Source: Pseudomonadota bacterium
Lineage (GTDB): Bacteria; Pseudomonadota; Alphaproteobacteria; G022571365
Assembly (NCBI GenBank): GCA_022571365.1
Contig: JACZXZ010000001.1
Coordinates: forward strand, 1-64,000
DNA length: 64,000 bases
Direction: 5' to 3'
Below the pieces are notes generated by a model that was given only the letters and a program-made list of their open reading frames with translations, searched no databases and was not told the origin of the DNA. This document shows, in pieces, positions 1 through 64,000 of the stretch (position 1 is the first letter of the stretch; every line of letters begins with the position of its first letter). The position numbers were made by a program, and so were the translations under genes.

Positions 1-32
1 CCGATCACCACCACGCGCGCATGAGACTTCAT
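1..32 (-). CDS. N-terminus of a probable FAD-dependent oxidoreductase (partial, runs off the left edge)
   Basis: Minus strand from 32 reads MKSHARVVVIG..., a typical start of a Rossmann/FAD-binding protein; purine-rich RBS-like ggagggagagagg just upstream. Confidence 0.45.
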   Translation of the reverse strand, partial: MKSHARVVVI

Positions 33-536
33 GGGCCTCTCTCCCTCCTCTGGGTTTCCTGCTCTTTGCGTTTCTTGCTTCGGTCCCGGTTGGAACATTC
101 CTCGAGTCCTGGAGCGGCAGAATATCAAAAACCGCCGGTTATCTACTATCCCTCGTTGCCGGGATGAATGGCCCGCGGCGGGGGCGGCATGTTCGGGGGC
201 CGGCCGAAGGCGCGCGGCAGGCTCCTGTTGGCGTGCGGGTCTGCGTCGTCAGGCCCGTGGATGTTGCAACGGCAATGACGCTCCGACCGATGCATGCTTA
301 GTCTCAGCCGGGACCGCTGCTTGGTGCGATCCTCGGCGACGACCCCGTATCCCGCTGGCATATCGCGCCATTGCAAACCATTGAAGCGCGCGCTAGCACA
401 GGGGCATGTCAAGATGTACGGCGCCACTCTGCATGCGGCTGCGACACTTTTCGACCGCTTAATCGGCTGAAATACTCGCACCGATATAGCCCGCGTGATA
501 AGTTCGCGACATCGCCCGAGTGGACCAAAGGTGGCT

Positions 537-1679
537 ATGCGAACTCTCATTATCTCCCTCGCGTTGCTCGTCGCTGTGACAAGTCCGGCGCCCGCAGAGT
601 ATGAGAATCAGCTTGAGGAGGCCTTAGCGGAATACGAGAAGGGCTACTATTCGACCGCGTTTAACAAGTTTCTGCCGTTGGCGAAGCAGGGCGTTGCCGA
701 AGCTCAGCATCACCTCGCCCTGATGTACGACACCGAGCATCCAGTGCCCGAGGACAACCCTGGCCTGGCAAACTGGTTCCGCCTCATTCAGAACGACGAA
801 GAAGCCGAGAAGTGGTACCGCAAAGCTGCAGAGCAGGGCCATGTTGGAGCCCAATTCAAGATCGGCCATATGTACAACTCATTACGAGGCGCGCTCTTTC
901 CGATCCGCCTTTATGGCTATGAAAACAATAAGAAAAGAGCGGTTAGATGGTTCCGCCTTGCTGCCGAGCAAGGGCACCCACAGGCCCAATTTAAACTCGG
1001 CATGCTGTACTTAAACGGCTATGGTGTCCCGAAAGATTACGTCGAAGCCGTAAAGTGGTACCGCAAGGCTGCGGAGCAGGGGCTCGCCGATGCCCAGAAC
1101 AGGCTCGCCAATATGTACCACGACGGCCTGGGCTTGCCGAAAGATTATGGCCAGGCGGTCGAGTGGTATAGGAAGGCGGTGGACCAGGATCTCGCCGTAG
1201 CCCAATACAACCTTGCCGGAATGTATTGGCGAGGCCATGGGGTGCCGCAAGATGAAGCCGAAGCTAAAAAATGGTGCCGCAAGGCCGCCGCCAACAGCTT
1301 CGCTGCGGAACAGTACGAGCTCGGACTTACCTTCAAAGGCTTCGCTGCGGACGCAGACGAAACTCTCCGCGTACAGTACTACTCGGGGACCGTGGATTTC
1401 TTTCGCCTGGCCGCCGAACTGGGACACGGGGAAGCACAAATGCGGCTTGCTGGCCATTACGGCCTCGGGCAGTGGGTCCCAATGGACCATGTGCTCGCCT
1501 ACATGTGGGCCAATTTGGCCGCAGCGCGGTTGAGCGGCGAAAACGCGGAATTGGCGGCCGCTGCGCGCCATGCAGCGGCCGGTCTTATGACTGCAGCGCA
1601 AATCGCCGAGGCACAAAAGCTGTCCCGCGAGTGGCGGGTCTGCGGCAATCTGGGGGTAGTATTCGCGGTATTCCAATAA
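537..1679 (+). CDS. Sel1-like repeat (SLR/TPR-like) protein with signal peptide
   Basis: Repeated A..G...AQ..LG.MY..G.GVPKDY.EAVKWYRKAAEQG units; N-terminus MRTLIISLALLVAVTSPAPA looks like a signal peptide. ORF opens at 495; 537 ATG preferred. Confidence 0.85.
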   Translation: MRTLIISLALLVAVTSPAPAEYENQLEEALAEYEKGYYSTAFNKFLPLAKQGVAEAQHHLALMYDTEHPVPEDNPGLANWFRLIQNDEEAEKWYRKAAEQGHVGAQFKIGHMYNSLRGALFPIRLYGYENNKKRAVRWFRLAAEQGHPQAQFKLGMLYLNGYGVPKDYVEAVKWYRKAAEQGLADAQNRLANMYHDGLGLPKDYGQAVEWYRKAVDQDLAVAQYNLAGMYWRGHGVPQDEAEAKKWCRKAAANSFAAEQYELGLTFKGFAADADETLRVQYYSGTVDFFRLAAELGHGEAQMRLAGHYGLGQWVPMDHVLAYMWANLAAARLSGENAELAAAARHAAAGLMTAAQIAEAQKLSREWRVCGNLGVVFAVFQ

Positions 1680-1878
1680 CAGGCAGGCGGATCACCTCGG
1701 GATATAGACGGCCGTACGTTGGGGCTGCGGGGTTATAGGTGGTAAATTCCCTTCGCTAGGGACCAGCGAGTGCAAAGGTACAGTAAAACGCTCTCCCCTC
1801 TATGCCATGCGCGACGCTTCTCATTCGTTAAGTAAAGAGCGTTAACCAGAGACAAGATACGAACTTAACGGATCACCG

Positions 1879-2574
1879 ATGGACGAACCAAGCAACAAAA
1901 TAGAGTGGTTTCAGGAATGGCGAGAACCGAGAAATTTCTTGAGAAAAGCAATTGAATGGATCGAGTTAACTCCTGCGGACGTGCAGTTCACAAATCCTAA
2001 AATCAACAAATACTCTCGCGAAGCGTTCGGCGCGGGCCTATTTGCAACGATTCTGAACGATCATGAACCATGCAAAGTCCGTCTAGTCCCTGAGTCCGAG
2101 CGGTTTCCCGATTTTCAGCTTCGTACCCGCGATCAGACGGTCGACTTCGAGTTGACCGAAGCTTTGAAGCCGGGTCGCAAGCGCGGTGATGAGTACCGGC
2201 TTCTTCAACAGGTGCGGGCCCGAAATGCTGGGCACGAGGACAAGGAGATAGTCGGCCGGACGGAAGCACAGAGACGCGCTCGCGAGGCAATCCCAAAAGC
2301 CATTCGCGACAAGGTGCAGAAATATCGTGTTGGCACCAAGGTTAACTTGCTCGTCTATGTGAACATCATTTCGCATAATGAAGTACTTATGAGCGATATT
2401 GCTGGCGAAATGTTGCTGTCCGAGGCCGAGTTAGTAAGGCTCACAAAGCCTTGGTGCGACGAGTTTCAGTCAATCTGGCTCTTAAGAGGTTCCCGTGCTA
2501 TTCGCACTTGGCCGACGTCGCTGATACGAACCGCCCTTAGCGATCCCCTCGGTTGGAGCGATGCGGCCCATTAG
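1879..2574 (+). CDS. hypothetical protein, 231 aa
   Basis: Intact ATG ORF in a visibly AT-richer stretch; contains FPDFQLRTRDQTVDFELTEA, weakly reminiscent of nuclease-like folds but without a clear ExK. Confidence 0.6.
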   Translation: MDEPSNKIEWFQEWREPRNFLRKAIEWIELTPADVQFTNPKINKYSREAFGAGLFATILNDHEPCKVRLVPESERFPDFQLRTRDQTVDFELTEALKPGRKRGDEYRLLQQVRARNAGHEDKEIVGRTEAQRRAREAIPKAIRDKVQKYRVGTKVNLLVYVNIISHNEVLMSDIAGEMLLSEAELVRLTKPWCDEFQSIWLLRGSRAIRTWPTSLIRTALSDPLGWSDAAH

Positions 2575-2994
2575 AAGGTGATCAGCCTCCACAACGGCAT
2601 TACCGCCAAAAGCGACCGGCCTGTGTTCCAAGCCTGGGTCTCAGGCCGCCTCGGCGGAACTCGGTGGGGGGCGATCTCACCCGCGAGGCGCTCCTGGAAA
2701 CGCCGTCTGCCACGCGGTTCAGACAAGAAGTTGCAGCCGCCAGAGGCCACGAGAATGGCCTTTGGATGGCGATTGATCCAGATCAATGACACCCGGGACC
2801 CGTCGTGGGGGAGATTTGAACATTCGGTATTGTCATTTGGGAAATGTCGGGACAAATATTTTTGCCAGGCGAATTATGTATCTGTGCGCGGGGGGACTTC
2901 TGCACTAAGGTTCGGCCCTCGAAGGGGCCGGCGGGACCGCTCCAGGGCAGCTGCCGCGTGACTCGCCCGGGGACCGGAATGGCATTGTGAGGCG

Positions 2995-4695
2995 TTGATG
3001 GCTGGGAAGAGAAGGAAATTGAAGAGCGATATCGAGATCGCGCGCGCCGCGTCCCTAAAACCGATCGAGGCCGTGGCGAAGGCGTTCGGGAATCCCGATC
3101 CCGGGCGCCATCTCTACCGCTACGGTCCGTACAAGGCCAAGATCTCGTTCGAGTTCATCGACTCCCTTGCCGATCGCCCCGACGGCAAGTTGATCCTGGT
3201 GACGGCGATCACCCCGACCCCGGCCGGCGAGGGCAAGACGACCACCACGGTGGGTCTCGGCGATGCCCTCAACCGCATCGGCAAGAAGGCCATGATTTGC
3301 CTGCGCGAACCTTCGCTCGGCCCGTGCTTCGGGGTCAAGGGCGGCGCCACCGGCGGCGGCTACTCCCAGGTCGTGCCCATGGAGGACATCAACCTTCACT
3401 TCACGGGCGATATCCATGCGGTCGGGGCCGCCCACAACTTGCTCGCCGCCCTCATCGATAACCACATTTACTGGGGCAACGAGCTGGAGCTCGACCCGCG
3501 CCGCATCTTGTGGCGCCGGGTGATGGACATCAACGATCGCGCGCTCAGAAACATCGTGGTGTCCCTGGGCGGGATCGCCAACGGCTTTCCCCGTGAGGAC
3601 GGCTTCGGCATCACCGCCGCCTCGGAGGTCATGGCCATTTTCTGCCTGGCGGAGAGCGTGGCCGATCTGCGGGACCGCCTTGGCAACATCATCGTCGGCC
3701 AGAACCGACGGTGCGAGTGGGTACTGGCCCGCGATCTCAAGGCCGAGGGTCCGATGACCGCGCTCTTGAGGGACGCGCTGATGCCGAATCTGGTGCAGAG
3801 CCTGGAGAACAATCCGGCCTTCATTCACGGCGGCCCGTTCGCCAACATCGCCCATGGCTGCAACTCGGTGATCGCCACGCGCACGGCGCTCAAGCTGGCT
3901 GACTACGTGATTACCGAGGCCGGCTTCGGCGCCGATTTGGGCGCCGAGAAGTTCTTCGACATCAAGTGCCGCAAGGCGGGGTTTAAGCCCGGGGCCGGGG
4001 TGCTGGTGGTCACGGTGCGGGCGCTCAAGATGCACGGCGGCGTGGCCCGCGGCGAGCTTGGGCGCGAGAATCTGGACGCGGTTCGCAAGGGCCGCGAGAA
4101 CCTGGTGCAGCAGGTCAAGAATCTGCGCGCCTTCGGAGTTCCGGTGGTGGTCGCGGTCAACCGGTTCGACGCCGACACGGAAGCGGAGCTGGCGCTGATT
4201 AAAGAGGTGTGCGCCGAGATCGAGGTCGAGGCGGTCGTCTGCACCCACTGGGCCGACGGCAGCGCCGGGGCCGAGGCCCTGGCCCGGACGGTCGTGGCTT
4301 TGGTCGAGAACGCGCCTTCGGAGTTCCGTTTTCTCTATCCCGACGACATGGCGCTGTGGGACAAGGCGCGCACCATCGCCCGGACCATGTACGGTGCCCG
4401 GGACATCATCGCCGACCTGAAGACGCGTGACCAGTTTGCCGAGTTCGAGAAAGCGGGCTACGGCCATTACCCGATCTGCATGGCCAAGACCCAATACAGC
4501 CTGTCGACCGACCCCACTCTCAAGGGCGCGCCCTCGGATCACGTGGTGCCGATTCGCGAGCTCCGGCTCGCTGGCGGAGCGGAGTTCCTGGTGGCGATCT
4601 GCGGGGAGGTCATGACCATGCCGGGCCTGCCGCGGGTGCCGGCGGCCAACAGCATTTCCGTGAACGACGCCGGCTTCATCGAGGGCCTGTTCTGA
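2995..4695 (+). CDS. fhs: formate--tetrahydrofolate ligase
   Basis: [74 protein letters not shown]; full-length FTHFS. TTG 2995 or ATG 2998 start. Confidence 0.98.
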
Positions 4696-4740
4696 AGGCG
4701 GCCCGGGCGGCGCGCGGCGTCCCCGGTGAAGCGGCCCGGC

Positions 4741-5700
4741 CTATGACGCGGGGTTGGCCGCGCCGCGGGCCAGCAGCCAGCTGCGGGTGATACCGACGAT
4801 CTCGGCCATGAGCGCGGGGTCGCGCGGGTCTATGTGTTCGCCGGGCAGGATCACGATGGTCTTGGGCTCCGGCGTCAAGCTCTGGAGGGCCCGGACCGAG
4901 ACGGCCGGAATCATCTCGTCGTCGAGGCTGTTGATGAGCAGGAACTCGCCCTTGAGATATGGCAGGTGTGTCGCGGGCTCGAGCTGGCGGAGCAGGGTCG
5001 CGGCCAGCCAGGCGATGGCGGGCCGGAGCCAGGCCGGCTTGAGGCGGATATTGGCCTCGATGATCGGTTTAAGGCGGGCCCCGCCGAAGGCCATGATGCT
5101 CGGGCCGAGCCGAAGGCCGTTGGCCGCGGCCATGTGGTGGGCCGCCGGCACGACCACGGCGCCCAGGGAGTACCCCAGCATGTTGATGCGCTCGGGGTCG
5201 GCCCAGGGCTGCGCGCGCGCCCACCGGATGATGGCGACCAGCTGTTCGGGAACGGCGAGCGCCGAGCGGCGCGCGGCCGCGACCCGGGCGAATGGCGAAC
5301 CCTTTCCCCGAATCACCTCGCGCAGGGGATATTCATAGGCGATCACCGCGTTGGGGCCGGCCCTGGGGACGTGTTTGAGGCTGTTTCGCCCGCTCCTGAA
5401 ACCGCCCAGCAGGATCATCACCGGCAGGTCGCGCGCAAGCTGCCCGGAAGGCAGGCTGACCGTGATGCGGATCGGCTCGTGCCCGTCGGCGGTCAATGTT
5501 ATGTCGTGGTAGGCGCGGACCTCGCCGCCGCGCTCCACCGTGTAAGTCTCGTCCTGGGCGATGTCGAAGGACGGCACCTCGCTCCGGATAAGCGCCAGCG
5601 GGTCTCGCGCATGCTCCCAGGCGATCCAGCCGCCGACGAGGACGAACGGCGCGAGGACCAGGACCAGCGTCCCCAGAAGCAACTTTTTGAGCAGTCTCAT
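4741..5700 (-). CDS. alpha/beta hydrolase, membrane-anchored or secreted
   Basis: N-terminal hydrophobic segment, GYSLGAVVVPAAH nucleophile-elbow-like motif, HIDPRDP C-terminal His region. Confidence 0.75.
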   Translation of the reverse strand: MRLLKKLLLGTLVLVLAPFVLVGGWIAWEHARDPLALIRSEVPSFDIAQDETYTVERGGEVRAYHDITLTADGHEPIRITVSLPSGQLARDLPVMILLGGFRSGRNSLKHVPRAGPNAVIAYEYPLREVIRGKGSPFARVAAARRSALAVPEQLVAIIRWARAQPWADPERINMLGYSLGAVVVPAAHHMAAANGLRLGPSIMAFGGARLKPIIEANIRLKPAWLRPAIAWLAATLLRQLEPATHLPYLKGEFLLINSLDDEMIPAVSVRALQSLTPEPKTIVILPGEHIDPRDPALMAEIVGITRSWLLARGAANPAS

Positions 5701-5775
5701 GCCCCTATCCGAGAGCTAAGGGCCGCATGGGGCGGCCCCGGAGGCTTTTGATTGACGGGGAGCTGGGGGAAGCCG

Positions 5776-5851
5776 TGGTGCCCGCAGAGGGACTCGAACC
5801 CCCAACCCCGTGATTACAAATCACGTGCTCTACCAGTTGAGCTATGCGGGC
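5776..5851 (-). tRNA. tRNA-Thr (anticodon TGT)
   Basis: Minus strand GCCCGCATAGCTCAACTGGTAGAGCACGTGATTTGTAATCACGGGGTTGGGGGTTCGAGTCCCTCTGCGGGCACCA; all arms pair; encoded CCA. Confidence 0.97.
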
Positions 5852-5943
5852 ACACCGGGGCTCGACGATAGGCTGGATAGGCGCGCCGGGCAAGAAATAG
5901 GTTGCGGGACGGGCGCCGAGCATTAAAGTTGCAACACTAGGAA

Positions 5944-6915
5944 TTACTGTCTCTCGGCAACTATATCCGCTTCCAAGTTGTCAATTCCCAGCGTGTATTC
6001 AAGAGAGACATAGTGGAACCGACCCGCCGTAAAGTCCTCGTGCACAGAAAAGCCTATTGAGTAGACCTCTCCGGAAACGAAGGGCAGATAACCCTTGCCA
6101 GACTGGCTGAGCTTGCGGCTAAGCACCACGACCCACTCGCCGTCCCGAAACTCCGATTCTGCACTGATCGCACTGATTGCCGGGGCCTCGTTCTCGTGGC
6201 GCTTGTCCAGGACGTAGCCGTCGACTGCCGCGGCGGGCTCGCCTGGGTTCAACTTCGCCCGCCATAACTCAAGGAAACGGCCCTCGCTCAATAGCTGCTC
6301 GAGTTCGCCGTCCGACTTGTAGTTCTCGCCGCCGCCGCTGCGCGTGATCTCGGTCCGGGAGGCGAACAGGTACTTGGTAAGGTCTTGGTCCTCCTTCGCA
6401 TCAGGCATACCGATCATGTCGTTGTGGCAAGCGCCCCAGCAGCCGGCGCTCTCGGCTGATTTCACTGTGCCGTCAGTGAACATCAGCGCCACCTTAGACT
6501 GGTAATCGGGATCCATCTTGCGATCGGGCGATCGCGGTAGCCCAGCCCATGCCAGCCGCACATAGAGGCGGTCGTCGTCAACGACAGCCTTGACATTGAG
6601 ACGAAGAAACCCACGACGCCCCTCGATCGGCGTGGGTTCCAGCTTCTTGCCAGAGGCAATAAGCTTGCCAATGTCCTTCTCTTCGCCGCCATGGCAGTCC
6701 TTGCATGACTTCTCTCTTCTGACACTGGGGGCGGCGCTATGGTCACTTTCGGTCAACACCCACTCCCAAGACGCCTGGCCCGGGGAGAAGAGGATGATGT
6801 CCTCGCCATATACCGCTTCCCAGTCCAGCGCCAATGCGGGAATCGCGCCGGACAGGACCACGGCGCACACCAGCGCCGCTAGAGCCGGTGCAACGGGCTT
6901 ATGCAGTCTAGTCAT
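5944..6915 (-). CDS. secreted haem protein with cytochrome c552/DMSO reductase-like (ethylbenzene-dehydrogenase gamma-like) domain
   Basis: Signal peptide; CKDCH (CXXCH) and CWGACH (CXXXCH) motifs; GRRGFLRLNVKAVVDDDRLYVRLAWAG and C-terminal beta domain. Confidence 0.75.
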   Translation of the reverse strand: MTRLHKPVAPALAALVCAVVLSGAIPALALDWEAVYGEDIILFSPGQASWEWVLTESDHSAAPSVRREKSCKDCHGGEEKDIGKLIASGKKLEPTPIEGRRGFLRLNVKAVVDDDRLYVRLAWAGLPRSPDRKMDPDYQSKVALMFTDGTVKSAESAGCWGACHNDMIGMPDAKEDQDLTKYLFASRTEITRSGGGENYKSDGELEQLLSEGRFLELWRAKLNPGEPAAAVDGYVLDKRHENEAPAISAISAESEFRDGEWVVVLSRKLSQSGKGYLPFVSGEVYSIGFSVHEDFTAGRFHYVSLEYTLGIDNLEADIVAERQ

Positions 6916-7000
6916 GCTAATTCCTCCGCGAGCTAGTGCGGCCTACGCTGTGGCCGCTGGCTCAAACAAGGGCGGCAAGGACTCTGCCCCATTTTCTTCA

Positions 7001-7615
7001 CTAAAATTCCGGCGGGACAAACTCGATCTCCTCCTTTTCCTCCACCTCCTCGTGAACCGGCTTGTGATAGATCCCCTTGTGGCATTCGATGCAGGTTTTG
7101 CCTTCCATCATGGCCTCCTCGTGCTGGCCTTTTGCCCTTGGCTGCTGCAAAGGCAGGGCCATGGCCGCCATGGCGTGGCAGTTGCGGCACTCCGCTGAGT
7201 CGCTCGCCATCATGGACTCCCACACCCTCGTCGCGAGCTCGAGGCGCTTCGCTTCGAGCTTCTCCGGCGTATCTATGGTGCCGATCAAGTGGGCGAAGAT
7301 ATCTTTCGTCCCCGCATAGGCCTTTTTAATTACGACCTGAATCCAGCTTCCCTTGGGGATATGACAGTCGGAGCAGTCCGCCCGCACCCCCGACCGGTTG
7401 TTGTAATGGCTTGTCTCCTTGTACTCTTCATAAAAAGTTACCATTTCATGGCACGAAGTGGTGCAGAACTCCATGGTGTTGGTGCGTTCGATGAACGTAG
7501 CGAAGCCGGCTGAAAAGATGATGCCGGCTAAGCCTGCACCTGCAAGAAAGACGAACATCGAGTAGCGGCCGGCAGGACGGCGGAGAAAATCGGAGAGTTT
7601 TTTTCCGATCCGCAC
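7001..7615 (-). CDS. NapC/NirT family tetraheme c-type cytochrome
   Basis: One N-terminal TM helix, NTMEFCTTSCHEM, CSDCHIPK, CRNCH, CIECHKGIYHK; typical quinol dehydrogenase architecture. Confidence 0.92.
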   Translation of the reverse strand: MRIGKKLSDFLRRPAGRYSMFVFLAGAGLAGIIFSAGFATFIERTNTMEFCTTSCHEMVTFYEEYKETSHYNNRSGVRADCSDCHIPKGSWIQVVIKKAYAGTKDIFAHLIGTIDTPEKLEAKRLELATRVWESMMASDSAECRNCHAMAAMALPLQQPRAKGQHEEAMMEGKTCIECHKGIYHKPVHEEVEEKEEIEFVPPEF

Positions 7616-7797
7616 TTTTCCACTCTTTTCACATAGTTCCTGTTACGTGTTCTTCTTGGCGTCTCATGGATGCCTCGTTGCGATAAGCGTGACGTTGTGG
7701 ACGGAGAGAAGGTTCCACCTTTAGGCAATCGAGATCAGGGCGCCTGCAGGAAGGCTCGGTGGTGATCCCGATCGCGCGCGCATGACGCGCGCATGAC

Positions 7798-7828
7798 AAG
7801 GGGCGGCGGGGAAATCCCGCCGCCCCTT
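7798..7828 (-). terminator. strong hairpin downstream of the IorB-like gene
   Basis: Perfect 13-bp stem AAGGGGCGGCGGG/CCCGCCGCCCCTT with 5-nt loop immediately after the minus-strand stop at 7841; no clear T-tract. Confidence 0.55.
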
Positions 7829-7840
7829 GCGCGTCGCAAC

Positions 7841-10144
7841 TCAGATCGACAAGTCGTGGTTCTGAAGCGGGAGGCTGCGAAGCCGCTTGCCCGTCGCGGC
7901 AAAGACGGCGTTGTAGAGGGCCGGCGCAAACGGCGGTACACCCGGCTCCCCGACACCCCCCGGAGGCGCATCAAGATTCTGCAGAATATGCACGTGGATA
8001 TCCCGCGGGCAATCGCTCATCCGCACCACGTGGTAGTCGTTGAAGTTGTGCTGCTGGATGCGTCCCGCCTTCGCGGTGATCTCGCCGTAGCAGGCAGCAC
8101 TCATGCCGTAGATGGTGGCTCCTTCCATCTGGGAACGGACTCGGTCGGTGTTCACGGCCAGTCCGCAATCCACCGCCATATAGACGTTTGGAATGGAGAT
8201 CGTACCGTCGTCGGCCACGGCGACCTCGACGACCGTCGCCACATAGGTCAGGAAGCTGCGATGGGCCATGATGCCCAGGCCGTGGCGCGAAGGCAGCGAG
8301 CGTCCCCATTTGGACATTTTCGCAGCCTCCTTCACCACCTTGATCAGCCGTCCGGTATCGATGGGGTACTTATCGATGCCAAACATGTAGTTGAAGTACT
8401 CCTCGGGGTTGCCGGACAAGTCGATGATGCGTGCCGGGCCGATCAAGTCGAGCAAATTATCGACCGGATCACGGCCACGGGCATAGGCGATCTCATCCGC
8501 GAACGAACCGATGGCAAAGGCGTGGAAGATGTTATGCACCGAGCGCAGCCAGCCGACCCGCACATGCACGGGAGCTTCGCAACCCTCGATAGAGATATTG
8601 GGAATGTCGTATGGCAGATCGCTCAAGCCGAAGTCAATCTCCCACGCTCCGGGCCTATTCTCTGCTGCATCCCAGAGCCAATTGATGGTTGGAAAGGCTG
8701 AGCGATGCTCCCACGCGGTCACCTTGCCGTTCGCGTCGAGCGCGGCCTTGACGTGCTGGGCGCAATCCGAGTGGTAAAACCCATTGCGGACGTCGTCTTC
8801 CCGCGTCCAGGTGACCTTGACCGGGGCTCCGACCTCCTTCGAACAGACCGCCGCTTCGGCGGCGAAGTCCGGTTTCGACTTCCGGCCGAAAGCGCCGCCG
8901 AGCAAGGGCATGCGCGATTCCACGTTGGCACTGTCGAGTCCGATGGCTTCCGCCACGACATCCCGCGCCGACTGGGGATCCTGAGTAGAGGACCAGACCA
9001 GGCATTTGTCGCCCTGGACGTGAGCGACCGCCCCTGGGGGCTCCATCGGCACGTGGACCAAAAGCGGTGAATAATACTCCGCCTCGAGGATCCTGTGGGC
9101 CGAGCCGAAGGCCGCATTCACGTCGCCTTCTTCGCGCCACACGTCGCCCTTGTTGCGCGCCGACTCCTCCAGCGACTTTCGATAGGCTCTCGATTCGTAG
9201 CCGGCGTTCTCACCATAGTCCCACGTAATCTTGAGCTTCTTTCGGCCCTCCATCGCGGCCCAGGTGTTGCTGGCGACCACGGCGATGCCGCCCAAGGCGT
9301 TGTACACCACCGGTAGGCTGAAGGGCGGAATCTCCACCACGGCCTCCACACCGGGCACCTTGAGCGCCTCGGAGGCGTCGTAGGATTTCACCTTTCCCAA
9401 GGTCACGGGACAACGCTCGACCGAGGCGTATTTCATGCCCGGCATGGTAATGTCGATGGTGTATGTGGCGCTCCCCTGATTGATATCCTTAAGGTCGACG
9501 ATCGGGGTGTCCTTGCCGACGTACCGGAAGTCCTTGGAATCCTTCAGGCGAAGTGTGTCAGCCGCTGGCACTTCGAGCGTGGCGGCGGTCGCGGCCAAAT
9601 CGCCGAAGTCGAGGGATTTGCCCGTCGGCTGGTGCACGACCTTGTGGTTCTGGGCCTTGCACTCGCTCTGGGCCACGCCCCACTGCTGCGCGGCCGCCTG
9701 CTCCAGCATCTGCCGCCCCGCAGCGCCTAATTCCCGCATTTGATCGTAGAATTCGACGATGCTGTGGGAGCCATCGGTATACTGGTCGCCGTACTTCGCA
9801 TCCCCTTCGGCCTGTACGATCACGCAGCGCGAGAGATCCGCCTCGAGCTCGTCGGCCAGGACGATCGGCAGGCCAGTGCGGATGCCCTGGCCCATCTCGG
9901 AGCGATGGCACATGATGGTTGTCGTTCCGTCCTTGGCGATGGAAAGGAACACACTCGGTTCAAACACCCCGCCCGCGGCGGCCGCGGGATTCTTCTGGAT
10001 CGGGAAGAGCGTGAGTCCCAGTACGAATCCGCCCGTTCCGGCAGCGCCCATCAGGAAATGCCGCCGGCTCATGTTCGATAATCTGATCCTTCCGGCAACG
10101 CCCTTCCGGAGATTCCGGCGCCTCATGTTCATTATGGTGTTCAT
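7841..10144 (-). CDS. isoquinoline 1-oxidoreductase beta subunit-like / aldehyde oxidase-xanthine dehydrogenase family molybdenum-binding protein
   Basis: TAT-like [28 protein letters not shown] ([20 protein letters not shown]), [32 protein letters not shown] opens at 10201; ATG at 10144 overlaps the upstream stop (ATGA). Confidence 0.92.
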
Positions 10145-10596
10145 GACATCTCCTCCGCTGCCGTCTTGATTGCGCTGCGAATCCGCGTGTAGGTGCCGCA
10201 CCGGCAGATGATGTCATCCATCGAGGCGTCGATATCTTCGTCGGTCGGTTTCGGATTCTCACTCAAGAGATACGCGGCCTGCATGATCTGGCCGGGCTGA
10301 CAGTACCCGCACTGCGGGACGACGTGCTTGGCCCAGGCCTTCTGGAGTGGATGGTCGCCGTTCGCGCTCAGACCTTCGATGGTCGTGACCGCGCCTCGGA
10401 CATCACCAACCGGCAGGAGGCACGAATCCTTGGCCACGCCGTCGATGTGGACCCTGCAGTTGCCGCACTTGCCAATCCCGCAGCCGTATTTCGTGCCGGT
10501 CAGGCCGATGATATCCCGAATGACCCAGAGCAAGGGCATTTCGGAAGGTACATCGACGCTATAAGATGTGCCGTTGACTGTGAGAGAAATTGCCAT
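10141..10596 (-). CDS. isoquinoline 1-oxidoreductase alpha subunit-like (2Fe-2S)2 protein
   Basis: [30 protein letters not shown] and [16 protein letters not shown]...[13 protein letters not shown] two [2Fe-2S] motifs. Confidence 0.95.
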
Positions 10597-11160
10597 AACT
10601 GTCCCCTCCCATGGCCGACAGTCACCAGGTTGAAAAGTATGCTAAATTTTCCGGATGACCTCCCTGATGACCTTGCCTTTAAGATTGCCGAAAAAAATAT
10701 CATATTTCTTTATCGAGTCAAGGTTCTCAAGGCCCTCAAGGCTCCGTGTTGCCTTCGGCGAGTCGGAGAACGTTGTTGTCGCCTGATGGCGCCATCGGGG
10801 CGCTGATAGCCCCGCCGATGGCCGTTTTTCGGTGGCGGAACCGGCTGTGAGCGCCGGATGCACCTCGCCCGCCGATCCGATTGTCCGTGGCAAGAAGGGC
10901 CGTCATGAAGGCACAGGTTTCGATCACAGGCCATCGATCGGCCGCAAAATATCGGCGGCCGGCGGCCGCACCACCGCGGCCACCGTTGCGACCTGGGGCG
11001 GTTCCGCCCGGATTTTCCTTGCATCCCCGGCGGCGGCTTGAAAACATGCTCGCATCACGGAATTACGGAACAAGGCGCCCGGAGATTCGGGCGGGGGACC
11101 TTCCGGCGCCCGCTTCGGGCCAGGTACGGAGAAGTTGAAACCCACCATGGAGCGTGAGAG

Positions 11161-13197
11161 GTGAGTAATCCATCGGCGCCCCGCTGCGCGGCTTTCGTCG
11201 GACCCTATGGCAGCGGCAAGACGACCCTGCTTGAAAGCGTGCTCTTCATCACCGGGGCGATTCGCCGCAAGGGCTCGGTCAAGGAAGGCAACACCGTCGG
11301 CGACGGCTCCCCGGAGTCGCGTGAGCGCCAGATGAGTGTCGAGGTCTCTGCCGCGTCGACCGAATATCTCGGGGACCGGTGGACCTTCCTGGACTGCCCG
11401 GGGTCGATCGAGATGATCCAGGAATCCTGGAACGCGCTGAAGATGGTCGATGCCGCGGTGGTCGTTTGCGAGCCGGTGGTGGAACGCGCGCTCATGGTGG
11501 CGCCGCTGTTCAAGTTCCTGGAGGACCAAGCCATCCCGCACCTGGTCTTCATTAACAAGGTGGATACCGCCTCGAGTCGGATCGGGGAGGTGTTGAAAGC
11601 CCTGCGATCGGTCTCCGGCCCACCGTTGGTGCTGCGCCAGGTGCCGATCCGCAAGGGCGAGGCGATCACCGGCTATGTCGATCTGGCGAGCGGGCGGGCT
11701 TACGCGTACCGCCCCGGTCAGGCCTCGGAGCTGGTCTCCGCGCCCGAGGACGTGCAGGGGCGGGAGCAATCCGCCCGGACCGAGCTCCTGGAGCACCTGG
11801 CTGACTTCGACGACGACTTGCTGGAGAAGTTGCTCGAGGACGTCGTTCCGTCCCAGGAGGAGGTTTACCAGCAGCTGACAAAAACCCTGCGCGGGCGTCA
11901 AGTCACCCCGGTCTTCCTGGGCGCGGCGGAGCACGACAACGGCGTGCGCCGCTTGCTCAAGACCCTGCGCCACGAAGTCGCCCAGCCGTCGGACACGGCC
12001 GAACGGCTGGGCATCGACGCGGGCGACGGCAAGGCGCTGGCCCAGGTGTTCAAGACCTACCACGCCTCCCATGCCGGCAAGCTGTCATTGACAAGGGTGT
12101 GGCGCGGCGAGATCACCGACGGCATGACCTTGAACGGCGGGCGCGTCGGGGGCCTGTTCCGCATGGCCGGCGCCCAGCAGACCAAGGTGGCCAAGGCGAC
12201 GGTCGGCGAGGTGGTTGCGCTCGGGCGGATGGAGAAGGTCTCAACCGGCGACGTGCTCACCCCCTCGGGCAAGAGGCCGGAGGGTATCGTGCCATGGCCG
12301 GACGCGCTCGAGCCGATTTACGCGCTGGCGGTCTCCGCCGAGAAACGGGCCGACGAGGTGAGGCTCACCGGCGCCCTCGCCAAACTCGTCGAGGAGGACC
12401 CGTCGCTCTCCTTCGAGCAAAACCCCGACACCAATGAGATGCTGCTGTGGGGGCAGGGCGAGATCCACCTTCAGGTCGCCCTGGCACGGCTGCGCCACAG
12501 ATACAATCTCGAGGTCCAATCGCGGCTGCCGCAGGTGCCTTACAAAGAGACCATCCGCAAGTCGACCTCCCAGCATGGCCGCTACAAGAAGCAGACGGGC
12601 GGCCACGGCCAGTTCGGTGATGTCCATCTCGACATCAAGCCGCTGCCCCGCGGCACCGGTTTCGAGTTCTCCCAGGCCGTTGTCGGGGGCGCGGTGCCGC
12701 GGCAATACATCCCCTCGGTCGAGCGCGGCGTGAAGGAGTATTTGAACCGGGGTCCGCTCGGGTTCCCGATCGTCGATATCGCCGTGACCCTCACCGACGG
12801 CCAGCACCATTCGGTCGACAGCTCGGACATAGCCTTCAAGATGGCGGGGCGGATCGCCATGGTCGAGGGCATGCCGAAATGCAATCCGGTGCTGTTGGAG
12901 CCCATCCTGCACGTCACCATATCGGCGCCCAACCAGTTCACCTCGAACGTGCAGCGGCTCTTGAGCGGCCGGCGCGGCCAGATTCTCGGTTTCCAGGCCA
13001 AGAAGGACTGGAAGGGCTGGGACGAGATATCCGCCTATCTGCCCCAGTCCGAGATCCATGACCTGATCGTCGAGCTCAGGTCCTTGACCCTGGGTGTCGG
13101 CACGTTTTCCTGGAAGTTCGACCACCTCCAGGAGCTCACCGGCAGGCTGGTCGAGCGCGTGATCCAGGACCGGGCCGAGCAACTCGCCGCCACCTGA
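11161..13197 (+). CDS. elongation factor G-like protein (EF-G paralogue)
   Basis: GPYGSGKTTLLE, DCPGS, NKVD motifs; EF-G domains IV/V (HSVDSSDIAFKMAGRIAM, RRGQILGFQAK). GTG start. Confidence 0.9.
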   Translation: MSNPSAPRCAAFVGPYGSGKTTLLESVLFITGAIRRKGSVKEGNTVGDGSPESRERQMSVEVSAASTEYLGDRWTFLDCPGSIEMIQESWNALKMVDAAVVVCEPVVERALMVAPLFKFLEDQAIPHLVFINKVDTASSRIGEVLKALRSVSGPPLVLRQVPIRKGEAITGYVDLASGRAYAYRPGQASELVSAPEDVQGREQSARTELLEHLADFDDDLLEKLLEDVVPSQEEVYQQLTKTLRGRQVTPVFLGAAEHDNGVRRLLKTLRHEVAQPSDTAERLGIDAGDGKALAQVFKTYHASHAGKLSLTRVWRGEITDGMTLNGGRVGGLFRMAGAQQTKVAKATVGEVVALGRMEKVSTGDVLTPSGKRPEGIVPWPDALEPIYALAVSAEKRADEVRLTGALAKLVEEDPSLSFEQNPDTNEMLLWGQGEIHLQVALARLRHRYNLEVQSRLPQVPYKETIRKSTSQHGRYKKQTGGHGQFGDVHLDIKPLPRGTGFEFSQAVVGGAVPRQYIPSVERGVKEYLNRGPLGFPIVDIAVTLTDGQHHSVDSSDIAFKMAGRIAMVEGMPKCNPVLLEPILHVTISAPNQFTSNVQRLLSGRRGQILGFQAKKDWKGWDEISAYLPQSEIHDLIVELRSLTLGVGTFSWKFDHLQELTGRLVERVIQDRAEQLAAT

Positions 13198-13208
13198 CCC
13201 GAGTCCAC

Positions 13209-13258
13209 GGCCCCGGATGGCGTCGGATGGGACGGCCCCGAATGGCGTCGGATGGGAC
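13209..13258. repeat. 25-bp tandem duplication (ggccccggatggcgtcggatgggac x2, 1 mismatch)
   Basis: Read directly from the sequence between the EF-G-like gene and hisG. Confidence 0.95.
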
Positions 13259-13451
13259 GAACGGCTGTCTGGGCTCGTCCAGGCCTATCTTTGCCGGCTC
13301 CGGCGCGGGTTGACCGGTTTGGCGCGATGAAGCGAGGGTAAGGACCGGCCGAGCGCCCAAATCGCCTGGATCAGCCGAGCCAGCACCGCCTTCTCGAGGC
13401 CGCCAGGCCCCCGGCGACGGGTGACGCATGGCCTTGTGAAGCACGAAAATC

Positions 13452-14150
13452 ATGCTAATCATGCCGGTAATTTCGGGAGAGGGCGCGTTGCGCAACGACG
13501 ACAATCTGGTGCTGGCCCTGCCGAGGGGACGAATCCTGGACGAGCTGATGCCGCTTCTGTCGCGCGCCGGCATCGAGCCGGAGCCGGCCTTGAGCGACTC
13601 GGACAGCCGGCGGCTCAGTTTTTCCACCAACCACCCGGAGCTGACCCTCATCCGGGTCCGATCCTTCGACGTGGCCACCTTCGTCGCCTTCGGCGCCGCC
13701 GAGCTGGGCGTGGCCGGCAACGACGTGCTGATGGAATTCGACTATCCGGAAATTTACGCGCCGCTCGATCTCAAGGTGGGCCGCTGCCGGCTCGCCGTGG
13801 CCGAGCCTAGGGAAATGGTGGCGGGCGACGATCCGGCGCGCTGGAGCCACGTCCGAGTGGCGACCAAGTACCCGAAGATCACCCGCCGCTATTTCGCCGC
13901 GCGCGGCGTTCAGGCCGAGTGCATCACGCTTTCAGGCGCGATGGAGCTGGCGCCCAGCCTGGGACTGTGTCGGCGCATCGTCGATCTGGTCGCCACCGGG
14001 AAGACGCTTGAGGCCAACGGGCTGGTCGAGGTCGAGCGCATCGCCGAGGTCAGCGCCCGCTTGGTGGTCAACCGGGCGGCGCTCAAGACCCGGCCTGATG
14101 AGGTCGGCGCCTGGATCGAGCGGTTCCGGGAAGCTGTCGATGCCGCGTAG
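13452..14150 (+). CDS. hisG: ATP phosphoribosyltransferase
   Basis: [65 protein letters not shown]. Confidence 0.95.
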
Positions 14151-15444
14151 GCTGGACACGCGCGAGGCCTCCTTCGAGACCGCCTTCAGCGCGCTTATTG
14201 AGATCCGGCAGGAGACCCAGGCGGAGGTGGAGTCCGCCGTCGCCGAGATTCTGGCCGAGGTCAAGGCGCGCGGGGACGAGGCGGTGGTCGCCTACACCGA
14301 ACGCTTCGACCGGCTGCGCCTCGAGGCCGCTTCCATGCGCGTGGCGCCCGGCGAGATCGAGATGGCGCTTGAGGCGTGCGCGCCGGAGACGCTCTCGGCG
14401 CTGAACCTGGCCGCCGGCCGCATAGAAGCCTACCACCGCCGCCAGATGCCCACCGACATCGACTACCGCGATGATGCCGGGATTCGGCTGGGCGCGCGCT
14501 GGACCCCGCTCGCCGCGGTGGGGCTCTACGTCCCGGGGGGCACCGCGGTCTATCCCAGCTCGGTGCTGATGGGCGCGCTTCCGGCCAAGATCGCCGGAGT
14601 CCCCCGCCTGGTCATGGTGGCGCCGGCGCCGGATGGCGTGCTCCATCCGCTGGTGCTCGCGGCGGCCGGGATCGCCGGGGTTGACGAGGTCTACCGCATC
14701 GGCGGCGCCCAGGCGATCGCGGCGCTGGCCTACGGCACCGAGACCATCCCGCCGGTCGACAAGATCGTGGGCCCGGGCAACGTCTACGTCGCCGCCGCCA
14801 AGCGCCAGCTCTACGGGACCGTCGGCATCGACCTGATCGCGGGTCCCTCGGAAATCCTGGTGGTCGCCGACCGCCTCAACGACCCGGTCTGGATCGCCGC
14901 CGACCTGTTGTCCCAGGCCGAGCACGATGCGCAAGCCCGAGCCGTGCTGATCACCGATGATGCGGGCTTCGCCGACGCCGTCGTGGCGGCCGTCGAGGAC
15001 CATCTCCGGACTCTGCCGCGGGCCGAGATCGCGCGGGCCAGCTGGGACGCCCACGGCGCGGTCATCACCACAGGCGCGCTGGACGAGGCGGTGCCGCTCA
15101 TCGACCGGATCGCACCCGAGCACCTGGAGCTGGCGGTGGAACGGCCCGAGGCGCTGGCTGAGAAAGTACGGAACGCCGGCGCCATCTTCCTCGGCCGCTA
15201 TACGCCGGCGGCCGTCGGCGATTACGTCGGCGGTCCCAATCATGTGCTGCCGACGGGACGGAGCGCGCGTTTTTCCTCGGGCCTCGGCGTGCTCGATTTC
15301 CTCAAACGGACCTCGATTTTGGCCTGCGACGCCGACGGCCTCGCCGCCATCGGGCCGGCCGCGGTCACCCTCGCCGAGGCCGAGGGGCTCGATGCCCACG
15401 CGCTGTCCGTGTCCGTCCGGCTCGGCCGATCCCGCCGCGGCTGA
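14140..15444 (+). CDS. hisD: histidinol dehydrogenase
   Basis: [64 protein letters not shown] overlaps hisG end. Confidence 0.97.
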
Positions 15445-15457
15445 TGGGCCAGGCGTT

Positions 15458-15934
15458 TTGTCCGGCAATCTGAAGCGTCTGGTTAACATCACCCTCGACG
15501 AACGCACCATCGCGCGGCGCAATCCCGACATCGAGCACGAACGGGCCGTGGCCATTTACGACCTGTTGCAGGAGAACTACTTCGCCCCGAAGGGTGATTT
15601 CTCCGGTCCCTTCAACCTGCGCTTAAGCCTCGAGGAGAACCGGCTCGTCTTCGAAATCCACAGCGAGACCGATGAGCCGCTCGACAAGGTGGCCCTGCCT
15701 TTGACCTCGTTGCGCAAGCTGGTCAAGGACTACTTCACGGTCTGCGAGAGCTACTACCAGGCGATCAAGGTCGCGAGCCCGTCGAAAATCGAGGCCATCG
15801 ACATGGGTCGCCGCGGCCTCCATGACGAGGGCTCGGAGATCCTGAGGAAACGGCTGGCCGGCAAGATCGAGATCGACTCCAACACCGCCCGGCGCCTGTT
15901 CACGCTCATCTGCGTGCTCCACATCAAGGGGTGA
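15458..15934 (+). CDS. UPF0262 family protein
   Basis: [33 protein letters not shown]...; located hisD-downstream as in alphaproteobacteria. TTG start at 15458 proposed. Confidence 0.88.
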
Positions 15935-16023
15935 GACGGTGGTTCGGATCCGGCCCTGCGAGCGCCGCGGCACCCGCGCCGCCCGCGCCACCCCAGTGAC
16001 TTACCATTGCAAGAAGCTGTGCC

Positions 16024-16190
16024 ATTCTCCCCCTCTCCCTAACCCCCTCTCATACCCATACCGGGGGAGGGGGAACATGAGGTGACGGGTGCTTGGCGGA
16101 AAGCCCTCCTCCCTCTTCGCGGGGGAGGGGGAACATGAGGTGCGGGTGCTTGGCGGAAAGCCCTCCTCCCTCTTCGCGGGGGAGGGTTGG
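16024..16190. repeat. 58-bp near-identical tandem repeat with hairpin-forming C-rich/G-rich halves, plus a degenerate third copy
   Basis: gaacatgaggtg(a)cgggtgcttggcggaaagccctcctccctcttcgcgggggaggg at 16073 and 16131; related ccctctcc...ccgggggaggg at 16030-16072. Confidence 0.9.
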
Positions 16191-16345
16191 GGCGGGGGGT
16201 GACTCATGAACTTATGCGAGGCCCACCCGGGCGCTGCGCCAGCACCCCCGGACCCATGACCCGCGGGTGGTCGGCACGTGCCCGCACCGCGGCGGCGGCC
16301 GGGCGCGGCCGGCGCCGGCCGCGAAACCGCCGGCCCTAGCCCGAG

Positions 16346-16789
16346 ATGGCCGAGCTTCCGTCCAGCGTGCTCTTTGCCTGCACCACGAACGCGGTGCGCT
16401 CGCCGATGGCCGAGGCCATACTCAAGTACTTTCATGGGAGCCGCGTCTATGTCGACTCGGTCGGCCTGCGCCGGGGCGAGCTCGACGGCTTCGCCGTGGC
16501 GGTGATGGACGAGATCGGCATCGACCTCTCCCGCCACCGGCCCAAGACCTTCGACGACCTCGAGGACACCTCCTTTGACATGGTGATCTCGCTTTCGCCC
16601 GAGGCCCAGCACCGGGCCGTGGAGCTCACCCGCACCAGGGCCATCGAGCTTGCGTTCTGGAATACCTTCGACCCGACCATCATCAGAGGCAGCCGCGAGG
16701 GCCGGCTCGCGGCCTACCGGGAGGTGCGGGAGACGCTCATGAAACGGATCCTGGCCCACTTCCCCCTGGCCCCGCTGGCCAAGCCGTGA
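16346..16789 (+). CDS. low-molecular-weight protein-tyrosine-phosphatase / arsenate reductase-like
   Basis: [19 protein letters not shown]-loop-like motif; conserved position between UPF0262 and infA. Confidence 0.85.
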
Positions 16790-16989
16790 GGGCGGTGTGC
16801 CGGGGTCTACACGCCGTCTTAGGCGGCTTGCCTCGAAGTCAGCGGTGCGCGCCGGGCACGGCTCTTTTTCTCGCTCGCCCCTTCGCGCCACGCCACGCCA
16901 CCCAACGGCGCGCCGGCGAATTGGTGAAAATGCTTGACCTTCGGGCCGCCGCCGCCCATTTTTCGCGCGCAACAACGAAACGAGGAGAT

Positions 16990-17208
16990 ATGGTTAAGGA
17001 AGATTTGATCGAGGTTTCCGGTACGGTAACCGAGCTGTTGCCGAACGCGATGTTCCGCGTGAAGCTGGACAACGACCACGAAATCCTCGCCCACACCGCG
17101 GGCAGGATGCGCAAGCACCGCATTCGCGTGCTCGCCGGGGATCGGGTCAACGTCGAGATGACCCCCTACGATCTGACCAAGGGCCGGATCACTTTCCGTT
17201 TCAAATAA
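16990..17208 (+). CDS. infA: translation initiation factor IF-1
   Basis: [72 protein letters not shown]; 72 aa. Confidence 0.98.
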
Positions 17209-17221
17209 TCTCAGCCCGCAC

Positions 17222-17824
17222 ATGGGTCGTCCTTCGCAGGCGCCGCCCCTGGTGCTCGCTTCGGCGTCCTTGAGACGCCGGGATCTCCTCAGGCAGGTTG
17301 GACTGGAGCCGGCCGTGATCGATCCGGCCGGGGTTGATGAGGCGCCGCTCGCGCGCGAGACGCCGGCCCGGCTCGCCGCCCGCCTCGCCGAGGCCAAGGC
17401 GCAGACGGTCGCCGCGCGTCACCCCGGGGCCTATGTCCTGGGCGCGGACACGGTCGTCGCCTGCGGCCGGCGCATCCTGCCCGAGGCCTCCGACGAGGCG
17501 GCGGCACGGCGCTGTCTCGAGCTCTTGTCGGGGCGTCGCCACCGGGTCTACGGCGGTCTCACGGTCATCGCGCCGGACGGGCGCAAGGCGGCGCGGCTGG
17601 TTATCACGGTGGTCGTCTTCAAGCGCCTCGAAGCGGGTGAGATGGCCGCCTATCTCAGGAGCGGCGAATGGCGCGGCAAGGCCGGCGGCTACGCCATTCA
17701 GGGTCGTGCCGCGGCCTTCGTCCAAGCCCTGAACGGTTCCTATTCCAACGTCGTCGGTCTGCCGCTCTGCGAGACCAGCGCCCTGCTCCATGGTCTGGGC
17801 TACCGGCCTCCGCCGGAGCCGTGA
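17222..17824 (+). CDS. maf: Maf-like nucleoside triphosphate pyrophosphatase
   Basis: LVLASASLRRRDLL, GADTVV, GLTVIAPDGR, EWRGKAGGYAIQGRAAAFV. Confidence 0.95.
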   Translation: MGRPSQAPPLVLASASLRRRDLLRQVGLEPAVIDPAGVDEAPLARETPARLAARLAEAKAQTVAARHPGAYVLGADTVVACGRRILPEASDEAAARRCLELLSGRRHRVYGGLTVIAPDGRKAARLVITVVVFKRLEAGEMAAYLRSGEWRGKAGGYAIQGRAAAFVQALNGSYSNVVGLPLCETSALLHGLGYRPPPEP

Positions 17825-17957
17825 TCGGAGAGAACCTGTTCAAGGCCTCAAAGCCGCGTCCCGGCCGCGCGCCGGGGATGTCGCTCCGGCTTCGCCGGCA
17901 CCCCGGCACCCCGGCATCTCCGCGTTCGGCGATTGCGCAATGCCGGGTCACGCCCTA

Positions 17958-17997
17958 CCTTCTAAAGCAGGTTAAGGCCTTCTAAGGCAGGCTAAGG
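17958..17997. repeat. 20-bp tandem duplication (ccttctaaagcaggttaagg/ccttctaaggcaggctaagg)
   Basis: Read directly, between maf and rng. Confidence 0.92.
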
Positions 17998-18046
17998 CAG
18001 GGATATCGGCGCCTTGACTCATGAGTCCAAACCCGCTTCGGCCCCG

Positions 18047-19522
18047 ATGATCGACGAGATCCTGTTCAGCGTCGGCCCGGGTCAAATTCGGACGGCTCTC
18101 CTGGCCGGCGGCCGGCCCTGGGAGCTCATCCTCGCCCGCTCCGGCCGGGCTAGTGTGGTCGGCAATGTCTATCTGGGCCGCGTCGTCCGGGTGTTGCCGG
18201 GGATGGACGCGGCCTTCGTCGAGATCGGGCTCGAGCGCGCCGCCTTCCTCGCTCGCGCGGAGGCGCGCCACGCCGCGGCGCTCGGGCGCGGAAACGCGGC
18301 GGCGGAGGGCGGGCAGCCGGGGCCGCGCATCGCCGACCGTGTGAGGGAGGGTGAGGCGGTGCTTGTCCAGGCGGTGAAGGACGCGATGGGCGAGAAGGGC
18401 GTGCGCGTGACCACCGCGCTAACCTTGCCCGGCCGCCATCTGGTCTACACCCCGACCCGGTCGGAGATCGCCGTCTCGCGGCGCATCGAGGACGAAGCCG
18501 AGCGGGACCGCTTGACCGGGCTGGTGGCGGAGGTGGCCCGGCCGGGGGAGGGGTTCATCCTGCGCACCGCCGCGGTCGGTGCCGGGGCTGAGGCGCTCGC
18601 CCGGGACGCCGAGTATCTCCGCGCCCTGTGGGCCGAGGTCCAGGACCGCCGCGCCGCGGCCAAGCCGCCGGCCCTGGTCCATCAGGATCTCGCGCCGGTG
18701 CCGCGGGTCCTGCGCGACCACGTGCGCGGTCATGTCCGCCGCATCCTGATCGACGACCGGGCGGCCTTGGCCGAGGCCCGGCGCTTCGCCGAGCGGTTCA
18801 TGCCCGAGGCGGCCGGGATCGAGCTCCACTCCGGCCCCACACCGCTGTTTGAACTCTACGACATCGAGAGCGAGATCGAGCGGGCCTTGAGCCCCCGGAT
18901 CGAGCTCGCCTCGGGCAGCGTCGTGGTGATCGAAAGCACGGAGGCCCTTACCGCCATCGACGTGAACACCGGCCGGCATGTGGGCCGCGGGTCGTTCGCC
19001 GAGACCATCCTCGAGACCAATCTGGAGGCGGCGGCCGAGATCGCCCGTCAGGTGCGCCTGAGGAACCTCGGCGGGCTCATCGTCATCGACTTCGTGCACA
19101 TGGACCGGCCCGACCATAGGGAGCGGGTGGTCGAGACGCTGCGGGCCGCCTTCCAGGCCGACCCGGCGCCGGTCTATTGCGGGGGCATGTCGCCCCTGGG
19201 ACTCATTGAGATGACGCGCAGGCGCAGCCGCGAGTCCCTGGACCAGATGCTCATGGAGGCGTGTCCGGCCTGCGGCGGCGGCCACGGCCGGGTCAAGTCG
19301 GCGGCGACGGTGGCCTACGAGGCGGCGGCCGCGGCCCTGAGGACCGCGGCGCGGGCGCCGGGGGCGCGGCTCACCGTGATTGCCGCCCCGGAGGTGATCG
19401 ACGCTTTCGAGGGCGAGGCCAAGGTCGCGCTCGAGGAGATGGAAGCCGCGCTCGGCCGTGGGGCGGCGCTGCGGCGCGAGCCGGGCTACGCCCGCGACCG
19501 CTATGAGGTCGTGATCGCATGA
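18047..19522 (+). CDS. rng: ribonuclease E/G family protein
   Basis: S1-like [85 protein letters not shown] opens at 18014. Confidence 0.95.
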
Positions 19523-19758
19523 CTTCGGGCCAGGGGAAAAGTCGCGGCGCGGCGGCTTCCGCTCGGGCGGGGAAGGGGAGGCGCTGTCCGACCTGCGGCC
19601 GGCCCGCGGCGCCTGAATTCCGGCCGTTCTGCTCCCGGCGCTGCGCGGATATCGACCTCGGCCGCTGGCTCAAAGGCATCTACCGGATACCCACGGAAGA
19701 GCAGCCCGGATCCGATGCCCCGGACGAGACGCCGGAGGAGCCGCCCGATTCGACGTGA
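19519..19758 (+). CDS. yacG: DNA gyrase inhibitor YacG (zinc-binding)
   Basis: [40 protein letters not shown] overlap with rng. Confidence 0.95.
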
Positions 19759-19944
19759 GGGCTCGATACGACGTGAAGGCCCGACGCGGGCGTGAGGGCC
19801 CGATTCGACGTGAAGGCCCGATTCGATGTGAGGGCCTGATTCGATGTGAGGGCCTGATTCGATGTGAGGGCCCGATTCGACGTGAAGGCCCGATTCGACG
19901 TGAGGGCCCGATTCGACGTGAAGGCCCGGCGCGGGCGTGGGGGA
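19747..19944. repeat. 18-bp minisatellite, about 10-11 copies (consensus gattcgaYgtgaRggccc)
   Basis: Direct reading; the first copy contains the yacG stop codon; copies 3 and 11 share a gcgggcgtg variant. Confidence 0.97.
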
Positions 19945-20042
19945 GATCGGCCGCCGATCGGCAACCGGACTCAAGCGCCGCGGTGCTTCTGGACAGGTGG
20001 GTGCGTTTTTTACTATAAGCGGCTCGCACATGCGCGCCTCGG

Positions 20043-20118
20043 GCCCAGGTAGCTCAGTTGGTAGAGCAGGGGACTGAAAATCCTTGTGTCGGTGGTTCGA
20101 TTCCGCCCCTGGGCACCA
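20043..20118 (+). tRNA. tRNA-Phe (anticodon GAA)
   Basis: GCCCAGGTAGCTCAGTTGGTAGAGCAGGGGACTGAAAATCCTTGTGTCGGTGGTTCGATTCCGCCCCTGGGCACCA; all arms pair. Confidence 0.97.
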
Positions 20119-20208
20119 GCCTTTTCAATCACTCAAGCTGTCGCCGTCCTCCGGTGACTTCCCGGGGCACGCGCCCGGGCGCCAAGCCGCCATTGCCGCC
20201 GCCAGGCG

Positions 20209-20880
20209 CTAGAACTCGTCGTCGGTTTCGAGGGGCGAAAACCGAACCGGCAGGATCTCCCTCGTTTTCGCCCGGCCGTTTTCGTCCTTTTCGACCAGAA
20301 CGAGATGCTGGTTGTCGGGTATCCCGGTCGGGATGACCATTCTGCCGCCGGACTTCAGCTGTTGGAGCAACGGCGGGGGTATGAGGTCAGGCGCCGCCGT
20401 GACAATGACCTTGTCAAAGGGAGCGTGTTGGGCCCAGCCTTGGTAGCCGTCGCTGACGCGGGCTTCGATGTTCGTGTATCCCAACTGGCCCAGCCTTCCC
20501 TTGGCCTCGGCCGCGAGCTCCTCGATGATTTCGATGCTGTAGACCTCCTTCGCCAGCTCCGCGAGAATGGCCGCCTGGTAGCCAAATCCGGTCCCGATCT
20601 CAAGCACTCTGTCGTCTCCGCGCAGCTCGAGGAGATCGGTCATGAGCGCGACCATGAACGGCTGGGATATGGTCTTCCCATAGCCGATGGGAAGCGGCGT
20701 ATCGACATAGGCGTAGACCTTCAGCTCAACCGGCACAAACTCATGGCGGGGCACGCGGTCCATCACCTCCATGACCCGGTCATCCAGGGCCTTGCCGATC
20801 GTGTCCCGCACAGAGGCGGCGTGGAGCGCGATCTCTTGGACCATCGAATGGCGCCAGGCGGTGAAGTTCACTTCGTTCAT
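20209..20880 (-). CDS. pcm: protein-L-isoaspartate O-methyltransferase
   Basis: ISQPFMVALMTDLLELRGDDRVLEIGTGFGYQAAILAEL, SDGYQGWAQHAPFDKVIVTAAPDLIPPPLLQQLKSGGRMVIP. Confidence 0.96.
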   Translation of the reverse strand: MNEVNFTAWRHSMVQEIALHAASVRDTIGKALDDRVMEVMDRVPRHEFVPVELKVYAYVDTPLPIGYGKTISQPFMVALMTDLLELRGDDRVLEIGTGFGYQAAILAELAKEVYSIEIIEELAAEAKGRLGQLGYTNIEARVSDGYQGWAQHAPFDKVIVTAAPDLIPPPLLQQLKSGGRMVIPTGIPDNQHLVLVEKDENGRAKTREILPVRFSPLETDDEF

Positions 20881-21117
20881 ATCGGGGCCTCGATGGACGC
20901 GGGAAGGCGCGGGCCTGGAAGGAGGCTTATTCGAGCGGCGGCGTTTTCCCGGGGTGCCGGGGATTCCCCTTTACTTCGATCCGTCCCCGGGCGCCAGCTT
21001 TTTTCGCCGCCGATCCTGGCGCGACAGCCGGGCCTGACCCGCGAACGCCGGGAAGGTCTCGGCTGGCGAGGCCGCCGGTGGCGGGCTCCCGGCCGCTTCC
21101 AGGCCGGCGCTCGGCCT

Positions 21118-21162
21118 GGGCAGGGCCGCGCCGGGCAGGGCCGCGCCGGGCGAGGCCGCGAG
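21118..21162. repeat. 15-bp tandem repeat x3 (gggcagggccgcgcc)
   Basis: Two perfect copies plus one degenerate. Confidence 0.85.
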
Positions 21163-21266
21163 CCGATGGAAAGCCGCGGCATTCAGGCGAGGTGGAGCGT
21201 GATCCGGGGTAGGGTGTCGTCGCCGTTGCGCCCGGCCCGGCCGGGGAGCCCGAGGGGGCCGCCCAA

Positions 21267-22034
21267 CTAAACCCTGTCGGCGCCGGCCAGATGGCGCCGC
21301 GCCGCGGTGAGATGGTCGGTGATAATCTTCACCGCGCCGTCCAGATCACGGCTTAGGAGAGCCTCGTACAGGCTGCGGTGCTGGCGGTTGTACTCGGCGA
21401 TGCGCCGCGCGGTCAGGATTTTGTCCTTCATCGCGCGCCACTGGGCGTGGCCGCGCACATGGTTGATCTGGCGATACATCCAGACCAGAAGCGGGTTATG
21501 GGTGGACTGGGCGATCCGCAGATGGAACTGCTCGTCCCAGTGACTGAAGTGCTCGGCGTCGGCACCGGAGGCTTCGAGCCGCTTCAGCGCCTCGCCCAGC
21601 CGTTCCATATCCCTGGCCGTGGCGTTGATCACCGCGAGCCGTATCGCATGGCGCTCCACCGCCAGCCGCACCTCGATCAGCTCGAGGGGGCTGGTGATCT
21701 CGGCGATATCCTCTTCGCTATTCGCCGGATAGTTGACGTATGTGCCGCTGCCGATGCGGCGGGTCACCAGACGGGTTTCCTCGAGCCGGCTGAGGGCCTT
21801 GCGGACAGTGGTGCGCGAGGTTCCGAGCATCTGCGCCAAATCGCGCTCCGCCGGCAGCCTTTCGCCGTGGCCGTAGGCGCCGTAGAGGATCGCCTGGCGG
21901 AGCCGCGCGGCGATCGATCTTGAGCCTTTGATCGGCGTTGCAAGCAGGTTATCCGGCGGTGTCGGGCGCGCCGGCTTCGACCTCGCCTTGTCCGGCGCAT
22001 GCCGGGATAATGAGCGGGCACCAATTTTGGCCAA
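21267..22034 (-). CDS. GntR-family transcriptional regulator with FCD domain
   Basis: RLPAERDLAQMLGTSRTTVRKALSRLEETRLVTRRIGSGTYV wHTH; C-terminal E-rich FCD helices (LIEVRLAVERHAIRLA). TTG start at 22034 uncertain. Confidence 0.92.
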   Translation of the reverse strand: MAKIGARSLSRHAPDKARSKPARPTPPDNLLATPIKGSRSIAARLRQAILYGAYGHGERLPAERDLAQMLGTSRTTVRKALSRLEETRLVTRRIGSGTYVNYPANSEEDIAEITSPLELIEVRLAVERHAIRLAVINATARDMERLGEALKRLEASGADAEHFSHWDEQFHLRIAQSTHNPLLVWMYRQINHVRGHAQWRAMKDKILTARRIAEYNRQHRSLYEALLSRDLDGAVKIITDHLTAARRHLAGADRV

Positions 22035-22059
22035 AACTATGCCTTTTGGAAAAATTGGT
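22020..22059. promoter_or_regulatory. candidate operator: nested inverted repeats between the GntR regulator and the divergent oxidoreductase gene
   Basis: TTTTGGCCAAAA perfect palindrome (22025-22036) and ACCAATTTT (22020-22028)/AAAATTGGT (22051-22059). Confidence 0.5.
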
Positions 22060-22168
22060 TTGAAATCGAGTCAAATTATGGGCATATGCCGGGGCTGGCC
22101 GTCAAGTACAACGTGCCATCCCCGTGATGGCGATTGGGGCAACCGGCGGGCGGCGAGGAGCCTATCAG

Positions 22169-23503
22169 ATGGCGCTACCGAGCCGTTGCAAGTACCTGAT
22201 CATCGGTGCCGGAGTGCATGGCCTGAGCACCGCCTACCACTTGGCCCTCGAGCTCAAGGCCCGCGGCAAGGGAAGCGGCGCCGATATCCTGGTGGTCGAC
22301 AAGACCGCGATCGCGGCCGGGGCCTCGGGCATCGCCTGCGGCGTCATCCGCAACAACTATTTCCAGCCGGCCATGCGGGAACTCATGGCCCATTCCGTCG
22401 AGGTTTGGGAGTCCGACCCCAAGGCCTACAGCTACCATTCCGTGGGCTACATGCAGATCAGCCCCGAGGCCATGCACGAAGACGTTGCCTCGATCGCCGA
22501 GCAGCAGAAGGCGATCGGCTACGAGTCCGTATTCATCGAGGGCGCCGCCGATTGCGACAGGTACATGAAGGACATCTTCAGCGACTGGCAGGCCAAGGGC
22601 GTCGCCTTGGTGCTGCATGAGAAGAGGGGCGGCTACGCCAACAACAAGGCCTCGATTTACGGCCTTGCCGGCAAGGCCGAGAGCGAGGGCGTGCGCATCA
22701 TCACCGGCGTGAAGGTGACCGGCTTCCGGCTATCCGGCGGCGCGGTTTCCGCGGTCGAGACCGACCGCGGCGTCATCGAGACCGACTACGTCGTCGTCGG
22801 CTGCGGTCCGTGGGTCAAGTCGATCTGGGACATGCTTGGGTTACCGAAACAGATCAGCGTCAAGGGCCGTGACGGCAGGTGTGAGACGGTGCCCATGTGG
22901 ACTTTCTGGTGCCTCGAGGAAGGCACCCTCGGGGTCGATCCCAACCTGCAGAAGACCAATGATGGCGAGATGCCACCCGTCATCCACGTCGACAGCGAGG
23001 CGCCGCTTGACTCGGACGTGGACGGCGCCCTCATCACCGACAAGATGTGGGGGATTTATTACAAGCCGGACTTCAACTTCGGCGGCATCCAGGGAGGCGC
23101 CATGCCTTACCGGGTCGAGACCGACCCCGACGACGTGCAGGTCGACCCCTATGGTCCTGAATCGCCTGACTTCGTCGTTGGCGACGACTTCGCCCATATG
23201 TGGTGCTCGGCGCTCGCCCACTGCCAGAAGCGGTTCGAGGGCCAGATCGGGCGGTATAAGAATGAGCCGTCCGGCGGCATCGGCGCCTTCGCCCCGGACA
23301 GCTTCCCGGTGTTCGACGTCTTCCGCCAGAACTGCTACCTGATCGCCGATTCCAACCACGGCTACAAGATGATCGGGGTCGGCAAGCTGGTCGCGGAGGA
23401 GATCTGCGGCCAGCCGAGCAGGCTGCTTGAGCCGTTCCGCTTCGCCCGTTATGCCGAGGGTAAGCTGCATCCGGTCTCCCACAGCCCGTTCCCGTGGAGC
23501 TGA
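22169..23503 (+). CDS. FAD-dependent oxidoreductase (sarcosine oxidase beta/DAO family)
   Basis: CKYLIIGAGVHGLSTAYHLALEL dinucleotide-binding fold; DAO-like C-terminus NCYLIADSNHGYKMIGVGKLVAEEI. Confidence 0.9.
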   Translation: MALPSRCKYLIIGAGVHGLSTAYHLALELKARGKGSGADILVVDKTAIAAGASGIACGVIRNNYFQPAMRELMAHSVEVWESDPKAYSYHSVGYMQISPEAMHEDVASIAEQQKAIGYESVFIEGAADCDRYMKDIFSDWQAKGVALVLHEKRGGYANNKASIYGLAGKAESEGVRIITGVKVTGFRLSGGAVSAVETDRGVIETDYVVVGCGPWVKSIWDMLGLPKQISVKGRDGRCETVPMWTFWCLEEGTLGVDPNLQKTNDGEMPPVIHVDSEAPLDSDVDGALITDKMWGIYYKPDFNFGGIQGGAMPYRVETDPDDVQVDPYGPESPDFVVGDDFAHMWCSALAHCQKRFEGQIGRYKNEPSGGIGAFAPDSFPVFDVFRQNCYLIADSNHGYKMIGVGKLVAEEICGQPSRLLEPFRFARYAEGKLHPVSHSPFPWS

Positions 23504-23679
23504 GGCCGGCCATGAGAGGCGCCGGGCAAGGCCGGACGAGGCACACGGTGGTCAAGGCACCGGGACTCGGCGGTTGCCGATCGCACGAAAACGAGTTTGT
23601 CCGCACCCGAACAGGCGGCAGGGCGGGCTTGGACGGAGGATCACTGAGAGGACAAAGTCGGAAAGGGGGGACTTGAGGG

Positions 23680-25155
23680 ATGACTGATTTGGAATCCTAT
23701 GTCGGCGCAAAAGGCCGCGATGAGCTGGTCAAACAAGTCCGCGCCAAGATCGACGAGCTGGGCGTCACCTATATCTATTACCAGTTCGTGTCGGTGACCA
23801 GCCGGATCATGGGCAAGGGGGTGCCCGCGGACCACTGGGAGACGATTGCCCAACGGGGCTTTCAGCTTGTCTATGGCTCGACCGCCAACCTCTTCATCGA
23901 CCGCCACTCCCGCTACATCGGCTACGGCTCGGAAGCGTGGGAGCTGGTCGGCATTCCCGAGCCGGAAACCTTCGTCCAGTTGCCTTGGGACAAGCGCTGT
24001 GCCCGCGTGTTCTGCACCCTGTTCCGCGGCCGCGAGCATCCCGACGATCCGGGCTCGTATCTGACCGCCGACTGCCGCGGCAACCTGCGCCGCATCCACG
24101 AGGAGTTCAGGAAGGCGCATGGCGGACTCCACCTGCGCGTCGGCACCGAGCCCGAGATGATGTGGCTGAAAAAAGGCGAGGACGGTAAGCCGGCGGGCGG
24201 GGTCACCAAGCCCCACTGCTATCACATCGACCAGTTCGAAGCGCTGCGCCCCGTGTTTTTGAAGGTCATCGAGTACGACCGCGCGATGGGGCTGGACATG
24301 ATCCAGGGCGACCACGAGGACGCGCCCGGCCAGCTGGAGCTCAACTTCACCTTCGACGACGTGCTCAGGAACGCCGACCGGCTGACCACTCACCGGCAAG
24401 TCTGCGCCCAGGTGGCGCGCGAGCAGAACCTGATCGCGTGCTTCATGCCGAAGCCGTTCATGGGGGTGTCCGCCAACGCCTGCCACACCAATATCTCCCT
24501 ATGGCGCGGCGGCGAGGAGAAGGTGAACGGCCTCGGCAACAGCCCGTTGCCGGGAATGGAGAGCGTCTTCACCTACTTCACGGGCGGGGAGAACACCTTC
24601 CTGCCCGACACCGATGATATCCGCCGGCCGAGCGAGATCGGCCTCTATTGCATGGGCGGCATCATGGAGCACGTTCACGCGCTCACCGCTCTCGGCTGTC
24701 CCACGGTCAACTCGTACCGGCGGCTCTTGGACTTCGGTTTCTGGGCGCCGGTCTATCCCAACTGGGGCTTTCAGAACCGGACCTGCGCGGTCCGCGTCTC
24801 GGCCCCGGGGCGGTTCGAGTGCAAGGCGGTGGACTCCGCCAACAATCCCTATCTGGTTGCCGCCGGCCTTCTAAAGGCGCTCGACGACGGGCTCAAGCGC
24901 AAGCTCGACCCCGGCGAGCCCGAGCAGCGCAACATATACGACGTCCTTGATGAGTACGAGGAACGGAATGTGCGCAAGCTTCCCATGTCACTGGGCGAGG
25001 CGAACGATGCGCTGGCCCAGGACGAGGTCATCAAGGAGGCGCTCCCCGGCGAAATGTACGGCGTCTACATGCATTACAAGCGTGACGAGTGGGAGAAGTT
25101 CCTGGCCACCGTGACCGAGTGGGACCTGGAGACCTACCTTGACGTGTTGCCATGA
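23680..25155 (+). CDS. glutamine synthetase family protein (GlnT / gamma-glutamylmethylamide synthetase-like)
   Basis: GTEPEMMWL, GDHEDAPGQLELNF, KPFMGVSANACHTNISL, NRTCAVRVSAPGRFECKAVDSANNPYL; next to MgsABC-like genes. Confidence 0.88.
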   Translation: MTDLESYVGAKGRDELVKQVRAKIDELGVTYIYYQFVSVTSRIMGKGVPADHWETIAQRGFQLVYGSTANLFIDRHSRYIGYGSEAWELVGIPEPETFVQLPWDKRCARVFCTLFRGREHPDDPGSYLTADCRGNLRRIHEEFRKAHGGLHLRVGTEPEMMWLKKGEDGKPAGGVTKPHCYHIDQFEALRPVFLKVIEYDRAMGLDMIQGDHEDAPGQLELNFTFDDVLRNADRLTTHRQVCAQVAREQNLIACFMPKPFMGVSANACHTNISLWRGGEEKVNGLGNSPLPGMESVFTYFTGGENTFLPDTDDIRRPSEIGLYCMGGIMEHVHALTALGCPTVNSYRRLLDFGFWAPVYPNWGFQNRTCAVRVSAPGRFECKAVDSANNPYLVAAGLLKALDDGLKRKLDPGEPEQRNIYDVLDEYEERNVRKLPMSLGEANDALAQDEVIKEALPGEMYGVYMHYKRDEWEKFLATVTEWDLETYLDVLP

Positions 25156-25232
25156 ACGCGCAGACGGTCCAAGGGCGCGGCGCGGCCGGGAGGCCCGGCG
25201 CGTCCTGTCCGCAATGAAGGAGTGAGGCAATC

Positions 25233-26168
25233 ATGTGTGGAATCGCTGGGATCATCCACCGGGGCGGGACCGCAGAGATCGGCCGTGAGATGACGTCGAT
25301 GCTCCAGTCCCTCAAACACCGCGGACCCGATTCGGCGGGGTTTGCGGTCTACGGGCTGCCGCGGAGCGGAGAGTTCATCATGCGGTTCAAGGTGGCCGAG
25401 CAGGAGGACATGGCCAAGGGCTTCGATATCTTGCGCCAAGTCAAGGAGCGGCGCGAAGAGGTGGACTCACGCATCCGGTCCATGGCCGGGGAGATTCTCG
25501 AGGCCGAAGAGGTCACCGAGTACGCCTTCCGCTACCGCGTCAAGTACGACGGCGATACTCGCCGCTTCACCGACTTCCTCGAGGATGTGGATGGCGTCGA
25601 AATCATGTCCCTCGGCCGGGGCCTCGAGCTGATCAAGGACCTGGGCGACGCCACCCAAGTGTCCGAGCAGTACCACCTCGGCCAGTTCATGGGCACCCAC
25701 GCGATTGGCCATGTCCGCATGGCCACCGAGTCGGACGTGGACATCCGCTCAGCCCATCCCTATTGGGCCTACCCCTTCCAGGACGTGTCACTGGTGCACA
25801 ACGGCCAGCTCACCAACTACTGGAGCAAGCGCCGCGAGTTCGAGCGTCGCGGCCTCCGCTTCGTATCGGACTGTGACTCCGAGCTCATCGCGGTCTACTT
25901 GGCCGACAAGCTCAGCGATGGCTTCGACCTCGAAGACGCGATGAACCGGTCAGTGGAGGATCTCGACGGGGTGTTTACCTACGTTGTCGCCACCGCCGAA
26001 TGCCTCGGGATGGCGAAGGACGTGATGGCGGCGAAGCCGATGGTGCTTTACGAAGGAGAGGACTGCATCGTGCTGGCCTCGGAAGAGGTGGCGATCCGCA
26101 GCATCTTTCCCCATGAAATCGAGACTTTTGACCCCTATGAGGGAGAGGTGCGCGTATGGAGGAACTGA
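25233..26168 (+). CDS. class II glutamine amidotransferase (MgsA/GlxB-like)
   Basis: MCGIAGIIHRGG with catalytic Cys2; HRGPDSAGFAVYG; GHVRMATESDVDIRSAHPY. Confidence 0.9.
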   Translation: MCGIAGIIHRGGTAEIGREMTSMLQSLKHRGPDSAGFAVYGLPRSGEFIMRFKVAEQEDMAKGFDILRQVKERREEVDSRIRSMAGEILEAEEVTEYAFRYRVKYDGDTRRFTDFLEDVDGVEIMSLGRGLELIKDLGDATQVSEQYHLGQFMGTHAIGHVRMATESDVDIRSAHPYWAYPFQDVSLVHNGQLTNYWSKRREFERRGLRFVSDCDSELIAVYLADKLSDGFDLEDAMNRSVEDLDGVFTYVVATAECLGMAKDVMAAKPMVLYEGEDCIVLASEEVAIRSIFPHEIETFDPYEGEVRVWRN

Positions 26169-27001
26169 ACAAGGAGCAGAAATCGTACCAGATGGGAATG
26201 CACACCGAGCAGCTTGCCGGGCGCACCCAACAGGTCTTTTTCTCGCCCGAGGAGGCGGAGAACCTGCTCTATCCCGGCGCCTTCGACGTCGACTTCGACA
26301 AACGGGGCGAGCTCGACGCGGCCGACCTGGAGCCTGTGGCGGTCAATCTCAAAATCCGCGAGCTGATGGGCGAGGGTTGCGGCACCATCGAGGTCCACAA
26401 TCCGGGCGCCAAGCATTCCCTTGGCGTCGGCATCCTCAACCGCCTGTGGCTCCACTTCGAGGGCAGCCTGGGCTATTTCGGCTGCGGGCTGATCGACGGC
26501 CCCAACGTCCGCATCAAAGGCCGCGTCGGCTGGTCCTGCGCGGAGAACATGTTGGCCGGAACGGTGGTCATCGAGAAGAACGCTGGCTCGTGTTTCGGCG
26601 CCGCCATCCGCGGCGGCGACCTGATATGCAAGGGCGATGTCGGCGCCCGCACCGGCATCGAGATGAAAGGCGGCACCATCATCGTGGGCGGGCGCACGGG
26701 CGTGTTCTCGGGTTTCATGATGCAGCGCGGCCGACTCGTCGTGCTCGGCGATGCCGGCCCAAATCTTGGCGACTCGATGTATGACGGGATTGTCTATGTC
26801 GGCGGCAAGATCGCCTCGCTCGGCACCGACGCCATCCCGGCCGAGATGACCGAGCTGGACATCGCCTGGCTCAGCCGCAAGCTCAAGATGTACGGGCTCG
26901 AGGCTCCTGACGGAGTCAAAAACATGCACAAGATCGTCGCCGGCAAGAAGCTGTGGAACTACGACAACCTGGAGCCGATGGAAAAGAAGATCGTGCTGTA
27001 G
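26156..27001 (+). CDS. GXGXG-motif protein (MgsB/GlxC-like, glutamate synthase C-terminal domain)
   Basis: EGCGTIEVHNPGAKHSLGVGILNRL, GRVGWSCAENMLAGTVVIEKNAGSCFGAAIRGGDLICKGDVGARTG; overlaps upstream gene. Confidence 0.9.
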   Translation: MEELNKEQKSYQMGMHTEQLAGRTQQVFFSPEEAENLLYPGAFDVDFDKRGELDAADLEPVAVNLKIRELMGEGCGTIEVHNPGAKHSLGVGILNRLWLHFEGSLGYFGCGLIDGPNVRIKGRVGWSCAENMLAGTVVIEKNAGSCFGAAIRGGDLICKGDVGARTGIEMKGGTIIVGGRTGVFSGFMMQRGRLVVLGDAGPNLGDSMYDGIVYVGGKIASLGTDAIPAEMTELDIAWLSRKLKMYGLEAPDGVKNMHKIVAGKKLWNYDNLEPMEKKIVL

Positions 27002-27035
27002 GGAAACGTACTGTAGGAAATCGTGCTGTAGGGAT
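26991..27035. repeat. 15-bp tandem repeat x3 (tcgtgctgtagggaa) including the MgsB-like stop codon
   Basis: tcgtgctgtagggaa / acgtactgtaggaaa / tcgtgctgtagggat. Confidence 0.92.
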
Positions 27036-27059
27036 GTAGGGAACGGAAAGGAAAAATCG

Positions 27060-28448
27060 ATGGCTACCGGCCAGGAAGACGCATCTCCCGGAACCGCTGA
27101 ACCGACGAAAAAGAAGCCCTCGCGCAACAAGCACATCCTGGGCCAGAACTTCCTGTTCTCGCCCCAGGTGATCGACGACATCCATATCAAGGCCGAGCTT
27201 GGCCGGTACCGCATGCGCGGCATGGCGATTTTCAAGAAGATCCCGACCTGGGACGATCTCACCTTCCTGCCGGGCACGCTGACCCGGTTCGTCATCGAGG
27301 GCTACCGCGAGAGGTGCGAGACCAAGACGATCATCGGCCCCCGCGCCAAACGGCCGTTGGTGCTGGACATCCCGATCTACATCACGGGCATGAGCTTCGG
27401 CGCCCTGTCTTACGAGGCCAAGACGGCGCTGGCCCGCGGCGCCACCATGGCCGGAACCGCCACCTGCTCGGGCGAGGGCGGCATGATCCCGGACGAACGG
27501 CGCTATTCGGAAAAATGGTTCTACCAGTGCATCGAGTCGCGCTACGGTTTCAACCCGCATCACCTGAGGCTCGCCGACGGGATCGAGATCTTCATCGGCC
27601 AGGGCCACAAGGTGGGCCTCGGCGGCCACCTCATGGGCCAGAAGGTGACCGATCAGGTGGCCGAGATGCGCTCGCTGCCGGCGGGGATCGACCAGCGCTC
27701 GGCGGCACGCCACCCGGACTGGTTGGGACCCGACGATCTGTCGATCAAAATCGGGGAGCTGCGCGAGGCAACCAACTGGGAGATCCCGATCCAGCTCAAG
27801 CTGGGCGCCGCCCGGGTCTATGACGACGTGCGCATGGCCGCCAAGACCGGCACGGACAGCATTTACGTCGACGGGATGGAGGGGTCGACCGGCGCCGGGC
27901 CGCACATCGCCGCCGAGGAGACAGGCGTGCCGGGCATCGCTGCCATCCGCCAGGCCCGCAAGGCGCTGGACGACGTCGGCAAGTCGGGAGAAATCTCGCT
28001 GGTCTACGCCGGCGGCATCCGCAGCGGCGCCGACGTGGCCAAGGCGCTCGCCCTTGGGGCCGACGCGGTGGCCATCGGCACCGCCGCGATGATCGCACTG
28101 AACTGCAACAAGGACATCCCCGAGGCCGATTTCGAGAAAGAGATCGGCGTCGAAGCCGGCTACTGCTACCACTGCCATACCGGGCGTTGCCCGGTCGGCG
28201 TGGCCACCCAGGACCCGGAGCTCCGCAAGCGCCTCAACCCCGATGAGGCGGCTGTCAGGGTTTACAACCTGCTGCACACCATGACCATCGAGTGCCAGAT
28301 GCTGGCGCGGGCCTGCGGCAAGACCGACGTCCATTCGCTCGAGCCCGAGGACCTGGCTGCGCTCACCGTGGAGGCCTCGGCGCTGGCCATGGTTCCGCTT
28401 GCCGGATCCCAGTACACTGTCGGCCGGCCCGACATGACGCGTTACTAG
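27060..28448 (+). CDS. FMN-binding glutamate synthase family protein (MgsC/GlxD-like)
   Basis: ITGMSFGALSYEAKTALARGATMAGTATCSGEGGMIPDERR, IQLKLGAARVYDDVRMA, GIRSGADVAKALALGADAVAIGTAAMIAL, CYHCHTGRCPVGVATQDP. Confidence 0.95.
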   Translation: MATGQEDASPGTAEPTKKKPSRNKHILGQNFLFSPQVIDDIHIKAELGRYRMRGMAIFKKIPTWDDLTFLPGTLTRFVIEGYRERCETKTIIGPRAKRPLVLDIPIYITGMSFGALSYEAKTALARGATMAGTATCSGEGGMIPDERRYSEKWFYQCIESRYGFNPHHLRLADGIEIFIGQGHKVGLGGHLMGQKVTDQVAEMRSLPAGIDQRSAARHPDWLGPDDLSIKIGELREATNWEIPIQLKLGAARVYDDVRMAAKTGTDSIYVDGMEGSTGAGPHIAAEETGVPGIAAIRQARKALDDVGKSGEISLVYAGGIRSGADVAKALALGADAVAIGTAAMIALNCNKDIPEADFEKEIGVEAGYCYHCHTGRCPVGVATQDPELRKRLNPDEAAVRVYNLLHTMTIECQMLARACGKTDVHSLEPEDLAALTVEASALAMVPLAGSQYTVGRPDMTRY

Positions 28449-28457
28449 GAGGCGGCC

Positions 28458-28880
28458 ATGAGCAAGAAGAGCAAGGCCGAAGGCAAGTCGCCGCGGCGGG
28501 CCTCCGCGGACGACAGGTATCAGGGCTCGGACAGCGCCGAGACCGAGCACGAGAAGTGGATCGGGCGGCACATCGGCTATCGCTATGACGTCAACCTGGT
28601 GCCCGACTACGGCCGGCTCACGCCGTTCCTCAAGAAATACATCGAGATGATGGGGTGGGAGGACCTCAACTGGCTGGAGGACATCCATATGGGCTACGAG
28701 GAGGACCGGTTCGCCGTGTTCGACCGCAACATCAACGGCTGGGTCACCGTGCCCGAGGACGTGGAACTGCCCGACGACCCGCAGGAGCGGGACATGCTGG
28801 CCCGCGATCTCCTGGTCAGGTTCCAGATGTCCGGGCACCATCCCTTGGCCGAGCTCAAAAAGGCCCACCGCAAGTTCTGA
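28458..28880 (+). CDS. hypothetical protein, 140 aa, last gene of the MgsABC-like cluster
   Basis: ATG 9 nt after the upstream stop; charged N-terminus then YRYDVNLVPDYGRLTPFLKKYIEMMGWEDLNWLEDIHMGYEEDRF. Confidence 0.75.
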   Translation: MSKKSKAEGKSPRRASADDRYQGSDSAETEHEKWIGRHIGYRYDVNLVPDYGRLTPFLKKYIEMMGWEDLNWLEDIHMGYEEDRFAVFDRNINGWVTVPEDVELPDDPQERDMLARDLLVRFQMSGHHPLAELKKAHRKF

Positions 28881-29062
28881 GGCCTTCCATTCCAATTCCA
28901 CCGTCGTGATCCCGTTCCAGGCGGCCGCGCGCGGGCGGGATTTGTGCGGGCCGCGGGCGGGAGTTGTTATGTCGTCAGGGCGTGCCGCGTGAGGAACCCG
29001 GCCGCGTGGGATCGCGGACGCCGCGCGGTTTTGGCCTGAAGCTTGGCAAAGTGACCAAGCGG

Positions 29063-29095
29063 GGGACCTCCTGGAGCGGGTCCCTTTTCGTTTTC
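29063..29095 (+). terminator. intrinsic terminator candidate after the MgsABC-like operon
   Basis: GGGACC...GGTCCC stem followed by TTTTCGTTTTC. Confidence 0.6.
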
Positions 29096-29118
29096 GGTGA
29101 TCGTTGATACGGCCCGCG

Positions 29119-29718
29119 CTAGCGCGGGCACAGGACAAAGCCGCAGGCGGCCTCGACCGGGCTTGCCGGGTTCCTGGGCCCCGCCGCGGGTTGCTTGCAG
29201 AGGTCGTCGGCGAAACCGATCAGCTCGTTCAGGGAAAGCCCCATGTAGTGAATCTCACCTGCGGCCTTCAGGGCGGCCGTTTGTTGGAAAAGTTCCGTGG
29301 CTCGCCGGGCGTGGCGCCGCACGCCCCGAGGGTTTTCCATCCGGAGCTTCTGGGCTGCGGCGGCCAGGCGGATGAGGCCCTGGAAAAAACAACCGGCTGC
29401 TCCAGAACGTCCGCAGGCGCGCCATAACTCCTCCCAGTACTCGTGTGCCTCCCAGTAGTAACCGTGGTTGAAAAGATCCACGCCGTACAGGTAGGGCCGG
29501 CAGGTGGCCCAGGAATTCGGGTCCGGAGGATCAGGATGCTTGGGCTCGACGCCATAGCTGTGACCCCGGGGGTCGCGCCGCGGGTGCGGAAATCGTCCTG
29601 GGACATATGCATAAGGGGGGAAAGGTTCGTCGGGCACGAGTCGCGGCACCCGGCGAGAGCCGGTATCCTGGTTCGTCGTCCGGTCGGGGACAGGATTTTT
29701 CGCGCGCTGTTTACGCAC
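29119..29718 (-). CDS. DUF309-like protein
   Basis: GVDLFNHGYYWEAHEYWEELWRACGRSGAAGCFFQGLIRLAAAAQKL, the HExxE-like helical DUF309 pattern. Confidence 0.75.
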   Translation of the reverse strand: MRKQRAKNPVPDRTTNQDTGSRRVPRLVPDEPFPPYAYVPGRFPHPRRDPRGHSYGVEPKHPDPPDPNSWATCRPYLYGVDLFNHGYYWEAHEYWEELWRACGRSGAAGCFFQGLIRLAAAAQKLRMENPRGVRRHARRATELFQQTAALKAAGEIHYMGLSLNELIGFADDLCKQPAAGPRNPASPVEAACGFVLCPR

Positions 29719-29950
29719 CTCGCCGCACCGCAGCGTTGGCTGACCTGATCCACAGGATATTTGGATTTGCGCAGTCTGACCGATGTTGTGCCTGGTGACT
29801 ATGGGAAATGCGGCCGGAGGAGGTCAGGCGGCCTCATGCCAGCTCCTTGGGCCGCTTGCGCGTACGGCTTATTGCCGCCCGGCGGCGGCTCAGGCGAGCG
29901 ATCGGGCGGCTCGCGGCGACCAACGTCATGGTCAAGCGGCCGGCGGAGTG

Positions 29951-29980
29951 GTAGAATAATTGGGAGTAGAATAATTGGGA
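29951..29980. repeat. perfect 15-bp tandem duplication (gtagaataattggga x2)
   Basis: Read directly. Confidence 0.95.
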
Positions 29981-30071
29981 AACGGTACAACGTGCCGGAA
30001 GCAGGGGGGTGGTTCCCGATCCGCGACGGGGGAAAGCCCTCAAGACGTCGAGATGATAGGGAGCCTTTGCA

Positions 30072-30302
30072 ATGAACAAGAGCAGGACATGGGGACTGGT
30101 GGTCGTCATTATTGGCGTACTGACGAACAATTACGTCTATCTTCACGATCTCATCCTGGACAGGCACGAGGGCATGATTCTTCTCGGCTGGAAGGCCGGG
30201 ATCGGAATTATTGTCACGCTGGCGGTGATCTTCATCGGCCTCGTGCTCCTGTTGCGTTCGCCGGCGGGTGAGACGGCTAAGGCGGGTGAGACGGCCGATT
30301 GA
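30072..30302 (+). CDS. small membrane protein, 76 aa, two predicted TM helices
   Basis: TWGLVVVIIGVLTNNYVYLHDLIL and GWKAGIGIIVTLAVIFIGLVLLL; C-terminus AGETAKAGETAD from an 18-bp duplication (30263-30298). Confidence 0.6.
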   Translation: MNKSRTWGLVVVIIGVLTNNYVYLHDLILDRHEGMILLGWKAGIGIIVTLAVIFIGLVLLLRSPAGETAKAGETAD

Positions 30303-30588
30303 ACGCGGTTGGCGGGCGGGGCGCCCACCGATTCCACTGAGACCCTTGCAAGCCGCGCCGACAAAAGATACCGTTTAGCCAGGGTCGCCAAGAAGCCCGT
30401 AAAGCACGTGTCAATAGCCTGGAGAGTATGGCCGAGCCGCCGGTTTCCGCGGTTTCCGCAGCGTGCGACACCCTGCTGGCGCACGTAGGGGGGATGGACA
30501 AAGCCGCGGTAAGGGAGTTGAGAGGTGGCGCGCAACTCCTCGCCCGTCGCGAGGGGTCGGGTCGTGCCTGCTTAAGACCTGTATCGGT

Positions 30589-31764
30589 TTGCCGGGCTTT
30601 GGGGGGAGGAGACCGATCCAGCGTAAACTAAAAGAGCGCCTCAAGCGCCTGTTCCCGGAACGGCAGATCTTCTTGCGTCAAGGCGGAGCGGTCAGGTTTG
30701 TTAGGCTGTCGCGCCGGAGGCAGGGTGTTCTCGCCGTGCTGCTGCTTGTTATCGGCGGCTGGATTGCCTACAGCTCCACCGTCTATGTCTTTTACGAACG
30801 GATTCTGGAGCGGAAAAACCAGAGCATCCAGGAAGCGCAGGAGGTCCGCGTGGCCCTCCTTCAGCAAACGCGCAGTCAAGAGCAATATATCGCCGCGCTT
30901 ACCCGTGCGCTTGGTGAAAACCAGGCCAACCTGGTAACCCTGGACGAGCTTAACGCGACGCTCAACGAGAGGCTGCGCGTTGTTGACTCAGGGCTTGAGG
31001 ATGTCACCGCCCGGCACGATGTGCTGGTCGAGGAGCGTCACGGGCTGCAGTCGCGTGTCGAAGAGCTGGAACAGCTGATTGTTGACTTTCAGGACTCGCA
31101 GGAAGAATTGCTCATCCGCCTGACGGCGCGCACTGATAGCGACGTCCAGGAGGCGGAGAAGGTGATCGCCATGACCGGGCTGGACGCTGGGGAGCTGTTG
31201 GCGGAAGCGGAAATGGTCGACGGTCGGGCGGGAAAGGGCGGTCCCTTCATCCCGGCCGCCGCGATGGAGGTCGGCGCCCAGCTCGAGATCCAGCGGGCGA
31301 CGCTTGAGGACCAGCTCGATCGGTGGAAAGCGTTGCGGTATGTGCTGCGTGTGCTGCCGCTCACCGCGCCTTTAGAGTCCTATGATCTAAACAGCCGATT
31401 CGGCAAGCGACGCGACCCCCTCACCAAGGAGTGGGCGTTGCACCGTGGCGTCGATTTGACCGCCGACCGGAAAACGCCGGTGTTGAGTCCCGCTCCCGGT
31501 ATAGTAACCTTTGTGGGCTGGAAGGGTCGGTACGGCAAGATGGTCGAGATCGACCACGGCCTGGGCGTCCGCACGCGCTATGGTCACCTGGACAAGATAC
31601 TTGTTAAATACGGGCAGGAGGTCGGCTTTTGGCACAAGATCGGTCTTCTGGGAAACACCGGCCGCAGCACCGGTTCGCATCTTCACTATGAGGTTCTGTT
31701 TCACGGAGTGTCTCACGATCCCCTGCAATTTATAAGGGCGGGTAAACATGTTTTCAAAAGCTAG
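30589..31764 (+). CDS. M23 family metallopeptidase with N-terminal TM and coiled coil
   Basis: SRFGKRRDPLTKEWALHRGVDLTADRKTPVLSPAPGIVTFVGWKGRYGKMVEIDHGLGVRTRYGHLDKILV; HLHYEV. ORF opens at 30463; start uncertain. Confidence 0.9.
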   Translation: MPGFGGRRPIQRKLKERLKRLFPERQIFLRQGGAVRFVRLSRRRQGVLAVLLLVIGGWIAYSSTVYVFYERILERKNQSIQEAQEVRVALLQQTRSQEQYIAALTRALGENQANLVTLDELNATLNERLRVVDSGLEDVTARHDVLVEERHGLQSRVEELEQLIVDFQDSQEELLIRLTARTDSDVQEAEKVIAMTGLDAGELLAEAEMVDGRAGKGGPFIPAAAMEVGAQLEIQRATLEDQLDRWKALRYVLRVLPLTAPLESYDLNSRFGKRRDPLTKEWALHRGVDLTADRKTPVLSPAPGIVTFVGWKGRYGKMVEIDHGLGVRTRYGHLDKILVKYGQEVGFWHKIGLLGNTGRSTGSHLHYEVLFHGVSHDPLQFIRAGKHVFKS

Positions 31765-32308
31765 CAAGGAATCCCGGGCAACCATGTTTTCAAGGAGGGA
31801 CGGGCAACCCGAAAAGGGCCGGGCCGTTTCGGCCGCCAAATCGTCGATGCCCTCGATCATCTCCACCGATCTCAAGATTACCGGCAATCTGGCGAGCGAG
31901 GGCGATATCCAGCTCGATGGCTCCGTTGAGGGCGATGTCAGGAGCCGGTCGCTGACCATCGGGACGGCGGCAAACGTGAAGGGCAAGGTGTTCGCCGAAA
32001 GCGTCGAAATCAAGGGTACGGTGACGGGTAAGATCAGGGCCCGTTCGGTCAGCTTGGCCAAGACGGCGAAAGTCGTCGGCGACATCGAGCATGAAACCCT
32101 GGCGATCGAAGCAGGCGCTTGGCTGGACGGCCATTGCAAACGTTTCGATCACGGGGCTGCCGGCACGGAAGCTGGCTTCGTTGCCAAGAAGGCCGAGACT
32201 ACGACGGTGGGATCTGGCGTCGCAGAGGCCGCCGCCGGGTCAGGCGAGCCGGGCCGGAGCGCTCTCAAACCGGATCAGCCGCGCGTCAAGACAACCGTCT
32301 CAAACTGA
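31748..32308 (+). CDS. bactofilin (polymer-forming cytoskeletal protein)
   Basis: SIISTDLKITGNLASEGDIQLDGSVEGDVRSRSLTIGTAANVKGKVFAESVEIKGTVTGKIRARSVSLAKTAKVVGDIEHETLAIEAGAWLDGHCK; overlaps the M23 gene. Confidence 0.95.
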   Translation: MFSKASKESRATMFSRRDGQPEKGRAVSAAKSSMPSIISTDLKITGNLASEGDIQLDGSVEGDVRSRSLTIGTAANVKGKVFAESVEIKGTVTGKIRARSVSLAKTAKVVGDIEHETLAIEAGAWLDGHCKRFDHGAAGTEAGFVAKKAETTTVGSGVAEAAAGSGEPGRSALKPDQPRVKTTVSN

Positions 32309-32386
32309 GCCGGCGACGACGCTGACTCCCTCTCGAAGGCGCGGCTCCGGGGTCCCGCGCCGGGCGTGCCCAGGGGCGCGGCGGCG

Positions 32387-33250
32387 TTAGAGCGCGGCGA
32401 GGAAGTCATCAATGGCCGTAAGGGCCTCGGGCTCATTGAGCGCCGGGGCGTGGCCGACATCCGGCACCGTGACTCGGATCAGATCCGGCTTGGCCTCGGC
32501 CATCCGCTCGAAGGTGTCTTCGCTCAGCACGTCCGAGAGGGCGCCGCGGATGGCCAGCACCGGTAGCGCTCCAAGCGCGCGAAACAGGGGCCACAGATCG
32601 GGCAGACGCCCCGCATTGGCCCGGAGCGGTTTCACCAACGATACATCCCAGTCGAAATGCAACACGCCGTCCGGCCCCTCGCGATAGGTGTTGCGCGCCA
32701 TTGTCAGCCAGCCGGCCTCGTCCTTGAACGACAGTTTGGGGAACATCTGGCGGAGATGGCGGGTGGCGCTCTCCCAGTCGGGTTGCGGCCGGTCCCTCGA
32801 GATGTAGTCGAGGATTCGCTGGTATTCGCTTTGGTTCACTTCCGGCCCGATATCATTGAGCACGACGCCGGCGACGGCGGTAGGCGCGGCCACGGCCAAG
32901 GCCATGGCGATCAGGCCGCCGAATGAGGTGCCGATAACAACGGCGCGGTGAATGTCGGCGACCACAAGCAGATGCCTGAGGTCGTTGATTTGGGTCCGCG
33001 CTTCGTAGTGGCGCCAGTCGGGGTCGTAGTCCGACCGGCCGCGGCCGCGGCTGTCCGGGCAGACAACCCGGTGCTTCTGCGCCAAATGCGTCGCAAGGTC
33101 GTGGAAGTCCTTGCAATTGCGGGTCAGCCCTGGAAGGCACAACACCGCAGCGGTCGGGGTCAGACGATCGCCGTACTCGCGGAAGTAAAGGGAAAGGTTG
33201 TCCTGCGAGGTGAAAAACCGTTCGCGGAATCCCGGGCTGGAATCGGGCAT
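32387..33250 (-). CDS. alpha/beta fold hydrolase
   Basis: LCLPGLTRNCKDF, GTSFGGLIAMALA, DVGHAPALNEPEAL; ATG at 33250 preferred. Confidence 0.9.
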   Translation of the reverse strand: MPDSSPGFRERFFTSQDNLSLYFREYGDRLTPTAAVLCLPGLTRNCKDFHDLATHLAQKHRVVCPDSRGRGRSDYDPDWRHYEARTQINDLRHLLVVADIHRAVVIGTSFGGLIAMALAVAAPTAVAGVVLNDIGPEVNQSEYQRILDYISRDRPQPDWESATRHLRQMFPKLSFKDEAGWLTMARNTYREGPDGVLHFDWDVSLVKPLRANAGRLPDLWPLFRALGALPVLAIRGALSDVLSEDTFERMAEAKPDLIRVTVPDVGHAPALNEPEALTAIDDFLAAL

Positions 33251-33468
33251 GTGCGGCACCTCGTCAAGATCCTCCCACAACTACGGGCCGAGCCGCGCGG
33301 GAGGCTCCGCGAGCGTGTGGATTTCCCTCTCCGGCGGCTTGGCGGGCCGCTCGGGGCGCGAGCCGAGACGATTCACCCATGGCGATGCGAATGAAGCGGC
33401 GGCGCTGGTGTCGTGCGCCGCTTGGCTCCGCCGTGATGGCGCGGGCTGCGGTCGCGGCAGCGCACGGC

Positions 33469-35508
33469 TTAGCAAGCCGTCAGCGAAGATCGCACGGCTT
33501 CCTCGTCCTTGGTGTCACAGGGTTGCGATGTGGTTTCCGCCGCGCCCGAATGCCGCGCGCGTTCGAGATCGGATTCGATGGATTGGGTGATTTGGGTACC
33601 GTCTAAGCGTTGGCGATAGATCCGCAAGGCCTCCAGGACACGTTGCACGAAGTTGCGGGTTTCGGCCAGAGGGATCATTTCGATCCAGTTGATGACGTCG
33701 ACTTCGGCTGATCGCGGGTCGCCGTGTGCGGCGAGCCATTGGCGCACTCGAGGCGCGCCTGCATTGTAGGCGCCGAGGGCCAGCACATAAGAGCCGTTGA
33801 ACTGGTCGAGCAGGTGGGCGAGGTGGGCGCTGCCCAGCTTGATGTTGTAATCCGGGTCGGTGGTCAGGTTGCTCCTGGAATATTTGACCTTGAGTTCCTT
33901 GGCGGTGGTTTTGGCGGTGCCCGGCATCAGCTGCATCAGGCCGCGGGCGCCGGCGTGGCTCACCGCCTCTGGATCGAAGGCGCTTTCCTGGCGGATAACC
34001 GCCAGCAGGAGCGCAGGCTCTGGCCCGCCGCCGTCGGGCAGCGACACCATCGGATAGCCGTGGGGGATCAGTGCAAAGCCGTTCCCGCGCGAACGTTTGG
34101 CGACGAGCACGGCCAAGTCGGGTCGCTCCTGTTCGAGCGCAAGCGCCGCCACGAGCGCGGATTGGCCGGGCGTCGTGGCGTTGGCGCTGAGATGTAAGAC
34201 GAACGTGCGCAGGTGATCTCTGTCGCCGAGTTCACCAAGCAGGCGCACGACCCGGACCAGCTCGCCTTTGTTGAAGGCGAGAATTTCCTGCTCGCCCGGT
34301 TTGAGCTCCTGGGGCAGATATCCGTCAACCTTCCCGATGCGCGCGGCGGCCAGCTGGCCGTAGTAGGTGGTGGCGTGTGGGGCCGCCGCCGAATAGAAGC
34401 TCATGGCCTGCTGGGCGTCCCCGATTGCCTCGGCGGCGCGGCCGGCCCAATAGGCTCCGCGGGCGCGGCTCACCGACGTCCGGACGACGTTGTACATGTT
34501 GGTGAAGTGAGTGAGGGCCAGGTCTTGGTCGTCTAGGAAGCTGAGGGCGATCCAGCCGGCCAACCATTCGGCTTCGGCATAGCTGGCCCCGTCGGTCTGG
34601 TGGTGATCGCGGGCCAGGCGATAGGCTTCGGGGATCTGGCCGGCCCTGAGCGCGCGGCGCGCCAGGATGGCTTGTTGGCGCCACCATGCCTCCGGCCGGA
34701 CCAGATTCGCGGGCGGGTTGTCAAGCAGCTCGCGGGCGGACTCGTCGCGGCCTTTGCGGAGACGCCAGCGCAGCCGTTCGTAGACCAGTCCGGGAGTATC
34801 CTTGAGATGATCCGGGACCTGCTTGATCGCCTGGTCGACGCCCCATGCCATGTTCCTCAGTATCAGCCGGGCCCGGGCCAGCGCCTGGTATCCCGCGTCG
34901 ACCCAGGGCATCATCCGGTGCGCGGCGTGCTCACGGCCGTCCCACAACAGCCGGTCAAGCCGCTGAATGTGGTCCTCGGCCCTAATCATCTTGCGGTAGC
35001 GCTTGAGAAACGCGCGCTCCTGCCTGGAGGTGAAATTGCCGTTTATCCAGGCCTCGCGCACCAGTGAAGTCACCTCGTCGCCCCGACGCAGAAGGCTGTC
35101 GGCGTAACGCATATAACCGTCGATGGTGAGCGGCGGGTATTTGGCGAACCAGGCAAGGACCTCGGCATCGGGCAGGTTCGCCGACATGGCCTCCTCGGCG
35201 CGGCGGCGCAGTTCGCCTTGGCGCGGCCAGTCGGGGTTGTTCTCGATGAAGTCCCTGATTTCCCCGAACGACGCCCGCGAACCGGGCTTGGTCAGGATGA
35301 GCCAGCGGATGAACTTGACCGCCAACGGGTGCTTGCCGTGGCTGGCCAGGTGCCGCGCCTGGCTCAGCTCGCCGGCCTTGATCGCGGCGATCGCATTGTG
35401 GAAGTAGCGGACGTCCTCCGCCCGCAGCGTGCCGGTGTGGCCCAACACCCGGGGTGCGCCGGCCAGGCCGGCAACGAGAAGGACGGCGACCAAAAGGACT
35501 CTCAGCAT
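33469..35508 (-). CDS. soluble lytic murein transglycosylase (Slt-like)
   Basis: Helical superhelix region, then [33 protein letters not shown]...[17 protein letters not shown]...[16 protein letters not shown]. Confidence 0.95.
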
Positions 35509-35780
35509 TTCTCAGCCTCATTGCGGCGGAGCGGGACTCAAGCGCCGGCGCTCTGACCGGCGGCGGCATTTTACCGGGCGGCGGGCAATGCGCAAACAGT
35601 CCCGGGTCGGGAGGGACCGTGTCCCATGGACGGGGCCGGCTTGGGGCGCGTCCACCATGGGGACTCGAGCACCGGCAGCCGCGGTTGTTCCCCGCTTCCG
35701 CCGCGCCATCTCACGCTTGCCGGGGGGAGACTCTGGGATTATGGTCGGATTTTGGCTTAGATACGCGGAGGGAACCAGCG

Positions 35781-36683
35781 ATGTTCAAAGGCTCCTTTGT
35801 CGCCCTCATCACCCCGTTCCGCGATGGCAAGGTCGATGACGAGGCGTTCCAGGCCTTCGTCCAGTGGCAGATCGACCAGGGGACCCATGGCGTCGTTCCC
35901 TGCGGGACCACCGGCGAGTCACCGACCCTGAGCCACCTGGAGCACAGGCGCGTGACGGAGCTGTGCATCGAGGTGGCCAAGGGCAAGGTGCCGGTGATCG
36001 CGGGCACCGGCTCCAACTCCACGGAAGAGGCGATCTCGCTCACCCGCCATGCCAAGAAGGCCGGCGCCGACGCCGTGCTCTCGGTGACGCCCTATTACAA
36101 CAAGCCGACCCAGGAGGGGCTGTATCAGCACTTCAAGGCGATCCTCGACGCCGTCGACATCCCCATGGTCATATACAACATCCCCGGCCGCAGCGTGGTC
36201 GACATGTCGGTGGAGACCATGGCGCGGCTGGCCAAGCTGCCCAACGTCGTCGGTGTCAAGGACGCGACCAGCGACCTCGGCCGGCCGGCCAGGACCCGGC
36301 TTGTCATCGGCCCGGATTTCTGCCAGTTGTCCGGCGATGACGCCACCGCCGTTGCGTTTCTGGCCCAGGGCGGGCACGGCTGCATCTCGGTCGCGGCGGA
36401 CATCGCGCCCAAGCAGTGCGCCCGGCTCCAAGAGGCGTGGCAGGCGGGCGATCTGGCTACGGTGTGGGAGATCAGGGACCGGCTCATGCCGCTTCATGAC
36501 GCCCTGTTCGTCGAAACCAGCCCGGCGCCGGTGAAATACGCGGTGAGCCTCTTGGGACGTTGCTTGCCCGAGGTGCGGCTGCCGTTGTGCGAGGTGTCCG
36601 GGAAGACCAAGGAACGGGTCCGGGCGGCCATGGTTTCGGTCGGCCTGTTGGCCGAGGAAAGCGGGCGGCACGCGGCGGCGTGA
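35781..36683 (+). CDS. dapA: 4-hydroxy-tetrahydrodipicolinate synthase
   Basis: [65 protein letters not shown]. Confidence 0.97.
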
Positions 36684-36699
36684 GGCGGCGGACGGACCC

Positions 36700-37152
36700 G
36701 TGGGCAAGATCGCGGCTCGGAACCGCAAGGCTCGCCACGATTACCTGATCGAGGACAAACTCGAGGTCGGCATCGCCCTCGTCGGCACCGAGGTGAAATC
36801 GCTGCGCGAGGGGCGCGGCAGCATCACCGAAGCCTATGCCGGTGAGAAGGAGGGCGAGCTGTTTCTGTTCAACGCCTACATTCCGGAATACCAGAGCGGC
36901 CATCGCTTCGGCCATGAGACCCGGCGGCCGCGCAAGCTCCTGCTGCACCGGCGCGAGATCGACCGACTTGGAGGCTTGATTCGGCGCACGGGCATCACCC
37001 TGGTGCCGCTGTTGATCTATTTCAACGATCGGGGCATCGCCAAGGTCCAGCTGGCCGTGGCGCGGGGCAAGAAAAAACACGACAAACGCGCCGCCGAGAA
37101 GGAGCGCGAGTGGCAGCGGGAGCGGGCGCGGCTGATGCGCGAGAAGGGCTGA
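36700..37152 (+). CDS. smpB: SsrA-binding protein
   Basis: [45 protein letters not shown] start. Confidence 0.97.
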
Positions 37153-37194
37153 GCGCGCTCGGGCGACTCCGCACCTGGGTCTTTTCCATGCGGC

Positions 37195-37228
37195 AAGGGG
37201 GATCGCGCCCCAAGGGCGCAACCCCCTT
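37195..37228. terminator. bidirectional terminator-like hairpin between convergent smpB and UDG genes
   Basis: AAGGGGG-atcg-CGCCC-caa-GGGCG-caa-CCCCCTT. Confidence 0.6.
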
Positions 37229-37958
37229 ATGGCGGGTTGTCAAGATAGTGCCGGATGTCGGCGAAGACGGCGTGGAACATGGCCTCGGTCAGCCGTCCAG
37301 TCTGCGTGTTATAGCGCGAGCAGTGATAGCTGTCGGCCAGCAGCAGCCCATCTGCCAGCCGGTGGAGGGCGCCGTGACGGAAGGGGTATCGGGCGCGCTT
37401 GAGGCCGAGCGCGTCAAGGACCGATTGGTGGGCGATGGTGCCGAGCGCGAGGATGGCCTCGAGCGCCGGGAGGGCGGCGATCTCGAGGCCGAGGAACGCT
37501 TGGCAGGTGCCGATTTCCTGGGCCGTCGGCTTGTTCTCTGGCGGCACGCATCGGACCGCGTTGGTGACGCGGCAGCCGGTGAGCTTGAGACCGTCGTCGG
37601 GCCGTCCGGCATAGCGGCCCCGGGCCAAACCGAATTTCGCGAGGGTTTCGTATAGGAGATCGCCGGCAACGTCGCCGGTGAACGGCCGGCCGGTGCGATT
37701 TGCGCCTTTGAGGCCGGGGGCAAGGCCGACGATTAGGAGCCGCGCGTCGGTGTCGCCGAAGGAATCGACCGGTGCGTTGTGCCAGTCCGGGAATCGCGCG
37801 CGGTTGGCCGTGCGGAACGCGACCAGGCGCGAGCAGCGGGGACAGTCCCGCTCCGGCCCCCGCCAGGGGACCTGGCCTGGCCCGTCGCCGCGGGCGCGTG
37901 GCTCACGCGGTTTCGAGGAACTTTTGTGACTGGCTTTGGGCCTCGTCGCGGTCGCCAT
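37227..37958 (-). CDS. uracil-DNA glycosylase, family 5 (UDGb)-like
   Basis: LLIVGLAPGLKGANRTGRPFTGDVAGDLLYETL; CPRCSRL cysteine motif; SYHCSRYNTQTGRLT. Confidence 0.9.
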   Translation of the reverse strand: MATATRPKASHKSSSKPREPRARGDGPGQVPWRGPERDCPRCSRLVAFRTANRARFPDWHNAPVDSFGDTDARLLIVGLAPGLKGANRTGRPFTGDVAGDLLYETLAKFGLARGRYAGRPDDGLKLTGCRVTNAVRCVPPENKPTAQEIGTCQAFLGLEIAALPALEAILALGTIAHQSVLDALGLKRARYPFRHGALHRLADGLLLADSYHCSRYNTQTGRLTEAMFHAVFADIRHYLDNPP

Positions 37959-38484
37959 GGACCCGTTCGATTTCGGGCGTCAGATCCTGCAGCTCAAGGA
38001 AGTTATCGGCCTGACGGCGCAGCTCATCAGCTACCATCGGAGGTTGTGTTCGCATCGTGCTTACCACCGTGACCCGCACGCCCTTGCGCTGCACCGCCTC
38101 GACCAGATAGCGAAAATCGCCATCGCCCGAAAACAGCACGATGTGGTCCAGGTTGCTGGACATCTCCATCATGTCGATGGCGATCTCGATGTCCATATTG
38201 CCTTTGATCTTGCGCCGGCCGGTGATGTCGATGAACTCCTTGGTCGGTTTGGTCACCATGGTGTAGCCGTTATAATCGAGCCAGTCGACCAGGGGGCGGA
38301 TCGACGAATATTCTTGGTCTTCGACCAGCGCCGTGTAATAGAAAGCGCGGATCAGGTAGCCCTTATCGGCGAACAGGTCCAGGAGGCGTTTGTAGTCGAT
38401 GTCGAAGCCGAGGGCCCGCGCGGCCGCATAAAGGTTCGCTCCATCGACGAAAAGTGCGATGCGTTCTTGCGGATAAAAGTTCAT
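37903..38484 (-). CDS. NYN domain protein (LabA/DUF88 family)
   Basis: IALFVDGANLYAAARAL, KGNMDIEIAIDMMEM, IVLFSGDGDFRYLVEAVQRKGVRVTVVS. Confidence 0.93.
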   Translation of the reverse strand: MNFYPQERIALFVDGANLYAAARALGFDIDYKRLLDLFADKGYLIRAFYYTALVEDQEYSSIRPLVDWLDYNGYTMVTKPTKEFIDITGRRKIKGNMDIEIAIDMMEMSSNLDHIVLFSGDGDFRYLVEAVQRKGVRVTVVSTMRTQPPMVADELRRQADNFLELQDLTPEIERVHGDRDEAQSQSQKFLETA

Positions 38485-38647
38485 AGAACTATTCCTCAAT
38501 CAATTCTGCAGATATTGAATGACCACGCCGGTTTTCGCTCCGGGGCGGCAAACGCTGGAATAAACGCGCCCGATAGCCAGCGGTTCAACCTATAATTAAG
38601 CGGCGCGGCACATTGTAGCAAGAGCCCGCGCCAAGAAAGGTCAGGCA

Positions 38648-39142
38648 TTGATCCTCGTCGGAATCGGGGCAAACTTGCCGAGCGTCCGATTCGGCTCGCC
38701 CGAGCGGACCTGCGAGGCCGCGCTCGCGACCCTGGCGGCCGAGGGCGTCCGTGTCCTGCGCCGATCGCGCTGGTACAGGAGCGCTCCGGTGCCCTCCTCG
38801 GAACAGCCGTGGTACGTCAACGGCGTGGTCCAGGCCTCGACGCGCCTGGGACCGAAACCGTTGCTTGAACTCCTTCACCGCATCGAGCGGGCGTTCGGCC
38901 GCGTCCGGACCGAGCCGAACGCGGCGCGGGTGATCGATTTAGACTTACTGGCCTATGACGACCTGATGACGGATGGCCCGGACGAGCCGCTCCTACCTCA
39001 CCCGCGCATGCACCAGCGGGCGTTCGTGCTGCTGCCGCTGGCGGAAATCGCGCCTGAGTGGCGCCACCCGGTGACCGGCGAGCCGATCGACCGGCTTATC
39101 GCCGCGCTCCCTCCGGATCAAACCGCCACGCTGGTCGAGTGA
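38648..39142 (+). CDS. folK: 2-amino-4-hydroxy-6-hydroxymethyldihydropteridine diphosphokinase
   Basis: ILVGIGANLPSVRFG, YVNGVVQAST, RVIDLDLLAYDDL, LPHPRMHQRAFVLLPLAEIAPEWRHP. Confidence 0.95.
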   Translation: MILVGIGANLPSVRFGSPERTCEAALATLAAEGVRVLRRSRWYRSAPVPSSEQPWYVNGVVQASTRLGPKPLLELLHRIERAFGRVRTEPNAARVIDLDLLAYDDLMTDGPDEPLLPHPRMHQRAFVLLPLAEIAPEWRHPVTGEPIDRLIAALPPDQTATLVE

Positions 39143-39267
39143 CGCCGTGGGTTGGCGCGAAGCGGCCGAAAGGGCGAACCACCTTGCGTTTAAGCTTCGG
39201 TAAATCTATATATTGCATTGCGCTCTAAGTACTGGTGCTCAAAGCCTTGTAGGCGGAGAAAACATCC

Positions 39268-39801
39268 ATGGCACGTGTAACCGTTGAAGACTGTATTACC
39301 AAAGTTCCCAATCGCTTTGACCTCGTCTTGGTCGCGGCCAAGCGGGCACGCGACATCGCGGCCGGACTGCCGCTGACCGTTGAACGCGACAATGACAAGA
39401 ATCCGGTGGTCGCGCTCAGGGAAATCGCCGAGGGAACCGTTGATCCGGATGACCTTAAGGAAGCCCTCGTGAAGAGTTTGCGCAAGTACGTCGAGATCGA
39501 CGAGCCCGAGGAGGACGTATTGGAGTTGCTGGTCACCGGGGAGGAGCTGACCACGGCCGGCGGCAAGGCCAAAGAGGACGTGTTGTCCATTTACCAGGAG
39601 GAGACAGAGACGGCGCCCGGCGGAGAGGGGGAAGAGCAAACCCACGCCGACGGAGAGAAGACGGCTGACTCGGCCGACCCGGCCGACCCGGCTGACTCGG
39701 CTGACGACGCAGGCGCGCGCGCGGGCGCCAAGGAAGGCGGAGAGGAGACGGCTGACCCGGCCGACGACGCAGGGGCGCGCGCGGGCTCCGAGAAAGAGTG
39801 A
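39268..39801 (+). CDS. rpoZ: RNA polymerase omega subunit with long low-complexity C-terminal tail
   Basis: [33 protein letters not shown] core; tail with [24 protein letters not shown]...[12 protein letters not shown]. Confidence 0.96.
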
Positions 39802-39907
39802 GTCAGGGGTGACGCATGGCTGGAAAGGACCTGCCGTGTCGCCGCCACAGGTTTTTCGCATCTGATCCAGTTTCGGGCCGGGGCGGGCATGGGCCTGCCG
39901 TGGTGCC

Positions 39908-42049
39908 ATGATCCGTCAATTCGAGCTTGTCGAGCGGGTGAAGGCGTACGACCCCGCCGCTGACGAAGACGCCCTCAACCGGGCCTATGTCTTTTCCATG
40001 AAGGCGCACGGCCTGCAGAAGCGGGCCTCGGGCGACCCCTATTTCTCCCATCCCCTGGAAGTCGCCGGCATCCTGACCGAGTACCGGCTTGACAGCGCCT
40101 CGATCGTGACGGCGCTTCTCCATGACACCGTGGAAGACACGCTCGCCACGCGCGAGCAAATCGAGTCGCTGTTCGGCAAGGAGATCGGGCGCCTCGTCGA
40201 CGGCGTGACCAAGCTGTCACGCATCGAACTCCAGTCCGACCAAGCCCAGCAGGCGGAGAACTTCCGCAAGCTGGTGCTGGCGATGTCCGAGGATATTCGC
40301 GTGCTGCTGGTGAAGCTCGCCGACCGGCTGCACAACATGCGCACGCTGCGCCATATCGGGGATCCAGAAAAGCGCAAGCACATCGCCCGCGAAACTATGG
40401 AGATCTACGCTCCGCTGGCCGAGCGTGTCGGCATGCACGACATGAAGGACGAGCTCGAGGACCTGGCCTTCGCGGAGTTCAACCCGGATGCCCGCGAATC
40501 GATCCTGGCGCGGCTTGGCTTCCTGCGCGCCCGCGGCGAGGATCTGATCGTCCGTATCATCGACGAGTTGAAGCGGATCCAGTCCAAAGGAGGGCTGAAG
40601 GCCGAAGTTTCGGGCCGCGAAAAGTCGCCCTATTCGGTGTGGCGCAAGATGCAGCGGAACCATGTCGGTTTCGAGCAGCTCTCCGACATCATGGCGTTTC
40701 GCGTCGTCGTCGCCACGGTGGCCGAGTGCTATCAGGCGCTCGGCATCATCCACAGCCACTATCCGATGGTGCCGGGCCGGTTCAAGGACTACATCTCGAC
40801 ACCGAAGCCAAACGGCTACTGCTCTATTCACACCGGCGTGATCGGGCCTGAGCGCCATCGCATCGAGATTCAAATTCGTACCACCGAGATGCACGAGATC
40901 GCCGACCGCGGCGTCGCCACCCACTGGGTCTACAAGCAGGGCAGGGCCAGGACCGAGGGCCCCCAATACCGCTGGTTGCGCGAGCTCCTGGACATCCTGG
41001 AGCACGCCGCGGGCCCCGAGGAATTCCTCGAGCACACCAAGCTCGAAATGTTCCGGGACCAGGTGTTCTGCTTTACCCCGAAGGGCGATCTGATTGTGCT
41101 TCCGCAGGCCGCGACCCCGGTCGATTTCGCCTATGCCATCCATTCCGAGATCGGAGACACCTGCGTCGGCGCCAAGATCAACGGCCGCATTTCGCCGCTT
41201 AAGACCATACTCAAGAACGGCGATCAGGTGGAGATCCTGACGTCCAAAACCGGCACGCCCAATCCGGAATGGGAGCGCTTCGTCGTTACCGGTAAGGCAC
41301 GCACCCGCGTCCGCCGGTTCGTCCGCACCCAGCAGCGGGCGCAATATATCGACCTGGGCCGTTCGATCCTCCAGAAACAGTTTGAACGGGGGGGCTACGA
41401 GTTTTCCCCGAAGACGCTCGAAGAAGTGCTTGAGACCTTCCGGTGCAGCTCCGTCGACGACCTCTACGCCGACCTCGGCCAAGGCCTCCACACCGGCGGC
41501 GAGGTGATGGGCGCGGTCTTTCCCGAGACCAAGGCCAAGGGCGGCAAGGTCCTCCCGCCCCGCCGGGCCCGGACCAAGAAAGACAAGGATAAGGAGCACG
41601 CGATCCCGATCCGCGGCCTCATCCCTGGAATGGCAGTGCACTTCGCCGGCTGCTGCCACGCCCTTCCGGGCGATCGCATCGTCGGTATCGTCACCGCCGG
41701 CAAGGGTGTCACCGTCCACACCATCGACTGCGAGGCCTTGGAAAGCTTCACGGATACGCCCGAGCGCTGGCTCGACCTGGCGTGGGATGTCGATTCGAAC
41801 GACCAGGAGGGCCATGTCGGCCGCATCACCGTCGTCGTCGCCAACGAGCGGGGCAGCCTGGGGAGTCTTTCGACCGTGATCGGCAGGAACGACGGCAATA
41901 TCACCAATCTGAAGATCACCAATCGGTCGACGGACTTTTTCGAGATGACGATCGACATCGAAGTCCAGAACGTGAGGCACCTGACGAATATCATCGCGGC
42001 CTTGCGCGCGACCCCAGCCATCAACTCGGTGGAACGGGCGCGCGGATGA
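39908..42049 (+). CDS. rsh: bifunctional (p)ppGpp synthetase/hydrolase
   Basis: HD domain ALLHDTVEDT, LADRLHNMRTL; synthetase MAFRVVVATVAECYQALGIIHSHY, KPNGYCSIHTGVIGP; TGS and ACT domains. Confidence 0.97.
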   Translation: MIRQFELVERVKAYDPAADEDALNRAYVFSMKAHGLQKRASGDPYFSHPLEVAGILTEYRLDSASIVTALLHDTVEDTLATREQIESLFGKEIGRLVDGVTKLSRIELQSDQAQQAENFRKLVLAMSEDIRVLLVKLADRLHNMRTLRHIGDPEKRKHIARETMEIYAPLAERVGMHDMKDELEDLAFAEFNPDARESILARLGFLRARGEDLIVRIIDELKRIQSKGGLKAEVSGREKSPYSVWRKMQRNHVGFEQLSDIMAFRVVVATVAECYQALGIIHSHYPMVPGRFKDYISTPKPNGYCSIHTGVIGPERHRIEIQIRTTEMHEIADRGVATHWVYKQGRARTEGPQYRWLRELLDILEHAAGPEEFLEHTKLEMFRDQVFCFTPKGDLIVLPQAATPVDFAYAIHSEIGDTCVGAKINGRISPLKTILKNGDQVEILTSKTGTPNPEWERFVVTGKARTRVRRFVRTQQRAQYIDLGRSILQKQFERGGYEFSPKTLEEVLETFRCSSVDDLYADLGQGLHTGGEVMGAVFPETKAKGGKVLPPRRARTKKDKDKEHAIPIRGLIPGMAVHFAGCCHALPGDRIVGIVTAGKGVTVHTIDCEALESFTDTPERWLDLAWDVDSNDQEGHVGRITVVVANERGSLGSLSTVIGRNDGNITNLKITNRSTDFFEMTIDIEVQNVRHLTNIIAALRATPAINSVERARG

Positions 42050-42056
42050 ACCGGTC

Positions 42057-42338
42057 GTGACAGGCCCCCTGGCACGGACCGCCGGGCGGCTGGATGCTGG
42101 GTTTGACCCCATCCTTGCCTTGCCCGAGCAGTTGATCCTGGGGTATCTGTTCCAACCCATCCGGCAGGTGCCGTTGGCGATGATCGCCGGCAGCCTGCCG
42201 ACTGTCGTCGTGGCCTGGTTCGTCTTCTATTGGCCGTTCAAGCGCCTGGTCGCCGGGTATCACGCCGAGCGGCGCAGCCGGCTCCGGCGCGAGTCCTTAA
42301 GGCTAGCACGCGCGCGCGAGCAGGAGGTTCGGACATGA
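42057..42338 (+). CDS. small one- or two-TM protein, possibly a reduced DUF2062-like protein
   Basis: GTG ORF filling the rsh-pdxJ gap and overlapping the pdxJ start; [53 protein letters not shown]. Confidence 0.5.
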
Positions 42339-43096
42339 ACGTGGGACGGCAGCTCCGCCTTGGCGTGAACATCGATCACGTCGCCACCATTCGCAATGCC
42401 CGCGGCGGACGCCACCCGGACCTCCTGCGGGCGGCGCGGCTCGCCGCCCAGGCGGGGGCCGACGGGATCACCGCGCACTTGCGCGAGGATCGCCGCCACA
42501 TCTCGGATGAAGACATCCGGCGTTTGCGATCAGAGATCGACCTGCCCCTCAACATGGAGATGGCGGCGACCGACGAAATGCTCCAGATCGCGCTGCGCGA
42601 CCCGCCCCATGCGGTTTGCATGGTGCCCGAGAAGCGCGAGGAGCGGACCACCGAGGGCGGTCTCGATGTGGTGGCGGGATTCAACCACTTGCGGGACTTT
42701 GTGGAGCGGCTCGGGGGGGCCGGCATCCGGGTCGCGATGTTCGTCGAGCCTGATCCCGCCCAGATCGACGCGGCGAAGGCACTGCGCGCGCCGGTGGTGG
42801 AATTGCACACCGGCGCCTATTGCACGGCCGAGGGCGCGGCGCGCGAAGCCGAACTCGAGCGCATCGTAGCCGCGGCGGCCCATGCCGAGGCCGTGGATCT
42901 GGAATGCCACGCCGGCCATGGCCTCGGCTTCGATACGGTGGGCCCGGTGGCGGCGATTGCGGCCATTGTCGAGCTCAATATCGGCCATTTCCTGATCGGC
43001 GAGGCGATCTTTGGCGGCTTGCAATCGGCCGTCAAACGCATGCGCGCTTTCATGGACGAGGCGCGGGCCGAAGCGCTTGGCGAGCGCCGTGCCTGA
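42335..43096 (+). CDS. pdxJ: pyridoxine 5'-phosphate synthase
   Basis: [71 protein letters not shown]. Confidence 0.98.
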
Positions 43097-43117
43097 GCCG
43101 TCGCCGCCCGGCCGTCG

Positions 43118-43525
43118 ATGATCCTGGGCATCGGCAGCGACCTCGTCGATATCCGGCGTATCGAGCGCACGCTCGAGCGCTTCGGCGACCGGTTCACCAC
43201 CCGCGTCTTTACCGAGACCGAGCGCAAGAGGTCGAGCCGCCGCGCCGACCACGCCGCCAGTTACGCCAAGCGGTTCGCCGCCAAGGAGGCGTGCTCGAAG
43301 GCCCTCGGCACCGGCTTTCGCAACGGTGTCTCCTGGCGCGACCTGAGCGTCGTCAACCTGCCTTCCGGCAAGCCGACGATGGCGCTCACCGGCGCCGCCG
43401 CCAGGCGGCTGGCCGAGATAACACCGTCCGGGATGGTGGCCCAGATCGATCTCACCATGGCCGATGATCACCCGCTCGCCCACGCGATCGTGGTAATCTC
43501 CGCGGTTCCCGAAAGGCGGGAATGA
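43118..43525 (+). CDS. acpS: holo-[acyl-carrier-protein] synthase
   Basis: [50 protein letters not shown]. Confidence 0.97.
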
Positions 43526-43576
43526 AGGCGTTGATCGCGCCTTTGAGGGCCAGGCGGGGCTCGATTTATCATCCCA

Positions 43577-43600
43577 TATTCCAGAAGCGTTCTGGTATAA
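43577..43600. promoter_or_regulatory. inverted repeat upstream of lepB (tattCCAGAAgcgTTCTGGtata)
   Basis: Perfect 6-bp arms with near-symmetric flanks in an AT-rich promoter-like gap. Confidence 0.35.
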
Positions 43601-43624
43601 ACTTATTCGATTTCAAATAGATAA

Positions 43625-44416
43625 ATGAAAAAATTCATATTCCGTAAGAACTCCGGCGGCCTTTGGGAGACGGTCAAAACCATCCTCTACGCGGTCCTGA
43701 TCGCCCTCGTTGTGCGCACCGTGGCCTTCGAGCCGTTCAATATCCCTTCGGGTTCGATGAAGCCGACTCTCCTGGTCGGCGACTATGTGTTCGTGTCGAA
43801 ATACGCCTATGGCTACAGCCGGCATTCCTTGCCGTTCGGCCCACCGCTGTTCTCCGGGCGGGTGTTCTTCACCGAACCCGAGCGCGGCGACGTCGTCGTC
43901 TTCAAGCTGCCGCGGGATAATGAAACCGACTACATCAAACGAATCGTCGGCCTGCCGGAAGACCGCATCCAGGTGAGGGGCGGCGTGCTCTACATCAACG
44001 GCGAGCCGGTCGAGCGACAACCTGTCGGGGATGGCGTTCGGTCCAACGGGACCGGCGGAATGCCCTGGTGCCCGGAAGCCCTGTCGGGCAGCTGGACGAA
44101 TCGCGTTACCGAGTACCTGGAGACTCTGCCGGGCGGCAAAACCCATCCCATTATCGAGGTCACGGATTGCGCGATGCTGGACGACACGGGTGTCTACAGG
44201 GTGCCCGAGGGGCATTACTTCGTCATGGGTGACAACCGGGACAATTCCGCCGATAGCCGGGGCGATGGCAGAAAGGGATGGTTTGTCCCCGCCGAAAACC
44301 TGGTCGGCCGTGCCGAAATCCTGTTTTTCTCCACCGACGGCGGGGCGCGGTGGTGGGAGCTCTGGAAGTGGCCGGGCGCCATTCGCTTCGACCGCATTTT
44401 TAAAACGATCGAGTAG
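43625..44416 (+). CDS. lepB: signal peptidase I
   Basis: FNIPSGSMKPTLLVGDYVFVSKYAYGYS, RGDVVVFKLPRDNETDYIKRIVGLPED, YFVMGDNRDNSADSR. Confidence 0.97.
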   Translation: MKKFIFRKNSGGLWETVKTILYAVLIALVVRTVAFEPFNIPSGSMKPTLLVGDYVFVSKYAYGYSRHSLPFGPPLFSGRVFFTEPERGDVVVFKLPRDNETDYIKRIVGLPEDRIQVRGGVLYINGEPVERQPVGDGVRSNGTGGMPWCPEALSGSWTNRVTEYLETLPGGKTHPIIEVTDCAMLDDTGVYRVPEGHYFVMGDNRDNSADSRGDGRKGWFVPAENLVGRAEILFFSTDGGARWWELWKWPGAIRFDRIFKTIE

Positions 44417-45108
44417 TGAGGCCGAGGCCGCGCAGGCACCGCGAGCTGGAACAGGCGCTGGGCCATCGCTTCGCCCGCCCGGCGTTGCTGGAGGAGGCGT
44501 TGACCCATGCGAGCGCCGCCTCTGGCGGGGTCGCCTATGAGCGTCTGGAGTTCCTGGGCGACCGGGTGCTTGCCCTGGTGATGGCCGATCTTTTGCTCAG
44601 GCGTTTTCCCGAGGAGCCGGAAGGAGATCTGGCCCTCCGTCATGCCGCGCTCGTGCGCCGCGAGGCCGTTCTCAGCGTGGCCGAGGCCGTTGACCTCGGT
44701 CGCCATCTCATCCTATCGAAGGGCGAGAGCGAGGCCGGCGGGCGCTTGAACCCGACGATCCTCGGCGACGCCTGCGAGGCGGTGATCGCGGCGCTTTATC
44801 TGGATGGCGGATTCGCCGCCGCCCAACGGTTCGTCGAGGACCGGTGGACGCCGCTCGTCGCCATGGATGTCGAGCCGCCTCAGGACGCCAAGACGGCGCT
44901 CCAGGAATGGGCCCAAGGCCGGGGCAAGCCCCTGCCGACCTACGAGACCCTGAGCGTCGCGGGGCCGCCCCACGAGCCGACCTTTGTGATCGAGGTCCGG
45001 GTCGAGGGCCTGGAGCCGGCGACCGCCAGCGGATCCTCGAAGCGTGCGGCGGAGCAGGTCGCGGCCGCCGCGCTCTTGGAACGGGTGGCCGCCACCGACG
45101 ATGCCTGA
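44416..45108 (+). CDS. rnc: ribonuclease III
   Basis: YERLEFLGDRVLALVMADLLLRRFP, GDACEAVIAALYLDGG, C-terminal dsRBD. Confidence 0.96.
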   Translation: MRPRPRRHRELEQALGHRFARPALLEEALTHASAASGGVAYERLEFLGDRVLALVMADLLLRRFPEEPEGDLALRHAALVRREAVLSVAEAVDLGRHLILSKGESEAGGRLNPTILGDACEAVIAALYLDGGFAAAQRFVEDRWTPLVAMDVEPPQDAKTALQEWAQGRGKPLPTYETLSVAGPPHEPTFVIEVRVEGLEPATASGSSKRAAEQVAAAALLERVAATDDA

Positions 45109-46021
45109 GGCGGGCGAGACAAGCCGCTGCGGCTTCGTGGCGCTCGTGGGCGCGCCCAATGTCGGCAAGTCGACCCTCATGAACAACCTGGTCGGCGCCA
45201 AGGTGTCGATCGTCACGCCCAAGGTGCAGACCACCCGCACCCGCGTGCTGGGCATCTGCATCCGCGGCGCCTCGCAGCTCGTCTTCGTCGACACGCCCGG
45301 CATCTTCATGCCCAAACGGCGGCTCGAGCGGGCCATGGTGAGCGCGGCCTGGCGCGGCGCCGCCGACGCCGACATGGCCGTGGTCCTGGTCGATGCGGCT
45401 CAAGGGCGTGAAGGCGCGGTCGACACCGACACGGGGCGCATCGTCGAGAGACTCAAGCGAGGGGAGCGCAAGGCGATCCTGGCGCTCAACAAGATCGATC
45501 TGGTGAAGCGGGAGAGGTTGCTCGGGCTGGCCGAGGAGCTCGGCCGGACGGGCGTCTTCACCGACACCTTCATGATCTCGGCCTTGACCGGCGACGGGGT
45601 CCAGGATCTCTCGGACTTCCTGGCGGCGAACGTGCCCGAAGGCCCGTGGCTGTTCCCCGAAGACCAGCTTTCGGACATGCCCGAGCGCCTGCTGGCCGCC
45701 GAGATCACGCGGGAGAAGCTGTTCCTCCAGCTTCACCAGGAGCTGCCCTACAGCCTCGCGGTCGAGACCGAGAGCTGGGAGGAGTTCGACGACGGCAGCG
45801 TCAAGATCAACCAGATCATCTATATCCAGCGCGACAGCCAGAAGGCCATCGTCCTCGGCAAGGGCGGCCGCCAGATCAAGGCCGTGGGCCGGGCGGCGCG
45901 CGAGGAGCTCGAGGTCCTCTTCGGCCGCCGGGTGCATCTGTTCCTCCATGTCAAGGTGCGCCCGGACTGGATCGACGACCCCGAGCGCTACCGCGATCTG
46001 GGGCTGGACTACAACGCGTGA
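45101..46021 (+). CDS. era: GTPase Era
   Basis: GFVALVGAPNVGKSTLMNNLVGAKVSIVTPKVQTTRTRVLGI; NKIDLV; KH domain GKGGRQIKAVGRAAREELE. Confidence 0.97.
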   Translation: MPEAGETSRCGFVALVGAPNVGKSTLMNNLVGAKVSIVTPKVQTTRTRVLGICIRGASQLVFVDTPGIFMPKRRLERAMVSAAWRGAADADMAVVLVDAAQGREGAVDTDTGRIVERLKRGERKAILALNKIDLVKRERLLGLAEELGRTGVFTDTFMISALTGDGVQDLSDFLAANVPEGPWLFPEDQLSDMPERLLAAEITREKLFLQLHQELPYSLAVETESWEEFDDGSVKINQIIYIQRDSQKAIVLGKGGRQIKAVGRAAREELEVLFGRRVHLFLHVKVRPDWIDDPERYRDLGLDYNA

Positions 46022-46024
46022 GCC

Positions 46025-46735
46025 ATGGACTGGGCCGACGAGGGGATCGTTTTATCGGCGCGCAAGCACGGCGAGAGCGCGGCCATCGTGACCTTGCTCA
46101 CCCGCGCGCACGGGCGCCATCTGGGGCTGGTCCACGGCGGCGCGGGCCGGCGCGGGCGCGGCGTCTACCAGCCGGGCAACCGGGTGGCCGCCAGGTGGCG
46201 GGCGCGGCTCTCCGAGCATCTCGGCACCTATGTTTGCGAGCTGGAGCGCAGTGTCGCCGCGGCGTTTCTGGACGACCCGGCCCGCCTTGCGGGCCTGAGC
46301 GCGGCCTGTGCCGTGGCCGAGGCGACGCTGCCGGAGCGCGAGTCCCATCCGGCCGTGTTCGAGGCCATGCTCGCCTTGCTCGAGGCCTTCGAGACGCCGG
46401 GCTGGGACCAGGCCTATGTGCGCTGGGAGCTGGGCTTGTTGCAAGAGCTTGGCTTCGGCCTCGACCTGTCGAAATGCGCGGCCACCGGCGTCAAGGACGC
46501 GCTCGTCTACGTCTCGCCCAGGACCGGCCGGGCGCTGTCGCTGTCGGCGGGCGGGCGCTGGCGCGACCGGCTGTTGCCCCTGCCTGGCTTCCTGATCGGC
46601 CAGCCCGGCGCGGGCACGGTCGCCGACGGGCTGGCGCTCACCGGCTATTTCCTGGAGCGCCACGTCCTCTCCCCTGGGCAGCGGTCGTTGCCCGCCGCGC
46701 GGACGCGTCTGGCCGAGCGCTTCGCCCCCCGCTGA
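46025..46735 (+). CDS. recO: DNA repair protein RecO
   Basis: DEGIVLSARKHGESAAIVTLLTRAHGRHLGLVHGG; syntenic with era. Confidence 0.93.
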   Translation: MDWADEGIVLSARKHGESAAIVTLLTRAHGRHLGLVHGGAGRRGRGVYQPGNRVAARWRARLSEHLGTYVCELERSVAAAFLDDPARLAGLSAACAVAEATLPERESHPAVFEAMLALLEAFETPGWDQAYVRWELGLLQELGFGLDLSKCAATGVKDALVYVSPRTGRALSLSAGGRWRDRLLPLPGFLIGQPGAGTVADGLALTGYFLERHVLSPGQRSLPAARTRLAERFAPR

Positions 46736-46920
46736 CGCGGGGCGAAGAAAGGCGTTGCCGAGCCGTGCGCGACGCCTTCATGGCGGTCGGCCCACGGACC
46801 CTCGCCGAGGCGCTCGACCGGGTGGTTTCAGAACTGGAGGAGGTGGCCGGCATGTCATCCACGGCGGGCTGAAGCAACACAACCGGTTGGGTGGTGCTGG
46901 CGACAAGCTACGATATCTGG

Positions 46921-46984
46921 TAGTTAAGGGCCATTGTTAGTAAGGGCCATTGTGACCGAGTAGTTGAGGGCCATCATGACCGAG
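46921..46984. repeat. three tandem copies of tagtt(g/a)agggccat(t/ca)..., the last containing the parC start codon
   Basis: tagttaagggccattgt / tagtaagggccattgtgaccgag / tagttgagggccatcATGaccgag. Confidence 0.95.
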
Positions 46985-49210
46985 GCATCCGCCATCGGGG
47001 AAATCCGCCCGACGCCGCTCACCGAGGCGCTCAGCGAGCGCTACCTGACCTACGCCCTCTCGACCATCATGACCCGGTCGCTGCCCGACGTGCGGGACGG
47101 CTTGAAGCCGGTGCACCGGCGCCTGCTCCATGCCATGCGCCAGCTTCGGCTCGACCCCGGTGCCGGCTTCAAGAAATGCGCCCGGGTGGTCGGCGACGTC
47201 ATCGGCAAGTACCATCCCCATGGCGACGCCGCGGTCTACGACGCGCTGGTGCGGCTGGCCCAGGATTTCGCGGTGCGCTATCCGCTGGTCGACGGCCAGG
47301 GCAATTTCGGCAACATCGACGGGGACAACGCCGCGGCCATGCGCTACACCGAGGCCCGGCTGACCGAGGTTGCCGGGGCTCTGCTCGAGGGCATCGACGA
47401 GGACGCGGTCGACTTCCGTCCGACCTATGACGGGGAGGATGAGGAGCCGATTGTCCTTCCGGCCAACTTCCCGAATCTCCTGGCCAACGGCGTGACCGGA
47501 ATCGCTGTCGGCATGGCGACCAGCATTCCGCCGCACAATGCCGGCGAGATTTGCGACGCCCTCCGCCACCTGATCAAGCACCCCAAGGCCACCGTGGCGA
47601 AGCTGGTCGAGTTCATGCCCGGCCCGGACTTCCCCACCGGCGGCGTGCTGGTCGAGCCGCGCGCCAATATCATCGAGGCCTACCGAGGTGGCCGCGGCAG
47701 CTTCCGGCTCCGCGCCCGCTGGCACACGGAGGACCTGGGCCGCGGCCAGTACCGGATCGTCGTCACCGAGATTCCCTACCAGGTGCACAAGGCGCGACTG
47801 GTCGAGAAGATCGCGGAGCTGCTCGCGGTGCGCAAACTCGCCATGCTCGCCGACGTGCGCGACGAGTCGGCGGCCGAGCTCAGGGTGGTCCTCGAGCCCA
47901 AGAGCCGCACCGTCGAGCCGGCGATGCTGATGGAGTCCCTGTTCCGCCAGACCGAGCTGGAGACTCGGATCAGCCTCAACATGAACGTGCTCGACGCCGG
48001 CCAGACGCCCCGGGTGATGGCCCTTGACGAGGTGTTGCGGGCCTTCCTCGACCATCGCCACGCGGTGCTGGTGCGACGCACGCGCCACCGCCTGGCCAGG
48101 ATCGAACGCCGGCTCGAGATACTGAGCGGGTACATCATCGCCTTTGCCAACCTGGACGAGGTCATCGCCATCATCCGCAAGGAGGATGCGCCGAAAGGGG
48201 TGTTGATGAAGCGCTGGGGGCTCACCGAGGTGCAGGCCGACTCGATCCTCAACATGCGTCTCCGAACCCTGCGGCGACTCGAAGAGGTGGCCATCGGCAA
48301 GGAGTTGAAGGAGATCGAGGTCGAGCGGGCGGCGCTCAAGAAGCTGCTCGCCGACGAGGGAAAACGCTGGCGGGCCGTGGCGGACGAAATCAAGGCCGTC
48401 AAGCGGCGCTTCGGCCCGGACACGGAGCTCGGCCGCCGCCGCACCGAGCTGGGCGGGCCGCCGCCGGAGGTCGTGATCCCGCTCGAGGCCATGGTCGAGC
48501 GCGAACCCGCCACCGTGATCTGCTCGGAGAAAGGATGGATTCGGGCCCTCAAGGGCCATCTCGACGAGTCCTCGGATCCGAGCGACAAGGTCAAGTACAA
48601 AGAGGGTGACAAGGCCAGGTTCCTGATCCGCGCCGAGACCACCGACAAGCTGGTGATCTTCGCCACCAACGGCCGCTGCTACACCATCGGCGTGGACAAG
48701 CTGCCGCGCGGTCGCGGCCAGGGCGAGCCACTGCGGCTGATGATCGACCTTCCCAACGACCACGAGGCGGTGGCGATGTTCGTCCACCGGCCCGGCTCCA
48801 AGCTGCTGGTTGCCGCCAGCGACGGCCGTGGCCTGGTCGTCGCCGAGGACGAGATCATCGCCCAGACGCGCAGCGGCAAGCAGGTGTTGAACGTCTCTGG
48901 CGACGTCGAGGCCCAGGTCTGCGTGCCGGCCGAAGGCGACGCCGTGGCGGTCCTCGGAGAGAACCGCAAGCTGTTGATTTTCAAGCTCGCCGAGGTGCCG
49001 CGGAGGAGCCGCGGCCGGGGCGTGATCCTGCAGCGGTACGCCAAAGGAGGGCTCGCCGACGCCAGGGTCTTCACCCTCTCGGAAGGGCTGGCCACGCGCA
49101 GTGGCGAGCGGACCCGCACCTTCACCGAGCTCGGCCCGTGGATCGGCCGGCGCGCCAACGCCGGACGCCTGCCGCCCTCCGGCTTCCCGAGGTCGAACAG
49201 ATTCAATTGA
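46976..49210 (+). CDS. parC: DNA topoisomerase IV subunit A
   Basis: [88 protein letters not shown]. Confidence 0.97.
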
Positions 49211-49403
49211 AGCCGGCCTCCTTCGGCGCCGATATACCTAAGGCCCCCGGCTTCGAGGGCGGCTCGCTTGCTGAGTGGACCATCGCTTCCGGCTGGCTTT
49301 CGGCGGCCGCTTTCAGACCAGCGGCACGGCGGCCATCGCCCGACCCGGACACCCGGCCGCGTCGCCCGGTTTCGCGCTAACGAGGGGGGCCAAGGGAGCA
49401 CAG

Positions 49404-49949
49404 TTGCAGGCGCTCGCATCATTCGTCCGCTTGGTGAGCCGGATCAACGACGCCGTGGGCCGGGGTGTCGCGTGGCTGGTGCTCGCCATGGTGCTGCTGA
49501 CCTTCCTGGTGGTGATCCTGCGCTATGGGTTTGCGCTCGGCTGGGTGTGGATGCAGGAGTTTTACGTCTGGCTGCACGGCATCGTGTTTATGATCGGCGC
49601 CGGCTATACCCTGCTCCATGATGGCCACGTGCGGGTCGACGTGTTTTACCGGGCCAAAGGCCCCCGCTTTCGAGCCTGGGTCGACCTCTTGGGCGCGCTG
49701 CTGCTCCTGCTGCCGTTCACCCTGGCGATCGCATTTGTGAGCTGGCCTTACGTCCTCGATTCCTGGCTCAGACTCGAGGACTCTTACGAGGCCGGTGGCA
49801 TGCCCGCGCTGTTCCTGCTGAAAACGGTGATCCTGGGCTTCTGCGTCGTGATCGGGATGCAGGGGTTATCGCTGGTGGCGCGCAGCCTGTTGATCCTGGC
49901 CGGCCACCGGGAATTCGAGCCCGGGAGGGAAGGGCGCGAAGCCCTGTAG
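49404..49949 (+). CDS. TRAP transporter small permease (DctQ-like)
   Basis: Four TM helices, WVWMQEFYVWLHGIVFMIGAGYTLLHDGHVRVDVFY; TTG start proposed. Confidence 0.92.
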   Translation: MQALASFVRLVSRINDAVGRGVAWLVLAMVLLTFLVVILRYGFALGWVWMQEFYVWLHGIVFMIGAGYTLLHDGHVRVDVFYRAKGPRFRAWVDLLGALLLLLPFTLAIAFVSWPYVLDSWLRLEDSYEAGGMPALFLLKTVILGFCVVIGMQGLSLVARSLLILAGHREFEPGREGREAL

Positions 49950-49951
49950 CA

Positions 49952-51514
49952 ATGGGTCCAGAGTTCCTCAGCCTGCTGATGTTCCTCGTCACCTGCGGCG
50001 TGCTGCTGTTGGGGTTTCCCGTCGCGTTTTCGCTGGCCGGGACCGCGCTCATCTTTGCCGGCATCGGCACCCTTTTCGGTGTTTTCGACCTCCCCCTCCT
50101 GGGCGGCCTGGGGTCGCGCTATTTCGGCGTCATGGTCAACCAGGTTCTGGTCGCGGTGCCGCTGTTCGTGTTCATGGGGGTCATGCTCGAACGCTCGAAG
50201 GTGGCCGCGCAGCTGCTGGAGACCATGGGCCTTTTGTTCGGCTCGGTAAGGGGCGGGCTTGGGTTGTCGGTGATCTTCGTCGGTATGCTGCTGGCGGCCT
50301 CGACCGGCATCGTCGGCGCCGCGGTGGTGACCATGGGCTTGCTGAGCCTGCCGACCATGATGAAGGCGGGCTACGATCCCAAACTCGCCTGCGGCATCAT
50401 CTGCGCCTCGGGCACCCTTGGCCAGATCATCCCGCCGTCGATCGTCCTGGTGTTGTTGGCAAGTATCCTGCAGGGCGCGAACACCAAGGCGCAGCTGGCT
50501 CTGGGCAATTTTGCCCCGAAGCCCGTCTCGGTCGTCGATTTGTTCGCCGGCGCCTTCATCCCCGGCCTGCTCCTGGTGGTCCTTTATATGGCCTGGGTTC
50601 TTTTCGTGGCCGCGACCCGCCCCGACGCCTGCCCGGCGATCCGGGATGCCGGTGAACACGGTGCGCTCGGGCCGCGGGTCCTGCGCGTGCTGGTGCCGCC
50701 CATAATCCTGATGCTGGCGGTCTTGGGCTCGATCATCGTCGGCGCCGCTACGCCGACCGAAGCGGCCGCGGTCGGCTCGGTCGGCGCGCTGCTGCTCGCC
50801 GGCCAGCGCCTCGATGAACGGCGCGCCCTGCCGATCTACCTCGCCGGCGCCTGCCTGGGTATGATCGTCCTGCTCTCGACCTTCTTCGACCTGCGCGTCC
50901 AGAAGGCGAACCTGCCCCTGGACGATCTGCTGGCGCTCATCGCTGTCGCGGGGTGTTGCGGGGGTCTCGTTTGGGGCATGAGTGTCAGCCTGATTCGAGT
51001 CCACCGGACCAGAATTCTGCACGACGTGATGCAGTCGACCTTGAAAATCTCGTCGATGGTTTTCGTCATTCTGCTCGGCGCCTCGATGTTCTCGCTGGTG
51101 TTTCGTGGGTTCGGCGGCGACGAGCTGGTTGGAGCGTTTCTCCAAGACCTGCCGGGCGGCGTGTTTGGCGCCATGGTCGTGGTCATGGTCGTGATGTTCT
51201 TGCTAGGCTTCTTCCTCGACTTCATCGAGATCATGTTTGTGGTGGTGCCGATCGTCGGGCCGATCCTGCTCACCATGGGGCTCGACCCGATCTGGCTGGG
51301 CGTCATGATCGGTATCAACCTGCAGACCAGTTTTCTGACGCCGCCCTTTGGCTTCGCCCTGTTCTATCTACGCGGGGTCGCCCCGGCCGCGATCAAGACC
51401 ACGGATATCTACCGGGGCATCGTTCCGTTCGTCGTCATCCAGTTGCTCGCGCTGGGCGTGGTGGCGATGTTTCCGGGGTTTGCCACCTGGCTGCCCAAGG
51501 CCCTTTTCGGCTAG
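49952..51514 (+). CDS. TRAP transporter large permease (DctM-like)
   Basis: Multi-TM; VPLFVFMGVMLERSKVAAQLLETMG, ASGTLGQIIPPSIVLVLL, PTEAAAVGSVGALLL, QTSFLTPPFGFALFYLRGV. Confidence 0.95.
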   Translation: MGPEFLSLLMFLVTCGVLLLGFPVAFSLAGTALIFAGIGTLFGVFDLPLLGGLGSRYFGVMVNQVLVAVPLFVFMGVMLERSKVAAQLLETMGLLFGSVRGGLGLSVIFVGMLLAASTGIVGAAVVTMGLLSLPTMMKAGYDPKLACGIICASGTLGQIIPPSIVLVLLASILQGANTKAQLALGNFAPKPVSVVDLFAGAFIPGLLLVVLYMAWVLFVAATRPDACPAIRDAGEHGALGPRVLRVLVPPIILMLAVLGSIIVGAATPTEAAAVGSVGALLLAGQRLDERRALPIYLAGACLGMIVLLSTFFDLRVQKANLPLDDLLALIAVAGCCGGLVWGMSVSLIRVHRTRILHDVMQSTLKISSMVFVILLGASMFSLVFRGFGGDELVGAFLQDLPGGVFGAMVVVMVVMFLLGFFLDFIEIMFVVVPIVGPILLTMGLDPIWLGVMIGINLQTSFLTPPFGFALFYLRGVAPAAIKTTDIYRGIVPFVVIQLLALGVVAMFPGFATWLPKALFG

Positions 51515-51536
51515 CAGCGCGGCGCTTGACGAAAAT

Positions 51537-51559
51537 CGGCGAGGGATATTCCCCCGCCG
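51537..51559. terminator. hairpin between convergent dctM-like and dctP-like genes
   Basis: CGGCGaGGG-atatt-CCCcCGCCG, followed by ATTTTC on the minus strand. Confidence 0.5.
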
Positions 51560-51595
51560 TCGGGACAGCCGCCTTGGTGCGTGCCGGGGCAAGCC

Positions 51596-52708
51596 TTATC
51601 CGGTCGACGGCTCCGCGTATTTGAAGGGCAGGCCGCGCGCCGCCAAGTAAGCCTGTTCCGACGTCTTGGACCAAGCGATCGCGTCCTTGCGGAAATTGAG
51701 CGCGCTGTCGAAGACTTCGCGGCTCAACCGGTCCCGGGACGCAAGGTCGTTCAGGACCTGGCCGGCCAGCTCGCCGAGACCGTACAAAATCTCGTTGCTG
51801 AAACGCCTGAGCTGGACGTTGTGCTGCGTGAGCAACACCAGCAACGCGGTGTTGTTGCGGGCGATGAACTCGCCCAGCACAAGGTGGTTCACCGCCGCGT
51901 TGGCGGCTTCGATAAGCGCCTTCAGATCGCCCGGCAAGGCCTCCCACTTCTTGATGTTGATGAAGTTATCGAGGCAGGTCGCCGGTTCCTGCCAGCCTGG
52001 GTAGTAGTAGAACTTGGCGCTTTTGTAGAGACCGAAGGCGAGATCGTTGTAAGGGCCGACCCACTCGGTCGCGTCGATCGCGCCTGACTGAAGCGCGGGC
52101 TGGATCTCGGCACCCGGCAGGTTGACCACGTTGCCGCCGGCGGCCTTGACCACCTCGCCCCCCAGTCCCGGAATGCGCATCTTCAGGCCCTGATAGTCGT
52201 CGAGCGAGTTCATCTCCTTGTTGAACCAGCCGCCCATTTGGACCCCGCTATTGCCGCTGGCGAAGAACTTGCAGCCAAGCTCGCCATAGACCTTGTCGGC
52301 GAGCTCCTGGCCGCCGCCATACTGGATCCAGGCGTTAAGCTCTTGCGCCGTCATGCCGAACGGTCCCGAGGGGATGAACTGCGTCGCGGGAACCTTGCCT
52401 TTCCAATAGTATGGCGCGCCATGACCCATTTCGACGGTGCCGCCAGAGACCGCGTCCATGGCTTCGAACGCCGGGACGATTTCACCCGCGCCGCGAACCT
52501 TGACGGTCAGGCGACCCCCCGAACCGCGGGTGATGAAATCGGCGAGCAGGTTGGCGCCGGTGCCCAGGCCGGGAAAGTTCATCGGCCAGGTGGTGACCAT
52601 CGTCCATTCCATCAGACCCTGGGAGATGGCGGGCTTGGGAAAGCTGGCGGCAGCGGTGGCCGCGGCGACGGCGCCGGTCGCCCGCTGCAAGAACGAACGG
52701 CGTTTCAT
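51596..52708 (-). CDS. TRAP transporter substrate-binding protein (DctP-like, TAT-type signal)
   Basis: MKRRSFLQRATGAVAAATAAASFPKPAISQG; DYQGLKMRIPGLGGEVVKAAGGNVVNLPGAEIQPALQSGAIDATEWVGPYNDLAFGLYKSAKFYYYPGW. ORF opens at 52738. Confidence 0.93.
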   Translation of the reverse strand: MKRRSFLQRATGAVAAATAAASFPKPAISQGLMEWTMVTTWPMNFPGLGTGANLLADFITRGSGGRLTVKVRGAGEIVPAFEAMDAVSGGTVEMGHGAPYYWKGKVPATQFIPSGPFGMTAQELNAWIQYGGGQELADKVYGELGCKFFASGNSGVQMGGWFNKEMNSLDDYQGLKMRIPGLGGEVVKAAGGNVVNLPGAEIQPALQSGAIDATEWVGPYNDLAFGLYKSAKFYYYPGWQEPATCLDNFINIKKWEALPGDLKALIEAANAAVNHLVLGEFIARNNTALLVLLTQHNVQLRRFSNEILYGLGELAGQVLNDLASRDRLSREVFDSALNFRKDAIAWSKTSEQAYLAARGLPFKYAEPSTG

Positions 52709-52816
52709 GTTTCTTCCCCTGATGCGTTTCATGTCCACGAGGTCTCCCGATTAAATTCCTGGCGGATCGATACCCTCCGCCGGCAAGCAGCCACCTCGCC
52801 AAAGGTTGGCAGGTGG

Positions 52817-52870
52817 CCAACTGTCAGTGAACGACCAACTGTCGGTAAATAGCCCGCTGTCGGTAAACAT
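52817..52870. repeat. 18-bp tandem repeat x3 (ccaactgtcRgtRaaYRR)
   Basis: ccaactgtcagtgaacga/ccaactgtcggtaaatag/cccgctgtcggtaaacat upstream of the dctP-like gene. Confidence 0.9.
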
Positions 52871-52940
52871 CGAGGATTATAGTTGCCCGCCGATGCGGCG
52901 CAACAAATCGTCCCATCGGCCTTGCGGCACGGGTGCCGTA

Positions 52941-53675
52941 TCAAACCTCTAGCAGCCGCCAGCCGTCTCCTCCGAGTGCCTGAAGCGGCTGGAAGCGGAC
53001 CTTGTAGGCCATCTTGGGACTGGCTTGGATCCAGTAGCCGAGATAGACGAACGAGAGGCCCTCGGCCTGCGCCTGCCGGATCAGCTGTAGCACCGTGAAC
53101 GTCCCGAGGCTGCGTTTCGTCACGGCCGGGTCGAAGCAGCTGTAGACTGCCGAAAGGCTATCCGGCAGCCGGTCGTTGAGAGAGGTGGCGACCAGCTCGC
53201 CCAAGGGGCTGCGGAATTCGGTGATGAAGGTGTCGACCGGGCTGTCCTCGACCATGGCCTGATAGTCGGCGAAGCTCATCGCCGACATTCCACCGCCGTT
53301 GTGGCGCGACCGCTGGTAGCGCGCGAACAGCCGGTATTGTTCCGCCGTCGCTCGGGCCGCCAGCTCGCGGACCGCGAGGTCGGCATTGGCGTTCAAGACC
53401 CGGCGCAGGGATCGGCTCGGGGCGAACTCCCGGACCACGACCCGGACCGGCACGCAGGCGCGGCAGCTCGGACAGAGCGGCCGGTAGACGATGTGGTGGC
53501 TGCGGCGAAAGCCGGCCTGGGACAAGGCGTCGTAGACTTGAGCGGACTCGGGGCCGGTGAGATCGGTGAAGATGTCCCGCTCGACACGGTCGGCCAAATA
53601 GGGGCAGCGCCTGGGCGCCGTGCGGTAGAACCGGCGCGGTATTTTTGCGGTTTGTGGGCTTGAGGAGGACAACAT
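52941..53675 (-). CDS. arginyl/leucyl-tRNA--protein transferase (Ate/Bpt family)
   Basis: CPYLADRVERDIFTDLTG, SHHIVYRPLCPSCRACVPVRVVVREFAPSRSLRRVL, FVYLGYWIQASPKMAYKVRFQPLQAL. ORF opens at 53768. Confidence 0.94.
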   Translation of the reverse strand: MLSSSSPQTAKIPRRFYRTAPRRCPYLADRVERDIFTDLTGPESAQVYDALSQAGFRRSHHIVYRPLCPSCRACVPVRVVVREFAPSRSLRRVLNANADLAVRELAARATAEQYRLFARYQRSRHNGGGMSAMSFADYQAMVEDSPVDTFITEFRSPLGELVATSLNDRLPDSLSAVYSCFDPAVTKRSLGTFTVLQLIRQAQAEGLSFVYLGYWIQASPKMAYKVRFQPLQALGGDGWRLLEV

Positions 53676-53756
53676 CGCCTTCGCCCTTGAAATCCCTGGA
53701 GGTGGCCGGCGGCAAGTCATGCCTGACTGTCTCGGAATCGGTGCCGGCCGCCTGTC

Positions 53757-53788
53757 ATTTCCGGTCAAGGAAATTTCCGGTCAAGGAA
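53757..53788. repeat. perfect 16-bp tandem duplication (atttccggtcaaggaa x2)
   Basis: Read directly. Confidence 0.95.
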
Positions 53789-53986
53789 GCCGTGTAGCCC
53801 CTTGCGCGCGAGCCTGTCAATGGATTGGCGCCGGGACCGGCGCTTGGAGCCGGCTACCCCCACGCCGGACCAGGCTGGAACCACCTCCCAGGACCGAATT
53901 GAGGTCGCCCGCCCATTCGCCGCTCGCCGATGGCGTTGCGGCTGGGGGAGGCATCGAACAGCGCGCAGGGTGTCCACCCGGCCGGT

Positions 53987-55810
53987 TCACCGTCGCCGCC
54001 GCTTGAGCACGTACATGCGCATCAGGCCATAGCCCTTGGCGGCGGGCATGTGGCCGACGTACTCGCAGGTGAGCGACGCATCGCCGTCCAGCGCCAGGCC
54101 TGCCGCGAACGGCTCGGTGACGTAGACGTTGCCTTCGGGCGTGGCGGGCTCGAGGCGCGCCGTGCGGGTGACGTGGCTGCCGAAGTAACCCGAATCCTTG
54201 ACCACGTAGTCATAGCCCTCGAACACCGGTCCGACATGGGCGCCGACGCGCAGCGCCAGATGCGCCGGCAGGCCGAGCGCCTTCAGGTCGATAACCCCCA
54301 TCGCCGCTTGCAGATCGAGCGCCAACTGCGCCGCGACCGGCGCGTCGCTGGCCACCACGAACAGCCCGTCGCCCCAGGTATTGCGGTACAGGACGTCCGA
54401 GCCATAGCGGTCGAGAACCGCGCCCAGGCTGCCCATCACCTCCTTGTGAAACACCGGAAGCTGAGGTTCGCGCAGTTTGCTGAATCCTTTGAAGTCGCTG
54501 AACAGCATCGCGCGGATCGCTCGCTCGTGCTCGGAAAAGCCGGGCGATGCCACCGGTTGTCGCACGGTCCGACGGACGGCCCTCACGGCCGCTGCGGTGG
54601 GGGCTGCCACGTCGATGACGTGGGATCTCATGCCGATGCTGCGCCAAAACGCCACGTCGGTCGCGGTACCTCCCTCACCGCCGGCCTCTTTGCCGTCCCA
54701 GACGGCCGCCTGTTCGACCTCCGCGTCGAGGAAGGTGGCGCGGAGCAGCGCGAGTCCCATGGCCAACCGCGCGGCGTAGGTGAACAGCAGGTCGTCGCCC
54801 ATGTAGCTGTCCTCGGTGGCGTAAGTGATCGAGGTTGCCTTGGCCAGGCAGTCGTCGAAGCGCCGGCTCCAGCCAGGACCGCCCGGCTTGACCGAGATGC
54901 GTTTGAACTCGTCCTTGTCGAATGGCAGGACCACGTGAAGTTCCGCGCTACTCGACAGCAGCGTTTCGGCGAACAGGATGTCGGCGCCGCAAGCCAGTGA
55001 GCCATAGCCAAATCCGACCGACCCCTCATCCAGATGGGCCGCGATTCGCTGCGCCACCGGGTGCTCTGATTCGGCGGGAAAGCGCCCGGGCGCGCCTGGC
55101 GCCGAGATCATGTGCCCCAGGAAGGTGATGACTCGCGGCGGCGTGAGCGGCGCCAGAATTGCCGGGTCGATGGCTCTCTCCGCACAAATGAGGCGCAGTT
55201 GCCGGCGCGTTGTCGCGAGCGCAGCGTAGTCGCCGCCATGGGCTGCCGCTGCCCGCTCCAGGGCGGCGCCGGCATTGTCCAGGTCATCGAGCAGCAGCGC
55301 GGCCTCCGCCTCCGTGGCGGCCCGGTAGTAGGCCTTTCCAGGATCAGCGAGGCTGGTCCTCGATAAGGCGTCCAGCACCCTGCGGGCGAGATCGGTGGCT
55401 CGTGCCGGCTTGCCGGCGAGCAGCCACATGGTCGCCGCGTTGACGCCCGGGTAATAGTCGCCCGTGCGGTCGAAAACCACCTCGTAGAGGCCGGCGGTAA
55501 TCACTGCGCGCGATGCCCGCTCAGCCCCTTCGGCCTCCAGCGCGTAGTCCTTTTCCAGTCGGGCGCCCAGCGCGGAAATGTCCACTTCCGGCCGCCCGGC
55601 TAGGCCGTATTCGTCAAACCGCGCCCGCGCCTGCTCCGTCGCCCCGCTTCGCGCCAGAGTCCGCACCGCGAGATACCTCAGCCCCAGGTGATCCGGGTGA
55701 GCCTCCAGGCCTCTGTTGGCAAGATCGTAAGCGGTAAGGAAATCGCCCGCGCGCTCGACGCCTTCGACCTTAGCGACCCACTCTTCGGCGGAGAACGTCT
55801 GCTCAAGCAT
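53987..55810 (-). CDS. three-module protein: N-terminal TPR-like (TRAFs-binding-like) region, central SLOG-like domain, C-terminal class III nucleotide cyclase-like domain
   Basis: ITFLGHMISAPG...GYGSLACGADILFAETLLSSSAELHVVLPF (SLOG-like); AMLFSDFKGFSKL...RNTWGDGLFVV...RVGAHVGPVFEG...YFGSHVTRTARLEP (cyclase homology domain). Confidence 0.8.
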   Translation of the reverse strand: MLEQTFSAEEWVAKVEGVERAGDFLTAYDLANRGLEAHPDHLGLRYLAVRTLARSGATEQARARFDEYGLAGRPEVDISALGARLEKDYALEAEGAERASRAVITAGLYEVVFDRTGDYYPGVNAATMWLLAGKPARATDLARRVLDALSRTSLADPGKAYYRAATEAEAALLLDDLDNAGAALERAAAAHGGDYAALATTRRQLRLICAERAIDPAILAPLTPPRVITFLGHMISAPGAPGRFPAESEHPVAQRIAAHLDEGSVGFGYGSLACGADILFAETLLSSSAELHVVLPFDKDEFKRISVKPGGPGWSRRFDDCLAKATSITYATEDSYMGDDLLFTYAARLAMGLALLRATFLDAEVEQAAVWDGKEAGGEGGTATDVAFWRSIGMRSHVIDVAAPTAAAVRAVRRTVRQPVASPGFSEHERAIRAMLFSDFKGFSKLREPQLPVFHKEVMGSLGAVLDRYGSDVLYRNTWGDGLFVVASDAPVAAQLALDLQAAMGVIDLKALGLPAHLALRVGAHVGPVFEGYDYVVKDSGYFGSHVTRTARLEPATPEGNVYVTEPFAAGLALDGDASLTCEYVGHMPAAKGYGLMRMYVLKRRRR

Positions 55811-56111
55811 GGATGGCTCCTGTGGGCGGCTGACCGAAGCCGCCGCAACATCGCCTCAAGGCAGGGATCATAGCGCGGGCATCGGCTGGCGCAATCGGCC
55901 GTGGCGCGCCGGTGTTTTCGAACCCCGCGACGGAGTCGTTACACACCTATGCTGCCGGCTTGGCCGGTGCCTTGAAGCGAGGGGCGGGTCCCCTCAGACG
56001 AGCCTACGCGCAGCCCGCTGCCGATCCGGCTCGTCGATGACGACTTGAGGCGTGTCATGTCGGGCCTCGCGTTGTAGGCTTGTCGGCGTCCATTTTTAAG
56101 GGGGATCAGTC

Positions 56112-56810
56112 ATGCGCCGTCGGTCCGCCGCCCTGTTCGTGCCTGTGCTGCTTCTATGGCCAACCGCTGACTTCGGCCCCTCCGACATGTTGACCGTCCC
56201 GGCAATCCTTGCGGCGGAAACATGCACCGGGTTTGCCTGTCCTGAGCTTGCGGGTCACGTGTGGCAGGTGCCTTCTGGGATCGGCAGCGAAGAGGAAAGC
56301 AGTGACAGCATCGATGCCGACGGGGACGGGGTTCCCGACGATCGGGACCAATGCGTTGGGGCGATTCCCGGAGCGAGCGGCGCGGATGCGACCGGGTGCC
56401 CGACGGATTTTGACCCTTATGCCAAACTGAGTTTTCAAGACGACAAGCAGAGACGTTGGTACCGGCGGTTCTGGACGGGCGATTGCGACAACCTCAGCTT
56501 CTTCACCTGCCTGCCGGGCAGGCCGTACTGGTACGATGTCCTCAAGCGGGCCCTGGCCAATGTGCCGGCGGGTGATTTGGGCCGCCTGACGAACCGGCTG
56601 TGGTCCCTGGGCCGCCTGATCGGCTATGAATGGGCCAAGGAAAACGATATCCGCAGGATAGACACGGACGATCTGCAAGTCTGGAGCGGGGCCTTGACCA
56701 CTGCCAGCGACCTGGACAGGACCATCGACCGGATCAAAGCGGAGGCGATGGAGAAGTTGAGCGCCCCGACCGGGATCGGCGGCGCGGATGGTAACCTCGA
56801 CCAGAGTTAG
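56112..56810 (+). CDS. hypothetical secreted protein with one thrombospondin type 3-like Ca-binding motif
   Basis: N-terminal signal-like segment; DADGDGVPDDRDQCVGAIPGASGADATGCP. Confidence 0.65.
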   Translation: MRRRSAALFVPVLLLWPTADFGPSDMLTVPAILAAETCTGFACPELAGHVWQVPSGIGSEEESSDSIDADGDGVPDDRDQCVGAIPGASGADATGCPTDFDPYAKLSFQDDKQRRWYRRFWTGDCDNLSFFTCLPGRPYWYDVLKRALANVPAGDLGRLTNRLWSLGRLIGYEWAKENDIRRIDTDDLQVWSGALTTASDLDRTIDRIKAEAMEKLSAPTGIGGADGNLDQS

Positions 56811-56978
56811 CTGACGTGACTGGGAAAGCGAGATAGGGCGCACTCGCCCCGGCCGCTTTCACCTCAAGCGGGAGCGAACATGAAACCGTGGCGTCGCAAG
56901 CATCGGGTGTCGAATCGAGTGGCGCCGGGGGACGCCGAGCATCCGCGCGGTCCATGAGCTTTGAAACAAGAGCTGCGC

Positions 56979-58805
56979 CTAGCGCGTTTGAAACAGCTTG
57001 GTTAGCGCGAGGATGATCATGACGGCGATGAACAGAAGGCCGAGCCGGTAAAAGATAAGGCAGCCGAATGCGAATATCAGAAAAGCGATAAGGTGATTGA
57101 GGCGCGGCCATTTCATCGGCCAGAAATCCATGTCGTCCAGACGATCCAGGCATTCTTCTCTGGAAAGTTTCGTCAGATGGGAAATGTCCGCCCCCTCGCT
57201 TTCCAGGTAGGACCGCAGTTCGTTTCGGCTTTGCCGGGCGGCGAAGTTGAGAACGTAGACGGGCCCGAACAAAACCATCAGGGCCAGAACAAAACCAAGG
57301 AAAATGGCCATCGCACTGGTGAAATTACCGGCGCCGCCGACTGTAAACAGGGTCGCCGCCAGCCGGGACAGGCCCGGCCAAGACACGCCTGCGGCGAAGA
57401 GGAAATCGAAGGCGGCTTTGATTTCGCCAAAAGAGAACTCGAGAATATCCGGTGCGTCGGTTCGCAAGTACAGATTTTGAATATGCATCATGTAGAAAAT
57501 GAAAAATACGATCATGGATACGTAGGAAGAATTCTTGAAAAATAGCTGAAAGGCCTGAAATCCACGTCGAGTGTCGTTCGAATTCACGTCTGGAATCAGA
57601 CGAACAACTTTGCTTTGTCTTGCATATCTATAGATCATGTTCGAGAGCGCAAAGAGGAAGGCGTAGAAACTCAGAATTATCGCAAGGCTCATCCCCTGGG
57701 CCAGGTAGGCAGCCAGACTGAATAAGGCGTTCGCGGTGGGTGACACCTCTCTGCCGGGGGCGGTGAGCAACGCCGCGACTGACCAGTCCATTTCGTCGAA
57801 ACCAGGTGGAAACGCGCCGTCCATAAGCGGGCCGCCGGTCATGAAGTACCATTCGGTCATGCACTGCGCGAATGAGATGAGAGACAACAGCAGCGCCCAT
57901 TTGGCGCTGTTGTTCACGACGTTCCGCCAATCCCGAAAGATCGTCTCTTCGCTGACCGGCCGCCACTGCTGGCCAACCACCATATTGTGGCGGACGAGCT
58001 GGTGCAGCACGGTCTCCACGTTTTGAAAGGTGACCAGCATCAAGAAGATGATGGCGGGAAACGCCGCGACATAGGTCACTGACCAATTGATCGCCCAGAC
58101 AAAACCTATCTCCTTGCGGAAAGGGCTGCCGTCATCGGCGGTCAGCTCAGCCGGATAGAATGCGACGCCAACCAGGAAGCTTGCCACGACAAGGAGGAAG
58201 CCAAGCAGGATCGCACCGAAAAAAACGAACTGGGGCGAAACCTCCTGAGCTCGCCAGACCAGCTTCGCGATCTTGCTGGCCGCCTTGGCAATGGGCCGCT
58301 CCGTGGCAATGCGGTCGGCTTCGGCGATTTCCTGCTGGAAGCGGTCTTCCGCCTGAGGCTGGGATTCCTTGGGCGGCGCGTCTCGCTCGACCTCAGCTTC
58401 AGCCTTCCCCGAGGGACGGCTTATGATCCTTTCGACCGTCGCCAGGAATCGCAGGAATTCGGGATGGTGCAGGTTCTCGTGCCAGTCGGCCAGGCGCGCC
58501 GCCTGTATCGGCCTGAAGGCGAGGGGAATTGGGATGTCGTCGATGAGAACCGGGACGAGGATGTCCCGGTTTGCGGCTTCATTTGCTTCCGCCTTTATCC
58601 AGCGTGAGGTCACCGAGTACTTGGACCATACAACGATGACGCAACTTGCGGCGTTCAATGCCGCCTCGATAACCTCGTCGTACGATTTGCCGGGGGGAAT
58701 TTCCTTGTCCCACCAGACGGACCAACCGTTCTGTTCGAGGGCTTCCACGAGTACCTGCACCCGCGGCTGGTCCTGGCTGGCGTAGCTGATAAAGATGTCG
58801 CTCAT
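56979..58805 (-). CDS. N-terminal TIR domain protein with multiple C-terminal transmembrane helices
   Basis: MSDIFISYASQDQPRVQVLVEALEQNGWSVWWDKEIPPGKSYDEVIEAALNAASCVIVVWSKYSVTSRWIKAEANEA; then about 7-8 hydrophobic helices. Confidence 0.92.
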   Translation of the reverse strand: MSDIFISYASQDQPRVQVLVEALEQNGWSVWWDKEIPPGKSYDEVIEAALNAASCVIVVWSKYSVTSRWIKAEANEAANRDILVPVLIDDIPIPLAFRPIQAARLADWHENLHHPEFLRFLATVERIISRPSGKAEAEVERDAPPKESQPQAEDRFQQEIAEADRIATERPIAKAASKIAKLVWRAQEVSPQFVFFGAILLGFLLVVASFLVGVAFYPAELTADDGSPFRKEIGFVWAINWSVTYVAAFPAIIFLMLVTFQNVETVLHQLVRHNMVVGQQWRPVSEETIFRDWRNVVNNSAKWALLLSLISFAQCMTEWYFMTGGPLMDGAFPPGFDEMDWSVAALLTAPGREVSPTANALFSLAAYLAQGMSLAIILSFYAFLFALSNMIYRYARQSKVVRLIPDVNSNDTRRGFQAFQLFFKNSSYVSMIVFFIFYMMHIQNLYLRTDAPDILEFSFGEIKAAFDFLFAAGVSWPGLSRLAATLFTVGGAGNFTSAMAIFLGFVLALMVLFGPVYVLNFAARQSRNELRSYLESEGADISHLTKLSREECLDRLDDMDFWPMKWPRLNHLIAFLIFAFGCLIFYRLGLLFIAVMIILALTKLFQTR

Positions 58806-58934
58806 ATGCCTTCGTGGCCTGATCGACGAGCCGCGAGGCTTGGCGTGCCGGATTTGCGGCCGCCGCTCGAAAGCGCGGATCAGGGATAGTCAGACTTTCT
58901 CTTTACTCTGTCGAGGGTTTGATTCCCACGGGTT

Positions 58935-58967
58935 GATGACCCCCATCGCCGCTTGCAGATCGAGCGC
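58935..58967. repeat. dispersed 33-nt repeat, second copy of a segment inside the cyclase gene (54290-54322)
   Basis: gatRacccccatcgccgcttgcagatcgagcgc; 32/33 identical, 29 consecutive identical bases. Confidence 0.93.
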
Positions 58968-59039
58968 TCGAACGATCGGATCGCGCGGCCGCCGGAGCCC
59001 TCGTTTCACATGGCACTCACAGGGCAAAGGTCCGGGCCC

Positions 59040-60011
59040 TCACGCCACGCGGTCGGGCGGCTCCTTGCCTTCGAAGAAGGCCTTGACGTTTTCCAGAACG
59101 CGGAAGCCCATGGCCTCCCGCGTTTCCTTGGAGGCGCTCCCCAGGTGGGGCAGCAGGACCACGTTCTCTATCTCAATGAGATTCTTACTCGCCTCGGGCT
59201 CGTGCTCGTAGACGTCGAGCCCGGCGCCGGCGATCACCCCCTCTTTCAGGGCGGCCGCGAGCGCGGCTTCGTCAACCACGTTGCCGCGGGAGGTGTTGAT
59301 GAGAAACGCGGACGGCTTCATGAGTTTGAGGCGCTGGCTGTTGATGAGATGTCGCGTCTCGGCCGTGGCGGGGCAGTGGAGCGACACGAAGTCCGCTTCC
59401 CGCAAGACATCTTCGAGCGAATCCCGTGGCTCACCGCCCACGGCCTTGGCCTCCTCATGGGAAGACAGATAGGGGTCGTAATAGATGATCTTCATGCCGA
59501 AACCGTGATGGGCGCGTTTGGCGATGGCCTTGGCAATCCGGCCCATGCCGATGATGCCAAGGGTCTTGCCGGAGATTTTGGCCCCCAGCATGTGGGTTGG
59601 CCGCCACCCGGTCCATTCGCCGTTGCGCAAGTGCCGTTCGCCTTCCCCGGTGCGGCGCGCCACCATGAGGAGAAGCGTCATGGCGATGTCGGCGGTGCAC
59701 TCGGTCAGCACCTCGGGCGTGTTGGTCACCACAAGGCCGTGCCGCTTGGCGGCCTCGCAGTCGATGTTGTCGAAACCGACCCCGAAGTTGCCAAGGATTT
59801 TCACGCGCTTGGGCTCGACGCTCAAAATTTCCGCCGTGATCTTGTCGGTCACGGTGCAGAGAAGACCATCGGCCGACTGCAGGGCCTCCTGAAGTTCGAC
59901 CGCGCTCATCGGGCGGTCCTCCGCGTTGAGCCGGGCGTCGAACAGCTCACCGAGCTGCTGTTCCACGGCCTCGGGCCATCTGCGGGTAACAAGGACTTTC
60001 GGCTTGGCCAT
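59040..60011 (-). CDS. D-2-hydroxyacid dehydrogenase (glyoxylate/hydroxypyruvate reductase-like)
   Basis: GVGFDNIDCEAAKRHGLVVTNTPEVLTE, LGIIGMGRIAKAIAKRA, FLINTSRGNVVDEAALAAAL, LLPHLGSAS. ORF opens at 60095. Confidence 0.93.
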   Translation of the reverse strand: MAKPKVLVTRRWPEAVEQQLGELFDARLNAEDRPMSAVELQEALQSADGLLCTVTDKITAEILSVEPKRVKILGNFGVGFDNIDCEAAKRHGLVVTNTPEVLTECTADIAMTLLLMVARRTGEGERHLRNGEWTGWRPTHMLGAKISGKTLGIIGMGRIAKAIAKRAHHGFGMKIIYYDPYLSSHEEAKAVGGEPRDSLEDVLREADFVSLHCPATAETRHLINSQRLKLMKPSAFLINTSRGNVVDEAALAAALKEGVIAGAGLDVYEHEPEASKNLIEIENVVLLPHLGSASKETREAMGFRVLENVKAFFEGKEPPDRVA

Positions 60012-60021
60012 ATCTTCGCCG

Positions 60022-61206
60022 TTAAGCTGGATTCGCGCGCCAATACTCGCAGGCAGCGCCGACGCCGCTGCCCGGCTCGACGTCGACGCCGACATCGCGC
60101 ATGGCCATCTCGACCCCGGCGATGGCGCTGCAGAGCATCAGCTCATTGAGGTCGCCCAGATGCCCGATGCGGAAAAGCTTGCCGGCGACCTCGGCCAGTC
60201 CCGCGCCGAGCGCCAGGTTGTACTTCTTGAAGGCGGTGGCGATCACCTCCGCGCCGTTGGTGCCTTCCGGCACCATGATTGCGGTTACGGTGTCCGATTC
60301 CCACTTCGACTCCTTGGCGCAGAGCTTGAGCCCCCAGCCCTTCTTCGCCGCCTGGCGAACACCCTCGGCCAGCCGGTAGTGGCGCTTGAAGACGTTCTCG
60401 AGGCCCTCCTCGAAGAGGATGTTGAGCGCTTCGCGCAGGCCGCGAAGCAGCGGCATCGAAGGGGTGTAGGGGAAGAAGCCGTCCTTGTTGGTTTTGAGCA
60501 TGTCTTCGAAGGAAAAGTAGACGCGCTTCAACCCCGCTGTCTTATGCGCCTCAAGCGCCTTCGGGCCGGCGCAGACGATACCGAGGCCGCAGGGCAGCAT
60601 AAGGCCCTTCTGGGAGCCGCAGATCGCTACGTCCACGCCCCATTCGTCCATACGGAAGTCGACGCTGGCGATGGAGCTGATGCCGTCGATGTAGTAAAGC
60701 GCTGGATGGTTGGCGTCATCGATGGCCTTGCGCACGGCGGCGATGTCGCTGGTCACCCCCGTCGTGGTTTCGTTGTGCACGACCATCACGCCCTTGATCT
60801 CGTGGCCGCTGTCGGCCGCGAGGATCTCGCCGATCTTGTCCGGCGGGGCACCCTCACCCCACTCGCACTCGATCACCCGGACGTCGAGACCCAGGCGCTC
60901 CATCATGTCGATCCACAGATGGCTGAATATGCCGAAGCGGCAGGTGAGGACCTTGTCGCCGGGCGAAAGGGTATTGGAGAGCGCCGCTTCCCAGGCGCCG
61001 GTGCCCGACGACGGGTAGATGAAGACGATCCCTTCCTTGGTCCTGAGGACCTTCTTCATATCCTCGTATAGGGGAAGGGTGAAGTCGGGAATCTCGAGAT
61101 TGCGCTGATCCTCCTGCTGGATGCGCATGGCGTTCAGGATACGGTCCGGGATGTTGGTCGGACCGGGAATGAAGAGAGAATGATAACCAGTGTGCGCGCG
61201 CGCCAT
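60022..61206 (-). CDS. serine--glyoxylate (or alanine--glyoxylate) aminotransferase family protein
   Basis: FIPGPTNIPDRILNAM, YPSSGTGAWEAALSNTLSPGDKVL, DGISSIASVDFRMDEWGVDVAICGSQKGLMLPCGL. Confidence 0.93.
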   Translation of the reverse strand: MARAHTGYHSLFIPGPTNIPDRILNAMRIQQEDQRNLEIPDFTLPLYEDMKKVLRTKEGIVFIYPSSGTGAWEAALSNTLSPGDKVLTCRFGIFSHLWIDMMERLGLDVRVIECEWGEGAPPDKIGEILAADSGHEIKGVMVVHNETTTGVTSDIAAVRKAIDDANHPALYYIDGISSIASVDFRMDEWGVDVAICGSQKGLMLPCGLGIVCAGPKALEAHKTAGLKRVYFSFEDMLKTNKDGFFPYTPSMPLLRGLREALNILFEEGLENVFKRHYRLAEGVRQAAKKGWGLKLCAKESKWESDTVTAIMVPEGTNGAEVIATAFKKYNLALGAGLAEVAGKLFRIGHLGDLNELMLCSAIAGVEMAMRDVGVDVEPGSGVGAACEYWRANPA

Positions 61207-61567
61207 TAATCCCCCCTTTTTAAAATCCGATGAGACTTGCCTGATCTGAGCCCCTGATTGGGCTGGGCACGAAGCGCAGGAGGATAGTGTTTCCGTCCCT
61301 GGGTATCAACTTCCCCTTATGGGTTTCGTTTTATGCGATCCCTCCGCCGGACTCAGAGCCTGGTTGCCGCGGGTTTGGGGGGAGGGTTTCCTGCGCGCCG
61401 CTCGCCTTACTTTTCGCCGCCGATAAGGGTGATGTAACGGCCGCCCCGCCCGCTTCCCCTAGGGCCGCGAACGTCGGCGGATAAGGATGTTCCCGGTGGG
61501 CCGGGCACGATCGCGAAGATCGAGCGGTCTAGCTCGGCGGGATCGTAGCCCGCTGACCATGCCCCTC

Positions 61568-61612
61568 ATAGGTCGGGAGCTGTGCCGCGATAGGTCGGGA
61601 GCTTGTTCCGCG
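61568..61612. repeat. 22/23-bp tandem duplication (ataggtcgggagctgtgccgcg)
   Basis: Read directly, upstream of the aminotransferase/threonine ammonia-lyase gap. Confidence 0.9.
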
Positions 61613-61719
61613 TTGGCCATCCGAAAACCCGTTCTGGGCCATCGCTGTCGGCTCCAAGATGTCGTCTGGAGCCTATTTCAAAAGTCGGACATGGTCGCCC
61701 GGGCGCCACGGCGGCGGGC

Positions 61720-62949
61720 CTAGCCCGCGCTGTCCACGGCGGTGCTGCTCAACAGCCGAGTCTCGAAGCCGATCGCCGTCAGTCCGGCGAGGATCTCCTG
61801 GACGTGGTCGGCATTTCGGGTCTCGACCACCACGTCCAGCTCGGCCAGCTTGACGGGAAGGTCGTAGAACAGCCGCTGGTGATAGACCTCGATGATATTG
61901 GCGCCGGTATCGCCGATGAGTTGGGCGACCTTGGCGAGCACGCCGGGCTGGTCGTTGATCGTGACCCTGAATCGCACGATCCGGCCCTCGCGCACCAAGC
62001 CGCGCATCAGGATCGAGCCCAGGAGCCGGGCGTCGATATTGCCGCCCGAGACGACAAGGCCCACGCGCCGGCCGGTGAATCGCTCGCGATGGCTCTGGAG
62101 CGCGGCGAGTGGTGCGGCGCCGGCGCCTTCGGCGACGATTTTCTCCGCCTCGAGCATCGTCTGAACGGCCCGCTCAAGAGCGTCTTCACCGACCAGCAGC
62201 ACGTCGTCGACCAGTTTCTCCACGATCGGCCGGGTCAATTCGCCGGGCCGTTTGGCGGCAATGCCCTCGGCAATGGTCTGGCCGCCCGAGGTCGTTGGGA
62301 TGTGGTGAATCGCCTGATACATGGAGGGGTAGAGCGCTGCTTCGACGCCGATGATCGAGATCCCCGGCTTGAGCGCTTTAGCCGCGATGGCGTTGCCGGA
62401 GATCAGACCGCCGCCGCCGATCGGAATGATGAGCACATCGAGGTCGGGCACCTCGGCCAACATTTCCAATGCGACGGTGCCCTGGCCGGCGATGATGCGC
62501 TCGTCGTCATACGGGTGGACGAAAGTTCGGCCCTCCTCGGCCGCGATCCCAACTGCGTGATCGGTCGCCTCGGCCAGGCCTTCGCCGTGCATGATTATCT
62601 GTGCGCCCAGGAGCCGGGTTTGCTCGATCTTGGTGAAGGGCGTCCCCTCCGGCATGACGATGGTCGCCGGGACGTCGAGCCGGCGCGCGTGATAGGCGAC
62701 GCCCTGGGCGTGATTGCCGGCCGAAGCGGCGACCACGCCGGCCGTGCGTTCCCGATCGCTCAGGCTCAACATCTTGACCAGGGCGCCCCGGTCCTTGAAG
62801 GAACCGGTGTATTGCAGGTTCTCGAGCTTCAGCCAGACCTGGGCCTCCGTGAGCTCGCCGAGCCGGCGGGCCAGGATGGTCGGTGTCTTGACGACGGCCC
62901 CGTGGATGGTCTCGGCGGCGGCGCGGATATCGTCGACGGTTACGGTCAT
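61720..62949 (-). CDS. threonine ammonia-lyase with C-terminal ACT domain
   Basis: LKLENLQYTGSFKDRGALVKML, ASAGNHAQGVAYHARRLDVPATIVMPEGTPFTKIEQT, PIGGGGLISGNAIAAKAL; ACT-like VTINDQPGVLAKVAQLIGDTGANIIEVYHQR. Confidence 0.95.
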   Translation of the reverse strand: MTVTVDDIRAAAETIHGAVVKTPTILARRLGELTEAQVWLKLENLQYTGSFKDRGALVKMLSLSDRERTAGVVAASAGNHAQGVAYHARRLDVPATIVMPEGTPFTKIEQTRLLGAQIIMHGEGLAEATDHAVGIAAEEGRTFVHPYDDERIIAGQGTVALEMLAEVPDLDVLIIPIGGGGLISGNAIAAKALKPGISIIGVEAALYPSMYQAIHHIPTTSGGQTIAEGIAAKRPGELTRPIVEKLVDDVLLVGEDALERAVQTMLEAEKIVAEGAGAAPLAALQSHRERFTGRRVGLVVSGGNIDARLLGSILMRGLVREGRIVRFRVTINDQPGVLAKVAQLIGDTGANIIEVYHQRLFYDLPVKLAELDVVVETRNADHVQEILAGLTAIGFETRLLSSTAVDSAG

Positions 62950-63082
62950 GGCACGCCCGCGGTCATGGCATATGACAGTTCTTCAGCAACCTGCCGGGGT
63001 GATGCTACGATTTTGGGTACGGGCCGACAACCGGGTTGCGGATGTGGCGGCCGCCTCGCCGGTCGAGGCCCTTTCATCCCGT

Positions 63083-64000
63083 TCACCGCGGCACCAGCTC
63101 GAGCACGCCGAGGGCGCCGTCGCGGATATCCTGGCGCCGGCCGGCGAGGCGGACATATTCGAGGTCGCGCCAGCGTTCGATGAAGTCGCGGTAGTGGGCC
63201 GACAGCGGGTTGCCCGACTGGCCGGACGCCACCATGAACAGGGACTCGCTCAGATTCGCGAGATTGTAAATCCCGCGGTAGCCGGGCCCGTGGATCTGAG
63301 CGAAGGGCTCTTGGTCGTCGTGGATATGGCTTTCCCCTTTGTTGATGGTGAAGCTGCCGCCGTCCGCCGCCACGCGAGGACTGAGAAGGTTGCCGAGGAG
63401 GGGAATGCGATCGAACAGCCGATGGCGGAATCTGGCGTAGTGAGCCTCGCCCCAGCGCCAGGCTCGCATATCGCCGGCATAGGCATCGGTGAGCGAATCA
63501 AGGGCCTCCTCCAGGGCGGCGGCGATCCGGTCCTCGCAGCCTTCGGTCGCCGGCGTGGTCACGTCGTCGCACCACTCGGGGGCGCGGGTCAGCATTCCCT
63601 TGAGCACGAGGGGCCTGAGGCTCCAATAGTCATCGAACATATCCTTCAATTCATCGGCATAGATCAGGCGGTTCAGCGCCCTGAGCCAAGCCGAGAAAAT
63701 GAGCGGCTCGGGCCGGTTGCGATCCATCCGGCCGTCCCAGCCGCGGAGCAGGGCGTGCGCGGCCCGCGCGCGCGGGCTACGGGGTTCGACGTCAAGGAGC
63801 AACGGCAGCAGATCCCGCGCCATGGGCGAGACGACGTCGCCCTGGATGGAGGCGGTGGTTGCCAGGGTCTGCGGGCCGGTCTGGTCGAGTAATTCGTGGA
63901 TGCGGCGGACCCTGTAGGGGTTGCCCCATTCCATCGAGATGAAATAGGGGTAGCTGTCGCCGACCAGCTTGTTGTTGGCGTTGACGAGGCGGCCGGAGGC
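63083..64000 (-). CDS. penicillin acylase family protein, C-terminal part (N-terminus beyond window)
   Basis: Minus-strand frame open through the window edge; HYARFRHRLFDRIPLLGNLLSPRVAADGGSFTINKGE...GPGYRGIYNLANLSESLFMVASGQSGNPLSAHYRDFIERW. Confidence 0.88.
   Translation of the reverse strand, partial: ASGRLVNANNKLVGDSYPYFISMEWGNPYRVRRIHELLDQTGPQTLATTASIQGDVVSPMARDLLPLLLDVEPRSPRARAAHALLRGWDGRMDRNRPEPLIFSAWLRALNRLIYADELKDMFDDYWSLRPLVLKGMLTRAPEWCDDVTTPATEGCEDRIAAALEEALDSLTDAYAGDMRAWRWGEAHYARFRHRLFDRIPLLGNLLSPRVAADGGSFTINKGESHIHDDQEPFAQIHGPGYRGIYNLANLSESLFMVASGQSGNPLSAHYRDFIERWRDLEYVRLAGRRQDIRDGALGVLELVPR

What the first reader, a model, noticed from the sequence alone, without database searches (positions are those of the whole stretch)
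53987..58805. Candidate nucleotide-signalling/conflict locus: TPR-SLOG-like-cyclase protein near a multi-pass TIR membrane protein
Seen: a minus-strand gene with a TPR-like N-terminus, a SLOG-like centre (GHMISAPG...SLACGADILFAE) and a class III cyclase-like C-terminus lies about 1.2 kb from a minus-strand TIR protein with about 7-8 TM helices; a plus-strand secreted protein lies between them. Established: class III-type cyclases paired with TIR or TM effectors define Pycsar anti-phage systems, and SLOG and TIR domains recur in nucleotide-dependent conflict systems. Inference: this could be a sensor/cyclase and membrane TIR effector pair of a different architecture. The TIR protein has no cyclic-nucleotide-binding domain that I can recognise, so direct coupling is unproven.
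Basis: partly seen in the sequence, partly recalled or inferred. Interest (0 to 1): 0.72.

Follow-up and report, generated by a model that had tools for sequence, protein, structure and literature searches.

The report
Sensor-cyclase paired with TIR receptors
The bacterium carries a gene for a three-part protein (sensor repeats, a nucleotide-binding domain and an unusual cyclic-nucleotide synthase) whose relatives in many bacterial phyla repeatedly sit beside immune-type TIR proteins, which suggests a little-studied signalling pair that may link NAD-based and cyclic-nucleotide messengers.

Summary
The cyclase protein (607 aa) is TPR-S + SLOG-fold + class III cyclase. The TIR protein (608 aa) is a TIR domain fused to an RcgA-like multi-pass membrane domain. 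The association is not chance at family level. Among the 80 best relatives of the cyclase, fetched by homology to the cyclase alone, 35 have a TIR gene within 5 kb; only 1 of 150 other class III cyclases from 26 of the same genomes does. In 17 loci the partner gene is immediately adjacent on the same strand, gap -49 to 101 bp. The pairing recurs across several phyla with many TIR architectures. All 47 TIR domains examined keep the catalytic Glu. No TIR partner scanned has a cyclic-nucleotide-binding domain, so it is not a Pycsar. The SLOG family also occurs in NADase-like TPR-S proteins and SLOG-SLATT effectors. I favour TIR product -> TPR-S/SLOG -> cyclase (inferred, not shown). Caveats: 36 of 81 loci lack a recognised partner; in this window the genes are 1.17 kb apart with an opposing gene between, this TIR's membrane half is unique, and no defence island is evident. 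TPR-S conflict systems were described before, in a paper I could not read.

The parts
53987..55810 (-). TPR-S - SLOG - class III cyclase protein, 607 aa
   Evidence: 305 relatives confirmed by tblastn in genome contigs
55145..55789 (-). TPR-S helical repeat domain, residues 8-222 (12 helices)
   Evidence: PF20308 E 1.7e-6; AlphaFold model
54611..55141 (-). SLOG-fold domain, residues 224-400; motifs GH, RFP, YGSLACGADILFAE, LPF, VWDG, GGT
   Evidence: AlphaFold pLDDT 95.5; Foldseek: ShosA, DprA, LOG, TRPM2; profile matches SLOG-SLATT and DrHyd-TPR-S-SLOG proteins
54533..54592 (-). flexible linker, residues 407-426
   Evidence: pLDDT < 50; least conserved part
53999..54526 (-). class III nucleotide cyclase domain, residues 429-604; metal-site D439 and D481 and R552 kept; N477 at the base-specifying Lys/Glu position; T548 at the catalytic Asn position
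   Evidence: PF00211 E 5e-9; Foldseek GC-A, Cya2, CyaB; column counts over 81 proteins; alignment to 3et6
56979..58805 (-). TIR + multi-pass membrane protein, 608 aa
58431..58805 (-). TIR domain, residues 1-125, with S67/W69/E73 (catalytic-Glu motif)
   Evidence: TIR_2 E 4e-25; Glu kept in 47 of 47 TIR domains aligned, this one included
56982..58421 (-). RcgA-like membrane domain (about 5 strong hydrophobic segments)
   Evidence: NF047336 E 4e-13; 23-28% identity to membrane proteins of Rhizobium/Paracoccus plasmids; no relative in 385 genomes of the class
56112..56810 (+). intervening gene on the opposite strand, secreted, Asp-rich repeat (DADGDGVPDDRDQC); probably not part of the pair
   Evidence: no family, absent from the 80 loci

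Best explanation
The two genes belong to a recurrent two-component nucleotide-signalling module. A (usually membrane-anchored) TIR protein senses a stimulus through its variable second half and uses its catalytic TIR domain to convert NAD+ into a small signal (inferred). The partner protein binds that signal through its TPR-S and/or SLOG domain and this switches on its C-terminal class III cyclase (inferred), which makes a cyclic nucleotide of unknown base. In some lineages a CRP-type cNMP receptor beside the cyclase, or a SLOG-SLATT membrane effector, would read the output. Shown here: the domain composition, intact catalytic metal and Arg residues of the cyclase, the catalytic Glu of the TIRs, and repeated operon-type linkage across phyla. 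Not shown: any ligand, product, direction of signalling or phage phenotype.
For: 35 of 80 cyclase loci have a TIR domain within 5 kb; TIR density is 0.11-0.16 per kb over 0-3 kb upstream, against about 0.02 or less per kb in most bins beyond 6 kb. Control: 1/150 other class III cyclases, Fisher p 5.6e-18. In 7 genomes the only TIR_2 protein is the one beside the cyclase. 17 same-strand neighbours with gaps of -49 to 101 bp and 7 divergent pairs. At least 16 gains/losses of the TIR label on the cyclase tree, so many independent pairings. TIR Glu 47/47. 28 TIR partners have a TM helix right after the TIR, 25 with more K/R on the TIR side, a receptor-like layout. The SLOG family also occurs in a DrHyd-like TPR-S-SLOG protein (L116), in SLOG-DUF4231-SLATT effectors next to cyclases (L073, L135) and as a stand-alone SLOG in a TPR-S/patatin locus (L136). 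CRP genes beside the cyclase in L048, L058, L061, L086, L105 and L142. Precedent: ThsB TIR product recognised by the SLOG of ThsA (PMC9503650).
Against: 36 of 81 loci (several on short contigs) show no recognised partner. In the window the genes are 1168 bp apart with an opposing gene between, so they are not one operon. The membrane half of this TIR protein is not found beside any other family cyclase. A TM after the TIR is also common in unpaired TIR proteins (7 of 12). ThsA is not among the top 50 structural matches of the SLOG domain. No ligand or product evidence exists.
Confidence: 0.48

Rival explanations
1. Pycsar-like direction: the TPR-S/SLOG part senses infection or stress, the cyclase makes a cyclic nucleotide, and this (or direct contact) activates the TIR protein as NAD+-depleting effector.
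For: Cyclase + TIR gene pairs with this logic exist (Pycsar, PMC11224242). TIR catalytic Glu is conserved. SLATT and STAND proteins take the partner slot in some loci, as effectors do elsewhere.
Against: No cNMP-binding domain in any of the TIR partners scanned, whereas PycTIR carries an N-terminal CNBD. TIR partners carry receptor-like second halves (WD40, TPR, STAND, membrane).
Confidence: 0.24
2. The cyclase is a stand-alone signalling gene in this genome and its nearness to the TIR gene here is coincidence.
For: About half of family loci have no partner; gap of 1168 bp with an opposing gene; the genome holds a second TIR protein on another contig and two further class III cyclases; unique membrane half of the TIR protein; no defence genes around.
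Against: Family-wide linkage to TIR genes. With 2 TIR genes in 2.3 Mb, the chance of one lying that close to a given gene is roughly 0.5% (own estimate), though the site was chosen because the two were near.
Confidence: 0.17
3. The cyclase domain is a pseudo-enzyme that only binds a nucleotide or dimerises, and the protein is a regulator of the TIR protein.
For: The transition-state Asn is Ser/Thr in 74 of 81 members and the base-specifying positions are neither AC- nor GC-type. One relative next to TIR and CRP genes (L127/L142) has a C-terminal part that no longer matches the cyclase profile.
Against: Both metal Asp and the catalytic Arg are kept in essentially all members; the cyclase is the most conserved domain; CRP receptors lie next to it in several loci.
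Confidence: 0.11

Closest known systems
TPR-S (PF20308) conflict systems with NAD+-derived signals (Burroughs and Aravind 2020, J Bacteriol; from memory, paper not held)
   Same: TPR-S domain, SLOG, TIR and SLATT/DUF4231 partners; TPR-S proposed there as sensor of NAD-derived signals
   Different: here TPR-S-SLOG is fused to a class III cyclase instead of a DrHyd/NADase-like domain; I cannot tell whether that paper already lists this architecture
Pycsar (PycC + PycTIR/PycTM)
   Same: class III-type cyclase gene paired with a TIR or membrane protein
   Different: extra TPR-S and SLOG sensor domains, different active-site residues, TIR partner without CNBD; one of five family cyclases scanned matches PADLOC PycC, and only through the cyclase domain at E 2e-7
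Thoeris (ThsB TIR + ThsA SIR2-SLOG)
   Same: TIR protein beside a SLOG-bearing protein; possible TIR-product-to-SLOG signalling
   Different: the switched output would be a cyclase, not a SIR2 NADase; SLOG closer to DprA/LOG/ShosA by fold; TIR partners membrane-anchored
RcgA family of rhizobial conjugative plasmids (NF047336)
   Same: membrane domain of the window TIR protein
   Different: the Rhizobium relative I read has no TIR domain

Membership tests
Class III nucleotide cyclase | cyclase homology domain fold and Pfam match | tested here: met
   PF00211 E 5e-9; Foldseek Cya2, CyaB, GC-A
Class III nucleotide cyclase | two metal-binding Asp and catalytic Arg | tested here: met
   D439 81/81, D481 80/81, R552 81/81
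Class III nucleotide cyclase | catalytic Asn and purine-specifying Lys/Asp (AC) or Glu/Cys (GC) | tested here: not met
   position 548 is S/T in 74 of 81; N477 in 79 of 81; position 541 mostly N/T/S (alignment to 3et6). Base specificity unknown
TPR-S domain family | match to PF20308 above its cut-off | tested here: met
   29.0 bits against cut-off 27.6
SLOG superfamily | Rossmann-type SLOG fold | tested here: met
   Foldseek ShosA, DprA, LOG, TRPM2, E 3e-4 to 3e-3, TM 0.4-0.54; no Pfam family
Pycsar | effector with cyclic-nucleotide-binding domain | tested here: not met
   window TIR protein and all TIR partners scanned lack PF00027
Pycsar | PycC-type cyclase (PADLOC model) | tested here: not met
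   window protein no match; of four relatives only L074, weakly, over the cyclase domain
Pycsar | pyrimidine cyclase product | not testable with these tools
   needs an enzyme assay
Thoeris | TIR protein + SIR2-, macro- or TM-type ThsA effector | tested here: not met
   partner protein has TPR-S, SLOG fold and cyclase; no SIR2 or macro domain
Enzymatic TIR | catalytic Glu in the SxW...E motif | tested here: met
   E73; 47 of 47 aligned TIR domains
Anti-phage defence system | protects against phage | not testable with these tools
   no phage assay; no defence-island context noticed in the window

The most novel reading that the evidence does not exclude
A two-messenger relay: a transmembrane TIR receptor makes an NAD-derived signal, the TPR-S/SLOG part of the partner reads it, and an atypical class III cyclase converts it into a cyclic-nucleotide output read by CRP or SLOG-SLATT proteins. 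This would join the NAD-signal and cNMP-signal branches of bacterial immunity in one pathway.
Probability: 0.33. Interest if true: 0.85.

Novelty: new variant of a known kind. Interest (0 to 1): 0.62.

Why it matters
TIR/SLOG (NAD-derived) and cyclase/CNBD (cyclic mononucleotide) signalling are treated as separate immune branches in bacteria. A widespread protein that fuses NAD-ligand-type sensor modules to a class III cyclase and sits in operons with TIR proteins would link them. The tight Arenimonas-type operons give small, testable two-gene constructs, and the conserved but non-canonical active site raises the question of which cyclic nucleotide it makes.

Tried and rejected
Pycsar membership rejected (no CNBD in partners; no or weak PADLOC match). 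Viral origin: no hit in viral contigs or phages. SLOG by sequence: the A2 profile finds nothing in PDB sequences and no Pfam family; only fold comparison worked, and the whole-protein Foldseek search was swamped by cyclases. A co-conserved role for the secreted gene 56112-56810 rejected: absent from the other loci. Conservation of the window TIR's membrane half with the cyclase: none found. 'Membrane anchoring is specific to paired TIRs' rejected: 7 of 12 unpaired TIRs also have a TM after the TIR. My first TIR profile had strand errors in its seeds and was rebuilt. The key prior paper on TPR-S is not in the library; text searches for the architecture found no paper describing it.

Full report
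OBSERVATION. The cyclase protein, 53987-55810(-), 607 aa, carries TPR-S (PF20308, residues 27-128) and a class III cyclase domain (PF00211, 434-603). The AlphaFold model of the whole protein (pLDDT 86.8, pTM 0.86) shows twelve TPR-like helices (8-222), a Rossmann-type domain (226-400), a disordered linker (407-426) and the cyclase. The Rossmann domain matches no Pfam family convincingly in any of 69 relatives. Modelled alone with 69 sequences (pLDDT 95.5), it matches ShosA, DprA, LOG and TRPM2 best, all SLOG-fold proteins; TM-scores are modest (0.4-0.54). The TIR protein, 56979-58805(-), 608 aa, has a clear TIR_2 domain (E 4e-25), then a membrane part with about five strong hydrophobic segments that resembles RcgA (NF047336, E 4e-13).

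CYCLASE ACTIVE SITE. Over 81 family members both metal Asp (D439, D481) and the Arg (R552) are kept. The position that is Lys in adenylate and Glu in guanylate cyclases is Asn (N477, 79 of 81). The Asp/Cys position (541) is mostly Asn/Thr/Ser, and the transition-state Asn position (548) is Ser/Thr in 74. The mapping was checked on the alignment to the solved guanylyl cyclase 3et6. The active site is thus intact in its metal part but non-canonical in its base-reading part, so I do not name a product.

CO-OCCURRENCE. A scan of genome contigs with the cyclase family alignment found 305 relatives; the best 80 were kept, selected by homology to the cyclase only. A TIR profile found TIR domains within 5 kb in 35 of the 80, concentrated in the first 3 kb. 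As a control, of 150 other class III cyclases in 26 genomes that carry the family, 1 has a TIR_2 hit within 5 kb; Fisher p is 5.6e-18 against 35/80. The 26 genomes were chosen with many TIR-positive loci among them, which makes the control harder rather than easier. In seven genomes the only TIR_2 protein is the one beside the cyclase. Partner genes (TIR, DUF4062-STAND, SLATT) are immediately adjacent and on the same strand with gaps of -49 to 101 bp in 17 loci, and divergent upstream in 7. On the cyclase tree the TIR label needs at least 16 changes, so the pairing arose or was lost many times across Pseudomonadota, Actinomycetota, Verrucomicrobiota, Acidobacteriota and Chloroflexota.

PARTNER TYPES. 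TIR + one TM + small C-terminal domain (L032, L033, L035, L038, L071), TIR-WD40 (L031, L034, L057, L088), TIR-TPR (L052, L093), TIR-STAND with TPR (L041), STAND-WD40 with an N-terminal TIR by my own profile (L080), SIR2-TIR (L087), TIR-BioY-like membrane (L104). Other loci have DUF4062/STAND proteins (L036, L045, L049, L076) or a SLOG-DUF4231-SLATT protein (L073). All 47 TIR domains examined keep the catalytic Glu. 28 have a TM helix right after the TIR, 25 with more positive charge on the TIR side, which suggests a cytosolic TIR and an outward second half. Unpaired TIR proteins often have such a helix too (7 of 12), so this is not specific. CRP-type cNMP receptors lie next to the cyclase in L048, L058, L061, L086 and L105 and in L142.

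WHERE ELSE THE SENSOR PART OCCURS. The same SLOG family is found in L116, a TPR-S-SLOG protein with a different, DrHyd-like N-terminus in place of the cyclase (my reading of its sequence; Pfam names only TPR-S), as a stand-alone protein in a Rhizobium plasmid locus with SLATT, patatin and TPR-S genes (L136), and in the SLOG-DUF4231 effector-like proteins beside cyclases (L073, Caballeronia plasmid L135). So TPR-S-SLOG looks like a portable sensor module attached to different signal enzymes or effectors.

MECHANISM. The sensor module on the cyclase is of the kind linked to NAD-derived signals. TIR domains make such signals, and a TIR product recognised by a SLOG domain is the established logic of Thoeris (PMC9503650). 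The TIR partners lack any cNMP-binding domain, unlike PycTIR (PMC11224242). I therefore favour TIR -> TPR-S/SLOG -> cyclase. This direction is inference; the reverse is the main rival.

LIMITS. 36 of 81 loci have no recognised partner, some because contigs end. In the window itself the genes are 1168 bp apart with an opposing gene between, the TIR membrane half has no relative in 385 genomes of the class and only distant plasmid relatives, the one read having no TIR, and neighbours are housekeeping and transport genes. The window pair is therefore less certain than the family pair. TPR-S conflict systems were described by Burroughs and Aravind (2020), which I could not read; TPR-S itself is a named Pfam domain. 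I therefore rate it a new variant of a known kind, with the caveat that this architecture may already be listed there.

Noticed in passing
G111:C63:203116-204523 (genome of L093): A different, canonical class III cyclase lies about 1.1 kb from a TIR_2 domain; possibly a Pycsar in a genome that also holds the TPR-S-SLOG-cyclase family.
   Followed up: no
L052, L063, L065 (Opitutaceae and relatives): Rows of several TIR genes lie in tandem beside the cyclase; one of these genomes (G105) holds 18 TIR_2 matches. Looks like local expansion of TIR receptors.
   Followed up: no
L136:4446-12321 (Rhizobium leguminosarum plasmid): Locus with CAP12/Pycsar-type TIR protein, stand-alone SLOG, two TPR-S proteins, DUF4231-SLATT and patatin; an apparent TPR-S conflict locus without a cyclase.
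   Followed up: partly
L138:3221-10494 (G148): Patatin-like gene, DrHyd-like gene, DrHyd-TPR-S-SLOG gene and a further TPR-S gene in a row.
   Followed up: partly
L142:5732-10189 (G269): TIR gene, small gene, TPR-S-SLOG protein whose C-terminus no longer matches the cyclase profile, and a CRP-family gene: possible decayed cyclase kept in a multi-gene set.
   Followed up: partly
L099:8809-9988 (Arenimonas daejeonensis): The TIR gene beside the cyclase is interrupted by a TGA stop in frame.
   Followed up: no
window 56112-56810 (+): Secreted protein with a DADGDGVPDDRDQC motif like calcium-binding type-3 repeats; no family found.
   Followed up: no
L087, L098, L101: Metagenome bins titled 'Bordetella parapertussis' hold this family; the name of these environmental bins is doubtful.
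   Followed up: no
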